DNA from: a virus | Direction: 5' to 3' (one strand) | DNA length: 35,539 nucleotides | IMG/VR virus record: IMGVR_UViG_3300020469_000124 | Coordinates: 1 to 35,539 of that record | Shown: piece by piece, positions 1 to 35,539 of the stretch | How positions within the stretch are numbered: the first letter of the stretch is position 1 | Layout: every line of letters begins with the position of its first letter | Notes under the pieces: model-generated | Database searches by the model: none | Told to the model about the DNA's origin: nothing | Seen by the model: the letters and a program-made list of their open reading frames with translations, nothing else | Translations under genes and position numbers: made by a program

Positions 1-31
1 TTTAATTAACAACGGATAAAAACAAACAGCT

Positions 32-61
32 ATGAAAAATATTAAACTATTTGAAGAATTT
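32..61 (+). repeat. 30-bp direct repeat, copy 1 (targeting-tag DNA)
   Basis: The first 30 coding bases of this gene are identical to bases 752-781 at the start of the next gene. Both encode MKNIKLFEEF. After the repeat the two genes diverge completely. Confidence 0.9.
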
Positions 62-727
62 GTAGATGAATCAAATCAACCTATCAACGAGGTGTTTGAA
101 GACACTCCAATACTAGGTAAGATAGCAAAAGACCTCATGAAAAAACATGAGACCTTGGAAATGAACGCTGAAAATTTTGATAAAATTCAGGCCGTGGCTA
201 AAGAGTTGGCTGATAACCCATGGGAATACCTTTATAAAATAGCAAATGCTAGCAAATATGCTGATTGGTTACAGGAGGAATACAACGATACTAAATTCCT
301 ATTTGATAAATCAGGAAAATTAAAATTTATTATTGCGTATGTCGGACCAGGAAGGAAGATAGTTAAATTTACGCATATTGCTGAATTGAAGCATACTTCA
401 ATTAAAGATCTGGATCAGGAAATTGAAGATTGGGCTTATGAAAATTACCCTAGACTTTTTAAAAACTTGGACTGGATGGTTTATCAATATACTGAATATA
501 AAACCTATCCATGGAAAATTCCAACTGAAGGAACTTTTGAGCTTGTATCTGCACCGACTAAAAAACTTGCTATGGAAAATACAAAAGCTAATCCATCAAA
601 AGATGATTCGTTTTGGGAAAACCATGGAATTGAACAAATTTCGAAACAAGATATTAAAAAAATGCAAAAAGAACTAAAACAGAAAGCAGACCATTACGCT
701 GAATTAGTAAAGACTTTCGTTAATTAG
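32..727 (+). CDS. Putative head-packaged internal protein with capsid-targeting tag
   Basis: I do not recognise the 231-residue body. The first ten residues, MKNIKLFEEF, are identical to those of the next gene, and the 30 coding bases are identical too. The tag continues VDE|S. This resembles the T4 internal-protein targeting peptide (MKTYQEFIAE), which directs proteins into the prohead and is cut after Glu by protease gp21. Cleavage here would fall after Glu13. The rest is soluble, charged and rich in Lys, Trp and Tyr, with no membrane segment. ATG is preceded by an A-rich leader with no Shine-Dalgarno. The neighbours are head and late-expression genes. By inference this is a core or injected protein; its activity is unknown. 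The ORF is certain, the packaging role moderately likely. Confidence 0.75.
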   Translation: MKNIKLFEEFVDESNQPINEVFEDTPILGKIAKDLMKKHETLEMNAENFDKIQAVAKELADNPWEYLYKIANASKYADWLQEEYNDTKFLFDKSGKLKFIIAYVGPGRKIVKFTHIAELKHTSIKDLDQEIEDWAYENYPRLFKNLDWMVYQYTEYKTYPWKIPTEGTFELVSAPTKKLAMENTKANPSKDDSFWENHGIEQISKQDIKKMQKELKQKADHYAELVKTFVN

Positions 728-751
728 GAATATTAAAAAAATAAAGCAATC

Positions 752-781
752 ATGAAAAATATTAAACTATTTGAAGAATTT
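752..781 (+). repeat. 30-bp direct repeat, copy 2 (targeting-tag DNA)
   Basis: Identical to bases 32-61. Encodes the shared N-terminal tag of the second putative internal protein. Confidence 0.9.
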
Positions 782-1075
782 ATACAACTTAATGAGGCAT
801 TTAAAGTAGGTGATTATATAAAACACACACAAAAATCACCTCGTAGAACCGTATTTGGTAAAATTGTAAAAGCAAATAAAAAATCTGCATCAATTGTAAT
901 TTTAGGAACAGGTGCTCCAGAAGATAAACAACCAACGACTAGAATGGAAACATGGCAAGGAGGAAGTCATGTAGAATTTGGAAAACATTCTAAAAAAGAA
1001 CTAGATGATATAGCTAAAAAACTTTCATCAGGAGATGGTTATAAGTACAGTGACATGGAAGCATGGAACGTTTAG
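752..1075 (+). CDS. Putative head-packaged protein sharing the MKNIKLFEEF tag
   Basis: This 107-residue protein begins with the same ten residues as its upstream neighbour, then IQLNE|A. The LNE|A site suits T4-type prohead protease cleavage after Glu15. The rest (KVGDYIKHTQKSPRRTVFGK and a beta-rich continuation) looks like a small SH3/KOW-type barrel of the kind common in phage hypothetical proteins. It is 24 bases downstream of the previous gene and probably co-transcribed. A strong terminator follows 65 bases after the stop. The function of the mature part is unknown. A role as an internal head protein is inferred from the tag. Confidence 0.75.
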   Translation: MKNIKLFEEFIQLNEAFKVGDYIKHTQKSPRRTVFGKIVKANKKSASIVILGTGAPEDKQPTTRMETWQGGSHVEFGKHSKKELDDIAKKLSSGDGYKYSDMEAWNV

Positions 1076-1139
1076 TAAAAAATTAAATAAAATTTGACGT
1101 TAAAACTACAAAATCTCTCGTTTGACGCAAATACAGTAG

Positions 1140-1173
1140 AAAAGATCGATTGGAAACAATTGATCTTTTTTTT
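1140..1173 (+). terminator. Rho-independent terminator
   Basis: A 13-bp stem (1140-1152 with 1157-1169, one G-T wobble) is closed by a GAAA tetraloop and followed by a run of T ending at 1173. It ends the unit of two tagged genes, just before the gp55-like gene. Confidence 0.9.
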
Positions 1174-1199
1174 ATATAATACTTATATAAATTTAAAAG

Positions 1200-1583
1200 A
1201 TGCCTAGAAAAAAGAATTATTTAAACAATAAAGACTTATATGCACAAATTGTACAATCATTAGATGATGATAAATTAACGAGAGATGCAGAAAAAATGTT
1301 ACAATTGCTTGCAGAAAAGGCAATTAATAGATTAACTTACGTAAATGAAGATGATCGTAAAGATTGTTTGCAGTTTGCACTATTAGATCTTCTTAAATAT
1401 TGGAAAAATTTCAATCCTAAATATACTAATGCATTTGCATATTTCACAGAGATAGCAAAGAGAGGTTATGCAAAGGGTTGGAATAAATTACATCCAAATA
1501 AAACAAAGGGAACCATTTCAATGGATAGAATAAACTCTGCTAACTCAAGAGAAGATGGTGGAGGCGGAATGTTTAACATCTAA
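1200..1583 (+). CDS. gp55: T4 gp55-like late-transcription sigma factor
   Basis: Probable phage sigma subunit that directs host RNA polymerase to late promoters. The N-terminus YLNNKDLYAQI resembles T4 gp55 (YVNNKELLQAI). The central stretch FNPKYTNAFAYFTEIAKRGY matches the sigma region 2 pattern of gp55, including the acidic-aromatic segment before it (DCLQFALLDLLKYWKNF). At 127 residues it is shorter than T4 gp55 (185); the C-terminal part that binds the sliding clamp appears reduced, and the tail is Gly-rich (GGGGMF). The gene lies directly behind a terminator with an AT-rich promoter-like stretch (1170-1195), so it probably has its own promoter. The gp4-like gene starts 2 bases after its stop. 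Confidence 0.75.
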   Translation: MPRKKNYLNNKDLYAQIVQSLDDDKLTRDAEKMLQLLAEKAINRLTYVNEDDRKDCLQFALLDLLKYWKNFNPKYTNAFAYFTEIAKRGYAKGWNKLHPNKTKGTISMDRINSANSREDGGGGMFNI

Positions 1584-1585
1584 TA

Positions 1586-2059
1586 ATGTCAATAAAAAAC
1601 GTAAGACCAACTAAAAACTCTGGCTTTAATCAGGGTTATTTCAATCCAGTGTATCCAGAAAAATACGCAGGTAAACCTCCTATAATTTATCGAAGCTCTT
1701 GGGAACTTAAGTTTATGAAGATGTGTGATAATAGAGAGGATATTACAGTATGGTCAAGCGAACCAGTTGAAATAAAATACTGGAGTTCAATGGATAAAAA
1801 AGAACATTCATACTTTCCAGACTTTTATATTAAGGTAAAGAAAGAAGATGGCTTTGAAGAAAGTCTTATTGAGATAAAGCCTGAAAGCCATATAGTAAAG
1901 CCACAACCTCCTACAAAAAATTCAAAACAGGCATTAAAAAATTATAAATTTCTTGCAGAGCAGTATATTAAAAATAAAGATAAATATAAATATGCACAAG
2001 AATGGTCTAAGTCAAGAGGATTTAGATTTGTTGTAATGACAGAAAAAAGTCTTAAATAA
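1586..2059 (+). CDS. gp4: Head completion protein, T4 gp4-like (nuclease-fold)
   Basis: This 157-residue protein matches T4 gp4 (150 residues) along its length. Shared elements are PPIIYRSSWELKFMKMCD, the WSSEPVEIKYW strand, YFPDFYIKV, SLIEIKPESH, then the PPTKNSKQALKNYKF helix and RGFRFVVMTEKSL at the end. The E...D...EIK pattern is that of a restriction-endonuclease-like fold. In T4, gp4 completes filled heads before tail joining. It starts 2 bases after the sigma gene. Its last base is the A of the next ATG (ATAATGG context), so the genes are translationally coupled. Confidence is good for family and lower for any catalytic activity. Confidence 0.8.
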   Translation: MSIKNVRPTKNSGFNQGYFNPVYPEKYAGKPPIIYRSSWELKFMKMCDNREDITVWSSEPVEIKYWSSMDKKEHSYFPDFYIKVKKEDGFEESLIEIKPESHIVKPQPPTKNSKQALKNYKFLAEQYIKNKDKYKYAQEWSKSRGFRFVVMTEKSLK

Positions 2060-2643
2060 TGGCAAGAGTTAGACAAGACATAAAGGAATTAATTAAAGAA
2101 TCAGGTGGTAAAAGTAGAGCTAAGAGGGCAGCTGAAGATTGGTATGAAAATGGAAAGAAAACCTCATCTGAAAAGAGTGTACAAACTATTGGAGGTAGGT
2201 TTCAGCCAGGTAAATTATACGTGTTTAGATACAATCCTAAATATGCAGCAGAATTACCATGGTATGACGCCAATCCAGTTGTATTAGCCCTTGATCCTGA
2301 TGGAAATAACGATGTTGGCATTAACTTAAATCTTCTTCCAAGTGATGTCAAAGAAAGATTATTAGATAGAATCTATAATGCATATGAAAGTGAAATTAAG
2401 AGAGAATCTGTAGGTGGCAAGAAAAACGACGCACGTAGACAAAATCAACTTTCAATTAGATGGGAAGAAGCAAAAAACTTTTTAGCAAGTTATAAATTTG
2501 CTATTAGACAATACATACCTAGTAGAAAACTTGGACAAGCAGTTGTTAGTTATGAAAATTGGGCAAAGATAGTTCTCTGTGATTTTGCAGACTTAAATGG
2601 CACTTCATATGCCCAATTAGTGAATGAGTTTAGAAACAGGTAA
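2059..2643 (+). CDS. Conserved T4-like phage protein, possible DNA-end protector (gp2-like)
   Basis: A 194-residue protein whose centre reads PGKLYVFRYNPKYAAELPWY, then DANPVVLALDPDGNNDVGIN and NLLPSDVKERLLDRIY. This pattern (an F/Y-rich strand, LPxYD, then a leucine-rich strand and LP..R..L) recurs in T4-like phages, where from memory it is often annotated as DNA end protector or left unnamed. I could not verify this. The basic N-terminus (residues 1-60) may be disordered. The gene sits between the gp4-like gene and the portal; in T4, gene 2 lies next to gene 4, which supports a head or DNA-end role. The start is set by overlap with the gp4 stop. Confidence 0.6.
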   Translation: MARVRQDIKELIKESGGKSRAKRAAEDWYENGKKTSSEKSVQTIGGRFQPGKLYVFRYNPKYAAELPWYDANPVVLALDPDGNNDVGINLNLLPSDVKERLLDRIYNAYESEIKRESVGGKKNDARRQNQLSIRWEEAKNFLASYKFAIRQYIPSRKLGQAVVSYENWAKIVLCDFADLNGTSYAQLVNEFRNR

Positions 2644-2651
2644 AAAAAATT

Positions 2652-2660
2652 GAATATATA
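2652..2660 (+). promoter_or_regulatory. Putative late promoter element before the portal gene
   Basis: GAATATATA, 24 bases upstream of the portal ATG. It belongs to a family of GATATATA-like elements placed before virion genes in this window and resembles the T4 late promoter TATAAATA. Confidence 0.5.
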
Positions 2661-2684
2661 AATTGAAAAACTATATAAAAAATT

Positions 2685-4289
2685 ATGGCAGGTTTTGCAG
2701 ATAAGGATCCAAGAAATGGTCCATTAAGTAATAGAAGGCCTTTTAGGTTAAGTAATACATTAAAACTACTTTCATCATTTGGAATGAGATATGATGATTT
2801 AGTACTTAGACAATCTCAAGCAGTTGGTCCATTAGAAGATAAGTTTGGTTATGGCCAAATGAATCCAATGGGTGTAGACAACGATGATATGTATGCGGCA
2901 TTCGCAGCATTATCAATGGCTGATACTACAATGAGAAAAAACATTCCATGGTTTGACCAACAATATGAAGTAAAGAGAGAAGAACTTAGAAGATTTTCTA
3001 TTAACGATGAAATAGAAGATATTTTAGATATACTTTGTGATGAAACTATAGTATATGATAATAAAAACTTTTTTGGTTCTCCTGAAATTTTAGGAGTAGA
3101 AGTAGCAGATGGTATTCAAAAAGACTTAAACAGATATTTTAGACAAATATATCACGCATTTGGTTTTAACTCAGATCAATCCGCTTGGTATTATTTTAGA
3201 AAATGGTTAATTGATGGTTATTTAGCATTTGAAATTATTTACTCTCCTGATCAAAAAGAAATTATAGGTTTTAAAGAAATTGACCCAATTACATTAGTGC
3301 CGGGTTATAATAAAGAAGATGGTAAAAAAGTATGGGTACAGTTTAAAGACGATCCAATAAAAGAAAGAACACTTTATGATTCTCAAGTAATTTACCTTTC
3401 TTATTCTTCAATAACTACTGCATCTAGAGTCTCTTATGTTGAAAGACTTATTAGATCGTTTAACTTATTAAGAATTATGGAACATACAAGAATTATTTGG
3501 GCAGTGACCAATAGTTCTTATAGAATGAAATTTGTTATACCAGTTGGTGGTAAATCTAAAACAAGAGCAAAACAATCACTTGCTCAATTAATGAATTCAT
3601 ATAAAGAAGTTGTAGATTTTGATTGGGAATCAGGTTCTATGTCAACAGATGGCAAGCCAATGTTACAATTTAATAAAGAATATTGGTTACCAAGTAAAGA
3701 CGGTGACAGCCCTGAAATTGAAACATTAGATGCATCAGGTCCAGACCTTTCAGATACAGAAGCACTTAAGTATTTTTCAGATAAACTTAAGCATGTTTCT
3801 AAAATACCTTATTCAAGGTTCTTATATGAAGACGGAGGTGGAGATTTTAATCTTGCCGCTGATGGAATGATTAGAGATGAAATTAAATTTAGCAAGTTTG
3901 TAAAGAGACTTAGATCAGCTTTCCAAGAAATATTAGTAAAGCCACTATATTTACAAATGTGTATTGCATATAAAGACCTTGCAGAAGATCCACAATTTAA
4001 AACTCAAGTTGCATTAAGATATAATAGAGATAATGACTTTGCAGCCTTGAAAGAAATGGAAATCATGGAAAGAAGACTTGATTTTGTTTCTACAATGAGA
4101 GACAGTTTAATGACAACGAATCAAGAAACTATGGAAGAGGAATACTACTTTGATATGGAGTTTTTAGTTGATAGATACTTACAACTAAGCCCAGATGACA
4201 TTGCTGCCAATGCAGCTGCTAAGGCTAAAACAGATAGACAAGAAGAAGAGGAGCCTGAAGTTGAAGACCCAATGGGAATGGGCATTTAA
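2685..4289 (+). CDS. gp20: Portal vertex protein (T4 gp20)
   Basis: Dodecameric portal through which DNA is packaged and to which the neck attaches. At 534 residues it is close to T4 gp20 (524). Diagnostic parts are VSYVERLIRSFNLLRIMEHT and the following helix, the YWLPSKDGDSPEIETLDA strand and loop, DTEALKYFSDKLKHVSKIPY, and RDEIKFSKFVKRLRSAF near the end. These are the crown, wing and clip signatures of the gp20 family. The C-terminus is acidic (EEEEPEVEDP). It opens the head module in the T4 order 20-core-21-22-23. The start is the only ATG after the promoter-like element and leaves a 41-base gap to the previous gene. Confidence 0.95.
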   Translation: MAGFADKDPRNGPLSNRRPFRLSNTLKLLSSFGMRYDDLVLRQSQAVGPLEDKFGYGQMNPMGVDNDDMYAAFAALSMADTTMRKNIPWFDQQYEVKREELRRFSINDEIEDILDILCDETIVYDNKNFFGSPEILGVEVADGIQKDLNRYFRQIYHAFGFNSDQSAWYYFRKWLIDGYLAFEIIYSPDQKEIIGFKEIDPITLVPGYNKEDGKKVWVQFKDDPIKERTLYDSQVIYLSYSSITTASRVSYVERLIRSFNLLRIMEHTRIIWAVTNSSYRMKFVIPVGGKSKTRAKQSLAQLMNSYKEVVDFDWESGSMSTDGKPMLQFNKEYWLPSKDGDSPEIETLDASGPDLSDTEALKYFSDKLKHVSKIPYSRFLYEDGGGDFNLAADGMIRDEIKFSKFVKRLRSAFQEILVKPLYLQMCIAYKDLAEDPQFKTQVALRYNRDNDFAALKEMEIMERRLDFVSTMRDSLMTTNQETMEEEYYFDMEFLVDRYLQLSPDDIAANAAAKAKTDRQEEEEPEVEDPMGMGI

Positions 4290-4304
4290 AAATAAATTAA
4301 TATA

Positions 4305-4634
4305 GTGTTAAAAGGTTATAACGAATTTTTAAATGAAATAATTAATAAAAACAGATCCGCAACAAAAAATTGGGATACTAAAGGATCAGCTTCTAAAAAA
4401 CTAGGAAAAGCAGCAGTAGCTTTAAAAATGGCAGAAGTACCAGTTAGAATTACTAGACAGCTTATTAGATTTGCAGCTAGAAAGGATGACATTAAAAAAA
4501 TGGTACAACAGGCTGAGACTAGAGAAGAAAAGGCTAAATTAAAAAAGGAGCTATTTATAATGAGTAGAAAAGAATTTAAACTAAAAAAGCAAGCTCAATT
4601 AGCAAAGAAAAAGGCTAAAGCTGACAAAAAATAA
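4305..4634 (+). CDS. Small basic prohead core protein (gp67/gp68 position)
   Basis: A 109-residue, very Lys-rich protein starting at GTG; no in-frame ATG gives the conserved N-terminus. The start reads LKGYNEFLNE|I, another match to the T4 capsid-targeting peptide with a protease-type LNE site at residue 11. The rest is helical and basic (for example KMVQQAETREEKAKLKKELF). It lies 15 bases after the portal gene, where T4 has core genes 67 and 68. By position, charge and tag it is probably a prohead core component, cut at maturation and able to bind DNA or the acidic partner encoded next. Direct homology to gp68 cannot be shown by eye. Confidence 0.7.
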   Translation: MLKGYNEFLNEIINKNRSATKNWDTKGSASKKLGKAAVALKMAEVPVRITRQLIRFAARKDDIKKMVQQAETREEKAKLKKELFIMSRKEFKLKKQAQLAKKKAKADKK

Positions 4635-4636
4635 AA

Positions 4637-4645
4637 GAATATATA
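4637..4645 (+). promoter_or_regulatory. Putative late promoter element
   Basis: GAATATATA ends 7 bases before the ATG at 4653. If used, the transcript would be nearly leaderless. Confidence 0.35.
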
Positions 4646-4652
4646 ATTTATT

Positions 4653-5069
4653 ATGAAATTAAAGACGTATACTGAATTTTTAAATGAATCTGAATTATCT
4701 TCTATCAAGGCAGGAGAAGATAGTAAGGTTGAAGTCAGCGATCAAAAAACAATCGACGGAGATGTTATTCCAGCTCAAGAAATTCTAGGACAAATATTAA
4801 ATGCAGAAACAGAAGATGAGTTTAAAGCTTATTTTTATGATAAATATGGCTCTACTAAATTTGATGTTGAAACAATGGGACAAATGTTAACGGACTATCA
4901 AGACTATTATGCTGAACAGGCAGAAAAGGAAAAGGAAGAAGAAGGTGATGAAGAAGAAGGTGATGAAGAAGAAGGACTAGGAGATTTAGAAGGAGACGAT
5001 GAAGATACTGACGATATAGAAATAGAAGACGATGAGGAAGAAGACGATGATATGTCTTTAACTATTTAG
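4653..5069 (+). CDS. Acidic prohead core protein (gp67-like)
   Basis: This 138-residue protein begins KLKTYTEFLNE|S, the closest match in the window to the T4 targeting peptide KTYQEFIAE. Its C-terminal third (from about residue 90) is almost purely Glu, Asp and Gly (EEEGDEEEGDEEEG and so on), like the acidic tail of T4 core protein gp67. A short folded or helical part lies between (residues 40-90). Its position between portal and protease matches gene 67. Inferred role: prohead core component, pairing electrostatically with the basic core protein encoded just upstream, and processed by the prohead protease. The acidic tail is encoded by GAA/GAT-rich repetitive DNA (4930-5060). Confidence 0.75.
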   Translation: MKLKTYTEFLNESELSSIKAGEDSKVEVSDQKTIDGDVIPAQEILGQILNAETEDEFKAYFYDKYGSTKFDVETMGQMLTDYQDYYAEQAEKEKEEEGDEEEGDEEEGLGDLEGDDEDTDDIEIEDDEEEDDDMSLTI

Positions 5070-5089
5070 AAAAATACTTTTATTTAAAA

Positions 5090-5097
5090 GATATATA
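5090..5097 (+). promoter_or_regulatory. Putative late promoter element before protease-scaffold
   Basis: GATATATA, 19 bases upstream of the ATG at 5117, followed by an A-rich leader (AAAAAAGAAAAAAACAAA). Confidence 0.5.
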
Positions 5098-5116
5098 CAA
5101 AAAAGAAAAAAACAAA

Positions 5117-6994
5117 ATGGATAGACTTATAAATAAGGCTAGCGATTATAATTTATTAATAGTTGAAAAATCTTCTGGTGTTCTAGAACAAACAGGGGAA
5201 AACAAGGACTATGTTTTAGAAGGTGTTTTTGGTGAGATTGATGTTAAAAATAAGAACAATAGAATCTACACTGAAGACGAATATCTTCCACAAATTAAAT
5301 CTCTACAAGACAAGATCGGATCTTCTAAATTACTTGGTGAATTAGACCATCCTCAACAATTTGATATTTCTCTTAAGAATGTATCACACGTTGTTGAAGA
5401 ATTAAGATATGACCAAGATAATAAAAAGGTAATGGGAAAAATCAGATTATTAGATACTGACGCTGGCAAGCAAGCTAAAGCGTTGGTTGATGCTGGTGTA
5501 CCATTACATATTAGTTCAAGAGCGGCAGGCGAAGTTTCTGAAGGTGGTAAAGTTAAAATCAAACAACTTTTTACCTATGACTTAGTTGCAGACCCAGGAT
5601 TCGAAAACGCACAACTTAATAGAGTTAATGAATCATTTGGCTTTGACAATGATGAGAATCTATTCATATATGAAGTATTTAAAAAAGAAATAAATAAAAC
5701 AAACGAAAACAAAAAAGAGCAAAAAATGGAAGAATTTGTAAAAACAGATGACTTCAACAATTACACTAAGTATTTGGCTGAGCAAATAAAAGGGTTAAAG
5801 TCCGCTCTTACAGAATTAACAGAAACTTCATCTGAAGGATCTGCTACTACTAATGAAGACATTAAAACTGTAACTGCTCACAACGATCATATTGTTGAAT
5901 CAATAAACAATTTAACAGAGTATGTTAAGTATGTTGCAGAAAAAACTGATCAAAATATTCAATATTCAGAATATTTAGCAGAAAAAACTGATCAATCAAT
6001 TCAGTATGCAGAATATGTTGCTGAAAAAGCAGATCAAGGAATTTCTTATACAGAACACATTGCTGAATCAGTAACTAAATTAAAAGACTATAGTAATTAT
6101 ATTGCTGAATCTTATAATACTGGTACAGAAACAAACGAAAAACTTATAGAGTATGTTAACTATTTAAAAGATAACGTACAAAATGTTAGCGAATATGCTA
6201 ACTACATTGCAGAGTCAATCAACGAAAACTTAGTAGTTGAAGCTGATGACGTTACAGCTAAAGAAGCTGGCGAAGCTGCTGCTGATAACGAACTTGAAAA
6301 AGTTGGTGATAATTCAGAAGAAGGTAGTGTTGCAGATAAAGATGGAGATGCAGGTGTTGAAGGCGAAGATATTAAATCAGATGCTAAAGACGTTACTGCA
6401 CCTGAAAAACAAGAAGAAGGAGATGATAAAGCTCCTGAAGCTGAAGGAAAAGATGGAGCACATGATCCATTAGAATCTTATAAATCAGAAATATCTAGTA
6501 AATTAACATCTTTATTAGAAGCTGCAAAGACAAAAGAAAACAACGATCCACATTTCTTTAAATTAGTTGGTTCATCTACTGCTGAAAAGTATAATGCATT
6601 AAATGAAGATGCAAGAACAGTTGTAAGAACTCAAGTTGAAGGTTCAGGATTTTTAACAGAATCTCAGATTGTTAGAATCATTGAAAACCAAACTAAAGAA
6701 GTTGAAGCTGCTAACGAACCGTTAGTACTTTCAGCAATGCCAACTGAATATAAATCAAAATGGGAAAATCTTTCTGAAGCTAAGAAAAATCAATTACTTG
6801 CACAGTCAAGAACTCATAAAGTTGAGACTGAATATCAAGTAAGAAACTTCTGGCAAACAAGAGACCTTAGAGAAACTGCTCCAGTAATGGAAAAAGTTGC
6901 TATGGTAACTGAAAAGAAAGAAGTTGAGACTAAGACACTTCCTTATAACTTAGAAGGTGTTAAAGAAGCAATGGCAAAAAGATTTAAAAAATAA
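5117..6994 (+). CDS. gp21: Prohead protease fused to scaffold (gp21-gp22 fusion)
   Basis: A 625-residue protein. Residues 30-190 are a T4 gp21-type serine protease: VLEGVFGEIDVKNKNNRIY, GELDHP with likely catalytic His78, HISSRAAG with likely catalytic Ser133/134, and the LVADPGFENAQL element. After a Lys/Asn-rich linker (190-203) comes a long helical, acidic scaffold-like part (204-625) with 14-residue repeats and a disordered acidic segment (about 375-450). In T4 these are two proteins, gp21 (212 residues) and gp22 (269). The fusion resembles lambda-type protease-scaffold genes, where the scaffold is also made from an internal start. Role: cut core proteins and the capsid N-terminus, and template the prohead. 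The last bases overlap no real gene; MCP starts 85 bases later. Confidence 0.85.
   Translation: MDRLINKASDYNLLIVEKSSGVLEQTGENKDYVLEGVFGEIDVKNKNNRIYTEDEYLPQIKSLQDKIGSSKLLGELDHPQQFDISLKNVSHVVEELRYDQDNKKVMGKIRLLDTDAGKQAKALVDAGVPLHISSRAAGEVSEGGKVKIKQLFTYDLVADPGFENAQLNRVNESFGFDNDENLFIYEVFKKEINKTNENKKEQKMEEFVKTDDFNNYTKYLAEQIKGLKSALTELTETSSEGSATTNEDIKTVTAHNDHIVESINNLTEYVKYVAEKTDQNIQYSEYLAEKTDQSIQYAEYVAEKADQGISYTEHIAESVTKLKDYSNYIAESYNTGTETNEKLIEYVNYLKDNVQNVSEYANYIAESINENLVVEADDVTAKEAGEAAADNELEKVGDNSEEGSVADKDGDAGVEGEDIKSDAKDVTAPEKQEEGDDKAPEAEGKDGAHDPLESYKSEISSKLTSLLEAAKTKENNDPHFFKLVGSSTAEKYNALNEDARTVVRTQVEGSGFLTESQIVRIIENQTKEVEAANEPLVLSAMPTEYKSKWENLSEAKKNQLLAQSRTHKVETEYQVRNFWQTRDLRETAPVMEKVAMVTEKKEVETKTLPYNLEGVKEAMAKRFKK
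5726..6994 (+). CDS. gp22: Nested scaffold protein from internal start (gp22-like)
   Basis: An in-frame ATG at codon 204 of the protease ORF follows AACAAAAAAGAGCAAAAA, almost the same A-rich leader used by the outer gene and by the tube gene. Starting here gives a 422-residue protein (MEEFVKTDDFNNY...) that is scaffold only. Phage scaffolds are needed in large excess over protease, so a separately initiated product makes sense. It contains coiled-coil repeats at residues 71-165 and a C-terminal domain (about 260-422) with regular helices ending near KEAMAKRFKK. The scaffold assignment rests on position between gp21 and gp23 and on composition. The internal start is inference. Confidence 0.5.
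   Translation: MEEFVKTDDFNNYTKYLAEQIKGLKSALTELTETSSEGSATTNEDIKTVTAHNDHIVESINNLTEYVKYVAEKTDQNIQYSEYLAEKTDQSIQYAEYVAEKADQGISYTEHIAESVTKLKDYSNYIAESYNTGTETNEKLIEYVNYLKDNVQNVSEYANYIAESINENLVVEADDVTAKEAGEAAADNELEKVGDNSEEGSVADKDGDAGVEGEDIKSDAKDVTAPEKQEEGDDKAPEAEGKDGAHDPLESYKSEISSKLTSLLEAAKTKENNDPHFFKLVGSSTAEKYNALNEDARTVVRTQVEGSGFLTESQIVRIIENQTKEVEAANEPLVLSAMPTEYKSKWENLSEAKKNQLLAQSRTHKVETEYQVRNFWQTRDLRETAPVMEKVAMVTEKKEVETKTLPYNLEGVKEAMAKRFKK
5936..6214 (+). repeat. 42-bp (14-residue) tandem repeats in scaffold
   Basis: Units such as AEKTDQNIQYSEYL, AEKTDQSIQYAEYV and AEKADQGISYTEHI repeat every 14 residues (42 bp), that is two coiled-coil heptads. Two adjacent copies share an 18-bp identical core (5936-5953 and 5978-5995). 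A 21-residue unit interrupts later, and the series ends with IAES at about 6214. Each unit carries V/L/I-A-E followed by K or S. Confidence 0.85.
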
Positions 6995-7079
6995 TAAAAC
7001 AATCGACGATTTGGTGACAGAAGCAGAAAGCCAAAGTAATAAGTCGAAATTAAACAAACAAAAAATAGAAATTTATAAA

Positions 7080-8507
7080 ATGGCAAATTTAATAAATGAA
7101 GCTGAAATCAGAGAAACGTGGTCTCCAATTATAGAGAGCGCTACTGGTATCAATGATGCTTCAAAATTAGCATGGATGTCTGAGTACTGTCATAATCACA
7201 AACTTTATGAAGACGCAAACATCATGTCACTTTCTAACAATCCAGGTCCTATGAATTTAGGTGGTATGGGTGCAGTTGCATTCCCATCTGACTTCGGTGG
7301 TATCGGTGCTGCAGGTGCAGCGGATGGTTCAGGTGACAAAGCTCCAACTTTACTTCCTTTAGCGATGCAAGTTGCAGCTCAAACAATCGGTTTAGATTTA
7401 GTTCCTGTCGTACCAATGGCTGGACCTATGGGTCTTTTATCTTACTTAGACTTCGTATACGAAGGTGGTAGATTAGATAAAGCAGAGGCTCCAACTTATG
7501 TAAAAGCAACAGGTGCTTCAGCTGATATTACAGCTGGTGCAGGTAACGGTGCTCACACATATGTTGCAGAATCTAGAATTGATGGAAAACCAATCTTTAA
7601 AGTAGGAGAATTAGTAGACGCAAACGTTGCTGATGATTTTGCTGCTGCAGGTTATACTGGCGTTGAGTTAGTTGCTGCATTAGACGATCATATCCCAGGT
7701 TTTTCTGGTCAAGATGACGGTCAACCTTTCGATAGAGCTACTGGCGAATCTACGGCTGACAAATTAATGGGTCTTTCTTTATTCTCAAAAGCAATTGAAG
7801 CAAAAACTTACCAAGTTGCTGCTGCAGTTACTAGAGAACAAGTTCAAGATTTAAAACAATTCGGTGTTGATGCTGTTGCTCAAGTTGAGGCAGTTTTAAC
7901 TAACGAATTAACACAAACTATCAATGATTTAATCATTGGTGAAATTGGTACATTGGCTGCTGCTAACATGACTGCATCTTCAGTTTCTTTAGATGTAACA
8001 TTAGCAACACCAGCAGGTGGCGGACAGACTGAAGGTTCTGAACACAGAAAAGTGTTAACAGGTATTTTAGCTGCTGCTAACTTAATTGCAAACAGAGGTA
8101 GAAGAGGTGCAGGTAACTTCGCGGTTGTAGGACCACAAGTTGCTACATTAATTCAATCTGTTGCTGGTTTCGTACCTAACCCATTCGCTAACACAGCTAC
8201 TCAAGCTGCAGGTGCTATTTATCCTGTAGGTTCTGTTGCTGGTGTACAAGTATACACAAACCCAAAATGGGCTTGGGGTTATGCTGATGTATTAGTTGGT
8301 AGAAAAGGTGACGGAAACGGTCCAGGTCTTGTATTCATGCCTTACTTAATGGCTGAATCAGTACAAACAATTGCTGAAGGAACTATGGCTCCTAAAGTAG
8401 CTGTTAAATCAAGATTTGCATTAGTTGCTGCAGGTTTCCACCCAGAAACTCAGTACGCAAAATTCACAGTTGGTTATCCATCTGGATCAGACATGATTAA
8501 CTTATAA
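7080..8507 (+). CDS. gp23: Major capsid protein (T4 gp23)
   Basis: Main shell protein, 475 residues (T4 gp23 has 521). I chose the ATG at 7080 because MANLINEAEIRETWSPIIES aligns with the T4 gp23 N-terminus (KAELLNKWKPLLE). The open frame extends upstream to 6957 inside the scaffold gene but has no gp23-like sequence there. Other gp23-type parts are the LVPVVPMAGPMGLLSYLDFV strand, the long central helix region with EAKTYQVAAAVTREQVQDLK, and the C-terminal KSRFALVAAGFHPETQYA. The precursor N-terminus (about 65 residues in T4) should be removed by the prohead protease; LINE|A and IIE|S are candidate sites. Codons are GCT/GGT-rich compared with neighbours, typical of very high expression. A strong terminator follows. 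Confidence 0.95.
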   Translation: MANLINEAEIRETWSPIIESATGINDASKLAWMSEYCHNHKLYEDANIMSLSNNPGPMNLGGMGAVAFPSDFGGIGAAGAADGSGDKAPTLLPLAMQVAAQTIGLDLVPVVPMAGPMGLLSYLDFVYEGGRLDKAEAPTYVKATGASADITAGAGNGAHTYVAESRIDGKPIFKVGELVDANVADDFAAAGYTGVELVAALDDHIPGFSGQDDGQPFDRATGESTADKLMGLSLFSKAIEAKTYQVAAAVTREQVQDLKQFGVDAVAQVEAVLTNELTQTINDLIIGEIGTLAAANMTASSVSLDVTLATPAGGGQTEGSEHRKVLTGILAAANLIANRGRRGAGNFAVVGPQVATLIQSVAGFVPNPFANTATQAAGAIYPVGSVAGVQVYTNPKWAWGYADVLVGRKGDGNGPGLVFMPYLMAESVQTIAEGTMAPKVAVKSRFALVAAGFHPETQYAKFTVGYPSGSDMINL

Positions 8508-8535
8508 AATACTAATTAGTAATTTAATCAAAATT

Positions 8536-8570
8536 AAGGGATTCTTAGAAATAGGAATCCCTTTTTTATT
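8536..8570 (+). terminator. Rho-independent terminator after capsid gene
   Basis: A 9-bp stem AAGGGATTC (8536-8544) pairs with GAATCCCTT (8555-8563) across a 10-base loop, followed by TTTTTTATTTT. It closes the head operon. Confidence 0.9.
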
Positions 8571-8575
8571 TTAAG

Positions 8576-8593
8576 GATATATAGACTATAAAA
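8576..8593 (+). promoter_or_regulatory. Putative late promoter GATATATAGACTATAAAA
   Basis: This 18-base element is almost identical to those before gp16 and gp18 (GA(A)TATATAGATTATAAAA). It lies directly after the terminator and 24 bases (from the end of GATATATA) before the ATG at 8608, so the next gene has its own late promoter. Confidence 0.6.
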
Positions 8594-8607
8594 TATTTCT
8601 AAACTTT

Positions 8608-10344
8608 ATGAAAATTAAATATAAAATAAAAGGAATTAGTGAGTTTATTGTTGAAAACGTTGAAACACCTAACAATAAAGACACAAATAAAAGCATAAGT
8701 AATAACATAGATGTGACTATCTCTTCAAGCGAAGATCTACGACAAGAAATAGATAGTATTTTAAATAAGTTACAAAAACTTGAGGTCAGTTTAAGTGGTA
8801 ATATATTTCAAAATGGAAATAGTTCATTGCAAGAATCTTTAGACAATGAACTAATCTTAGAATTTACAGACTCTTATAATAAAGGACTTGCTAAAGGTGA
8901 ACAATTTGGAGCGGCTATGGGCATAGTTGCTGTATTAGTTTTTTTAAAAGTTAGAGCTAATCGTAGAATTAAAAAGAAAAAAGAAGCTTATGGAAAATAC
9001 TGGCCAACTAAGCAACAACTTTTAATCGATAAAAAATATTCAGATAAAAAATTCGACCAAGATTTTAAAAGAAAAGAATTTATTGAAAAAGAATTACAAG
9101 GTGTAAAAGATAAGTACGATAAAAAAATATCTAAATTAGAACCAAACAATCCTAAATCTCAAAAGGTAGCTGACAAACTTAGAGCAGATAGACAAGAAAA
9201 AATTAAAAAATTAGAAGAGGTTATCAATAAAAAGATAGATCAGAAAAAAGAAAGATTAAAAGTAGATATTGATAGAAAGATAGAGGACATGGATCTTCAA
9301 TGGGAAAGAGATGATGCCGATACAAATATAGCAAGTCTTTTTGCTAAATTTTCAGGCAATCCAGCTGGAGGAAAGATGGAAAGAAAATGGAAAGATTGGA
9401 AATTAGAATTTGATAGAAAGGTAGAAGATAAGATTATTGATTATGAAAGAAAGCTTATTGATGAAATTCATGGTGGAGATGAGAAAAAACTTAAACAAGA
9501 AATTGGACAATTAGATAGTAGAATTAAAAAGTTTAAAGGTAAACAAGCTGAAGAACTTAAGAAGTCTAAAGAAGAAAACGCAAAATTAGACCAAGAGACT
9601 AAAGAATTTGAAACTGAACAAGCTACTAAAGAAAAGGCAAAAGAAGAAAAACTAGGTCCTGAATATATAGAAGCTAAACAGAAATATAACGAGTATATGG
9701 AATCTGTTAATAAATTTGGTCAAGTTCTTTCATTTGCTGAAAAAAATACAAGTGGAGATGCCTCAGAAAAAGCAAAGACAGATTTACAAAAAGCCTATAA
9801 AACAATGAGAATGCGTAGTAACTTTAGTAAAGCTAACGCTAAACAGCTTATGCCAGATGGTGATGAAAAAGATTACGAAGAACTTTTAAAAGGTAGACAA
9901 GAACAATTACAAGGTTTTAAAGAAGCCTACAATGAAGTAATATCTAAATTTAAAAAACAACCTGCTGCTCAAGAATCAAAAACAGTAAAATTTGAAAAAA
10001 TGGTATTAACAGAAAAACTATATACATATAACAGCTTTATGAACGAATCAAAAACTTCAGAATATGTAAAACGTCTTAGTAAAAAAATGAAAGATTTTTT
10101 TAAGGCAGTTGGAAAAGAAGGTAAACAAACTAAAGACGCAGTCAAATTAGTTATTACCGCTAAACAAGAAAATAGAAAATTAACAGACGACGAAAAGGAA
10201 ATGGTAAAAGAACAGCTTAAAGATGTTTTAAGAACAATAGGGCTTAGCTATGTTGCTGTTATGCCAGGTGGACTTTTAATTGCAATATTGCTTAGAGCAT
10301 TTGAAATAGAAGATAAATTAATTCCTTCTAGTTTCAAAAAGTAA
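8608..10344 (+). CDS. Coiled-coil protein with two capsid-targeting-like tags and C-terminal LETM1-like domain
   Basis: A 578-residue protein. The N-terminus has ISEFIVE|N (residues 10-17), like the capsid-targeting tags of the core proteins. A hydrophobic stretch (about 98-115, GAAMGIVAVLVFLKVRANRR) may span a membrane. Residues 120-460 are highly charged coiled coil. Around residue 465 a second tag-like segment starts at Met: MVLTEKLYTYNSFMNE|S. The last 90 residues (KKMKDFFKAVGKEGKQTKDA, then LTDDEKEMVKEQLKDVLRTI, MPGGLLIAILLRAF, LIPSSF) match the LETM1-like domain of small bacterial membrane-associated proteins. By inference it is head-packaged and cut by the prohead protease, possibly releasing a membrane-active C-terminal piece. 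It may be a fusion of two genes. Confidence 0.7.
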   Translation: MKIKYKIKGISEFIVENVETPNNKDTNKSISNNIDVTISSSEDLRQEIDSILNKLQKLEVSLSGNIFQNGNSSLQESLDNELILEFTDSYNKGLAKGEQFGAAMGIVAVLVFLKVRANRRIKKKKEAYGKYWPTKQQLLIDKKYSDKKFDQDFKRKEFIEKELQGVKDKYDKKISKLEPNNPKSQKVADKLRADRQEKIKKLEEVINKKIDQKKERLKVDIDRKIEDMDLQWERDDADTNIASLFAKFSGNPAGGKMERKWKDWKLEFDRKVEDKIIDYERKLIDEIHGGDEKKLKQEIGQLDSRIKKFKGKQAEELKKSKEENAKLDQETKEFETEQATKEKAKEEKLGPEYIEAKQKYNEYMESVNKFGQVLSFAEKNTSGDASEKAKTDLQKAYKTMRMRSNFSKANAKQLMPDGDEKDYEELLKGRQEQLQGFKEAYNEVISKFKKQPAAQESKTVKFEKMVLTEKLYTYNSFMNESKTSEYVKRLSKKMKDFFKAVGKEGKQTKDAVKLVITAKQENRKLTDDEKEMVKEQLKDVLRTIGLSYVAVMPGGLLIAILLRAFEIEDKLIPSSFKK

Positions 10345-10404
10345 CACTTACTGAAACAATTCCACAAACAGTCATATAAACCCCGTTAAATTAAATAAAC
10401 AAAT

Positions 10405-10995
10405 ATGAAAAAGACAATAATTACGGGAATACTGTTTTTAGCAATTGTTACAATTTCTGCACAAGAAAAAGGAACTAAAAACATTAAGCCAGTTAAACAT
10501 ACAAAAGGAACTAATAGTTCTGTTATAGTTGAAAAAGAAGTTAAGACTGCACCAACTCCACTAAAACCTATTAGACCTACAAACAGTAACTCAACAAATA
10601 GAGCTGCTGCTTCATCTGCTGTAAATACATCAAAAGCTGAGAAAGTTTCTAATAATAGAGCTGCTGCTTCATCTGCTGTAAATACATCAAAAACTGAGAA
10701 AGTTAATAATAGAGCTGCTCAAACAACTGTTGAAACAAACAGACCAGAGAAAGTTAAAGTTAATAATGACAGAACTTCTATTAATAAAGAAGCAAAACCA
10801 TTAAATAACGAGTTTAGCAAATTATCAGCTGAATACTGTAAAGGATGGAAAAACGGATATGTAAAAGCTTGGTCAAAGGCTCACAAAGGTGAAAAACTTG
10901 AGTTTATTCCAAATTGTGAAACTACAGGTAACTGTGAAGGTTACAAATGTGGTTTTAAAGCAGGCATGAAAGCTGCTGAATTAAATATAAGATAA
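10405..10995 (+). CDS. Secreted repeat protein with Cys-containing C-terminal domain
   Basis: A 196-residue protein with a clear signal peptide (MKKTIITGILFLAIVTISAQ), typical of Bacteroidota, with cleavage probably before or after the Gln. A low-complexity Ser/Thr/Asn/Lys linker follows (21-130), containing two 19-residue copies of NRAAASSAVNTSK(A/T)EKV and a shorter third. The C-terminal 60 residues carry four cysteines and Gly-Tyr/Lys-rich segments (YCKGWKNGYVKAWSKA, CEGYKCGFKAGMKAAE), which suggests a disulfide-stabilised module acting outside the cytoplasm. No known function. It could be a host-derived envelope protein, a superinfection exclusion factor or a lysis accessory. No obvious promoter of either recurring class precedes it. 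Confidence 0.75.
   Translation: MKKTIITGILFLAIVTISAQEKGTKNIKPVKHTKGTNSSVIVEKEVKTAPTPLKPIRPTNSNSTNRAAASSAVNTSKAEKVSNNRAAASSAVNTSKTEKVNNRAAQTTVETNRPEKVKVNNDRTSINKEAKPLNNEFSKLSAEYCKGWKNGYVKAWSKAHKGEKLEFIPNCETTGNCEGYKCGFKAGMKAAELNIR
10597..10704 (+). repeat. 51-bp direct repeat (two copies, 57-bp period)
   Basis: Bases 10597-10647 and 10654-10704 are identical except for one position. A third, truncated copy begins at 10708. They lie in the linker of the secreted protein. Confidence 0.9.
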
Positions 10996-11003
10996 TATCT
11001 TTT

Positions 11004-11495
11004 TTGAAAATTCAAAAATCAAATAACCCTAAACAAGCTCATCGTTACGGCATAAAACTCGATGGGCTTCCTAGGAGTATCAGACAATTTCTAATAGAAA
11101 ATAGAAGCCTAAATGAATGGGCAAATGATGTTCAATTCCTAGAACAAATAATTAGAATAGAGTCAAACAATCTCAAACTTAAAAATAGTACAAAAAGAAA
11201 TAAACTCTATTTTGACTGTACAACTGAAACACCATTACCAATGGACGACTTAGTAGAATCTTATGACACCGTAGAATGGACTTGCGCAATCAGTAAGAGA
11301 CCCATTCAATCTAAGTTTAATAATTTCAGTCTAGAAAATTTTATACACCCTGAGTACCTTGATGTGCTTAAATCACCGATGGTAGATAGCCGCATACTTA
11401 AAAGCAGTGTAGAATTTCGTAAATACTGTAAAAAACTCTTATTAGAAGAACAAAAAGAATTCATGAGAGTTATTAAAAAAGGAAAAAATCCATAA
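11004..11495 (+). CDS. Hypothetical protein (TTG start)
   Basis: A 163-residue protein that I do not recognise. The open frame starts at TTG 11004, eight bases after the previous stop; the first in-frame ATG is far downstream, so TTG is the best start. It has mixed charge with no signal or membrane segment. It ends in a Lys/Glu-rich helix (YCKKLLLEEQKEFMRVIKKG). Codon use matches neighbours, and the frame is open without long gaps, supporting a real gene. A recurring promoter block begins just after its stop. Confidence 0.6.
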   Translation: MKIQKSNNPKQAHRYGIKLDGLPRSIRQFLIENRSLNEWANDVQFLEQIIRIESNNLKLKNSTKRNKLYFDCTTETPLPMDDLVESYDTVEWTCAISKRPIQSKFNNFSLENFIHPEYLDVLKSPMVDSRILKSSVEFRKYCKKLLLEEQKEFMRVIKKGKNP

Positions 11496-11581
11496 TTGTT
11501 CATAACTTTTAAAAATAAGTTGCCCTAGATTTTCACGGGTCAAAGATTATAGTTATATTAGTATTATAATTAAAACTTAAA
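11496..11581 (+). promoter_or_regulatory. Recurring promoter block, copy A
   Basis: First of four near-identical blocks. The core TCACGGGTCAAAGATTATAG continues into TTATATTAGTATTATAATTA and ends AAACTTAAA directly before the ATG. TATAAT is a good -10 candidate about 20 bases before the start codon. Probably an early or middle promoter with a conserved leader. Confidence 0.65.
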
Positions 11582-11782
11582 ATGAACAATAAAAATACAA
11601 CAATCGATAAAGTAGCTTTAGAATTATTTAATAAACATTATGGTGAATTAAATAAAACTCAACAACAAACTTGTAATCATGAAATGGTAAACAATTCAAA
11701 GTGGTTAGCTCCATTTTGGAAGCAACCAGGTTATAAATCAGGAACTCAAAAAATTTGGGAAAGCAAATTAAAAAATTGTTAA
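11582..11782 (+). CDS. Small hypothetical protein
   Basis: A 66-residue protein preceded directly by promoter block A and followed directly by block B, so it is expressed as its own unit. It contains a Trp/Lys-rich C-terminal half (KWLAPFWKQPGYKSGTQKIW) and two Cys. No family recognised. Its position under a strong, repeated promoter suggests an early host-takeover peptide, but that is inference. Confidence 0.65.
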   Translation: MNNKNTTIDKVALELFNKHYGELNKTQQQTCNHEMVNNSKWLAPFWKQPGYKSGTQKIWESKLKNC

Positions 11783-11850
11783 TAACTTTTAAAAATAAGT
11801 AGCCCTGGATTTTCACGGGTCAAAGATTATAGTTATATTTATATTATAAT
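11776..11850 (+). promoter_or_regulatory. Recurring promoter block, copy B
   Basis: Shares over 60 bases with copy A (AATAACTTTTAAAAATAAGT, then TTTTCACGGGTCAAAGATTA and TAGTTATATTTATATTATAA). The leader differs: AATTAAAACAATAACAAAA before the ATG at 11870. It overlaps the end of the preceding gene. Confidence 0.65.
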
Positions 11851-11869
11851 AATTAAAACAATAACAAAA

Positions 11870-12157
11870 ATGACAAATTTACAAGAAACAGTTAAAGTAG
11901 GAGACAAAGTAAGAAGTTTCGACTTCGATAGTCATGAAGTAGAAGGAATAGATGCATGTTACGTTGAAGGTGTAGTAGAAAGTATAGAAGGTCACCCAAT
12001 GGGAGGTGGCGGAGAATACGTTAAATTTTTAATCACTAAAAAAATATTTAGTGGAAAAGAGATAACTGAAACTCTTGGAAAATTTAACTGGGTTCCTCAA
12101 AACGGACAAGAAAATTGGAATGGAAAATTAACTAATCACATAGAAAAAATAGGATAA
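11870..12157 (+). CDS. Hypothetical small beta-rich protein
   Basis: A 95-residue protein beginning TVKVGDKVRSFDF, followed by strands (YVEGVVESIEG, EYVKFLITKKIF) and a Gly-rich loop (MGGGGEY). This resembles a small SH3-like barrel. It is first in a run of four tightly spaced genes (11870-12882) behind promoter block B. No known function. Confidence 0.65.
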   Translation: MTNLQETVKVGDKVRSFDFDSHEVEGIDACYVEGVVESIEGHPMGGGGEYVKFLITKKIFSGKEITETLGKFNWVPQNGQENWNGKLTNHIEKIG

Positions 12158-12158
12158 A

Positions 12159-12458
12159 ATGACAACTTTAGAAAACGTAAAAGATTTTATTAGAACAGCA
12201 AATAGAGAAGAGCTTTCAGAAATTAGAACAATATTTAACACTGCTTTTAAAATAATCAAACAAGGAGAAAAAGGACAATTTAAAAAAGGAGATATGGTAA
12301 CTCTTGATTTTTATAACTATGATCCTACCGTTATTTATGAAGTTATTAGAGTAAATAAAAGAACGTTAACAATTACTAACGAAGCATTTGGAACCTTAAA
12401 GGCGGATCCACATGTTTTAAAAATGGCAACTGTAGGAACTTTTCCAGAATTAAAATAA
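12159..12458 (+). CDS. Conserved phage hypothetical protein
   Basis: A 99-residue protein starting one base after the previous stop. A helical N-terminus (VKDFIRTANREELSEIRTIF) is followed by a beta part (FKKGDMVTLDFYNYDPTVIY, EVIRVNKRTLTITNEAFG) typical of small phage proteins with a KOW/SH3-like fold. Function unknown. Cotranscribed with its neighbours. Confidence 0.65.
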   Translation: MTTLENVKDFIRTANREELSEIRTIFNTAFKIIKQGEKGQFKKGDMVTLDFYNYDPTVIYEVIRVNKRTLTITNEAFGTLKADPHVLKMATVGTFPELK

Positions 12459-12460
12459 TT

Positions 12461-12676
12461 ATGATTAGAAAGAAACAACCTAAAAAAGAAATTATTATAG
12501 ACCTTACAGGTCCGGATGGTAATGCATTTGTATTATTAGCTTATGCTAAAAGTCTTTCAAAAAAATTAAACATACAGTATGGTCCAATAGCAGATGCTAT
12601 GATGTCAGGTGATTATGAAAATCTACTAGAAGTATTTGACAAGCATTTTGGTGGATTGGTAATACTAGAAAGATAA
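12461..12676 (+). CDS. Conserved hypothetical protein (IIDLTGPDGNAF family)
   Basis: A 71-residue protein with the pattern KEIIIDLTGPDGNAFVLLAY, then a helix and MMSGDYENLLEVFDKHFGGL. I recognise this as a small protein widespread in phages and bacteria without an assigned role. Starts two bases after the previous stop. Confidence 0.7.
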   Translation: MIRKKQPKKEIIIDLTGPDGNAFVLLAYAKSLSKKLNIQYGPIADAMMSGDYENLLEVFDKHFGGLVILER

Positions 12677-12693
12677 TTTAAAAACAAATAAAA

Positions 12694-12882
12694 ATGATAA
12701 ACGAAAGATTAGTATCAGTAGAAGAGAGACAATCAATTTTAGATCGAATTCAAATAGCACTTGTTGTTGGTAATTACCCAACTTCAGCTAATGACCCTCT
12801 TATGAAAGATTTACAAAGGTTGATAACAGATGCAACCGAAAAAGTAATTAGTAAACAACTAAAAAAATTAAAGAAACTTTAA
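12694..12882 (+). CDS. Small hypothetical protein
   Basis: A 62-residue, mostly helical protein (EERQSILDRIQIALVVGNYP, KQLKKLKKL at the end). Last gene of the small-gene run before the replication block. No recognised family. Confidence 0.55.
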   Translation: MINERLVSVEERQSILDRIQIALVVGNYPTSANDPLMKDLQRLITDATEKVISKQLKKLKKL

Positions 12883-12937
12883 TTATTTTTACGTTAAACA
12901 AAATGAAATAAATCCATATAAATTAAAAGTAAAATAA

Positions 12938-13897
12938 ATGCAAGCAGTTCAACAGCTATTCACAGAAAAATATAGACCTAAAAACTTAGATGAATTAATA
13001 TTACCTGAAAGAGTAATGGCCAAATTTAAAGATGGCTTAGTTCAAAACGTTTTATTAGCTGGTTCTCCAGGTACTGGTAAAACCTCAACTGCAAAGGCAA
13101 TTGTCAATCAATTCAATATGCCGTATCTTTATATTAACGCATCAACCGATACATCAGTAGATGTTATTAGAACAAGAATTACAGATTTTTGTTCAACTGT
13201 TTCAATTATGGATGGACCAAGTTCTATGAAGGTTGTAATACTTGATGAGGTAGATGGTGTTAGTGATCAGTTTTTTAAAGCATTGCGCGCGACTATGGAA
13301 ACATTCGCATCAAATAGTAGATTTATAGCCACATGTAATTACATTAATAAATTACCAGATCCAATACTTTCAAGATTTGAAGTTATTAACTTTGATTTTG
13401 ACAAAGAGGAAGAGGCTGAATTGACAAAGAAATATATGAGAAGAGTTTATGAGATTTGTTCGAAAGAAGAAATGTCAATAGATAAACCTGCTCTACTTGA
13501 ATTTGTGAGAAGAAACTTTCCAGATTTAAGAAGTACATTAAATAAATTACAAGGGTTTAAGACACAAGGAACTACAGAAATTAAGGTAGATGATGTTAAA
13601 AGATTTAATTCAGTATATAAAGATGTGTTTGAATTAATTTTTAATGAAACAAATCCTATAAATAACTATAAAATACTAGTAAGCAATTATTCTAATAGAG
13701 TAGATGATGTGTTACAAAGTTTAGGTGAAGACTTCATCGAATACATTCAACAGGAAAAAGCACAAAGCGCTAAATATATTCCTGAAATTGTAGTAGAAGT
13801 AGCAAAGCACCAAGCTCAAAGAATACATGTCATCGATCCTGTTATTACAATGCTTTCTCTTGTTTATAAAATACAAGAAATAATTAGAAAAAATTAA
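12938..13897 (+). CDS. gp44: Sliding-clamp loader large subunit (T4 gp44)
   Basis: AAA+ ATPase that loads the DNA polymerase clamp; in T4 the clamp also activates late transcription. Its 319 residues equal T4 gp44 in length. Features: KYRPKNLDELILP at the N-terminus, Walker A GSPGTGKT (42-49), Walker B VVILDEVDG (99-107), sensor 1 ATCNYINKLPDPILSRF with Arg146 as arginine finger, a helical lid, and the C-terminal collar helices. First gene of the replication block; the nuclease gene begins three bases after it. The clamp gp45 itself is not in this window. Confidence 0.95.
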   Translation: MQAVQQLFTEKYRPKNLDELILPERVMAKFKDGLVQNVLLAGSPGTGKTSTAKAIVNQFNMPYLYINASTDTSVDVIRTRITDFCSTVSIMDGPSSMKVVILDEVDGVSDQFFKALRATMETFASNSRFIATCNYINKLPDPILSRFEVINFDFDKEEEAELTKKYMRRVYEICSKEEMSIDKPALLEFVRRNFPDLRSTLNKLQGFKTQGTTEIKVDDVKRFNSVYKDVFELIFNETNPINNYKILVSNYSNRVDDVLQSLGEDFIEYIQQEKAQSAKYIPEIVVEVAKHQAQRIHVIDPVITMLSLVYKIQEIIRKN

Positions 13898-13900
13898 ATT

Positions 13901-15136
13901 ATGATGAGAAAAGGCGGACATACATTATTAATAGACGGTAACTATTTTTTACATAGCCGTCTCTTTGTTTTGCCAAGACCAAAGAATGGCGTAATGTTAG
14001 AAGATGAAGCATCGCGTGCTTCTCTAATGAGAAAACTTGCAATTGACCTTGCATCTGAAGTTAGAAAGATGAGAGGTTTTATAGATAAAGTTGTTGTTGC
14101 AGTAGATGCAAGAAGCTGGCGTAAAGACCTCTTTCCAACAGCAGAATACAAAGGTACGCGAAAAACAGATAGCTCTATAGATTGGAATGCAGTATATGGC
14201 GTTTATGAAGAATTTCAAAATATTCTACAAAAACATGGAGTAGTCGTACATAAAATAGAAGGTGCAGAAGCAGATGATGTATTATTTGGATGGTCAACAT
14301 TATTAATTAATAAAGGTAGTAACTGTATTATATGGACAGGCGATAGAGACCTTATTCAGCTTGTTAATTATTCAAAAGCTAATGATTCATATGCGCTATG
14401 GTATTCACCAACTCAAAAAAGCCTATATGGTTTTAAAGATTTTATTGATGTTTTAAATACATCTGAATTAGAAGATAAAGAAGATGTACTATTTAATTTA
14501 TCTCAATACAGTGGTGTAAAAGAAGAATATAAAGAAGCTATAAAAATATGGATTCAAAATAATAAAATAAAATTAACAGAAGTTAATTGTGACGAATTCA
14601 TGTTTAAAAAAATATTAATAGGTGATAAGTCAGATAACATTCCATCTGTTGTGCTATGGCAAAAAGAAATGAAAGGCGGTAAACTTAGAACGTATTCAAT
14701 TACTGATAAAATAGCTGATAAAATATTTAAACAATATACTAAAGAAAATGAACAGTTTGTTATCGATCAATTATTTAACAAAAATGAAATAGAAAATTTA
14801 GCAGATATAGTATATAGAGTCATAGGTAAATCTTCAAAACAGACTATTCAAAATAATATTTCTAACAACATGGGCTTAATGATGTTACATACTAAAGTAA
14901 TACCAGATGCAATTCAAAATGAGATATACAAAAGTGTTGAAAAAGAATTAAAGGTTTTAGAAGGTACTGATCTTTCGCAACTTGTAAATAAAGAAAAAAT
15001 ATTAGAAGGTACAGATTGGTTGAAAATAAGTAAAGTACCAAAACAATATGATGCATTTTCTAATATTCCTACTGAAACAAAGAGACCAAAGAAGTTAAAA
15101 CTAGTAGGAAAAAAGACAAACAATAAATTATTTTAA
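13901..15136 (+). CDS. rnh: 5'-3' flap exonuclease / RNase H (T4 Rnh family)
   Basis: FEN-type nuclease that removes RNA primers from Okazaki fragments. The metal-site motifs are present: LLIDGNYFLH, VVVAVDARSWRKDLF with the basic helix AEYKGTRKTD, EGAEADDVLFGW, IIWTGDRDLIQLV, and the ILIGDKSDNIPSVV element (T4: ILKGDKKDNVASV). At 411 residues it is about 100 longer than T4 Rnh (305); the extra length lies in insertions after residue 180 and in a Lys-rich C-terminus (KRPKKLKLVGKKTNNK). The next gene starts one base after its stop. Confidence 0.9.
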   Translation: MMRKGGHTLLIDGNYFLHSRLFVLPRPKNGVMLEDEASRASLMRKLAIDLASEVRKMRGFIDKVVVAVDARSWRKDLFPTAEYKGTRKTDSSIDWNAVYGVYEEFQNILQKHGVVVHKIEGAEADDVLFGWSTLLINKGSNCIIWTGDRDLIQLVNYSKANDSYALWYSPTQKSLYGFKDFIDVLNTSELEDKEDVLFNLSQYSGVKEEYKEAIKIWIQNNKIKLTEVNCDEFMFKKILIGDKSDNIPSVVLWQKEMKGGKLRTYSITDKIADKIFKQYTKENEQFVIDQLFNKNEIENLADIVYRVIGKSSKQTIQNNISNNMGLMMLHTKVIPDAIQNEIYKSVEKELKVLEGTDLSQLVNKEKILEGTDWLKISKVPKQYDAFSNIPTETKRPKKLKLVGKKTNNKLF

Positions 15137-15137
15137 T

Positions 15138-15563
15138 ATGCTAGATGAAACTAAGCTTTTTGACTTTGTAAAAATAATGTTTACAAAGAGAGAAGAATAT
15201 GCAAAAATAAAAGAGTCCTCTAAAAAAAGACATCATTTTATGATTAATCGTTTTATGTCTATTCAGTATCCAGGAAACGCACAATTATTTAATTTTAATG
15301 GAATTAATGGAAGTAAAGTAATTGACTGCTGGCAAATGGTTACAGGTAGATTCAATAGAGTACCAGGATGGATATATACTAAAACGAAAAGTTCTAAGAA
15401 AAACGTCAAAGAAAAATATCAACCATCCGACGAAGCATTAAGGTTTTATATGGAAAGAAACGAAATAGGAAAAAGAGAAGTTGAAGAATTGAAGACATTT
15501 AATAAAGAACAATTTTATTCAGATTTAAAAAAATTAGAAAATCAAATAAAGGTTTATGGCTAA
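15138..15563 (+). CDS. gp62: Probable clamp-loader small subunit (gp62-like)
   Basis: A 141-residue protein. The segment KRHHFMINRFMSIQYPGNAQ and the following F-x-F, with WQMVTGRF...PGWIYTK and a C-terminal helix pair (EALRFYMERNEIGKREVEEL), follow the layout of short gp62 proteins in T4-like marine phages (FIINR...; QYDF...; F..W; YYG-S helix). The position two genes after gp44 in a tight cluster fits a loader partner. T4 gp62 is longer (187). The match is by pattern only; a gp59 or other replication accessory role cannot be excluded. Confidence 0.5.
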   Translation: MLDETKLFDFVKIMFTKREEYAKIKESSKKRHHFMINRFMSIQYPGNAQLFNFNGINGSKVIDCWQMVTGRFNRVPGWIYTKTKSSKKNVKEKYQPSDEALRFYMERNEIGKREVEELKTFNKEQFYSDLKKLENQIKVYG

Positions 15564-16197
15564 GATTTATTTGTTTCCTGAAGTATTAAGCATTACTCTT
15601 TATAAGTATAACCATATAGACAATAAACTATATACGTTAATACTTGATAATTGTGTAACAAAGCAACATCAAGATACTATATTAGTAAAAAAAGGAGATG
15701 TAAATTTATTGCTTCATCGGTATTTTAAAAAAACAATAAATAAAATTCAATTAATTCCACATAATGAATTACATAAAAGAGCAGACACTGTTTATTTTTT
15801 AAAAAAAATAATGGATGAAATGCCTAATTTAAGATGGTTTCAAATTTCATTCTCAAAAAATAGTAAATATTCTAGAATAAATGCAAACGAAGAAACAGGT
15901 GAAAAAACACTAAGCTTTGCTTTTAAAACAATTCGAGGAAGTTATAGGACTTTTGACTTTTTTAAAGAAAAAGATATGGAATTTGTTAATTATGTTTTAA
16001 AAGAAGTTGGTTGCATAAAAAATCTAAACTATTCTTTAATAAAATTAAAAACATTTATAGATAAACTTGAAAAACTAAGAGAATCTAACGATCAAAACGT
16101 AAAAAACGTTTGTGATAGAATGTTAATAGAATTTGATCAGTTTTATGAAGACAATCCTGAAGCACTTATAATTACTGACTATTTGGAAGATATATAG
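15556..16197 (+). CDS. Hypothetical protein in replication block
   Basis: A 213-residue protein overlapping the previous gene by 8 bases, so translation is coupled. It has an alpha/beta composition with no membrane segment and no motif that I can name. Its start MAKIYLFPEVLSITLYKYNH is beta-like and its end is helical and acidic. Association with gp44, Rnh and the gp62-like gene suggests a replication or regulatory role (T4 has gp59 and RegA in comparable places), but I see no residue-level match to either. A putative late promoter for the following gene lies inside its last codons. Confidence 0.65.
   Translation: MAKIYLFPEVLSITLYKYNHIDNKLYTLILDNCVTKQHQDTILVKKGDVNLLLHRYFKKTINKIQLIPHNELHKRADTVYFLKKIMDEMPNLRWFQISFSKNSKYSRINANEETGEKTLSFAFKTIRGSYRTFDFFKEKDMEFVNYVLKEVGCIKNLNYSLIKLKTFIDKLEKLRESNDQNVKNVCDRMLIEFDQFYEDNPEALIITDYLEDI
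16189..16196 (+). promoter_or_regulatory. Putative late promoter inside the end of the previous gene
   Basis: GATATATA, 19 bases before the ATG at 16216, the same spacing as at 5117, 18480 and 25760. It overlaps the stop of the replication block and would start the tail/packaging operon. Confidence 0.55.
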
Positions 16198-16217
16198 CAA
16201 AAAGAACCTTGCTATAT
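16192..16217 (+). promoter_or_regulatory. Hairpin covering the start codon of the holin-like gene
   Basis: ATATAGCAA (16192-16200) is perfectly complementary to TTGCTATAT (16209-16217), with an 8-base loop. The first two bases of the ATG are in the 3' arm. Only transcripts started upstream would contain the 5' arm. Confidence 0.7.
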
Positions 16218-16470
16218 GGAAAATAAAAAATCTTATCTAGAAAAGATATTAATGGACGTTGATGGTCAACCATCTTCTAAAAGACTTATTACATTAATTT
16301 CTTTTGTTTTAATCTCAGCCGCGTTTATTGTAAACATATTTATTGAAATTCCGCTAAAGGAATATATGTTCGAAGGTATGTTATGGCTAGCAGGTGCAGG
16401 TTTAGGTTTTACTACTGTTGAAAAATTTAGTAGAAGGAGCGGCGTTTCTGGCGATGAGAATCAAATATAA
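16216..16470 (+). CDS. Small two-span membrane protein, putative holin
   Basis: An 84-residue protein with a short N-terminal tail including DVDGQPSSKR, a first membrane span (ITLISFVLISAAFIVNIFI, about 25-43) and a second (YMFEGMLWLAGAGLGFTTVEK, about 50-70), then a charged C-terminus (KFSRRSGVSGDENQ). Size and topology fit small phage holin-like proteins, and the pattern PSSKR-TM-GLGFTTVEKFS is familiar from phages of Bacteroidota. It could equally be another phage membrane protein, as no lysis gene is adjacent; the lytic transglycosylase lies 17 kb away. Expression seems tied to late transcription by the promoter and hairpin at its start. Confidence 0.6.
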   Translation: MENKKSYLEKILMDVDGQPSSKRLITLISFVLISAAFIVNIFIEIPLKEYMFEGMLWLAGAGLGFTTVEKFSRRSGVSGDENQI

Positions 16471-16487
16471 AATTAGATAAATAATAT

Positions 16488-18449
16488 ATGGTTACAGACT
16501 ACATAGCAACAGAAGTAGGTGATAAAATTATTGCAAAACTCGTAAATCCTTATTTAAACGTAGATAAAGTATTAGATTGGGAAATTAAAGCTGGTTTTTC
16601 AAATGAATTCACAGTTGGTAAATTGACATTTAATAATGGCAACACTACTGTCACCGGCATTGGTACAAATTTAGATTTAAATAATGGAGATATTGTACTT
16701 GCAGGAGGATATGAATTTATTGTAGATAATACACCAGATAAAGAAACTTTAATTTTACAAAATCCATCAAATGTAGATTTAACAAATGTTACATTTTATG
16801 TAAAAACAAATCAATGGAATTATTTTAGTTATGAGTTTAGATGGAGTCAAAATACTACAATAGATGGAGGTGGAGAGCATAGTGAATGGCATCCATTAAC
16901 AAATGGAACTCTTGTTGGAGAATTATTATCAATAGACTTTGACCCAAATCAACCAACTTGGTTAGAGATTAGAGCAACGGTTGAAGATGTACAGCCATTA
17001 CATGAACTTATATTTTTGAGTATTACGTACACCATTCAATATGCTGATGGAACAATTGAAGAATGCCCACAGACTTGTGTTGATTGTGAACCTTTTGAAT
17101 TAGATGGATGTGCAAATATTATAGTCGAATGTGATGCTACAAATCTTTATAACCCTTATGGCTTACAAAAACCAGCACATCTTTATAAAAGTCTTTCAAA
17201 CCTTGCAAATAGTGTTTATGGCCATAATGTAACTTATTATAGAGTAGAACCTAATGTAAGAAGTAAAGACGTTATTTTAAAAGAGTATTCCTTATATGAT
17301 GTTATTGAAAAGGAAAGTATTAAGGTAATGGTGCCAGATAATGAGTTTCCAACAGAACAAAATACATTTGATATTTTTGGAATGGGATTTGAAGACTTTG
17401 AGATTCATATAGTTGGTGAAGAATTTAGAAAACATTTTGGTGAAAATAAAAATCCACGTAGTAGAGACTATTTATATTTTCCTTTTAACAATAGAATGTA
17501 TGAAGTTAATTCAGTAAGCTTAGCTGATGAATTTAATAGAGAGCTCACATATTTTAAAGTAATGTTGAAAAAATATGAAAATAGAACTTCAACAAATAAA
17601 GAAGGATTCGAAGAAGATCTCACAGATTTAGTAAAAGGAGTTGAAGAAGTATTTGGAGAAGAAATTAGAGAAGAATTTGATAAAGTTACAAAACCACTTC
17701 AATATCAAACTACTCACCATAGAGCACAAGACGGTGTTAGAAAATTTGTACATAAAGACCTTACGTTAAATGATATTAATTTAAAGAATAGGTGGACTGT
17801 TATTACAAGAAATTATTACGATTTATCGACTATATTAAATGATGAATATCAAGCCCCGGCAGTTATATATGAAGCAATGTCAACTCTAAAAATAGATGAA
17901 AATAGAGCATTTACATTTTGGTTTAACCCTACAAAAACCTTTGATTTAGCAAACACAGCATATTATGATATGATTGATGGAACAAATGTTTTAGGTAATG
18001 GCTTAATTATTAAGCTTAGTAGTATGAATATTAAAATATGTATTAATCAACAAGAATATGTATTCGATCACGGTATGGTACTTAGCCATACAACATGGTA
18101 TGGAATGGTAGTTAATCTTAGCAACACGTATGGAGAAGTAAGTGCATTTATTTATACGTTAGACGATCAAAAGAATTATACAGATCCAACTGGAGAAAAC
18201 CATTTAGAGCAATCCTTTGTTGGTAATTTAGACACTTTATCTCCACATGTTTGGGAAACTGATGTTAATTGGAGCCTTAGAGGAGGAGAGTTTAATTTAA
18301 CTAATATTAGAATGTTTGATAAAACAATAGAAGAAGAACAACATATAAATGTATTGCACCAATACGTCGTTAGAGATAGTCAACATGCTATTATTATAGA
18401 TAATGCAATACCTTCTTTACAAATTCAAAAAGTAGGCACTAATAAATAA
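16488..18449 (+). CDS. gp14: Large neck protein with gp14-like core and lectin-like C-terminus
   Basis: A 653-residue protein. Residues about 241-365 match T4 neck protein gp14: YGHNVTYYRVEPNVRSKD, FDIFGMGFEDFEIHIVGEEF, RDYLYFPFNNRMYEVNSV (T4: GVECYYVPREYVSPD, FGMQVQDEVTLSI, GDLIYFPMDNSLFEINWV). T4 gp14 has only 256 residues. Here about 235 residues precede this core, including beta-rich segments and a five-cysteine cluster (192-216, ECPQTCVDCEPFELDGC). About 280 follow it, with the look of a LamG/concanavalin-type domain (FTFWFNPTKTFDLANTAYYD, W-rich strands, NLTNIRMFDKTI). Role: joins the packaged head to the tail; the extra domains may decorate the neck or bind glycans. Directly followed by terminase genes; T4 gene 15 is missing between. 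Confidence 0.65.
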   Translation: MVTDYIATEVGDKIIAKLVNPYLNVDKVLDWEIKAGFSNEFTVGKLTFNNGNTTVTGIGTNLDLNNGDIVLAGGYEFIVDNTPDKETLILQNPSNVDLTNVTFYVKTNQWNYFSYEFRWSQNTTIDGGGEHSEWHPLTNGTLVGELLSIDFDPNQPTWLEIRATVEDVQPLHELIFLSITYTIQYADGTIEECPQTCVDCEPFELDGCANIIVECDATNLYNPYGLQKPAHLYKSLSNLANSVYGHNVTYYRVEPNVRSKDVILKEYSLYDVIEKESIKVMVPDNEFPTEQNTFDIFGMGFEDFEIHIVGEEFRKHFGENKNPRSRDYLYFPFNNRMYEVNSVSLADEFNRELTYFKVMLKKYENRTSTNKEGFEEDLTDLVKGVEEVFGEEIREEFDKVTKPLQYQTTHHRAQDGVRKFVHKDLTLNDINLKNRWTVITRNYYDLSTILNDEYQAPAVIYEAMSTLKIDENRAFTFWFNPTKTFDLANTAYYDMIDGTNVLGNGLIIKLSSMNIKICINQQEYVFDHGMVLSHTTWYGMVVNLSNTYGEVSAFIYTLDDQKNYTDPTGENHLEQSFVGNLDTLSPHVWETDVNWSLRGGEFNLTNIRMFDKTIEEEQHINVLHQYVVRDSQHAIIIDNAIPSLQIQKVGTNK

Positions 18450-18451
18450 TC

Positions 18452-18470
18452 GAATATATAGATTATAAAA
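18452..18470 (+). promoter_or_regulatory. Putative late promoter before gp16
   Basis: GAATATATAGATTATAAAA ends 9 bases before the ATG at 18480 and shares 17 of 18 bases after the first with the element before gp18. Confidence 0.6.
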
Positions 18471-18479
18471 CTATAGATA

Positions 18480-19130
18480 ATGTCAGATAAAAAGAAAACA
18501 ATTTCAGAACAGGCAGATGAAATCAAAAAAGACCTTGAAGAATTATTAGGTCCAGATGAATCAATAGACGTTGAAAAAGACCCTAATGATTTACCAGTTC
18601 CTAAATTTCACAATGCATCTCCAGCAATTAATTATGGAGACATGAAAGCAGGTGCTGAAAAACAGGCCAAGAAAACTATTACAAGTTTAATGCAATTTTA
18701 TCTTGAAGCCGACATTATAGAAAAGGATGAGTATTTAATGGCTAAAAAGAAAATGGATGAAATGACAATGAGTTCGTTAGTCTATCAACTTAAAGCCGGC
18801 GAGAGAGCCCTAACAACATTATTAGAAACAATAGAAGGAGGAGAACTTGCACCACGAATGTTCGAGGTGCTTGCTACATTGCAGAAATCTATGCTTGACA
18901 TTATTAAAAGCCAAACAATGTATTTAATGGCAACTGAAGAAAGTACAAAAAGAATTGCAAGAGATATTGAACTCTATAAGAAAAGAGAACATGATGATGA
19001 GGTTAATAGAGTAGGCGGTAACTCAAACGCAAATATACAAAGAGGTACAAAAGACCTTATGAACCAAATTCAAGCAGGTATTAATCAAGCTGACATTGAA
19101 GATATAGAACCAGAGTTAAACGATGAGTGA
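18480..19130 (+). CDS. gp16: Small terminase subunit (T4 gp16)
   Basis: A 216-residue protein recognising concatemeric DNA and stimulating the gp17 motor. The N-terminal 60 residues are acidic and probably disordered. The core (about 60-170) is long helices: KKTITSLMQFYLEADIIEKD, KKKMDEMTMSSLVYQLKAGE, TLLETIEGGELAPRMFEVLA, TLQKSMLDIIKSQTMYLMAT. This is the gp16 coiled-coil oligomerisation pattern. T4 gp16 is 164 residues. It overlaps the gp17 start by 8 bases, so the two subunits are coupled in translation. Confidence 0.9.
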   Translation: MSDKKKTISEQADEIKKDLEELLGPDESIDVEKDPNDLPVPKFHNASPAINYGDMKAGAEKQAKKTITSLMQFYLEADIIEKDEYLMAKKKMDEMTMSSLVYQLKAGERALTTLLETIEGGELAPRMFEVLATLQKSMLDIIKSQTMYLMATEESTKRIARDIELYKKREHDDEVNRVGGNSNANIQRGTKDLMNQIQAGINQADIEDIEPELNDE

Positions 19131-20937
19131 TAATTTTTGGATACCGAAAGAAACAGATCAATCAACAAGTGATAGGTTAGTCTGGTCTACTAAGAAGATT
19201 CAAGACCTTGAAGTTGCTATGGATCAAGGGTATAAGCCTCAGGTTAAAATGCCATTTTATGAAGGTAGACAATTCTTAAGAAGAGGTAATATTGTCTTTG
19301 AATATACTGATGAAGAAATTCAAGAACTTGCAAGATGTGCCGCGGATATTGTTTATTTTGCAGAAAAATACGCGGTAGTTCTTACGGATGAGGGAATTCA
19401 GCAGGTAAAACTAAGAGACTATCAAAAGGAAATGTTAAGAAATTTCCAAAACAATAGATTTAATATTTGTCTTGCATCACGTCAAATGGGTAAAACGGTA
19501 ATGGCCTCTATCTTTAACGCTTGGTTTTTAACATTTTCTACAGATAAAAATACACTCTTACTTGCAAATAAATCAGATACCACAAAAGAAATTATAGAAA
19601 AGGCAAAGGTTGTTATAGAAAACTTGCCATTCTTTATGAAGCCAGGAATTACAAAATATGACGTAATGAATGTAAAGTGTGATAATGGAAGTAGGCTTGT
19701 AGGGCAGAGTACAACTGCAAAGGCAGGTATTGGTTTTACAATTCACCTTTTGTTCTTAGATGAGTTTGCACACATACATCCTTCAATTGTTGATGCGTTT
19801 TACGAAAACGTTTATCCAACGCTTTCAGCTTCTAACGTTTCAAGAATTATTATTACAAGTACACCAAACGGCTTTAATAAATTTTATAAGATTTATAGTG
19901 CAGCTGAGAGAGGTGACAATGAATATCACCCAATGAGAATAGATTGGTGGCAGCATCCAGATAGAGATGATGATTGGTATAAAAGGGAACTTGCGAATCT
20001 TGGAAGTATAGAGGCTTTTAATAGACAATATGGAAATGAGTTTGTAAGCTCATCAAATCTTCTCTTAGACCCAGGCTCCATGAAAAAATTAAGGAGTAAA
20101 ATGAAAGACTACGTCTATCATGATTTAGACCAATTTACAGATGCACAAATAGACACTAAAGGTTTTTTAAGTTGGCATCCTGGGTTTGATGTAGAAACGC
20201 TTAAAGACCAAGACAAATATTGGTTATTGAGCGTCGATATCGCAGAAGGCAATGGAGGTGACTATTCAATTATTAATATATTTAGAGTCGATCCAATGAC
20301 TAAAAAAGAAATAGAAAATGTGCCGACTCCAGGTGCAATGTATGACTTTTTTAAACTTAATCAAGTTGGAGTCTTTCGATCTAATGAACATGTAATTGAA
20401 GATTTTGCAAAATGCCTTTACATAATTGGAGTTGATTTATTATATGGTGAAAACGTAAAAATGATTATCGAGTATAATACATACGGCGCAGTTTTATTAA
20501 ATTACCTATCAACTGTCTTTCCAAGAAGAAATGATTTTGACGAAGAAATGGTACTTCGTTTTAAACATAGACATGATAGCAGAGGTCTTAAACATGGTAT
20601 AAAAGTTAAAAATGACAATAAGCCAATTTTTTGTCAAAACTTTAAATCACTCTATGAAATTAACCGAATGAACATAACTGAATTTGAAACGGCAAATGAA
20701 ATAAGTCTTTTTGGCACATTACCAAGTGGTAAATATGGAGCTCAAATGGGACATGATGATTTAGCAATGTCAAGTATAATTTCAACAGAATTTTTTAACA
20801 CAACTTCATATGCAGATTCAGTAGAAGAACTGCTTGATATTATCGATCCTGACATTCACGATCACATGGAATTAACACTTTATAAAGACAGTCAAGAACA
20901 GGGAGACCTAAACTATGACATCTATGACTTATTATAG
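19123..20937 (+). CDS. gp17: Large terminase: packaging ATPase and nuclease (T4 gp17)
   Basis: DNA packaging motor, 604 residues (T4 gp17: 610). ATPase domain: adenine motif LRDYQKEMLRNFQ, Walker A SRQMGKT (119-125), Walker B LLFLDEFAH with Asp213 and Glu214, coupling motif TSTPNG (245-250). RNase H-fold nuclease domain: SVDIAEGNGGDYS with Asp372, MIIEYNTYG with Glu450, and GHDDLAMS with Asp545/546. All key residues are present, so it should be active. Order neck-16-17-18-19 is as in T4. Confidence 0.97.
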   Translation: MSDNFWIPKETDQSTSDRLVWSTKKIQDLEVAMDQGYKPQVKMPFYEGRQFLRRGNIVFEYTDEEIQELARCAADIVYFAEKYAVVLTDEGIQQVKLRDYQKEMLRNFQNNRFNICLASRQMGKTVMASIFNAWFLTFSTDKNTLLLANKSDTTKEIIEKAKVVIENLPFFMKPGITKYDVMNVKCDNGSRLVGQSTTAKAGIGFTIHLLFLDEFAHIHPSIVDAFYENVYPTLSASNVSRIIITSTPNGFNKFYKIYSAAERGDNEYHPMRIDWWQHPDRDDDWYKRELANLGSIEAFNRQYGNEFVSSSNLLLDPGSMKKLRSKMKDYVYHDLDQFTDAQIDTKGFLSWHPGFDVETLKDQDKYWLLSVDIAEGNGGDYSIINIFRVDPMTKKEIENVPTPGAMYDFFKLNQVGVFRSNEHVIEDFAKCLYIIGVDLLYGENVKMIIEYNTYGAVLLNYLSTVFPRRNDFDEEMVLRFKHRHDSRGLKHGIKVKNDNKPIFCQNFKSLYEINRMNITEFETANEISLFGTLPSGKYGAQMGHDDLAMSSIISTEFFNTTSYADSVEELLDIIDPDIHDHMELTLYKDSQEQGDLNYDIYDLL

Positions 20938-20957
20938 AATAATCTGGTTTTTTGGGT

Positions 20958-20975
20958 GATATATAGATTATAAAA
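20958..20975 (+). promoter_or_regulatory. Putative late promoter before tail sheath
   Basis: GATATATAGATTATAAAA, 17 of 18 bases identical to the element at 8576. Lies 33 bases (from GATATATA) before the sheath ATG. Confidence 0.6.
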
Positions 20976-20998
20976 ACTAAAAAAAATAGATAAAAATT

Positions 20999-23524
20999 AT
21001 GGCACTTAGTCCTCAATTATTACAATTCAAATCTAGTGGTGTATACCGACTAGAATTTGATAAGTCCCAGGTATCAAGTATATCTGCAGAGACTATTAGA
21101 TTAATGGCAGGTCACTCAAGAAAGGGACCTTACAACACGCCGGTTTTCGTTGAAGATACAGAAACTTTTGTTTTAATCTTTGGTGGAATCGATAAAAAAT
21201 TAGAGAAGAAAGGAATGTTCTTCCACAGATCATGTTTAGAAGCATTAAAGAGAGGTCCAATTTTAGCTATGAACTTAGCTGATTTTGATTCTTCTGATAT
21301 AGCTTCATATGCAAGAATTGCTACAGATGCTTCAGACGATACAGCTCAAAATGTTACTGGAACTGATGAGTATGAAAACTTTCATAACATTGATAAATTT
21401 ATGTATCCTTCTGATCAATCAGTATTAGAAGCATTAGGTTACGCTGGAGTTGCTGAAGCAACTGCATTAAATTTAGTAAACCTTGGTCAAAGCAATCTTT
21501 CAGTTATTGTTAGACAAGCACAGGATTTAGATAAATCTTTTCATGTTACTGCAAGAGATTGGTATGGTGAAGAAAATATTCCAGATGGTATTGGCGAGTT
21601 TGATTATATTTCAGACTATATGGTTGATATTTTAGTATTTCAAGGAAAATTTGAAGCTTCCGCAATGGATTTAGACCCAGTTTATGGAGATTATTTTTCT
21701 TCAACTGGTTTATTAAAAGATAAATTAGTAGAGTTTGCTAATGAAAGACAAGTTAATTTATTAGCACAATATACTGGTTCAATTATTCCAGCCTTCACAG
21801 ATTTAGAAGGAAATGGTTTATATATTGAACAACAAATTAACGCTGAAACAAGAAGAACAGGTTTATTCTGCGCAGTTAACGAAGAAGCTGTTGAAAATGG
21901 AGCAGTTGATTTAATCGGTGAAGCTTATAATGAAACACTAGATTATACAGCTTTATCATATTCAACAGATCAAAACCCTCAAGCTACTTATGGTGCTGAT
22001 GTGGATGTAGATACAAGTACTCAAGATTCACTTACGGTTACTTCGGGTCAAATCGTAATTGTTGATTCAACACCAACTGATTATTCAACTAGTTTTGATG
22101 GTAAATATATCGAAGCAGTAGGCGGAGGTTATTTATTAGTTGCTGCAACATTCGATAGTGGTACTAATACTACTACATTAACTTTTTCAGGAGATGCAGA
22201 TGTAGTAGATTCAGCATCAAACATTCAAACTTACGTTATTACTACTCCAGCTCAAGGAACTAGAAGTATAGATATGACTGCGTTTGCAGTTGCTGTTTCA
22301 GGTTCAACTGCAGTATTTACAGGAACAATAGAATTTCCACTTTCAGTTGGTGATTATTTACCAGCAGCTACTGCTGATAAATTAGCTAGAGTAACTAGAA
22401 TTGCAAATACAGACACTAATGAATATACAGTTTACTGTCATAGACCTATTGATTCTGGATACGCTGTTACAACAGACGCTTTAAAATCACTTGAAAGTTC
22501 AGTTAGTGAATATAAGATGTTTAACTTTGATAAAATTTCAATTTCTGATCAAAGTATTCAAGATTGTTTAACTGCAATTTCAAGCGGAGGTGTTAAAGCT
22601 GCATTAGTTGATAGAGATGTTATTGATTTAAGATATATTGTAGATACATTCGGATCTTATGAAGGTGGTATATTAAATAAAATTGAACTTACACAGATTG
22701 CAAAAGAGAGACAAAATGTTTCTTGTATATTAAATGCACCAACTGTTGAAGATTTTAAAAAGTCTACGGATCCATCTTTTAAAGATGCATTTACTGGAAG
22801 TTTTGAAACAAGATTTGTTGCTGACGGAGGTGATTTATCACAAAATCCAACTGCTACATATAATTTACCTTCAATAGCTGATGGCGCAAACTACGGATTC
22901 TATTATGGTCCTGGTTTAAATGTTAGAGAAAATGGAAAAGTAACAGTTGTTCCGCCAGCTGCTTATGTATCAAATAACTATATGGATAAATTTTCAGATT
23001 CATTACCATGGTCAATCGTTGCAGGTCCAAGAAGAGGAGTTGTTGCAGGTACTAACGTAATTGGAGCTGAATATCCATTTGACAAAGCAGATAGAGATAA
23101 TTTAGAACCATTTGGTTATAACCCAATTGTATTCGAAAGAGGAGTTGGTCTTGTAATTAAAGGTAATAAAACTGGACAGCAGTCTATTAAATCAGCTTTA
23201 AGTTCTGCTCACGTAAGAGAAGTATTAATTTTCATTGAAAATGGAATTGCAGATATTCTTAAAGATTATGTTTTCGAATTTAATAATGCACAAACAAGAT
23301 TAGAAATTAAAACTCTTGCAGATTCATTTATGGAAGGAGTTCTTTCTGATCAAGGTGTTTACGCTTATAAAAACGTAATGGATCAAACAAACAATACTAA
23401 TGAGGTTATTGATAATAACATGGGTATCTTAGATACATTTGTTGAGCCGGTTAAAGGATTAGAAATTATTGTTCATAGAACAACGATCTTAAATACTGGA
23501 GAAATTGCATCAGGTAACTTCTAA
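20999..23524 (+). CDS. gp18: Contractile tail sheath (T4 gp18)
   Basis: An 841-residue sheath protein. The N-terminus (SSGVYRLEFDKSQVSSISAE, then GHSRKGPYNTPVFVEDTETF, FGGIDKKLEKKGMFFHRSCL) is typical of myovirus sheath. The C-terminal core is also conserved (PWSIVAGPRRGVVAGTNVIG, ANYGFYYGPGLNVRENGKVT and the final attachment strand region). T4 gp18 has 659 residues. The extra length sits mainly between residues about 320 and 485, a Thr/Ser/Asp-rich beta segment that looks like inserted surface domains. Codons are biased as in other highly expressed virion genes. A terminator follows directly. Confidence 0.95.
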   Translation: MALSPQLLQFKSSGVYRLEFDKSQVSSISAETIRLMAGHSRKGPYNTPVFVEDTETFVLIFGGIDKKLEKKGMFFHRSCLEALKRGPILAMNLADFDSSDIASYARIATDASDDTAQNVTGTDEYENFHNIDKFMYPSDQSVLEALGYAGVAEATALNLVNLGQSNLSVIVRQAQDLDKSFHVTARDWYGEENIPDGIGEFDYISDYMVDILVFQGKFEASAMDLDPVYGDYFSSTGLLKDKLVEFANERQVNLLAQYTGSIIPAFTDLEGNGLYIEQQINAETRRTGLFCAVNEEAVENGAVDLIGEAYNETLDYTALSYSTDQNPQATYGADVDVDTSTQDSLTVTSGQIVIVDSTPTDYSTSFDGKYIEAVGGGYLLVAATFDSGTNTTTLTFSGDADVVDSASNIQTYVITTPAQGTRSIDMTAFAVAVSGSTAVFTGTIEFPLSVGDYLPAATADKLARVTRIANTDTNEYTVYCHRPIDSGYAVTTDALKSLESSVSEYKMFNFDKISISDQSIQDCLTAISSGGVKAALVDRDVIDLRYIVDTFGSYEGGILNKIELTQIAKERQNVSCILNAPTVEDFKKSTDPSFKDAFTGSFETRFVADGGDLSQNPTATYNLPSIADGANYGFYYGPGLNVRENGKVTVVPPAAYVSNNYMDKFSDSLPWSIVAGPRRGVVAGTNVIGAEYPFDKADRDNLEPFGYNPIVFERGVGLVIKGNKTGQQSIKSALSSAHVREVLIFIENGIADILKDYVFEFNNAQTRLEIKTLADSFMEGVLSDQGVYAYKNVMDQTNNTNEVIDNNMGILDTFVEPVKGLEIIVHRTTILNTGEIASGNF

Positions 23525-23533
23525 AAGAACATT

Positions 23534-23570
23534 AATAAAGAGGGTTGAAACATACCCTCTTTATTTTAAA
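23534..23570 (+). terminator. Rho-independent terminator after sheath gene
   Basis: A 12-bp perfect stem AATAAAGAGGGT (23534-23545) with ACCCTCTTTATT (23554-23565), loop of 8, then TTTA. Probably partly leaky, as the tube gene has its own promoter. Confidence 0.9.
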
Positions 23571-23581
23571 GAAATTTTAAA

Positions 23582-23589
23582 GATATATA
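23582..23589 (+). promoter_or_regulatory. Putative late promoter before tail tube
   Basis: GATATATA 22 bases before the ATG at 23612, followed by an A-rich leader (AAATAAAGAAAAACAAA). Confidence 0.5.
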
Positions 23590-23611
23590 ATTAAAAATAA
23601 AGAAAAACAAA

Positions 23612-24166
23612 ATGGCATTACCACATTATTCAAACGATCAAACTAGTAAGAAGGGTAAAAACTTTGAACCAGTATTAGCTAATATGTTTGAGGTAACTAT
23701 TCTTCCTCCAGCAGGCGTTGGTGGCCAAGAATTATTAATTCAACATGTAAATAATATTAATGGTTTAGAACTTCATAAAGAACTAGGAGTTGTAGATCAG
23801 AAATTTAAATGGTCAACTAGATCTTATACAGGTTTACCAGCTGATTCATTCCTAGATGTTACTGTTAACTTCTCATTAAACTTAAACGAGGCAAATCAAA
23901 TGTACTTATACAAAACAATGAGAGACTGGTACAGATTAGCATACAATCCAGAAACTGGTGAAGTTGGTCTTAAAAAAGATTATGTTGGAACATTAGTAAT
24001 TGTACAATTTAACAGAGCTGGTGATATTTATAGAAAAATCACATGTGAAGATTGTTTTATTACTTCAGCATTAAATCCAACTGCAGAATTAAATTATGAA
24101 ACAGCAGATGCTCAACTATTAGATGTAACTTGGAGAGTTAACACATGGGCTGAGGAATTAGTTTAA
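23612..24166 (+). CDS. gp19: Tail tube protein (T4 gp19)
   Basis: A 184-residue inner tube subunit (T4 gp19: 163). Tube-fold signatures: FEVTILPPAG at the start, KFKWSTRSYTGLPADSFLD, VTVNFSLNLNEANQMYLYKT, then MRDWYRLAYNPETGEVGLKK, the strand TLVIVQFNRAGDIYRKI, and the final LLDVTWRVNTWAEE. Follows the sheath as in T4, separated by a terminator and its own promoter, allowing a different expression level. A second terminator follows its stop. Confidence 0.95.
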   Translation: MALPHYSNDQTSKKGKNFEPVLANMFEVTILPPAGVGGQELLIQHVNNINGLELHKELGVVDQKFKWSTRSYTGLPADSFLDVTVNFSLNLNEANQMYLYKTMRDWYRLAYNPETGEVGLKKDYVGTLVIVQFNRAGDIYRKITCEDCFITSALNPTAELNYETADAQLLDVTWRVNTWAEELV

Positions 24167-24189
24167 AAAAATTTAGAGTTTAAAAAATT

Positions 24190-24219
24190 TAGAGAAGATA
24201 CAAGTCTTCTCTATTTTTT
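24190..24219 (+). terminator. Rho-independent terminator after tube gene
   Basis: A 9-bp stem TAGAGAAGA (24190-24198) with TCTTCTCTA (24205-24213), 6-base loop, then TTTTTT. Confidence 0.9.
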
Positions 24220-24253
24220 GCTCGGTAAAAATATTATAATACTATAATAATAT

Positions 24254-24454
24254 ATGTCAAAGGAAGACTACATAGTAAACAAATTAATCAAAAAAATTCA
24301 AGTACTTTTAACAGAACCTGAATTTGAAGAATTAAATCACATTATATTAAGTCGTGCCATTAAGGAAAAGCAAAGGCCTAAATCTGTTAGCGCATTTGTA
24401 AGAGAATTAATACAAAATGAGATTAAAAAAAATTCTGAAACAAATAAAAAATAA
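24254..24454 (+). CDS. Small protein with possible ribbon-helix-helix motif
   Basis: A 66-residue protein. KSVSAFVRELIQNEIKKN at the C-terminus resembles the second half of ribbon-helix-helix DNA-binding proteins (S-x-S-x-F-V-R-x-L-I). The N-terminal half is helical, with LLTEPEFEELNHIILSRAIK. It lies between tail genes behind an AT-rich stretch with two TATAAT-like boxes (24232-24250). It could be a small transcriptional regulator or a tail-assembly accessory; weakly supported. Confidence 0.55.
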   Translation: MSKEDYIVNKLIKKIQVLLTEPEFEELNHIILSRAIKEKQRPKSVSAFVRELIQNEIKKNSETNKK

Positions 24455-24481
24455 TTTATATAATTTAATAAACACACTAAT

Positions 24482-25483
24482 ATGAGTGAAGAAAACAAAG
24501 ATTTAAACGAGTTCTTAAATAAGAAAGAACAAGAAGGAGGAGCATTTAAGGATGATTCTCAAGAATCTACAAAAGATAACGTAGAAAATGTCGATCCTAT
24601 TGAAGAGACTATAAACAAAGAAGGATTAGGAAAAGTCAATATGGCTAAATTCAATCCTGAAGCTGCGGATAAGGCAGATTTTCATTTAGGTTACCACGAC
24701 ATGGACATGAATACTCTTTTTTCAAAAGGACGCTTTTATCCAGTAGATACTAAAATAACTATTAGATCAGCAAAGGTTGCTGAAATTAGACATTTTTCAA
24801 CAATGGATGAAAATAGTATTTTTGACATCGAAGATAAATTAAATGGAATAGTTAAATCATGTGCTAGAATTGAAGCACCTGGTAAAAAGCTATCTTATAA
24901 AGATCTTTTAGAAGAAGATAGAATTGCGGTTATTTTAGCAATTAGAGACCTTACATTTCCAGAAGCTGAAAACAAATTAATGTTAAAGGCTGAAAATAGT
25001 TATGGAGTAACTGAAGATGTTGAATTAGCTACAAGAAATCTTACTGGAACTGAAGTACCTGAAGAAATTGAAAAATATTACGATGCAGTTGCAAGATGTT
25101 TTAGAATTCAAACTCGTTCTTCTGGAGAAATATTAATGAGACCACCATCTGTTGGCGTTATGGAAGTTGTTACTAAATATATTAAAGAACAACAAGAACA
25201 AAAGAAAAGATGGGATCAATCATTTATACAAATCTTACCATATATTCAATTAGACTGGAGAGGATTTAACACTAAAGAAGTATTTAATCAAGAAGTTGCA
25301 TTTCAAGGATGGAACGAGAAAAAATACATGGTTTCTTACAGATTAGCTGAAAAAATGAAAATAGGAGCACAACCTGAAATGGAAGTGGATGTCGACGGAG
25401 AGACAGTAACGCTCCCTCTCGACTTCCCAGGTGGAATCAAAAGTCTTTTCATTATTTCGGATCTCGCTGGAGAACTTCTTTAA
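24482..25483 (+). CDS. Tail assembly chaperone / baseplate hub gp26-like, first frame
   Basis: A 333-residue protein directly upstream of the tape measure. The N-terminal 55 residues are acidic and disordered. The core resembles the T4 gp26-type assembly protein: TLFSKGRFYPVDTKITIRSA, AEIRHFSTMDENSIFDIEDK, DLLEEDRIAVILAIRDLTF. A helical part with QILPYIQLDWRGFNTKEVFN follows. It ends GELL-stop at CTT CTT TAA. The companion ORF downstream lies in the +1 frame, open from 25410, so the pair resembles the tail chaperone frameshift genes of many long-tailed phages, where a short and a long form coat the tape measure. Family call moderate; chaperone role inferred mainly from position. Confidence 0.7.
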   Translation: MSEENKDLNEFLNKKEQEGGAFKDDSQESTKDNVENVDPIEETINKEGLGKVNMAKFNPEAADKADFHLGYHDMDMNTLFSKGRFYPVDTKITIRSAKVAEIRHFSTMDENSIFDIEDKLNGIVKSCARIEAPGKKLSYKDLLEEDRIAVILAIRDLTFPEAENKLMLKAENSYGVTEDVELATRNLTGTEVPEEIEKYYDAVARCFRIQTRSSGEILMRPPSVGVMEVVTKYIKEQQEQKKRWDQSFIQILPYIQLDWRGFNTKEVFNQEVAFQGWNEKKYMVSYRLAEKMKIGAQPEMEVDVDGETVTLPLDFPGGIKSLFIISDLAGELL

Positions 25484-25733
25484 GACTAAATTTTATCTGG
25501 GCATACATTTACGCCTCCAGCCCTCCGAGATCGACAATCTCGACTATTATGAGTATTATTACTATGTTCAAAATTTAAAAGAACATTTAGATAAGAAAAA
25601 TAAAGCTGAGAAAGACCAACAAGAAGGGGCAGAAGAAAAGATGGGTAAATATAAGAAAGGAATGAATCCTAGCTCAATGGCTAAAAACTTTAAAGCACCT
25701 AAGATGCCTAACATATCTATGCCTAAAATATAG
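25431..25733 (+). CDS. Tail chaperone second part (+1 frame, probably reached by frameshift)
   Basis: The frame is open from 25410 to 25733. The only internal initiation candidate is GTG at 25431, inside the upstream gene and without a leader. The conserved-looking part is KTKFYLGIHLRLQPSEIDNL, then DYYEYYYYVQNLKEHLDKK, a short helical unit seen in second-frame tail chaperone segments, followed by a Lys/Met/Pro-rich tail (SMAKNFKAPKMPNISMPKI). A +1 slip at CTT TAA (25478-25483) would join residue 333 of the first ORF to KTKFYLG, giving a 416-residue fusion. A late promoter for the tape measure overlaps the stop codon. Confidence 0.65.
   Translation: MESKVFSLFRISLENFFKTKFYLGIHLRLQPSEIDNLDYYEYYYYVQNLKEHLDKKNKAEKDQQEGAEEKMGKYKKGMNPSSMAKNFKAPKMPNISMPKI
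25460..25532 (+). repeat. 13-bp interrupted inverted repeat around the frame switch
   Basis: GATCTCGCTGGAG (25460-25472) pairs completely with CTCCAG (25515-25520) plus CGAGATC (25526-25532), leaving a 5-base bulge CCCTC. The 42-base loop contains the CTT CTT TAA. A smaller nested hairpin CGAGAT/ATCTCG lies at 25526-25542. Confidence 0.75.
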
Positions 25734-25740
25734 ATATATA
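25733..25740 (+). promoter_or_regulatory. Putative late promoter before tape measure
   Basis: GATATATA overlaps the stop of the chaperone second part and lies 19 bases before the TTG start at 25760. Confidence 0.45.
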
Positions 25741-25759
25741 AAAAAAAGAATTTAATGTA

Positions 25760-28700
25760 TTGGCAGCTTTTAAATCTCCATTTGAAAAATTAAGTTATGA
25801 GGCCCAGGATGCTATGGCTAAGTCCGTAAATCCTGGCGGTGCTTTATATAGTTTACTTGAAAGACTAGTCGTTACTTCTGAAATATCAACAGGAGGATTT
25901 GTTTCAGATGGTAAAGTAAGTAAAGAAGCTCTTGCCGCTATTGAAGGCCTTGCTCTTGCAAGTAAAAGAATGGCAGGTGCAATCGCATTAATAGCTGCTG
26001 CTAAACCAAATGACGTTGAAAAATTCTTTGGAGTTTTTACACAGTTAAGGAAAACATTACTAGAAGATCTTAGTGAAGAGGTAACACAAGAAATGTTAAC
26101 CCGGTCTTTAGTTTTAGGAAGGCTTGCAGACTCTATTTTACATTTTGGCCATAGCATGGCAGTGTTTGCTGCAATGTCAGCTCCAATCCTTATAGGTGCT
26201 TTAGCTTTCTTCTTTTCAATGAAGCTAATTAAGATGGCAATGGGAGGCGACTTCTTATCAAATGTATTTGGAGTCTTTATTGAAGACCAAATTGGAGTTA
26301 TTGCAGAGAATATTATGCACTTAGGATTGACGTTAGTCGCATTCGCCGCATTATCCCCTGTAATCCTTATAGGTGCATTAGCATTTTGGTTAACTATGAC
26401 AATACTTAAACAAGGTCTTAATGTTTTAGGAGCAAGTAGCGGAGCCCCTGCACTAAATTGGTTTGATAGGGTAATAATGGGTAAAAAATCAAATTTAGTG
26501 TTAGCAATCAATAATGTTAAAAGACTTGGAAAAAGAGTATTAGGTTTTGGTATAAGAATGGCAATAGCTACTCCATTTTTAATAATAGGCGTGATAGGTG
26601 CAATTGCATTTTGGTTTCAACTTAACTTTTTCATCATACCAGCCTTTAAACAATTAGGAGATAAAAGAAGACGTAAAACATTTAAAAGTGCATTAATACA
26701 CAGTTTATTAATAGGTGCAACTTTATTAATACTACTTCCAAGTATGGCAATACTTGCATTAATTGGACTTGTATCTCCTTTAGTAATGCTTGGGTCATTA
26801 GCTGTTGGTCTTGCAGTTGTCGGATTGTCGTATGCTTTTAAAATGGCAGGAAAAGGTGCAAAACAAATAGTAATGGGAGCGTTAGCCTTTATTGTGGTAG
26901 GTATTGCGTTAATAGCACTTGGATATGGGGTTAAAATGTTTGCTGATGCAATAACTAGTATTGAAAGTCCATGGGAATTTTTAGCACAAATCGGAGTTAC
27001 TGTAGTAGGACTTGGTTTAGCAATGGCAGGCGCCGGACTTATTGCGCCAATGATTGCAATAGGTGCTGGAGCAATGTTATTAGCAGGAGCTGCGCTAATT
27101 GTAATAGCAGAAGGTGTAAACTCATTTTCAAAAGTTTTTGCAGGAGGAGCATGGAAAAAAATGATAGCACCTTCTGGTCAAGTAACTGAATCCTTCCTTG
27201 GTTTTGGTGGAGGAAGATCAATTAGTAATTTAGAAATGTTAATGACATCAATTGGTTATTCATTTATGTGGGACCCAATTAGAGCAGGCGCAATAGGAAT
27301 AGGTGCTGCTGCAATGTTGGTTGCTGGTGCAGCACTTGTTGTAATAGGAAAAGGAGTTGAAAAATTCCAAGGATTGTCTATTAATTATGATGTTTTTCCT
27401 GGACAATTAACTAATTTAGTTGAAACTTTAGCTACAGTGTTTGCTGGTATAGGTGAAAAACATGGCGGAGCAGGTTTATTTGGACTTGGTGGAGGAAATG
27501 TTTATAAAGGAATTCAAAGTGTAATGGGAATGGGTAATGCTCTTAGTAGTATTGCATTTGGAATGGCTATGATGTCTAGGTTAGAATTTCCAACATACAA
27601 TCCCGATGGAAGTGTTAAAGAGATTATAACATTGGATAAAGAGGCAATGGGTAAAATTACATTAAACGTTGCAGATATGGTAGAAACTTTAAGTGGAGCC
27701 TTTGGAAATATAGGTAAAAAATATGACAAAGGTGAACAATCACTATGGGAATCTATTAAAAGTTTAGGTAGCAAAGACCCAGTAGCCGCAGGTATTTCAA
27801 TGGTACAAGGATTAGGAGGAGCTATTGGAGGAATAGCAAGAGGTATGAAAGATATGGCAGGTTTAAAGTTTAACGTTTATGGAGACCCTAATAAACCAAC
27901 AAAAGTAACAGAAATAATAGACTTAACTAAAGGCAATGCATTACAAAAAGTCGGAGAAAATGTAATGAAATTAGTTAAAGTCTTAATTGATGGATTTGCG
28001 AATGTAGGTAAATCATATAAAGATTGGATGAGTCAAGGAGATGCTGCTAGAGGATTAAGCATTGCACAAGAAATGGGTCCAGTTCTTGGAACTATAGTCG
28101 ATGGTATGAAAACCTTTAATGAGAATGCAAAAGAAGCTCCTAAAGAAATTAATAACTTTTTAAGAGAATTTGCAGTTTCTTTACAAGATTTAGCAAAAGT
28201 AGATGGAAGAGCTGTAAGAACTGTGGCTACTGGAATAGAATGGCTATTTGATGCATTTCAAGATGAGGAAGAAGGTGTCGAAATTATGATGAAATTTGGA
28301 AGGGAAAGCTTAGCAATATCTAATTTAGGAAAATTCTTTAAATCTTTAGGATCACTTCCTCCAAATATTGATAAATCCGCAAGAGCAATAAAACTTATTG
28401 CCGATTCTACTAAAATAATGGATAAGTATGATGATTTAGGCGATATTGAAGATTTAATAGAAGAAGCATCTGATTTTAAAGCAAACGGCATAGGAGACGC
28501 TATGGCAAAAGTAGCTAGAGCTGTTGAAAAAATGGGAAAGGTAAATACTGCCCATTTCCCAATGATGTATTCATTCCTTGAAAAAATACAAGAATTAGAT
28601 TTAAGCAATGTTAGATCAGATATAGAAAGTATAGCTGAATCTTATGTAAAAATAGGAGATGCAAGTCAAAATTTTAATATTGAAGCTATTGAAGCAACTA

Positions 28701-29053
28701 CGGATATGTTTAAGGCGCTCGCATATCTTTCTGAACAAGGAGGAGAAGATGCAATTGAAGCACTAGGTGATGATTTAATTGAGGCAGTTGAAAAATTAGC
28801 ATTAATGATAGCAGACTTTGGAGGTACTGTTGAAGATGCAAGAGCAAGTCAACAAGGTTTTATAACAAGGGCTTCAAATGCTGTTGGAAATGCAATAGAT
28901 TCTGTAATAGGTTCAGGTTCTTCTGCACCTGCTGCTCCAGCCGCTGCAGGTGGAGTATCTAATAGTGAAGATATTGTTGCAGAGATTAAAAGACTACAGA
29001 GTATTTTAGTTTCAGGAGATGCAGTTGTACAGGTAGACTCAAGCATAATTTAA
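25760..29053 (+). CDS. Tape measure protein
   Basis: A 1097-residue protein, the largest in the window, placed after the tube and the chaperone pair as tape measures are. The start is TTG 25760 (AAFKSPFEKLSYEAQDAMAK); the nearby ATG at 25755 is in another frame. Residues about 130-520 hold many hydrophobic, Gly/Ala-rich segments (for example LIGALAFFFSMKLI, LAFIVVGIALIALGYGV, MLLAGAALIVIAEGVN), which may insert into the host membrane during DNA delivery. The second half is amphipathic helix. The C-terminus has an Ala/Ser/Pro linker (SSAPAAPAAAGGVS) and a short helix. Little obvious similarity to T4 gp29 (590 residues). At about 0.15 nm per residue the tail would be near 160 nm, which is an estimate. 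Confidence 0.85.
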   Translation: MAAFKSPFEKLSYEAQDAMAKSVNPGGALYSLLERLVVTSEISTGGFVSDGKVSKEALAAIEGLALASKRMAGAIALIAAAKPNDVEKFFGVFTQLRKTLLEDLSEEVTQEMLTRSLVLGRLADSILHFGHSMAVFAAMSAPILIGALAFFFSMKLIKMAMGGDFLSNVFGVFIEDQIGVIAENIMHLGLTLVAFAALSPVILIGALAFWLTMTILKQGLNVLGASSGAPALNWFDRVIMGKKSNLVLAINNVKRLGKRVLGFGIRMAIATPFLIIGVIGAIAFWFQLNFFIIPAFKQLGDKRRRKTFKSALIHSLLIGATLLILLPSMAILALIGLVSPLVMLGSLAVGLAVVGLSYAFKMAGKGAKQIVMGALAFIVVGIALIALGYGVKMFADAITSIESPWEFLAQIGVTVVGLGLAMAGAGLIAPMIAIGAGAMLLAGAALIVIAEGVNSFSKVFAGGAWKKMIAPSGQVTESFLGFGGGRSISNLEMLMTSIGYSFMWDPIRAGAIGIGAAAMLVAGAALVVIGKGVEKFQGLSINYDVFPGQLTNLVETLATVFAGIGEKHGGAGLFGLGGGNVYKGIQSVMGMGNALSSIAFGMAMMSRLEFPTYNPDGSVKEIITLDKEAMGKITLNVADMVETLSGAFGNIGKKYDKGEQSLWESIKSLGSKDPVAAGISMVQGLGGAIGGIARGMKDMAGLKFNVYGDPNKPTKVTEIIDLTKGNALQKVGENVMKLVKVLIDGFANVGKSYKDWMSQGDAARGLSIAQEMGPVLGTIVDGMKTFNENAKEAPKEINNFLREFAVSLQDLAKVDGRAVRTVATGIEWLFDAFQDEEEGVEIMMKFGRESLAISNLGKFFKSLGSLPPNIDKSARAIKLIADSTKIMDKYDDLGDIEDLIEEASDFKANGIGDAMAKVARAVEKMGKVNTAHFPMMYSFLEKIQELDLSNVRSDIESIAESYVKIGDASQNFNIEAIEATTDMFKALAYLSEQGGEDAIEALGDDLIEAVEKLALMIADFGGTVEDARASQQGFITRASNAVGNAIDSVIGSGSSAPAAPAAAGGVSNSEDIVAEIKRLQSILVSGDAVVQVDSSII

Positions 29054-29082
29054 ACAATCTAGACTTTTACTATATAAATTGT

Positions 29083-29307
29083 ATGAAAAAATCAGAATCA
29101 GTTTTTTACGAATCAAGTACAATTAAAGTTTCAGAATACAATTTTAAAAAAAATCAACTCATCATAACCTTTAATTCAGGCGCGATTTATATGTATGAAA
29201 ATGTAGATAAAGAGATTTATGAAAAGTTTTCAATGGCCGAATCACAAGGTAAGGCTCTTAATCAACATATTAAAAATACAGAGATTAAAGTAACTAAAAT
29301 AAGTTAA
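29083..29307 (+). CDS. KTSC domain protein
   Basis: A 74-residue protein matching the KTSC domain: ESSTIKVSEYNFKKNQLIIT, FNSGAIYMYENVDKEIYEKF, then AESQGKALNQHIKN. This small domain occurs alone or attached to lysyl-tRNA synthetases in bacteria and is common in phages; its role is not established. First gene after the tape measure, 29 bases downstream, with ACTATATAAATT (29070-29081) just before the ATG. Interesting beside a synthetase-like gene three frames on, but no functional link is proven. Confidence 0.8.
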   Translation: MKKSESVFYESSTIKVSEYNFKKNQLIITFNSGAIYMYENVDKEIYEKFSMAESQGKALNQHIKNTEIKVTKIS

Positions 29308-29318
29308 ATATATAAAGC

Positions 29319-29456
29319 ATGTCAAAACAAAAAGCGCAAGGTAATGGTAATTTAGATGGAGTAAAAAGAAGAAGAAAGGGTCAACACTCTAAAAAAGCTT
29401 CTAATAATAAAAACTCTAGGAATTACAAAAAAGCATATAGAAGGCAAGGTAGATAA
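29319..29456 (+). CDS. Small very basic protein (45 residues)
   Basis: ATG 29319 to TAA 29454-29456. The sequence is MSKQKAQGNGNLDGVKRRRK, then about 25 more residues rich in Lys, Arg, Asn and Ser (YKKAYRRQGR at the end). It overlaps the following ATG by one base (TAATG), which supports real translation. Likely disordered and nucleic-acid binding. AATATATAAA lies just before its start. No family named. Confidence 0.65.
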   Translation: MSKQKAQGNGNLDGVKRRRKGQHSKKASNNKNSRNYKKAYRRQGR

Positions 29457-30307
29457 TGAATGTTTTAGAAAAGTATATTGCATATTGTGAAAAACACGAC
29501 ATTCAATTTCAAATGGATAATCATGTAAGACCTTATGATGATACAACGCTTTTCTGTCCAGCTGGTATGCAGCAATTCAAAGAACGTTTTAAAAATCCAG
29601 ATGGTACAACAGTAGCAAATGTTCAATCTTGTTTGAGACTACAAGATATTGACGAAATAGGAGATGGAAGTCACTTATTATATTTTAATATGTTAGGTCT
29701 TTTTAGTTTTGGTGAGATGACAGTTAACAAGGCCGTTGAATTTTGGATGGGTTTTGTGCAACAAGAGCTCGGTATCCATGTTGACTGTGCAACAATTCAT
29801 TCCGATAAATTTGATAATTGGAAATGGATGTATGACCTTTATAAAACCCCTACAAAGTTAGATGATGAATGTGTTTGGAGTGATGGAGAAATGGGAGGCT
29901 ATTGCACAGAATTTTATCACAATGGTATAGAAATAGGCAACATCGTAAACACCTCAGGAGACTTTATAGATGTCGGGTTTGGCCTTGAACGACTTGATGC
30001 TATAGTTAATGGTACAAAAATAAAGAGTGCAAACGAGACACTTGAAGAAACTATTTTAAAAATTATAGATTCAGGTTATAAGCCAGGTCCACAAAAACAA
30101 GGTTATGTGCTTCGTAAACTTCTTAGAATCTTATATAATAATAACGGTTATATGGACCATGAATTTTTTAAGAAAGAAGTTGAAAGACAAGAAAAAACGA
30201 AACTTAGGTATCTTAGGCTTAAGGAAAAGCATCAGGATAAAGATAAAGAATGGTGGTTTGATACTCATGGTATTGATATTGACGAAATGAATGAATTAGG
30301 TTTATAG
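29456..30307 (+). CDS. Alanyl-tRNA synthetase catalytic-core homologue
   Basis: A 283-residue protein aligned with the class II catalytic core of AlaRS: DDTTLFCPAGMQQFKERF (AlaRS NDPTLLFTNAGMNQFKDVF), QSCLRL (SQRCVRA), YFNMLGLFSFGEMTVNKAVE (FFEMLGNFSFGDYFKHDAI), GYCTEFYHNG (GPCTEIFYDHG), EIGNIV (EIWNIV), DVGFGLERLDAI as motif 3, and QGYVLRKLLRIL (RGYVLRRIIRRA). It stops shortly after this helix: the tRNA-binding, editing and C-Ala domains are absent (full AlaRS is about 870 residues). The motif 2 Arg (TARHHTFFE) appears lost (DGSHLLYFN). It may activate alanine or another acid for a non-tRNA acceptor, or act as a regulator. Homology strong, activity unknown. Confidence 0.85.
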   Translation: MNVLEKYIAYCEKHDIQFQMDNHVRPYDDTTLFCPAGMQQFKERFKNPDGTTVANVQSCLRLQDIDEIGDGSHLLYFNMLGLFSFGEMTVNKAVEFWMGFVQQELGIHVDCATIHSDKFDNWKWMYDLYKTPTKLDDECVWSDGEMGGYCTEFYHNGIEIGNIVNTSGDFIDVGFGLERLDAIVNGTKIKSANETLEETILKIIDSGYKPGPQKQGYVLRKLLRILYNNNGYMDHEFFKKEVERQEKTKLRYLRLKEKHQDKDKEWWFDTHGIDIDEMNELGL

Positions 30308-30462
30308 TGGGAGATTTAATTGCTATTCTTGGAATTATCGCAGCTACTTATCTAATGGGCTGGCTAAGAGGCTGTGAAACAGAAAGAACAAGAATTCGTA
30401 GAATGTTAAACTATACTATGGATGAATGGGAAGAATTGTTTAAAAAAGAAGAAGAAAAGTAA
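30307..30462 (+). CDS. Small single-span membrane protein (51 residues)
   Basis: A GTG start at 30307 shares its G with the stop TAG of the AlaRS-like gene. The first 20 residues form a membrane span (GDLIAILGIIAATYLMGWL), followed by a basic then acidic cytoplasmic tail (RGCETERTRIRRM, EEWEELFKKEEEK-like ending). The overlap and span support a real gene that may pair with its upstream neighbour. No family recognised. Confidence 0.6.
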   Translation: MGDLIAILGIIAATYLMGWLRGCETERTRIRRMLNYTMDEWEELFKKEEEK

Positions 30463-30551
30463 ATTGTTCATAACTTTTTGAAAAAAGTTGCCTCTAGATT
30501 TTTTTATGTCAAAGATTATAGTTATATTAGTATTATAATTAAAACTTAAAC
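30463..30551 (+). promoter_or_regulatory. Recurring promoter block, copy C
   Basis: GTCAAAGATTATAGTTATAT, continuing TAGTATTATAATTAAAACTT (30508-30550), matches copies A and D. The upstream half is more diverged (GAAAAAAGTTGCCTCTAG). It directly precedes the HD hydrolase gene. Confidence 0.65.
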
Positions 30552-31058
30552 ATGAAAGAAGAATTTATAAATCAATCACTAACCAGAATCTTAAAATTTG
30601 CAACAGGTGCTCATGAAGGGCAAAAGAGAAAATACAGCGACGAAGACTATATTACTCATCCAATTGAAGTTGCAAAAAGAGTTAATCACAAGCATGTTGA
30701 CGAACAAATGACTGCAGCTGCATTATTACATGATGTCTTAGAAGATACTAAAGTTACTCATTTAGAAATGAGAACATTTTTACACACAGTTTATAGTGTT
30801 GAAATGGCTGAAAGGGTATTATCATTAGTTGTAGAATTAACTGACGTTTTTACTCACGAAGATTTTCCTAACATGAATAGAAAATCAAGAAAAGGATTAG
30901 AAGCTCTTAGATTATATTATGTTAGCGATGACGCTAAAAAAATAAAATTAGTTGACATTGAGCATAACTCAGAGTCTATTTTAAAAAAAGACCCTAAATT
31001 TGCAAAAGTCTTCTTAGAAGAGAAAAAAGAATTATTAAAATATTTAAAAATAAAATAA
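30552..31058 (+). CDS. RelA/SpoT-type HD hydrolase (MESH1-like ppGpp hydrolase)
   Basis: A 168-residue single-domain protein. The complete HD metal site is visible: AHEGQKRK with His21, ITHPIEVA with His36, ALLHDVLEDT with His60-Asp61 and Glu64-Asp65, and IKLVDIEHNS with Asp135 and Asn139. This is the signature of RelA/SpoT hydrolase domains and of small alarmone hydrolases (MESH1), which remove the 3'-pyrophosphate of (p)ppGpp. No synthetase, TGS or ACT domain is attached. It is driven by its own copy of the recurring promoter. Inferred role: lower host alarmone levels or counter an alarmone-based defence. Other nucleotide substrates are possible. Confidence 0.85.
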   Translation: MKEEFINQSLTRILKFATGAHEGQKRKYSDEDYITHPIEVAKRVNHKHVDEQMTAAALLHDVLEDTKVTHLEMRTFLHTVYSVEMAERVLSLVVELTDVFTHEDFPNMNRKSRKGLEALRLYYVSDDAKKIKLVDIEHNSESILKKDPKFAKVFLEEKKELLKYLKIK

Positions 31059-31059
31059 A

Positions 31060-31215
31060 ATGAATTGGAATAAAATAATAGGTCAATTAGACGACAAAAT
31101 GGACTACATGGGAGAGTCTAAAATGATGCACAATAGATATTGGGTTCATAGAGCCGCAATGACAATGAAAAAATTAATTAATCATAAATTAACACTTGAA
31201 AAAAATGACAAATAA
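31060..31215 (+). CDS. Small hypothetical protein (51 residues)
   Basis: ATG 31060 to TAA 31213-31215, beginning MNWNKIIGQLDDKMDYMGES and continuing with Met/His/Trp-rich sequence (KMMHNRYWVHRAAMTMKKLI). It begins one base after the HD hydrolase stop and overlaps the next gene by 11 bases, fitting the packed layout. No family recognised. Confidence 0.6.
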   Translation: MNWNKIIGQLDDKMDYMGESKMMHNRYWVHRAAMTMKKLINHKLTLEKNDK

Positions 31216-31576
31216 AGAAAAACTATTTGAAGAAGTTTTAGGAACCTTAGGTGCAAAAAACATTTCTTCTAAAACCCAAAAGAAAAACGGTACTTCAATG
31301 TGGAAGCTAAAGACTGGAGAAACAGTTGCAGAATATTCTACTGGTTATGTTAGAAAAATAGTATATTGGACTAGGAGTTCAGATAATAAAAAGCTACAAG
31401 ATACTTGTTGGCAACTAAACCCAACTAAAACTTATCCAGCTTCTTGGAAAAGTCCAGTAACTAAAGATACTTATACTTGGCAAGCTAGAGAAAGAATTAT
31501 GCTTCGTACAAGAGAAGAAAGACTTGAAAAGATTTTAAATTATACAACTAAAAAATTATTGAAAAAAGTTGCCTAA
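31205..31576 (+). CDS. Hypothetical protein
   Basis: A 123-residue protein from ATG 31205; the frame is open from TTG 31196, but ATG is the better start and the shorter overlap. A basic, Trp-rich central part (MWKLKTGETVAEYSTGYVRK, TCWQLNPTKTYPASWKSP) suggests a small beta domain. The C-terminal helix is RTREERLEKILNYTTKKLL. The last codons (LLKKVA) are encoded by DNA that is also the upstream edge of promoter block D. No known family. Confidence 0.6.
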   Translation: MTNKEKLFEEVLGTLGAKNISSKTQKKNGTSMWKLKTGETVAEYSTGYVRKIVYWTRSSDNKKLQDTCWQLNPTKTYPASWKSPVTKDTYTWQARERIMLRTREERLEKILNYTTKKLLKKVA

Positions 31577-31630
31577 AAATTTTCACGGGTCAAAGATTAT
31601 AGTTATATTAGTATTATAATTAAAACTTAA
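31557..31630 (+). promoter_or_regulatory. Recurring promoter block, copy D
   Basis: ATTTTCACGGGTCAAAGATT, then ATAGTTATATTAGTATTATA, identical to copy A over more than 50 bases. The TATAAT at 31615-31620 is about 16 bases before the ATG at 31637. It overlaps the 3' end of the preceding gene. Confidence 0.65.
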
Positions 31631-31636
31631 AAAAAA

Positions 31637-31822
31637 ATGACAAAAGCCACATATATTATATTAGCCATAGTTTTAATTGGAACTAGCGCTTTAATTACAA
31701 TATCTTTTATAAAATTATTTTTTAAAGGTATGTTATTTTTAATAATGCATCCAATTCAAGCCATTTTATTCTTAATAATATTTTGGCTAATAGTAAGAAT
31801 CTTAAAATCAATAATATGTTAG
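31637..31822 (+). CDS. Small membrane protein
   Basis: A 61-residue, strongly hydrophobic protein with two spans (YIILAIVLIGTSALITISFI and MLFLIMHPIQAILFLIIFWL) and few charges, ending KSIIC. Its last codons overlap the ligase start (ATG 31816), so the two are coupled. Under promoter block D. Unknown role; could be a lysis or membrane-exclusion peptide. Confidence 0.6.
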   Translation: MTKATYIILAIVLIGTSALITISFIKLFFKGMLFLIMHPIQAILFLIIFWLIVRILKSIIC

Positions 31823-33114
31823 ACAAATTAAAACAATTCGTAGAGCAAAGTAACTCTTCAAATTCAAACACTGATAAATTAAATGTACTAAAGCAGTTTA
31901 AGGATGACCACGAGGTCGTTAGAATGCTCAGGTTTGTATATTCACCCTATAAACAATATTACGTTACTTCAAAAAATCTAAAGAAGAGAAGTGACCTGGT
32001 GAACTCTCATTGTGACAATGATATTTTTTATCTTTTAAATAGATTAGATAATAGAGAAGTCACTGGTCACGCTGCAATCGCAGAAGTTAATGGCTTTATT
32101 AGTAATAATCAAGAATATGCTGAGCTTATTTATAACATAATAGATAGAAATCTTAAAACAAGATCTACAGCATCTATGATTAATAAAGTAATTCCAGGCT
32201 GCGTGCCAACGTTTGATGTTGCATTAGCATCTGCATATGATGAGAAAACCAAAAAGAAAGTAGATTTTATAGAGAGCGATTGGTATCTTAGTAGAAAATT
32301 AGACGGGGTAAGATGTCTTGCATTTTTCAATGAATGGGGAGAAGTTAGCCTTTACTCAAGAAGCGGTAAGCCATTTACAACTTTAAACAAAGTTAAAGAA
32401 GAATTGCAAAATTTAGATTTACAAAATGTAGTAATGGATGGTGAAATCTGTATTGTAGATGAAAAAGGAGACGAGGATTTTCAATCTATTATTAAAGAAA
32501 TTAAAAGAAAAGATCACACAATCGAAAAACCTCTATTTCAAGTTTTTGATTTAATTACAGCTGAGGATTTTTCAAATAAACTATCAAAAGAAATATTGTA
32601 CACTAGACTACAGACTCTTGAAATGATTCTTGCAGATACAAGTTTAAAATACGTTAAATATCTACAACAATATTTAACTACAGGCGAAGAGATGGTAAAT
32701 GAACAAATGACAATTGCAGCTAAAGAAGGTTGGGAAGGTTTAATGTTAAGAAAGGATGATGTTTATAAAGGTAAAAGAAGTCAAGATATTTTAAAGGTTA
32801 AAAAAATGCACGATGAGGAGTATGTTGTAGTTGACATTGAAAATGCAATTAATAGAGTAATTGTAGATGGTAAAGAAGTCGATGAAATGATGTTGAAAAA
32901 TGTTATTATAGAACATAAAGGAAATAAAGTGCAAGTTGGAAGCGGCTTTAGTCTTGAAGAAAAAAGAAACTATTTTGAAAATCCTAATAAAATATTAGGT
33001 AAGACTATAACTGTACAATACTTTGAAGAAACTACAAATCAAAATGGAACACATTCACTAAGGTTTCCAGTAATTAAAGCTGTTTACGAAAACGGTAGAG
33101 TAGATTTTATATAA
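31816..33114 (+). CDS. gp30: ATP-dependent DNA ligase (T4 gp30-like)
   Basis: Seals nicks in replicating phage DNA. I use ATG 31816 (MLDKLKQFVEQ), 432 residues, although the frame is open from 31783; T4 gp30 has 487. Nucleotidyltransferase motifs: I, SRKLDGVRC with the adenylated Lys161; III, VVMDGEICIV; IV, EGWEGLMLRKDD; V, DILKVKKMHD. An OB-fold C-terminus follows (EYVVVDIENAINRVI, GKTITVQYFEETTNQNG, HSLRFPVIKAVYE). All catalytic residues are present. Overlaps the upstream membrane protein by 7 bases. Confidence 0.95.
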   Translation: MLDKLKQFVEQSNSSNSNTDKLNVLKQFKDDHEVVRMLRFVYSPYKQYYVTSKNLKKRSDLVNSHCDNDIFYLLNRLDNREVTGHAAIAEVNGFISNNQEYAELIYNIIDRNLKTRSTASMINKVIPGCVPTFDVALASAYDEKTKKKVDFIESDWYLSRKLDGVRCLAFFNEWGEVSLYSRSGKPFTTLNKVKEELQNLDLQNVVMDGEICIVDEKGDEDFQSIIKEIKRKDHTIEKPLFQVFDLITAEDFSNKLSKEILYTRLQTLEMILADTSLKYVKYLQQYLTTGEEMVNEQMTIAAKEGWEGLMLRKDDVYKGKRSQDILKVKKMHDEEYVVVDIENAINRVIVDGKEVDEMMLKNVIIEHKGNKVQVGSGFSLEEKRNYFENPNKILGKTITVQYFEETTNQNGTHSLRFPVIKAVYENGRVDFI

Positions 33115-33115
33115 T

Positions 33116-33289
33116 ATGAAAAAATTAAAAAGAAACGAAGATAAAGGATGGATAGGTGGAGTATGTGCCGGTTTAGAGGATTGGACAGACATTCCAGCAA
33201 TTGTTTGGAGATGCTTATTTGTATTTATAGGAGGTACAGGACTTCCCTATTTATTATTATGGATATTTTTAGAATCTAATGAAAAATGA
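33116..33289 (+). CDS. PspC-domain small membrane protein (57 residues)
   Basis: ATG 33116 to TGA 33287-33289. The sequence KKLKRNEDKGWIGGVCAGLE, then DIPAIVWRCLFVFIGGTGLP and YLLLWIFLES, is a full PspC domain (IGGVCAGLA..., ...LPYLILWI), known from the phage shock response of bacteria. A compact membrane domain with one span. It overlaps the next ATG by 4 bases (ATGA). Rare as a stand-alone phage gene; possible membrane-stress or lysis-timing modulator, which is inference. Confidence 0.8.
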   Translation: MKKLKRNEDKGWIGGVCAGLEDWTDIPAIVWRCLFVFIGGTGLPYLLLWIFLESNEK

Positions 33290-33456
33290 CAATAACTATA
33301 TTAAATTTTAACGACGGAAAGGTTTATCAACATGTCAACGTAGACACTGATGAAATAACAGAAGACTCATGGGAAGAATGGTTAATTAAAGAAGGATATA
33401 GACCAAATAACTGTGAATGGATGATTCATGAAGACAATGAAATAATTAAAAAATAA
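33286..33456 (+). CDS. Small acidic hypothetical protein (56 residues)
   Basis: ATG 33286 overlaps the PspC stop by 4 bases. An N-terminal beta part (MTITILNFNDGKVYQHVNV) is followed by DEITEDSWEEWLIKEGYRP, then CEWMIHEDNEII. Acidic and compact. No family recognised; common type of small phage accessory protein. Confidence 0.6.
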   Translation: MTITILNFNDGKVYQHVNVDTDEITEDSWEEWLIKEGYRPNNCEWMIHEDNEIIKK

Positions 33457-33461
33457 AAAAC

Positions 33462-33632
33462 ATGAAAAATTTAGTTCGCTCTAGAAAAAAAACACATAAA
33501 AAATATTTAGAAGCTAGAATTAAAGAACTTCACGATCAATTAGTCAAGCAAGTTATAGAAGAAGGTACAGTAAATAAACACCTTAGAAAACTTTTATTAA
33601 AATACCATTATAAACTAAATCAAATTAAATGA
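33462..33632 (+). CDS. Small basic hypothetical protein (56 residues)
   Basis: ATG 33462 to TGA 33630-33632. A highly basic N-terminus (MKNLVRSRKKTHKKYLEA) and a single long helix (ARIKELHDQLVKQVIEEG). Overlaps the next ATG by 4 bases (ATGA). No family recognised. Confidence 0.6.
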   Translation: MKNLVRSRKKTHKKYLEARIKELHDQLVKQVIEEGTVNKHLRKLLLKYHYKLNQIK

Positions 33633-34138
33633 TTTTACAATCAATAACAATTCCAAGAATAAGTGCACTTTTAGTTCCGTTTGCTTTTTTTGCAGGTACA
33701 TTCGTAAATGAAGATAAAAAAGAAGAAGTCCATTTAGATGAAAACACAGTTGAAGTAGTAGATACAGTTACTGTTGTAGATTCTACTCTAATACATGCAT
33801 TAATAAATGTAGAAAGTAGAGGAGACTCAAATTGTTTAGGAGACTTACATTTAGGCAGCCCATCCGTTGGTGTACTTCAAATAAGACCAATTATGGTTAG
33901 AGAAATTAATAGAATCTTAAAAATTCAAGATTCTAAAGTCCGTTATAAAAAGAAAGATCGTTTTAGTAGAGAAAAATCTATTGAAATGTTTTATATATGG
34001 AAAAACTTTCACCACAAAGATGATAGTGATGAAGTAATTGCAAGATGTTGGAATGGAGGTCCTAAAGGTTGGAAAAGAATTAAGACTCAACATTATTGGA
34101 ATAAAGTACAAAAAGAACTTAAAGAAATAAGAGGATGA
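33629..34138 (+). CDS. Lytic transglycosylase-like protein with N-terminal signal/anchor
   Basis: A 169-residue protein. Residues 10-26 (RISALLVPFAFFAGTFV) form a signal peptide or anchor, followed by an acidic Val/Thr linker. The catalytic domain has LIHALINVESRGDSNC with likely catalytic Glu62, SVGVLQIRPIMVREIN (the GxxQI-type motif), EMFYIWKNF and ARCWNGGPKGW, as in the lysozyme-fold (SLT-like) domain of phages and bacteria. Role: cleave peptidoglycan, either as a signal-anchored endolysin or at infection. It is in a tight chain of overlapping accessory genes, not beside the holin-like gene. Confidence 0.8.
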   Translation: MILQSITIPRISALLVPFAFFAGTFVNEDKKEEVHLDENTVEVVDTVTVVDSTLIHALINVESRGDSNCLGDLHLGSPSVGVLQIRPIMVREINRILKIQDSKVRYKKKDRFSREKSIEMFYIWKNFHHKDDSDEVIARCWNGGPKGWKRIKTQHYWNKVQKELKEIRG

Positions 34139-34365
34139 AAAATTTAGAAAATAGACTTAGGCTTTTTATAGATTGGCTTGAAGATGCAGATTTTTATAAA
34201 GACAGTTATAGAGATGGACAACTTGAAACAATGATTAAGAGTGCACAAGAAGAAACTTGTAGAAAAGTGGCAGATTATTTAAGAGAAGTTTTAGATATGT
34301 CAGATGCATCAGTTGAAGAGTGTTTAGAGAAGTCAGAAATAATAGACATAGACGACGAAAAATGA
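34135..34365 (+). CDS. Small acidic hypothetical protein
   Basis: A 76-residue helical, acidic protein (RLRLFIDWLEDADFYKDSYR, CRKVADYLREVLDMSDASVE). It overlaps both neighbours by 4 bases (ATGA), so it is part of a translationally coupled chain. No family recognised. Confidence 0.65.
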   Translation: MKNLENRLRLFIDWLEDADFYKDSYRDGQLETMIKSAQEETCRKVADYLREVLDMSDASVEECLEKSEIIDIDDEK

Positions 34366-34862
34366 AAAAGAAAAAGTCTAAGAATATCAGTTTAATTTTA
34401 CCTAGAGGTAAACATATTAGTAAATCTAAAGAGAATGTAAAGATGGGAGAATGCGGCCATCCTACTGACATCGATATTAAGAAATTCTTAGATGAAAATT
34501 ATAGACCTTCGTGGGTTACAGGTTTAGAAGTTCTTGTTAGAAAAGGGCAAAAGCTACAAGCAATAAAAGAATTTAAGACTAAAGAACAATGTGGATTAGT
34601 GGTCGCTAAAGACGCAGTAGAAAAGTATATAGAAACTGGAAGATGGAACCATTATACATTCCTTAGAAGACTAAGATTAGACCAGGCATTTGTGAATGCC
34701 ACAGGTCTAGATTCAAATTCCTATAAAGAATGGTATAAAATAAATAAAGTAAAAGCAAACGATTCTTATTCAAAGGTGAATCAACCTCTTTTTACAATGG
34801 ACGCTGTTTTTGCAGTTGCACATGAATACCTAAATGTAATTAGAAATGAGACAAGATACTAA
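34362..34862 (+). CDS. Hypothetical protein
   Basis: A 166-residue protein from ATG 34362, which overlaps the previous stop by 4 bases; the frame is open upstream to 34320, but that extension is only shadow. Basic N-terminus (KKKKSKNISLILPRGKHISK). The middle part includes SWVTGLEVLVRKGQKLQAIK, KEFKTKEQCGLVVAKDAVEK (the shape of a ribosomal L7/L12-type helix segment often seen in phage proteins) and a C-terminal helical region (MDAVFAVAHEYLNVIRNE). Function unknown. Confidence 0.65.
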   Translation: MKKKKSKNISLILPRGKHISKSKENVKMGECGHPTDIDIKKFLDENYRPSWVTGLEVLVRKGQKLQAIKEFKTKEQCGLVVAKDAVEKYIETGRWNHYTFLRRLRLDQAFVNATGLDSNSYKEWYKINKVKANDSYSKVNQPLFTMDAVFAVAHEYLNVIRNETRY

Positions 34863-35046
34863 GCTTGAAATAGATCAATCATATGATAATGCTTATAGAT
34901 TATACATGGGTGAAATAGACTATGATGATTTAGGCGAAGAGTTTTGGTTACCGGTTGACCATACAGATAGAGACGTAATATTAAAACATTACGAAAATGA
35001 AGAAGAATATGAACGTTGCCAAAAGATAGTAAATGCAGTTAGTTAG
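34846..35046 (+). CDS. Small acidic hypothetical protein
   Basis: A 66-residue, Asp/Glu/Tyr-rich protein (MGEIDYDDLGEEFWLPVDHT, KHYENEEEYERCQKIVNAV). Overlaps the previous gene by 17 bases and the thioesterase by 14. Could mimic nucleic acid by its charge, but nothing else supports that. Confidence 0.55.
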   Translation: MRQDTKLEIDQSYDNAYRLYMGEIDYDDLGEEFWLPVDHTDRDVILKHYENEEEYERCQKIVNAVS

Positions 35047-35416
35047 TACACACCCAATAAAAAAATCAGATTTAGGCTTTCATGGAAACTTGTTTGGAGG
35101 GAAACTTCTGGCTTGGCTAGATGCAGCCGCAGCAAGTTTTGCAGCAGAAATGTGTGATACTCCGAGAATGGTGACAAAATGTATTGATAAATGTGTTTTT
35201 ACAAAGCCAGCAAAGGAAGGTCAACTTTTAAAGATGTATGCAAAGATAGATAGTATTGGAACAACTTCTATAGATTTATATTTAGAAGCCAGAAGCCATA
35301 ATGTATATAATGGCAAACAAAATATTATTTTACAGACAAATATAAAGTTTGTGAGAATTGATGAGATGGGAGATGCAATTCCAATTTCAGAAAGAGTAAA
35401 GGATAAATTTAAATAA
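35033..35416 (+). CDS. Acyl-CoA thioesterase, hotdog fold (YciA-like)
   Basis: A 127-residue single hotdog domain. The N-terminal motif GFHGNLFGGKLLAWLDAAAA and the helix ASFAAEMCDTPRMVTKCIDK match YciA/BFIT-type acyl-CoA thioesterases (N-x-x-G-G-x-x-L-x-W-x-D). The later strands KMYAKIDSIGTTSIDLYLEA and IILQTNIKFVRIDEMGDAIP also fit. These enzymes hydrolyse acyl-CoA to free acid and CoA. An unusual metabolic gene for a phage; it may change lipid or acyl-CoA pools during infection, by inference. Confidence 0.8.
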   Translation: MQLVSTHPIKKSDLGFHGNLFGGKLLAWLDAAAASFAAEMCDTPRMVTKCIDKCVFTKPAKEGQLLKMYAKIDSIGTTSIDLYLEARSHNVYNGKQNIILQTNIKFVRIDEMGDAIPISERVKDKFK

Positions 35417-35422
35417 AATAAA

Positions 35423-35539
35423 ATGGCACATATACAATGGGGCGGATATAAATGGCGTCCAAGAGAAAAATGGGGAACATATCACCCTGACAAAACATAT
35501 TGCTATTATGATAGAAGCGCAATAGAAATAAATGAAAAG
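35423..35539 (+). CDS. Start of a carbohydrate-active or lectin-like protein (cut by window end)
   Basis: Only 39 residues are present. MAHIQWGGYKWRPREKWGTY and the following PDKTYCYYDRSAIEIN have the Trp/Tyr-rich start of glycoside hydrolase family 16 or LamG-like (concanavalin fold) proteins, in which W-x-x-x-x-R-x-x-W-G precedes a strand rich in Asp and Ile. Seven bases after the thioesterase. Family cannot be settled from this fragment. Confidence 0.5.
   Translation, partial: MAHIQWGGYKWRPREKWGTYHPDKTYCYYDRSAIEINEK

What the first reader, a model, noticed from the sequence alone, without database searches (positions are those of the whole stretch)
32..1075. Two candidate injected effector proteins marked by an identical capsid-targeting tag
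Two unrelated bodies share MKNIKLFEEF (identical at DNA level), then V-D-E|S or L-N-E|A. In T4, MKTYQEFIAE targets internal proteins such as IPI into the head, gp21 cuts after the Glu, and the proteins are injected; IPI* then blocks a host defence enzyme. The mature parts here (about 218 and 92 residues) match nothing I know and could be new injected anti-defence or takeover proteins.
Basis: partly seen in the sequence, partly recalled or inferred. Interest (0 to 1): 0.8.

Follow-up and report, generated by a model that had tools for sequence, protein, structure and literature searches.

The report
Phage head proteins sharing a packaging tag
Two unrelated small proteins of an uncultured marine relative of phage T4 begin with the same short peptide, which looks like a removable address label that loads proteins into the virus head, and the same peptide resembles one unit of the virus's own internal head scaffold.

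Summary
In detail: ORFs 32-727 (231 aa) and 752-1075 (107 aa) share MKNIKLFEEF, identical over 30 nt, ahead of unrelated bodies. The window is the head-gene locus of a far-T4 virus (gp55, gp2, gp20, gp21, gp23). The tag is not a two-gene oddity. In seven relatives a tag-like F[ILVM]xE lies at residues 6-14 in 5-13 ORFs per record, against 0.7-3.6 expected, on dozens of unrelated bodies. The window's positional counterparts of T4 core proteins gp67/gp68 carry it too. The scaffold half of the gp21/gp22 fusion is built of 14-residue repeats (IxYSEYLAExxDQ) with the same motif, and a pattern taken from those repeats alone is 18-fold enriched at the N-termini of other ORFs. Near-identical viruses show the slot before gp55 empty, with one tagged gene, or with two (this window). 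Best reading: T4-type capsid-targeting propeptides (CTS), cut after Glu13 and Glu15 by the gp21-type protease, on proteins carried in the head and probably injected. Packaging, cutting and injection are inferred. An anti-defence role is possible but unsupported: no homologue, no usable fold. New variant of a known kind.

The parts
32..727 (+). ORF1, tagged protein, 231 aa; predicted mature part 218 aa from Ser14 (or 211 aa from Val21)
   Evidence: homologues L002, L003
32..70 (+). ORF1 tag MKNIKLFEEFVDE|S (predicted cut after Glu13)
752..1075 (+). ORF2, tagged protein, 107 aa; predicted mature part 92 aa, pI 9.6
   Evidence: homologues L006-L010 and L105
752..796 (+). ORF2 tag MKNIKLFEEFIQLNE|A (predicted cut after Glu15)
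1138..1171 (+). 15-bp hairpin plus T run, probable intrinsic terminator after ORF2, before gp55
   Evidence: -16.3 kcal/mol, z -7.1; the consensus scan did not list it
1200..1583 (+). gp55-like late sigma factor; conserved right border of the cassette slot
   Evidence: phrog_234 1.7e-10
2685..4289 (+). gp20 portal protein
   Evidence: Portal_T4 2.5e-70
4305..4634 (+). Tagged basic protein (VLKGYNEFLNE|I, mature pI 10.7), positional counterpart of T4 gp68
4653..5069 (+). Tagged acidic protein (MKLKTYTEFLNE|S, mature pI 4.1), positional counterpart of T4 gp67
5117..6994 (+). gp21-type prohead protease fused to a scaffold (gp22-like) half
   Evidence: phrog_207 5e-40; Peptidase_S77 7.4e-12, S80 2.3e-6
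5762..6214 (+). Stretch with seven scaffold units of the tag-like motif (e.g. NIQYSEYLAE); five lie in a 14-residue register
7080..8507 (+). gp23 major capsid protein, with candidate prodomain site KLYE|DAN
   Evidence: Gp23 9.5e-43
8608..10344 (+). Tagged 578-aa protein (MKIKYKIKGISEFIVE|N) with a second, internal tag-like junction at aa 470-480; its C-terminal module is a separate tagged gene in a relative
10015..10047 (+). Internal tag-like junction KLYTYNSFMNE|S

Best explanation
ORF1 and ORF2 are two members of a large tagged set of head-internal proteins in a far-T4 virus. Their first 13 and 15 residues are a capsid-targeting propeptide. Proposed steps: (1) the tag, a short amphipathic segment [YF]x[E/N][FY][ILV]xE, docks into the prohead core because it imitates one unit of the 14-residue repeat ((N/S)IxYSEYLAExxDQ) of the scaffold; (2) the shell closes; (3) the gp21-type protease cuts after the Glu of scaffold repeats and tags alike, clearing the scaffold and freeing the mature proteins (from Ser14 and Ala16) inside the head; (4) they are packed with the DNA and ejected into the host, where their individual, fast-changing functions act early. 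Shown by sequence: tag, protease, scaffold repeat, tag-repeat similarity, recurrence on unrelated bodies, cassette presence/absence. Inferred: docking, cleavage, packaging, injection, any host target.
For: Protease, portal, capsid protein and gp55 of T4 type in the window. Tag on the window's gp67- and gp68-like core proteins. In the window the scaffold-derived motif occurs 11 times in six-frame ORFs: ORF1 tag, 7 scaffold units, 2 core-protein tags and 1 gp23 site. The motif from scaffold repeats alone is 18-fold enriched at residues 3-12 of other ORFs (36 hits; 40 in the 20-fold larger remainder), in all seven relatives. 141 tag-matching proteins fall into 67 body clusters (a few are chance). 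Tag codons: pN 0.14, pS 0.67 in the KLFE subset; the next 13 codons 0.67 and 0.61. T4 IPII/IPIII propeptide MKTYQEFIAE matches; the first 10 residues of IPIII suffice for targeting and gp21 cuts after L/I-x-E (PMC9026906). All ten large records tested, chosen by tag or by portal, encode a gp23 homologue. PAU, a distant relative, has 17 ORFs with its own tag, including 3 of the 4 ORFs seen that are annotated 'internal capsid protein'. Slot series empty/one/two.
Against: No virion proteomics exists for this lineage in what I could read. ORF1 has V at P3 (12 of 75 13-residue tags do) and an acidic mature part; T4 IPs are basic. P1' is unconstrained here. The tag counts in relatives come from a motif search, so per-column conservation at F10 and E13 is partly built in; the scaffold-derived test is the independent one. 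T4 gp22 does not show the repeat, so tag-repeat mimicry may be lineage-specific or coincidental. Many tagged bodies are uncharacterised, so some could be core or structural parts that are never injected.
Confidence: 0.84

Rival explanations
1. The tag is a core-targeting and cleavage signal, but these two proteins are assembly factors or DNA-condensing core parts that are destroyed or stay in the head, not injected effectors.
For: The best-conserved tagged proteins are the gp67-like core proteins (38-member cluster). T4 gp67, gp68 and gp22 are chopped up by gp21 (PMC9026906). ORF1 has a second site, I18-N-E20|V21.
Against: ORF1 and ORF2 are dispensable: close relatives lack one or both at the same slot. 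The bodies vary greatly between viruses, as T-even IPs do (PMC3012670), which does not suit an essential assembly part.
Confidence: 0.3
2. The shared start is only a duplicated expression leader (recent copying of a 5' gene end), with no protein function.
For: 30 of 30 nt identical in the window; two tagged genes of L003 share 39 of 39 nt.
Against: Across genomes the tags are saturated at synonymous sites yet kept as protein. The amino acid motif is shared with scaffold repeats and with T4 IPII/IPIII. Identity stops at the cut site.
Confidence: 0.04
3. The mature parts are anti-restriction or anti-defence proteins in the manner of T4 IPI*.
For: T-even IPs are described as a diverse set of anti-restriction proteins with only the CTS conserved (PMC3012670). 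ORF2 is small and basic (92 aa, pI 9.6); its low-confidence model is strand-rich with C-terminal helices. The cassette slot turns over quickly.
Against: No similarity to IPI or IPIII, no defence-related family match, no confident fold, homologues only in close relatives.
Confidence: 0.35
4. The MKNIKLFEEF segment targets another site (membrane, replication compartment) and is not cleaved.
For: It is short and amphipathic; localisation was not tested.
Against: The invariant Glu at the end, the match to scaffold repeats, and its presence on the gp67/gp68-like core proteins next to the protease gene.
Confidence: 0.05

Closest known systems
T4 internal proteins IPII and IPIII (MKTYQEFIAE|A) and IPI (MKTFKEFTSTTTPVSTITE|A) with their capsid-targeting sequences
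   Same: Short N-terminal propeptide ending in Glu, same aromatic-x-E-F-[I]-x-E core, shared by otherwise unrelated bodies; gp21-type protease in the same genome; variable bodies
   Different: New consensus (MKNIKLFEEF[IVL]xE), no sequence similarity of the bodies, many more tag candidates per genome, looser P1', ORF1 not basic, scaffold fused to the protease and built of tag-like repeats
Sphingomonas phage PAU tagged proteins (MKT[LI]xxLYExKLNE|A)
   Same: Far-T4 relative with a lineage-specific tag on at least 17 ORFs, clustered around the head genes, including proteins annotated 'internal capsid protein'
   Different: Different tag consensus; separate protease and scaffold genes; the annotated scaffold gp152 itself carries the tag; no YSEYLAE repeat seen
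SPN3US gp53/gp54 identical propeptide N-termini and phiKZ-type inner-body propeptides
   Same: Head proteins that diverge in the body but share an N-terminal propeptide cut after x-x-E by a gp21 relative (PMC5694885)
   Different: Propeptides of more than 100 residues; unrelated sequence; giant phiKZ-like phages
P1 DarB capsid-targeting sequence
   Same: N-terminal signal that loads an injected anti-restriction protein into the head (PMC9024508)
   Different: No shared consensus among the Dar proteins; length between 9 and 30 residues; no sequence relation

Membership tests
T4-type CTS-bearing internal head protein | 10-19 residue N-terminal propeptide shared by unrelated bodies | tested here: met
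   13 and 15 residues, 30/30 nt identical first 10 codons; dozens of unrelated bodies in relatives
T4-type CTS-bearing internal head protein | gp21-type cleavage motif L/I-x-E at the end of the propeptide (ORF2) | tested here: met
   L13-N-E15|A16 in all six ORF2 homologues
T4-type CTS-bearing internal head protein | gp21-type cleavage motif L/I-x-E at the end of the propeptide (ORF1) | tested here: inconclusive
   V11-D-E13|S14 in the window; orthologues have I-G-E|S and I-N-E|S; V occurs in 12 of 75 tags
T4-type CTS-bearing internal head protein | gp21-type (S77/S80) prohead protease encoded by the same virus | tested here: met
   Window 5117-6994, Peptidase_S77 7.4e-12, phrog_207 5e-40
T4-type CTS-bearing internal head protein | Tag shared with prohead-core components | tested here: met
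   gp67/gp68-like genes between gp20 and gp21 carry the motif, as do the scaffold repeats; the gp67/gp68 assignment rests on position and charge, not homology
T4-type CTS-bearing internal head protein | Basic mature protein (typical, not strictly defining) | tested here: inconclusive
   ORF2 pI 9.6 (met); ORF1 pI 5.8 (not met)
T4-type CTS-bearing internal head protein | Present in prohead and virion, processed at the Glu | not testable with these tools
   needs proteomics
T4-type CTS-bearing internal head protein | Ejected into the host with the DNA | not testable with these tools
   needs an infection experiment
IPI*-type restriction inhibitor | Sequence similarity to IPI | tested here: not met
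   no meaningful alignment of ORF2 to IPI, nor of ORF1 to IPIII
IPI*-type restriction inhibitor | IPI* fold (two beta sheets flanked by helices) | tested here: inconclusive
   ORF2 model mean pLDDT 49, ORF1 39; too poor to compare
T4 superfamily virus | gp20, gp21, gp23, gp2 and gp55 homologues in a head-gene order like T4's | tested here: met

The most novel reading that the evidence does not exclude
The capsid-targeting tag is a single copy of the scaffold's repeat unit: cargo enters the prohead by homotypic packing into the scaffold's helical repeats and is released when the same protease cuts the same motif in both. Tags are also the homology patch at which cargo genes recombine, making the slot before gp55 an exchangeable cargo rack.
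Probability: 0.4. Interest if true: 0.75.

Novelty: new variant of a known kind. Interest (0 to 1): 0.6.

Why it matters
What the T4 capsid-targeting sequence binds in the core is not spelled out in the sources read here, beyond 'affinity for the core'. In this lineage the scaffold shows a periodic copy of the same motif, which gives a direct, mutable hypothesis for docking. The tag also works as a search key: it flags up to a dozen or so candidate virion-carried proteins per genome in a widespread marine phage group whose genes are otherwise unnamed, and so gives a ranked list for injected counter-defence or takeover proteins. A small, portable, self-removing loading tag for a non-enterobacterial T4 relative would be useful as a delivery tool in bacteria.

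Tried and rejected
Pfam, PHROGs, NCBIfam and PADLOC on both ORFs: nothing reliable. tblastn of both in 50,697 phage records: none. Alignment-based rescans of viral contigs found only the same relatives; a bacterial and archaeal genome scan with ORF1 found none. PDB sequence search: best hit for ORF1 is a dynein chain at E 0.006, for ORF2 E 0.2; judged chance. AlphaFold models of both proteins were too weak to search with. A PSSM built strictly from scaffold repeats (Tyr-only aromatic) scored the Phe-bearing tags poorly; it was replaced by a reduced pattern that treats Y and F alike, so that test had one degree of freedom. Tenacibaculum phage PTm1 (about 71 kb read) has no such tag and T4 gp22 no such repeat. 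A crAssphage negative control could not be fetched. A recently duplicated leader as sole explanation was rejected on codon evidence. The PADLOC hits among tagged proteins are all weak (best 9e-5) and were not followed.

Full report
OBSERVATION. ORF1 (32-727) and ORF2 (752-1075) both start MKNIKLFEEF and are identical over 30 nt, after which they are unrelated. Its T4 comparison is slightly wrong: in the T4 record MKTYQEFIAE is the start of IPII and IPIII, while IPI starts MKTFKEFTSTTTPVSTITE|A.

CONTEXT. The window is a 35.5-kb IMG/VR virus record holding a T4-type head locus: gp55-like sigma, a TnsA-like endonuclease at the place of gp4, gp2-like end protector, gp20 portal, two small tagged genes, a protease-scaffold fusion and gp23. 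Closest annotated cultured relatives by portal are Sphingomonas phage PAU and Tenacibaculum phages PTm1/PTm5, at about 31% identity. Over 80 environmental relatives were fetched.

THE TAG IS A GENOME-WIDE FEATURE. In seven large relatives F[ILVM]xE at residues 6-14 is enriched over internal positions: 12 against 1.44, 5 against 1.33, 13 against 1.0, 7 against 0.78, 8 against 3.56, 7 against 0.67 and 9 against 2.33. The T4 control (150 kb) gives 3 against 1.44: IPII, IPIII and 61.1, so the enrichment is not a general property of phage N-termini. A stricter motif found 141 proteins in 67 body clusters; a few are chance. Tagged bodies include a Nudix hydrolase, a DUF5661 protein, a GH108 lysozyme and a topoisomerase IB; the last two sit in more distant genomes and their tags are less certain. 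Some bodies have clear homologues without the tag, for example the HAD-like protein of G002, whose 63%-identical homologues in G001 and G005 lack it.

SELECTION ON THE TAG. Among 28 distinct KLFE-type tags, codons 2-13 show pN 0.14 against pS 0.67, while the following 13 codons show 0.67 and 0.61. The peptide is kept while synonymous sites are saturated. The subset was chosen by peptide, so pN is biased low; the saturated pS is the informative half, because it excludes recent copying as the general explanation.

THE SCAFFOLD REPEAT. The C-terminal half of the protease fusion carries 14-residue repeats: LTEYVKYVAEKTDQ-NIQYSEYLAEKTDQ-SIQYAEYVAEKADQ-GISYTEHIAESVTK-LKDYSNYIAESYNT in the window, 12 in-register units in G007 and 10 in G010. 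Each unit reads [YF]xx[YFH][LIV]xE, the same as the tags (LFEEFVDE, TYTEFLNE, GYNEFLNE) and as the T4 IPII/IPIII propeptide (TYQEFIAE). A pattern derived from the repeats alone, applied to all other ORFs, gives 36 hits at start positions 3-12 and 40 in a twenty-fold larger remainder, 18-fold enrichment, significant in each of seven genomes. In the window that pattern occurs only 11 times: ORF1 tag, seven scaffold units, the two gp67/gp68-position tags and one gp23 site. ORF2's tag has two extra residues before its Glu and so falls outside this fixed-length pattern.

CLEAVAGE. gp21 cuts after L/I-x-E (PMC9026906). ORF2 fits (LNE|A). ORF1 has VDE|S; its orthologues have IGE|S and INE|S. P1' is free across tags (K, D, S, A, N, E, G). 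In the relative PAU the capsid protein matures from 585 to 520 residues (PMC5646251), within one residue of the site LME64|N65, which fits an L-x-E|N cut; the conserved KLYE|DAN of the window's gp23 may be its counterpart. Window ORF 8608-10344 has an N-terminal tag and an internal one (KLYTYNSFMNE|S); its C-terminal module is a separate gene with its own tag in G003, 44% identical. The motif therefore marks module borders.

CASSETTE SLOT. In viruses with gp55 96-98% identical, the stretch before gp55 is empty (L016, L013, L019, L021), holds ORF2 alone (L006-L010, L105), or holds both (window); other relatives carry different tagged genes there. The empty and filled sites share TAAAAAAT-type flanks. 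ORF2 of L105 differs from the window at 3 of 324 nt, two of them inside the 30-nt tag, where the window copy equals ORF1's tag. The leader in front of the tag in L105 (AAACAGCT) is found in the window in front of ORF1, not ORF2. This is what recombination at the tag would leave behind, but it rests on few differences. In L003 two neighbouring tagged genes share 39 of 39 nt. A hairpin and T run (1138-1171) end the unit before gp55.

SECOND LINEAGE. PAU has at least 17 ORFs starting M[KR][TSN][LIV]xxL[YF]E, most around its head genes; L[YF]E at residues 5-10 is seen 18 times against 0.9 expected. Three of the four ORFs seen that are annotated 'internal capsid protein' (gp142, gp154, gp199, not gp70) carry it. 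The source of that annotation is not stated in the record; I treat it as a hint, not proof.

FUNCTION OF THE BODIES. Unknown. No family, PDB or phage-record match; models have mean pLDDT 39 and 49. T-even IPs are described as diverse anti-restriction proteins with only the CTS conserved (PMC3012670), which makes counter-defence a fair prior, not a result.

VERDICT. Confirmed observation; tag interpretation well supported by sequence; injection and anti-defence open. A new variant of the T4 CTS system, with the scaffold-repeat resemblance as the most informative new point.

Noticed in passing
window 29456-30307: 283-aa protein matching the N-terminal (catalytic) part of class II alanyl-tRNA synthetase (PF01411, 1.8e-20); a free-standing fragment in a phage is unusual.
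   Followed up: partly
window 8608-10344: 578-aa tagged protein with an internal tag-like junction at aa 470-480; the C-terminal module is a separate tagged gene in G003 (L142:18876-19223, 44% identity).
   Followed up: yes
window 35033-35416: Hotdog-fold thioesterase (PF03061, 5.8e-13) next to phage genes.
   Followed up: no
window 30552-31058: HD_4 domain protein (PF13328, 9.8e-12), possibly a nucleotide-signal hydrolase.
   Followed up: no
L170:1614-2663: Topoisomerase IB-like protein (PF01028, 1.1e-18) with a tag-like start MKHIKSFDDHVSE in a 374-kb relative.
   Followed up: partly
L136:12049-12537 and 13120-13719: Two tagged genes about 0.6 kb apart: a Nudix hydrolase (PF00293, 1.3e-12) and a HAD-like protein, the latter with untagged 63%-identical homologues in two relatives.
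   Followed up: partly
T4 record L191:18966-19130: T4 gene 61.1 starts MKTFKEFIKE, resembling a capsid-targeting sequence.
   Followed up: no
L194, L196, L197, L114 (Sphingomonas phage PAU): 17 ORFs share a different lineage-specific N-terminal tag MKT[LI]xxLYE(xKLNE).
   Followed up: partly

Follow-up and report, generated by a model that had tools for sequence, protein, structure and literature searches.

The 578-aa protein encoded next to the major capsid protein gene (gp23) in the 35,539-nt stretch of viral DNA analyzed here (hereafter the window; IMG/VR record IMGVR_UViG_3300020469_000124) joins two putative internal head proteins, each bearing a tag, in a single chain. Its first part belongs to a family, here called X, that nearly always lies after gp23 and opens with a short N-terminal tag and a D/E-h-D-T-I-L/M motif, continuing in some members with a hydrophobic helix and then with a charged stretch of variable length. 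Its second part corresponds to a whole small gene that encodes a tag and a LETM1-related helical module; in sister phages this gene stands alone, just before the large terminase gene. We found this fusion together with its sister gene, an empty site at the terminase gene and purifying selection on both parts. As the best explanation of the whole, we consider it probable that two head-core protein genes of a Far-T4–type phage became fused, yielding a chain with docking tags, sites for protease trimming and a membrane helix.

Reading of the ORFs in the window confirmed that the frame, which starts with ATG, is real, and full-length relatives were found in L001 (76% identical) and L002 (65% identical). 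Among the matches listed, the fusion is common to only these three genomes. Head-gene matches identify the window, which is of marine origin, as a piece of a T4-like phage, and the gene order, portal, gp21-like protease, gp23 and then X, puts the fused gene among prohead core genes (Table 1). The window shares T4-like head genes and an origin among uncultivated aquatic phages with the Far-T4 phages (Roux et al. 2015, PMC4360716; Rhodothermus phage RM378); it differs in that the nearest records to its gp23 are LR756500, from an uncultured 462-kb phage (49.5%), and those of Prevotella Lak phages (36 to 37%). We infer, rather than read from a gp23 tree, that the phage is of the Far-T4 type. A marine Far-T4 virus has been tied to Bacteroidetes in silico, according to the accessible part of PMC7198788. 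Three further features of the region were observed. The protease ORF combines a protease and a scaffold-like region, with YxEYxAEKxDQ-type repeats in its middle. The gene after the fused ORF (10405-10995) starts like a signal peptide, contains NRAA/EKVKVN repeats and varies in length (196 aa in the window, 223 aa in L001 and 204 aa in L002). The 231-aa ORF with which the window begins (32-727) likewise has a good tag at its N-terminus, MKNIKLFEEFVDES.

Table 1. Coordinates of the head genes, of the parts of the fused protein and of the empty module site in the window
Feature	Position (nt)	Residues	Strand	Remarks
Portal	2685-4289			Pfam Portal_T4, 2.5e-70
Head-maturation protease with long tail (gp21-like)	5117-6994			phrog_207, 5e-40
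Major capsid protein gp23	6957-8507			Pfam, 9.5e-43; Met matching relatives near 7080
Fused protein: gp23-adjacent protein (X) plus tagged LETM1-related module	8608-10344	1-578	+	578 aa; full-length relatives L001, L002
N-terminal tag KGISEFIVEN	8629-8658	8-17	+	Degenerate
EIDSILNKLQKL motif	8746-8781	47-58	+	In 61/64 unique ORFs after gp23
L/I-x-E sites	8827-8862	P1 at 76 and 85	+	In the stretch where family X is enriched in such sites
Hydrophobic helix	8902-8958	99-117	+	Mean hydropathy 1.63
Charged Lys/Glu-rich stretch	8959-9993	118-462	+	Likely coiled coil, read from sequence by eye
LTE, strict L-x-E site	10006-10014	467-469	+	Just before second tag; invariant in 3/3 fused proteins
Second, internal tag YTYNSFMNES	10021-10050	472-481 (within 465-481)	+
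LETM1-related module	10054-10335	483-576	+
Hydrophobic helix of module	10237-10293	544-562	+	Mean hydropathy 2.18
Homologues of the L094 222-aa gene (18480-19130) and large terminase (19123-20937)	18480-20937		+	Overlapping; module site empty

The preliminary description of this DNA had proposed that two genes for tagged internal proteins were joined here and had suggested a search for relatives with separate halves. The fusion is well supported, and such relatives exist. L094/L095, whose gp23 is 71% identical to that of the window, carry after gp23 their own tagged X, which has 286 aa and lacks the module, and elsewhere a free-standing module gene of 115 aa with an N-terminal tag (MRKVQLFEGFVNED...), located in a 356-nt gap that separates a 222-aa gene from that of the large terminase. 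The homologues of these two neighbors overlap by 4 nt in both the window and L002, with no gene between them; those of the window are 72 and 74% identical to the L094 genes, respectively. In a maximum-likelihood tree of 36 modules, those of the window, L001, L002 and the tagged L094/L095 proteins form one clade (support 100/99). The other tagged module genes lie elsewhere in this tree; the module thus acquired or retained a tag in several lineages. The free-standing L110 protein (112 aa, N-terminal tag MRYLSDFNSFLNES...) aligns over its whole length from the Met onward, tag included and without a gap, with residues 468 to 578 of the fused protein; 42 of 111 residues are identical. In both parts pN is below pS; for the module, pN/pS is 0.161/0.397 against L001 and 0.209/0.636 against L002. 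The fused module is absent from the nearest relatives by gp23, which makes fusion a simpler reading than fission, although complete genomes are too few for proof.

Other relatives have different arrangements at this junction. In L024, the relative of the N-terminal part (467 aa) ends within the stretch that aligns with the second tag. Directly after it comes a 198-aa gene (L024:8022-8618) with its own N-terminal tag, MKIILSNKVADYNTFVNEKS, the cargo of which is not the LETM1-related module. L016 encodes an 870-aa protein after gp23 (L016:8498-11107) that combines a window-like half, made up of tag, hydrophobic helix and charged stretch, with a second internal protein that has its own tag, followed by an EIDTIL motif at residue 526. 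This is a second, independent case of two proteins fused where an internal tag lies.

To define family X, 80 loci were fetched by gp23 and the ORF directly downstream was read, which gave 72 ORFs, 64 of them unique. Of 85 loci with gp23, 13 lacked a downstream ORF; 12 of these have 347 nt of contig or less left, and L005 (Lak-C1), also among the 13, has a different gene layout. A D/E-h-D/E-x-I-L/M-x-x-L-x-x-L motif is common to all but three of the unique ORFs (Table 1), and those three are other genes (L004, L056 and L065). The 578-aa protein is a member of X by its position directly after gp23 and by its D/E-h-D/E-T-I motif. A short tag-like start opens most of the 61 motif-bearing proteins. 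Their bodies and ends are very divergent; L010 and L013, for example, have a gp23 that is 93% identical to that of L001, yet their X has 287 aa and a different body. Thus, the position after gp23 is a swap site for tagged proteins. It is also a cargo hot spot: a gene that we take to be glycosyltransferase-like (IPKKIHQIWIG...) recurs after gp23 or X in L010, L013, L015, L018 and L065. Of 60 X proteins, 41 end in a K/R/N-F-x-x-L-L–type tail, which may serve for docking or be removed by the protease; L021, L022 and L030, for example, have an LNES...SIADKFRxLL-like tail. A hydrophobic segment, by the threshold applied to the fused protein, is present in 20 of the 64 unique gp23-adjacent proteins and is hence not a constant feature.

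As the preliminary description stated, the N-terminus of the fused protein carries a tag, but a degenerate one. It scores 5.2, compared with 11.2 to 30.6 for the 37 training tags, a scale that is biased because those tags were chosen by regular expression, and it has no aromatic residue at the position matching residue 4 of the T4 CTS. The T4 CTS has an aromatic residue at position 4, Phe at 7, Ile or Leu at 8 and Glu at 10. At these positions the N-terminal tag has I, F, I and E, and the internal tag Y, F, M and E. In T4, residues 4 and 7 target the protein to the core and residues 8 and 10 serve processing, and Asp at position 10 stops processing with targeting unaffected (as given in section 2.6 of PMC9026906). 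The targeting positions of the internal tag (Y474 and F477) are kept in all three fused proteins. Its first processing position is Met (M478) in all three, not Ile or Leu, and residue 480 is Glu in the window and L001 and Arg in L002. The conservation of the targeting positions, but not of the cleavage position, makes a second docking site more likely than obligatory cleavage there.

The gp21 protease of T4 cuts after L/I-X-E (as given in section 2.5 of PMC9026906). A strict L-T-E lies 11 residues upstream of E480 in each fused protein, and the window protein contains seven L/I-x-E sites in total. We counted such sites in 60 X proteins, excluding L004, L056, L065 and L016, in the last of which the motif is internal. 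In the 40 residues just after the motif, 148 sites were observed versus 70 expected from composition, and 57 of the 60 proteins have at least one; beyond that stretch, 246 were observed versus 316 expected. Owing to the relatedness of the proteins, and to the truncation of some at contig ends, the excess does not represent 60 independent cases; nevertheless, the enrichment is as expected if these proteins are protease substrates.

These data bear on the reading of the fused chain as a polyprotein, in which a cut at FMNE480|S would release an untagged LETM1-like piece in the head, to be injected and to act on DNA entry or on the host membrane. The tag and the junction are real, a gp21-like protease is encoded nearby, and the internal proteins of T4 lose their tags and are then ejected (in the accessible part of PMC9026906). 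However, the protease site that had been proposed near residue 480 was not supported: the sequence there is M-N-E|S rather than the gp21 motif, and in L002 it is M-E-R-S, with the Glu lost. We therefore regard release at this site as rather unlikely.

The naming of the C-terminal domain as LETM1-like is justified in part. Residues 465 to 578 match NCBIfam NF040639 (LETM1_rel_film, a LETM1-related biofilm-associated protein) with an E value of 3.3e-9 and 36.6 bits, far below the equivalog cut-off of 250. The homology is confined to the C-terminal ∼90 positions of that profile, which were matched by 13 of 13 modules tested; its first ∼300 positions are absent from the phage modules. Against Pfam LETM1_RBD, the 578-aa protein gave an E value of 0.011 and 15.7 bits, versus a gathering score of 25.3, and only 2 of the 13 modules touched the profile (E ≤ 0.05), below the cut-off. 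The part in common with LETM1 is solely the C-terminal membrane-helix region (PGG...PSSF), a helix with a proline/glycine turn and a PSSF-like end that corresponds to profile positions 1 to 50 of 229. The rest of the ribosome-binding domain is absent, and by these profile comparisons the module is not that domain; carrying the ion-exchange role of LETM1 over to it would be unfounded.

Structural comparison did not return the match to LETM1 that had been anticipated. AlphaFold models of the module are all-helical and of modest confidence (mean pLDDT 76.8 and 71.2), and with these models neither Foldseek (E ≤ 0.001) nor VIA-align (best Z 2.8) found a match among solved folds; a sequence-profile search of the PDB gave nothing convincing (best E 0.03). 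To our knowledge, the solved LETM1-family structures cover the ribosome-binding domain, a part that the module does not contain. The best match in BFVD, the phage protein A0A6J5N8A7 (30% identity, E 0.42), is already named "LETM1-like," and hence the label is not new for phages. Literature searches combining "LETM1-like" with "phage" found nothing, and those linking LETM1 with bacteriophage/Bacteroidetes or with biofilm/Flavobacteri listed no article holding LETM1.

When viral contigs were first scanned, the C-terminal part by itself retrieved no relative; scans with small alignments found relatives where the single-sequence query did not and, together with an iterated profile, gave at least 32 module matches, copies included. 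Most modules among the matches listed sit inside large phage proteins (L006, L007, L096-L098, L103-L108 and L111-L116). By our own reading, these mostly have a nucleotidyltransferase-like N-terminus; Pfam searches with three of them gave only CTP_transf_like, in one protein, with an E value of 0.0022, under the cut-off. Besides the tagged stand-alone genes of L094/L095 and L110, the record of L035 holds one of 125 aa (MNQIKMYEDFMDEK...) that adjoins another tagged ORF. At L124:866-1842, two adjoining tagged ORFs, one of 195 aa and the other the 125-aa module, lie beside what is presumably a ribonucleotide reductase small subunit-like gene. L102 and L107 have untagged free-standing modules of about 100 aa; in L102 (region 7276-8306), the module starts at the end of a gene that we take to encode a ClpP-like protease. 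A module search of 50 gp23 records from the 80 loci gave two positives, one of which was the L035 gene; the other (E 5.6e-4, at a contig edge) was set aside, as its ORF list contains no recognizable module. In tblastn searches of 50,697 phage records, there was no homologue of the full 578-aa protein, no match to the X of L094 or to the tagged module of L110, and nothing meaningful for the C-terminal part of the 578-aa protein; the L006 module gave a weak 31% match in two uncultured huge-phage records.

Cells carry the module as well: among 247 genomes sampled from the phylum to which a Bacteroidetes MAG belongs, 27 have it, mostly as the final part of ∼400-aa ORFs and in a few cases as a short free-standing ORF; one free-standing cellular protein of 120 aa is 47% identical to the module protein of L094. 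The module is thus common to phages and Bacteroidota cells. This distribution, and the modules in phage proteins without such tags, for example in L102 and L107, would suit a role in the infected cell, with a copied small Bacteroidota membrane protein altering the host membrane or ion balance and the tags being leftovers. We consider this unlikely, since tag and module are kept together in three separate stand-alone kinds (L094/L095, L110 and the record of L035) as well as in the fusion to a head-gene neighbor.

The second tag had been described as beginning with Met465. The codon at residue 465, the place that matches the start of the free-standing gene, is ATG in the window and L002 but GTA in L001, so that Met465 is not a conserved start. 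An internal translation start near Met465, which would yield a small tagged protein besides the full chain, is disfavored by this substitution and, in our view, very unlikely. The tag itself is backed by homology. The motif score is only modestly significant: a score of 9.1, that of the internal tag, was reached by 32 of the 313,167 internal positions used as background, which omitted L016, L024 and the fused proteins, and by 217 of 5,000 shuffles of residues 31 to 578; of its relatives, the L001 stretch scores 1.6 and that of L002 is outside the best three. The 18-residue tag stretch evolves faster than the rest of the protein (pN about 0.33). The score thus excludes chance weakly, and position and homology decide instead; in our reading the second tag is real. 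A chance match in the lysine-rich linker of an ordinary multidomain protein, which the shuffles and the score of L002 would allow, is highly improbable in view of the ungapped homology with the stand-alone tagged L110 protein and of the sister clade with tagged genes.

Our preferred reading, a fusion of two head-core protein genes, suggests the following course of events. As in T4, the tags would dock the chain onto the prohead core, the internal tag still serving as a second docking site. The gp21-like protease would trim the chain chiefly in the stretch behind the motif, with LTE469 as a possible further site. In the least certain step, the LETM1-related helix would be a membrane segment that takes the core protein to the inner membrane or, alternatively, would be carried in the head and meet a membrane at infection. 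Contact with a membrane is suggested by the two hydrophobic segments, judged by hydropathy. Assembly of T4 proheads begins at the inner membrane, and their release comes after the maturation cleavages (in the accessible part of PMC9958956). Because of this, we also put forward, as a doubtful proposal, that this protein with two tags acts as a tether. The tags would hold the prohead core and the helices the inner membrane, and the finished prohead would be freed from the membrane when the head protease cuts at LTE469 or at the tags. The free-standing tagged proteins of sister phages, whose C-terminal helix is hydrophobic, would then be this tether in unfused form.

The closest known parallels are IPI-IPIII and Alt of T4, which likewise have a short YxxFhxE-form tag (CTS) ahead of unrelated cargo and a head-gene neighborhood with portal, gp21-like protease and gp23. 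Unlike them, the window protein, a putative head protein, has two tags per chain and hydrophobic helices, and the gp23-adjacent family has no match in the isolate-phage collection searched. The accessible part of a paper on SPN3US (PMC10052503) contains nothing on fusions. With its unfused sister gene and an empty site both identified, this case reveals how genes for tagged cargo of T4-like heads are moved and fused, with the place after gp23 acting as a swap site. It also raises the questions of why the putative internal head proteins of these phages carry membrane-type helices and of how T4-type proheads are held at, and freed from, the membrane.

Follow-up and report, generated by a model that had tools for sequence, protein, structure and literature searches.

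A probable late-transcript escape hairpin of the T4 gene e type at the start of a gene for a small membrane protein in uncultured marine phages

The locus and its gene context

The window, that is, the whole stretch of DNA that was analyzed, is a 35.5-kb viral contig (IMG/VR IMGVR_UViG_3300020469_000124; 35,539 nucleotides), in which a family search reveals T4-type genes; its portal, capsid, sheath and tube genes are presumed to be such from inspection of their translations by eye. A run of replication genes is closed by a gene for a 213-aa protein, which is followed by the gene for an 84-aa membrane protein and then by a neck gene. The relevant features are:

1200-1583, + strand: gp55-like late sigma factor (PHROG 234, E 1.7e-10)
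12938, + strand: clamp loader, in the replication-gene run
13901, + strand: exonuclease, in the replication-gene run
15556-16197, + strand: upstream 213-aa gene, closing the replication-gene run
16189-16196, + strand: putative late promoter motif GATATATA (upstream enrichment; invariance in relatives)
16191-16200, + strand: 5' arm of the putative inhibitory hairpin (fold; conservation with compensating changes)
16195-16197, + strand: stop codon of the 213-aa gene, within the 5' arm (sequence reading)
16201-16203, + strand: predicted late transcription start (4-nt spacing class and T4 late promoter geometry)
16209-16218, + strand: 3' arm, ATG included (fold)
16216-16470, + strand: small membrane protein of 84 aa, family not assigned
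16476-16483, + strand: GATAAATA, exactly 4 nt ahead of the neck-gene ATG, a candidate leaderless-type late promoter
16488, + strand: neck gene (family search)

The host is probably a marine member of the Bacteroidetes, because the nearest neck proteins known from cultured phages come mostly from those of that phylum (Tenacibaculum, Chryseobacterium, Flavobacterium and Prevotella phages). A nucleotide search against cultured phages and an Rfam scan of the window each returned no match.

The 84-aa protein has one strong hydrophobic segment (27-43) and a second (approximately 52-68) that appears weaker by eye and falls below the cut-off. The gene had been described as holin-like, a label that draws on the small size and hydrophobicity of its product and finds no support in family assignment, there being no match in Pfam or PHROG, holin families included. 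Distant homologues are encoded by Caulobacter phage Cr30 and Microcystis phage Mel-JY01, with no comparable hairpin over the start of either homologue, and a scan of genome contigs for the 84-aa family yielded no confirmed match. In one relative (L006:6001-6507) the protein carries an 85-residue hydrophilic C-terminal extension; in another (L017:6001-6251) the frame is shifted, possibly by sequencing error, with hairpin and promoter intact.

The hairpin and its conservation

Positions 16189-16218 read GATATATAGCAAAAAGAACCTTGCTATATG. The core of the stem consists of nine Watson-Crick pairs between ATATAGCAA (16192-16200) and TTGCTATAT (16209-16217) around an 8-nt loop, and a tenth pair, U-G, engages the G of the start codon (16216-16218). 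The original prediction had the stem lock the first two bases of the ATG; the stem is as predicted and the limit of two bases is not, since with the U-G pair all three can be paired. The predicted energy is -9.1 kcal/mol (z -7.0), a stability equaled by none of 200 shuffled sequences. Perfect 9-bp stems with loops of 3-12 nt occur nine times in the window versus approximately 2.8 times in shuffles, and the size of the stem alone is unremarkable in such AT-rich DNA; its significance lies in its position and conservation. A reading of the structure as a terminator was rejected: no T run follows the stem, and a scan gives no + strand site at the hairpin.

A search with the 84-aa protein identified 17 relatives in IMG/VR, which collapse to nine distinct junctions; an alignment-based search recovered the identical 17 loci, and the 213-aa protein, used as the query, led to seven contigs, all of them already among the 17. 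Every relative has GATATATA, invariant at this junction, 27-30 nt ahead of the ATG, and a hairpin at the equivalent place. Three pairs vary on both sides among the nine junctions: stem position 9 (G-C, A-U or G-U), position 10 (C-G or U-A) and position 12 (A-U or G-C), all lying outside the promoter and coding sequence except that position 9 is the final stop-codon base, where A and G are interchangeable. These changes are not all independent because the nine junctions are related; the relatives are few and akin to one another. Pairing is already kept in 93% of cells when the junctions are simply aligned with MAFFT, versus 26-59% when the partners are slid. When the promoter and ATG were held fixed and the leader only was shuffled (1000 trials per junction), equally stable structures arose six times or fewer at eight of the nine junctions; the outlier is L015 (121 of 1000), with a weak stem of -3.7 kcal/mol. 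A mismatch (A-A or A-C) in L006 and L007 is compensated by outward extension of the stem to span the whole ATG. The compensated variants that the original prediction called for are thus present, and a search for the contrary case, a stem lost while the ATG is kept, produced none, although the stems of L010 and L015 end immediately ahead of the ATG.

The late promoter motif and the predicted start of late transcripts

The late promoter of T4 is TATAAATA. The phages of this group have a single -10 element resembling it, with GATATATA and GATAAATA enriched, together with the gp55-type sigma factor, as is expected of T4-type late promoters. Among 8-mers upstream of genes, GATATATA ranks first or second in each of the five long relatives, on the same strand as the gene; in a 205-kb relative, 34 of its 48 copies precede a gene by no more than 50 nt (1.2 expected), and in the window six of seven copies lie 19-33 nt ahead of a structural-type gene, with no copy on the opposite strand. 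This upstream enrichment supports the earlier identification of GATATATA as a late promoter overlapping the 5' arm (16189-16196 versus 16191-16200). The motif is not shared by Tenacibaculum phage PTm1 or Flavobacterium phage immuto, and no report of GATATATA late promoters was found in the papers searched. In PTm1 (L078, 160001-210000), the 7-mer with the strongest enrichment ahead of genes is ATACATA, possibly that phage's late promoter motif.

The distance from motif to ATG has two modes: one is sharp, at 4 nt, and the other spreads over approximately 14-34 nt. The 4-nt spacing is found ahead of 16 genes in G001 (the 205-kb contig to which L004 belongs; shifted control, 0) and also ahead of the neck gene, both in the window and in the relatives for which the neck start was read; L017, with its broken gene, is not among them. 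Genes with this spacing are candidates for leaderless late mRNAs, and if those messages begin at their own ATG, transcription starts approximately 5 nt past the motif. In T4 the late start lies 6 nt past the motif. With either offset the late RNA of the 84-aa gene is therefore predicted to begin at approximately 16201-16202, which agrees with the expectation that it would start beyond the 5' arm. For the window, the openness predicted for the ATG is 0.07 on the read-through RNA and 0.69 on the late one; it is nearly equal in both RNAs for L010 and L015 (0.42 and 0.35; 0.41 and 0.36), and the late RNA of L006 is likewise predicted to be fairly closed (0.12).

Putative transcription through the hairpin

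A 36-nt element, TCAAAGATTATAGTTATATTAGTATTATAATTAAAA, occurs just upstream of genes at 11540, 11820, 30509 and 31590 of the window (three identical copies, and that at 11820 with five mismatches), with at least eight close copies in G001, and is probably an early or middle promoter. From 11540/11820 to 16216 every gene has the + orientation and the gaps are small, and a scan from 11400 to 16216 found no terminator-like site on that strand, an arrangement from which we infer early or middle read-through across the hairpin. An extra GATATATA within a gene at 15371, absent from that place in L014 and L015, may be mere coding sequence; if active, it would give rise to a late RNA still bearing the hairpin.

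A second gene with a promoter and a start hairpin

The same phages have a gene of 125-128 aa, unrelated to the 84-aa gene, that encodes a coiled coil and a C-terminal hydrophobic segment (its resemblance to a phage hemolysin family is insignificant, E 0.08). In G001, G003 and G005 a hairpin covers the start region of this gene and a late promoter lies inside it or next to it, the arms being unrelated to those of the first hairpin; in G002 the long arms are imperfect. In the more distant relatives L086, L090, L094 and L096 (40-48% protein identity), GATATATA lies in the loop of a long stem ahead of the homologue of this gene, and the ATG is covered by the stem in L086 and L090 and uncovered in L094 and L096, whose stems might be terminators or insulators instead. 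The stem of these four, GGTCTTTTTAGTC...GACTAAAAAGACC, is very stable and terminator-like, placing a promoter inside a possible terminator. In G001 the reading frame upstream of the 125-128-aa gene ends approximately 80 nt short of the hairpin.

Proposed mechanism and alternatives

The best explanation of the junction, and in our judgment a probable one, is a hairpin of the T4 gene e type from which late transcripts escape. Early and middle transcripts through the replication genes would carry both arms, and on this long RNA a stem of approximately 10 bp would bury the start codon of the 84-aa gene, so that little protein would be made. Late in infection, RNA polymerase with the gp55-type factor would initiate at GATATATA within the 5' arm, producing an RNA that lacks that arm and leaves the ATG open. 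The stem, its compensated conservation, the promoter motif and the overlap of the two are features of the sequence; the position of the late start, early transcription across the junction and the loss of translation are deduced. The similarly placed promoter of the second gene, with its quite different arms, favors this account, and the near-equal openness of the two RNAs in L010 and L015, the fairly closed late RNA of L006 and the weak stem of L015 count against it. Bacteroidetes do not rely on the Shine-Dalgarno interaction for initiation, which in them responds to structure close to the start (PMC6847099), for which reason covering the ATG itself would be a sensible block in such a host.

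The promoter also encodes protein: GATATATA doubles as the end of the 213-aa gene, supplying its last two codons (Asp-Ile) and the TA of its stop, and the codons GAT ATA are invariant in the relatives. Ribosomes finishing the 213-aa gene stop inside the 5' arm and could open the hairpin, so the read-through message may be leaky and its original portrayal as silent is overstated. Carried further, this suggests translational coupling as the function of the arrangement, the stopping ribosome opening the stem and freeing the ATG 18 nt downstream, in keeping with the short gap between the two genes and with a TAG or TAA stop inside the 5' arm of every relative. We regard this as unlikely: coupling would have no need of a promoter in the 5' arm, the placement of the stop is explained by GATATATA doubling as GAT ATA TA, and coupling is not common to both hairpin-bearing genes, because no coding sequence enters the hairpin of the second gene in G001 and G002. 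As a layer added to the escape mechanism, coupling to the 213-aa gene is possible.

An inverted repeat over a promoter is also the usual layout of an operator, and the repeat could be the binding site of a protein that governs the late promoter at the DNA level. This is very improbable given arms that vary with compensation, loops that range from 4 to 9 nt, and tolerance of G-U pairs and of a 1x1 mismatch accompanied by an extended stem, all of which suit a stem formed in RNA, not a DNA site of fixed sequence. That a chance hairpin lies beside a genuine late promoter is slightly less probable still: the abundance of comparable stems in the AT-rich window and the fact that the GATATATA half of the arm is already fixed by the promoter would make such an accident easier, and retention of the stem with compensating changes in the 17 relatives, together with the outcome of the leader shuffles at eight of nine junctions, speaks against it.

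With the escape mechanism as the preferred reading of the 84-aa gene, a broader proposal may be put forward tentatively, at somewhat less than even likelihood: that a promoter within a start hairpin is a general module of this clade, attached to at least two unrelated genes of small membrane proteins (possibly for lysis), used in hosts independent of Shine-Dalgarno sites, associated with leaderless late mRNAs, and independent in origin of T4 gene e. The analysis defines a putative late promoter for an uncultured marine phage group, and occlusion of the start codon together with the placement of the promoter makes Shine-Dalgarno-free timing of small membrane proteins testable.

Comparison with known systems

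The logic of T4 gene e, which the original prediction took as its model, is documented (PMC3014915, PMC2988022): a long early RNA folds over the start region of the gene, late promoters placed within the 5' strand of this fold yield RNAs that lack it, and the gene is held down early in infection (PMC3014915). The junction described here is similar in that promoter DNA lies within the 5' arm and the structure is predicted to cover the start on read-through RNA. It differs in that the product is a small membrane protein and not lysozyme, that there is no evident Shine-Dalgarno site and the start codon itself is covered, and that the promoter is GATATATA, which doubles as the last codons of the gene before it. 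The compensating changes constitute comparative evidence for a gene e-like timing device attached to a different gene in distant T4-type phages, the hosts of which are probably Shine-Dalgarno-independent.

Late or middle promoters that produce RNA without the inhibitory 5' strand are also known for T4 soc, gene 49, I-TevI, I-TevII, I-TevIII and segB, and for mobE of phage Aeh1 (PMC2988022, PMC3014915). Unlike the 84-aa gene, these belong to phages of Gammaproteobacteria and have nucleases or a capsid protein as their products, and sequence kinship is not expected; they are embedded in early or middle transcription units, as the 84-aa gene is predicted to be.

Follow-up and report, generated by a model that had tools for sequence, protein, structure and literature searches.

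The window, by which we mean the whole stretch of DNA analysed here, is a 35.5-kb virus record (IMGVR_UViG_3300020469_000124, positions 1 to 35,539) that probably represents a fragment of a longer virus genome. Genes for a tail sheath and a tail tube are followed by ORF1, by ORF2 in the +1 frame and by a presumed tape measure gene (Table 1), and this order of tube, short chaperone, extension and tape measure is that of a G/GT tail assembly chaperone locus. The presumed tape measure ORF has no family match, its best PHROG reaching only E=0.06, and no tRNA genes were found in the window. The named phages related to it at this locus infect Prevotella, Tenacibaculum, Chryseobacterium, Flavobacterium and Sphingomonas, so the host of the virus is likely a member of the Bacteroidota.

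The sequence features on which the original prediction was built are all present. ORF1 ends GAA CTT CTT TAA G with a GGAG just upstream, the +1 frame is open throughout the ORF2 interval, and after the ORF1 stop this frame reads AAG ACT AAA, the beginning of KTKFYLG. ORF2 does lack a good start of its own: the sole ATG, GTG or TTG upstream in its frame is a GTG at 25431, and the next start codon lies 160 nt beyond the stop. The broader proposal, that recoding joins ORF1 to ORF2 as a tail-chaperone pair ahead of the tape measure gene, is supported by comparison with relatives.

Table 1. Features of the chaperone locus and its neighbors, in window coordinates
Feature	Position	Strand	Basis or comment
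Tail sheath protein	20999..23524	+	PHROG 34521 tail sheath E=1e-123; Pfam sheath C-terminal domain
Tail tube protein	23612..24166	+	PHROG 45 tail tube E=2e-8
ORF1, short tail-chaperone product, frame 0, 333 aa	24482..25483	+	PHROG 36717 E=5e-27
ORF2, +1 frame, C-terminal gp51-like extension, without a good start of its own	25410..25733	+	PHROG 634 match begins inside overlap
Proposed shift site CTC CCT CTC	25412..25420	+	Inferred; N[CT]C CCT CT[CT] in 25/25 subclade members listed
Region read in both frames under the proposed model	25419..25483	+	Strongest +1-frame constraint from about 25453
5-nt spacer, shift site to hairpin	25421..25425	+	Sequence
Hairpin helix P1, 5′ arm CCCAGGTGG	25426..25434	+	9 pairs kept in 20/20 sequences
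GTG, sole upstream +1-frame start codon, inside P1 stem	25431..25433	+	Missing in many relatives
Hairpin helix P2, 5′ arm GTCTT	25443..25447	+	Pairs with 25482-25486; U-A to C-G double change in L014/L018
GGAG, proposed SD-like stimulator	25469..25472	+	Unconserved in relatives
CTT TAA, end of short product, not shift site	25478..25483	+	Not retained throughout clade 2 or in distant relatives
Hairpin helix P2, 3′ arm AAGAC	25482..25486	+	Pairs with 25443-25447
Hairpin helix P1, 3′ arm TTATCTGGG, contains Leu CTG 25497-25499	25493..25501	+	CTG fixed in subclade
Long ORF, 1097 aa, presumed tape measure protein	25760..29053	+	Position, length, hydrophobic composition

By sequence comparison, the ORF1 and ORF2 proteins are relatives of the T4 gp26/gp51 superfamily. 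Relatives of ORF1 match PF12322 and PHROG 150 (T4 gp26), with the proteins at loci L062 and L067 exceeding the cut-off for PF12322 T4_baseplate, and for the extension the match is PHROG 634. ORF1 of the window has no PF12322 match itself and is assigned to the gp26 family via these relatives and its fold: in BFVD, the model predicted for ORF1 matched baseplate hub assembly proteins of T4-like phages. A PDB fold search with the model returned nothing significant, and a 17-sequence ORF1 alignment was too divergent to serve as a search query. In T4 the short and long forms of the family are two separate genes, gp26 and gp51, with gp26 covering PHROG 150 to position 235 and gp51 covering it to position 280; at L087 (2303-3729) these two members lie on opposite strands. 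Their short-long relation was already published, according to the citation of Vladimirov et al. 2022 in PMC10885494. In all 59 distinct marine T4-like loci, an in-frame T TTT TTC lies just 5′ of the g26 stop and gp51 occupies the −1 frame, an arrangement recognizable as the classical −1 solution. Gene 51 of such phages (L080:2465-2686 and L332-L411) is annotated from a downstream ATG, and the conserved frame begins upstream, overlapping g26. The 735 kb phage LR756501 (L072:3786-4000) has another ORF1 end, and its +1-frame insert is longer and contains a second segment similar to VFSVFTVSWENL. A bS21-like ribosomal protein is encoded in four of the five large relatives searched (L412, L413, G001 and G003), and no phage release factor gene was found in any of the five.

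A first scan of IMG/VR with ORF1 yielded 66 loci. All intact loci among them keep the +1 arrangement of ORF1 and ORF2 and end CTT TAA, and CTT is the last ORF1 codon in 69 of 69 members of the window clade; the arrangement is thus, as judged from these relatives, more than chance. Changes per codon were counted on a tree of 104 non-redundant sequences. Frame-0 third positions change 26.4 times per codon upstream (19.4 in the lowest 10-codon window) versus 3.4 times in the last 10 codons of ORF1, where first positions still change 9.4 times. Frame-0 residues vary (S/Q/P, L/I/F, A/S/T) at overlap sites where the +1 frame keeps F, I and S. Frozen third positions combined with variable first positions, the opposite of the pattern upstream, are the signature of +1-frame translation, and this substitution pattern indicates that the +1 frame is translated in the overlap before the ORF1 stop is reached.

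The overlap also encodes recognizable protein in the +1 frame. Its peptide LFxISLENFFKxK is homologous to gp51 of marine T4-like phages, and hhalign against cyanophage gp51 gives 96.5% (E=7.5e-10) with this segment and 88.8% (E=2.5e-6) without it. When its translation is begun at 25419, ORF2 of the window matches PHROG 634 (E=6e-6) from residue 10 on; the match is lost when the query is only the part after the ORF1 stop. At L252, where the two ORFs do not overlap, the separate ORF2 encodes the gp51-like segment as SMFKINLENFFKAK, single-coded. This ORF2 (L252 from 2905 onward) has its own ATG a few nt past the ORF1 stop, and the long form may there be made differently or lost. From the selection on the +1 frame, the homology to gp51 and the single-coded segment of L252, it follows that the frame change has to take place well upstream of CTT TAA. 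The extension appears to be reached by a change of frame that is conserved across the 104 relatives, as seen in the selection on the overlap. We regard it as very probable that some frame change yields a fused long form, presumably through frameshifting and not by some other route.

The original prediction had placed the shift at CTT TAA itself, as a prfB-like +1 slip stimulated by GGAG, and this we consider very improbable (the junction peptide would then be SLFIISDLAGELLK). In its favor is the CTT TAA shared by the whole window clade and found also at the ORF1 end of LR756500. Against it, protein selection on the +1 frame extends 5′ of the stop to about 25453 or further. The expected conservation of CTT plus stop holds within the window clade but fails in clade 2, where 10 of 35 members end CTT TTA TAA and the +1 frame reads N-F-Y-K, and ORF1 ends differently again in PTm1, PAU, MA9V-1, LR756502 and Lak. 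CTT TAA is conserved in the window clade because the +1 frame needs F-K there, and CTT is swapped for TTA where that frame tolerates F-Y. The codon holding GGAG has TCA, TCT or ACT in relatives. Both CTT TAA and GGAG are thus, on this comparative evidence, by-products of dual coding, and the relatives display neither a conserved CUU-stop shift site nor an upstream internal SD-like stimulator. Bacteroidia usually keep prfB frameshifting despite an occluded anti-SD (PMC8710568), so an SD-based stimulator is possible in principle; none is conserved at this locus.

A different pattern is seen in three sister groups. Freezing begins there exactly at codon −19 (counted back from the ORF1 stop), which is TTT in 85 of 85 sequences with zero third-position changes and is always followed by C, though the next residue may be P, R or Q and the codon pair may be TTT CGT. 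Codons upstream of −19 vary normally, and a +1-frame stop often stands at −62. These features fit a +1 slippage at UUU_C, a type of frameshift reported for influenza PA-X (UCC UUU CGU). In clade 2 the codon after TTT is the rare CCC in 31 of 35 members (CCC makes up 8 of 245 Pro codons when upstream ORF1 codons are counted), and TTT CCC occurs also in the distant PAU, pT24, LR756502, LR745206 and LR756501; TTT CCC is possibly a +1 tandem slip site. At codons −19/−18 of L265-L329 the pair is nearly fixed, and it recurs in several huge phages; PTm1, MA9V-1 and the L060 group are distant exceptions. Two other candidates were discarded: CTT TTC as a family-wide shift site, codons −12/−11 varying freely in clade 2, and a tRNA-Phe slip or hop after Phe codon −11, for which the needed bases are missing in pT24 and other relatives.

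The window does not have the UUU_C of its 85 TTT-type sister sequences: its subclade has TTC CCA GGT at codons −19 to −17. Freezing begins in this subclade at codon −23, with 13 third-position changes in 23 codons against 102 expected (84 in the lowest upstream window of 23 codons), and codons −23 and −22 have none at all. Codons −23 to −21 read N[CT]C CCT CT[CT] in every one of the 25 members listed, in each of which the +1 frame is open from −71 or earlier. Downstream lies a conserved hairpin (25426-25501) whose 14 pairs are all formed in 20 of 20 sequences, that is, 280 of 280 pairs. Seven of the nine P1 pairs never vary, and the covariation consists of one U-A to C-G double change in P2, probably a single event in the two related loci that carry it. 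RNAalifold gives an energy of −23.2 for the window subclade versus −6.2 for shuffled columns (z=−6.8), where the null is a simple, crude column shuffle and the subclade is modest in size. The z is −2.7 in one sister group; no structure was found in the two largest sister groups, and none conserved across the whole clade. The Leu codon in the 3′ arm of P1 is CTG in 18 of 18 subclade sequences, though CTG is 0.7% of Leu codons there, and none of 85 other sequences listed has it at this position. Between 25421 and 25501 of the window even the synonymous positions of the +1 frame are unusually constant within the subclade, hinting at a further RNA constraint inside the hairpin loop. Another stem, around the ORF1 stop (GATCTCG-CTGGAG with CTCCAG-CGAGATC), was rejected; it shows no covariation and is broken in many relatives.

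Since a stimulatory structure acts on sites 5′ of itself, one that begins at 25426 points to CTC CCT CTC, at the usual distance, as the candidate. The shift in the window probably lies, as the conserved motif and hairpin suggest, about 60 bases upstream of the CTT-stop. The subclade motif would allow both tRNAs to re-pair two bases back by full or wobble pairing, and the hairpin beginning 5 nt 3′ of it is a predicted stimulator.

The hairpin also bears on the suggestion, raised in the original prediction as the alternative, that ORF2 is initiated internally at GTG 25431, independently or coupled, with the stem opened by ribosomes on ORF1. This GTG is kept in the window subclade, L252 offers the precedent of a stand-alone ORF2 with ATG, and T4 gene 26 carries an annotated internal in-frame start. 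We nevertheless find it improbable: 11 of 74 distinct overlapping relatives have no ATG, GTG or TTG upstream of the conserved segment, the GTG sits in the stem, fused long forms are known (T4 gp51), and the cyanophage junction carries a −1 heptamer.

We propose that ORF1 and ORF2 form the tail-assembly-chaperone locus of a T4-related, gp26/gp51-type myovirus in which the majority of ribosomes would read ORF1 to its TAA, giving the 333-aa short chaperone. A presumed minority would shift at CTC CCT CTC, most likely by a −2 tandem slip in which peptidyl-tRNA-Pro moves in the P site from CCU to UCC (25413-25415) and tRNA-Leu moves from CUC to CUC (25416-25418), stimulated by the hairpin. Reading would resume at TCG (25419) and run to 25733. 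The resulting long form of 417 aa (..VTLPL-STSQVESKVFSLFRISLENFFKTKF..) would have residues 1-313 in common with the short form; the junction tryptic peptide expected under −2 is IGAQPEMEVDVDGETVTLPLSTSQVESK. Re-pairing at −2 (CCU to YCC, CUY to CUC) would explain why codon −23 ends in C, why a pyrimidine precedes that C, and why CCT and CTY, rather than the common TTA, follow. The re-pairing of CCU with UCC in the window needs a first-position G-U pair, and a perfect match exists only in members with GCC-CCT. The sister groups seem to use UUU_C in the +1 direction, and the model thus has to suppose that the mechanism changed within the family. We regard a hairpin-stimulated −2 tandem slip at these codons as moderately probable; our confidence in the site is kept at that level because the shift codon was inferred after several candidates had been examined.

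The same conserved site and the same open frame would also serve a +1 shift, in which peptidyl-tRNA-Pro moves from CCU to CUC, one base is skipped with the aid of the hairpin, and the product lacks the Leu (..VTLP-STSQ..; expected junction peptide IGAQPEMEVDVDGETVTLPSTSQVESK). Pro codons are prone to +1 shifts, an example being SPP1 CCC UAA (PMC6316719), and the sister groups are probably +1 users. The move from CCU to CUC requires a middle G-U pair and is a poorer fit than −2, a downstream stem is more typical of backward shifts, and the constant C at the end of codon −23 with a pyrimidine before it, and CTY at −21, are left unexplained. A +1 slip at CCU is the chief rival of the −2 slip and has, in our estimation, a small but real chance of being right.

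For a shift further 3′ within the conserved block, at AAA AGT (25439) or CTT TTC (25445, a CUU_U), we see only a small chance. CTT TTC, and AAA with an A or G after it, occur in all subclade members; codons −12/−11 are frozen in the window clade; and CUU_U is the most efficient prfB-type site (PMC5009743). Such a shift would account neither for the 5′ arm of the hairpin (25426-25434), nor for the freezing of codons −23, −22 and −19 to −15, nor for the Ser that the +1 frame has at codon −15. A ribosome at these codons already has the stem open, and both CTT and AAA vary in clade 2.

With the −2 slip taken for the window, one homologous gene pair would display at least three kinds of slip. Marine T4-like phages would use −1 at U UUU UUC, most relatives of the window +1 at UUU_C, and the window lineage −2 at (N)YC CCU CUY with an acquired hairpin, the gene duplication of T4 being a fourth solution. 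We put the chance that this whole picture is right at about even. Tail chaperones are a classic example of recoding that controls the ratio of two products, and −2 shifts are very rare. If the picture is true, one gene pair keeps its two-product output while the slip mechanism is exchanged, and these phages would offer natural experiments on the origin of −1, +1 and −2 sites and their stimulators. The locus also warns that the conservation of a codon plus stop within an overlap may simply reflect dual coding, and the gp51-like part is unannotated or started too late in several database genomes.

Several known systems resemble the locus in part. Like gpG/gpGT of lambda, the window pair lies between the tube and presumed tape measure genes, specifies a short and a long product that share their N-terminus, and has the extension in another frame; it would presumably play a similar role. 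Lambda and most others shift by −1, whereas the window requires +1/−2, has no −1 slippery heptamer and encodes proteins of the T4 gp26/gp51 superfamily. Within that superfamily, T4 gp26/gp51 and cyanophage g26/g51 share the domain families of the window's relatives, but T4 uses two genes, and the T TTT TTC heptamer was found only in the marine T4-like loci. The CUU UGA of prfB (RF2) resembles the CTT plus stop of ORF1, but the window has TAA, no conserved SD-like element and an unconserved position, and the evidence argues against a shift there. Influenza PA-X shares its UUU_C, including TTT CGT, with codon −19 of the sister groups but not with the window, which has TTC there and hence does not use that site. 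We know of no −2 example at (N)YC CCU CUY. Known tail chaperones shift by −1, by −2 (Mu) or by +1 (HSTV-2), with T4 long listed as an exception without a frameshift (PMC5009743), and in SPP1 the chaperone gene shifts by −1 and the tube protein gene by +1 at CCC UAA (PMC6316719). The closest parallels to the proposed shift are phage Mu and the arteriviruses, in which a two-base backward slip likewise gives access to the +1 frame (PMC5009743); they differ in host, genes and stimulator, and the window adds a downstream hairpin.
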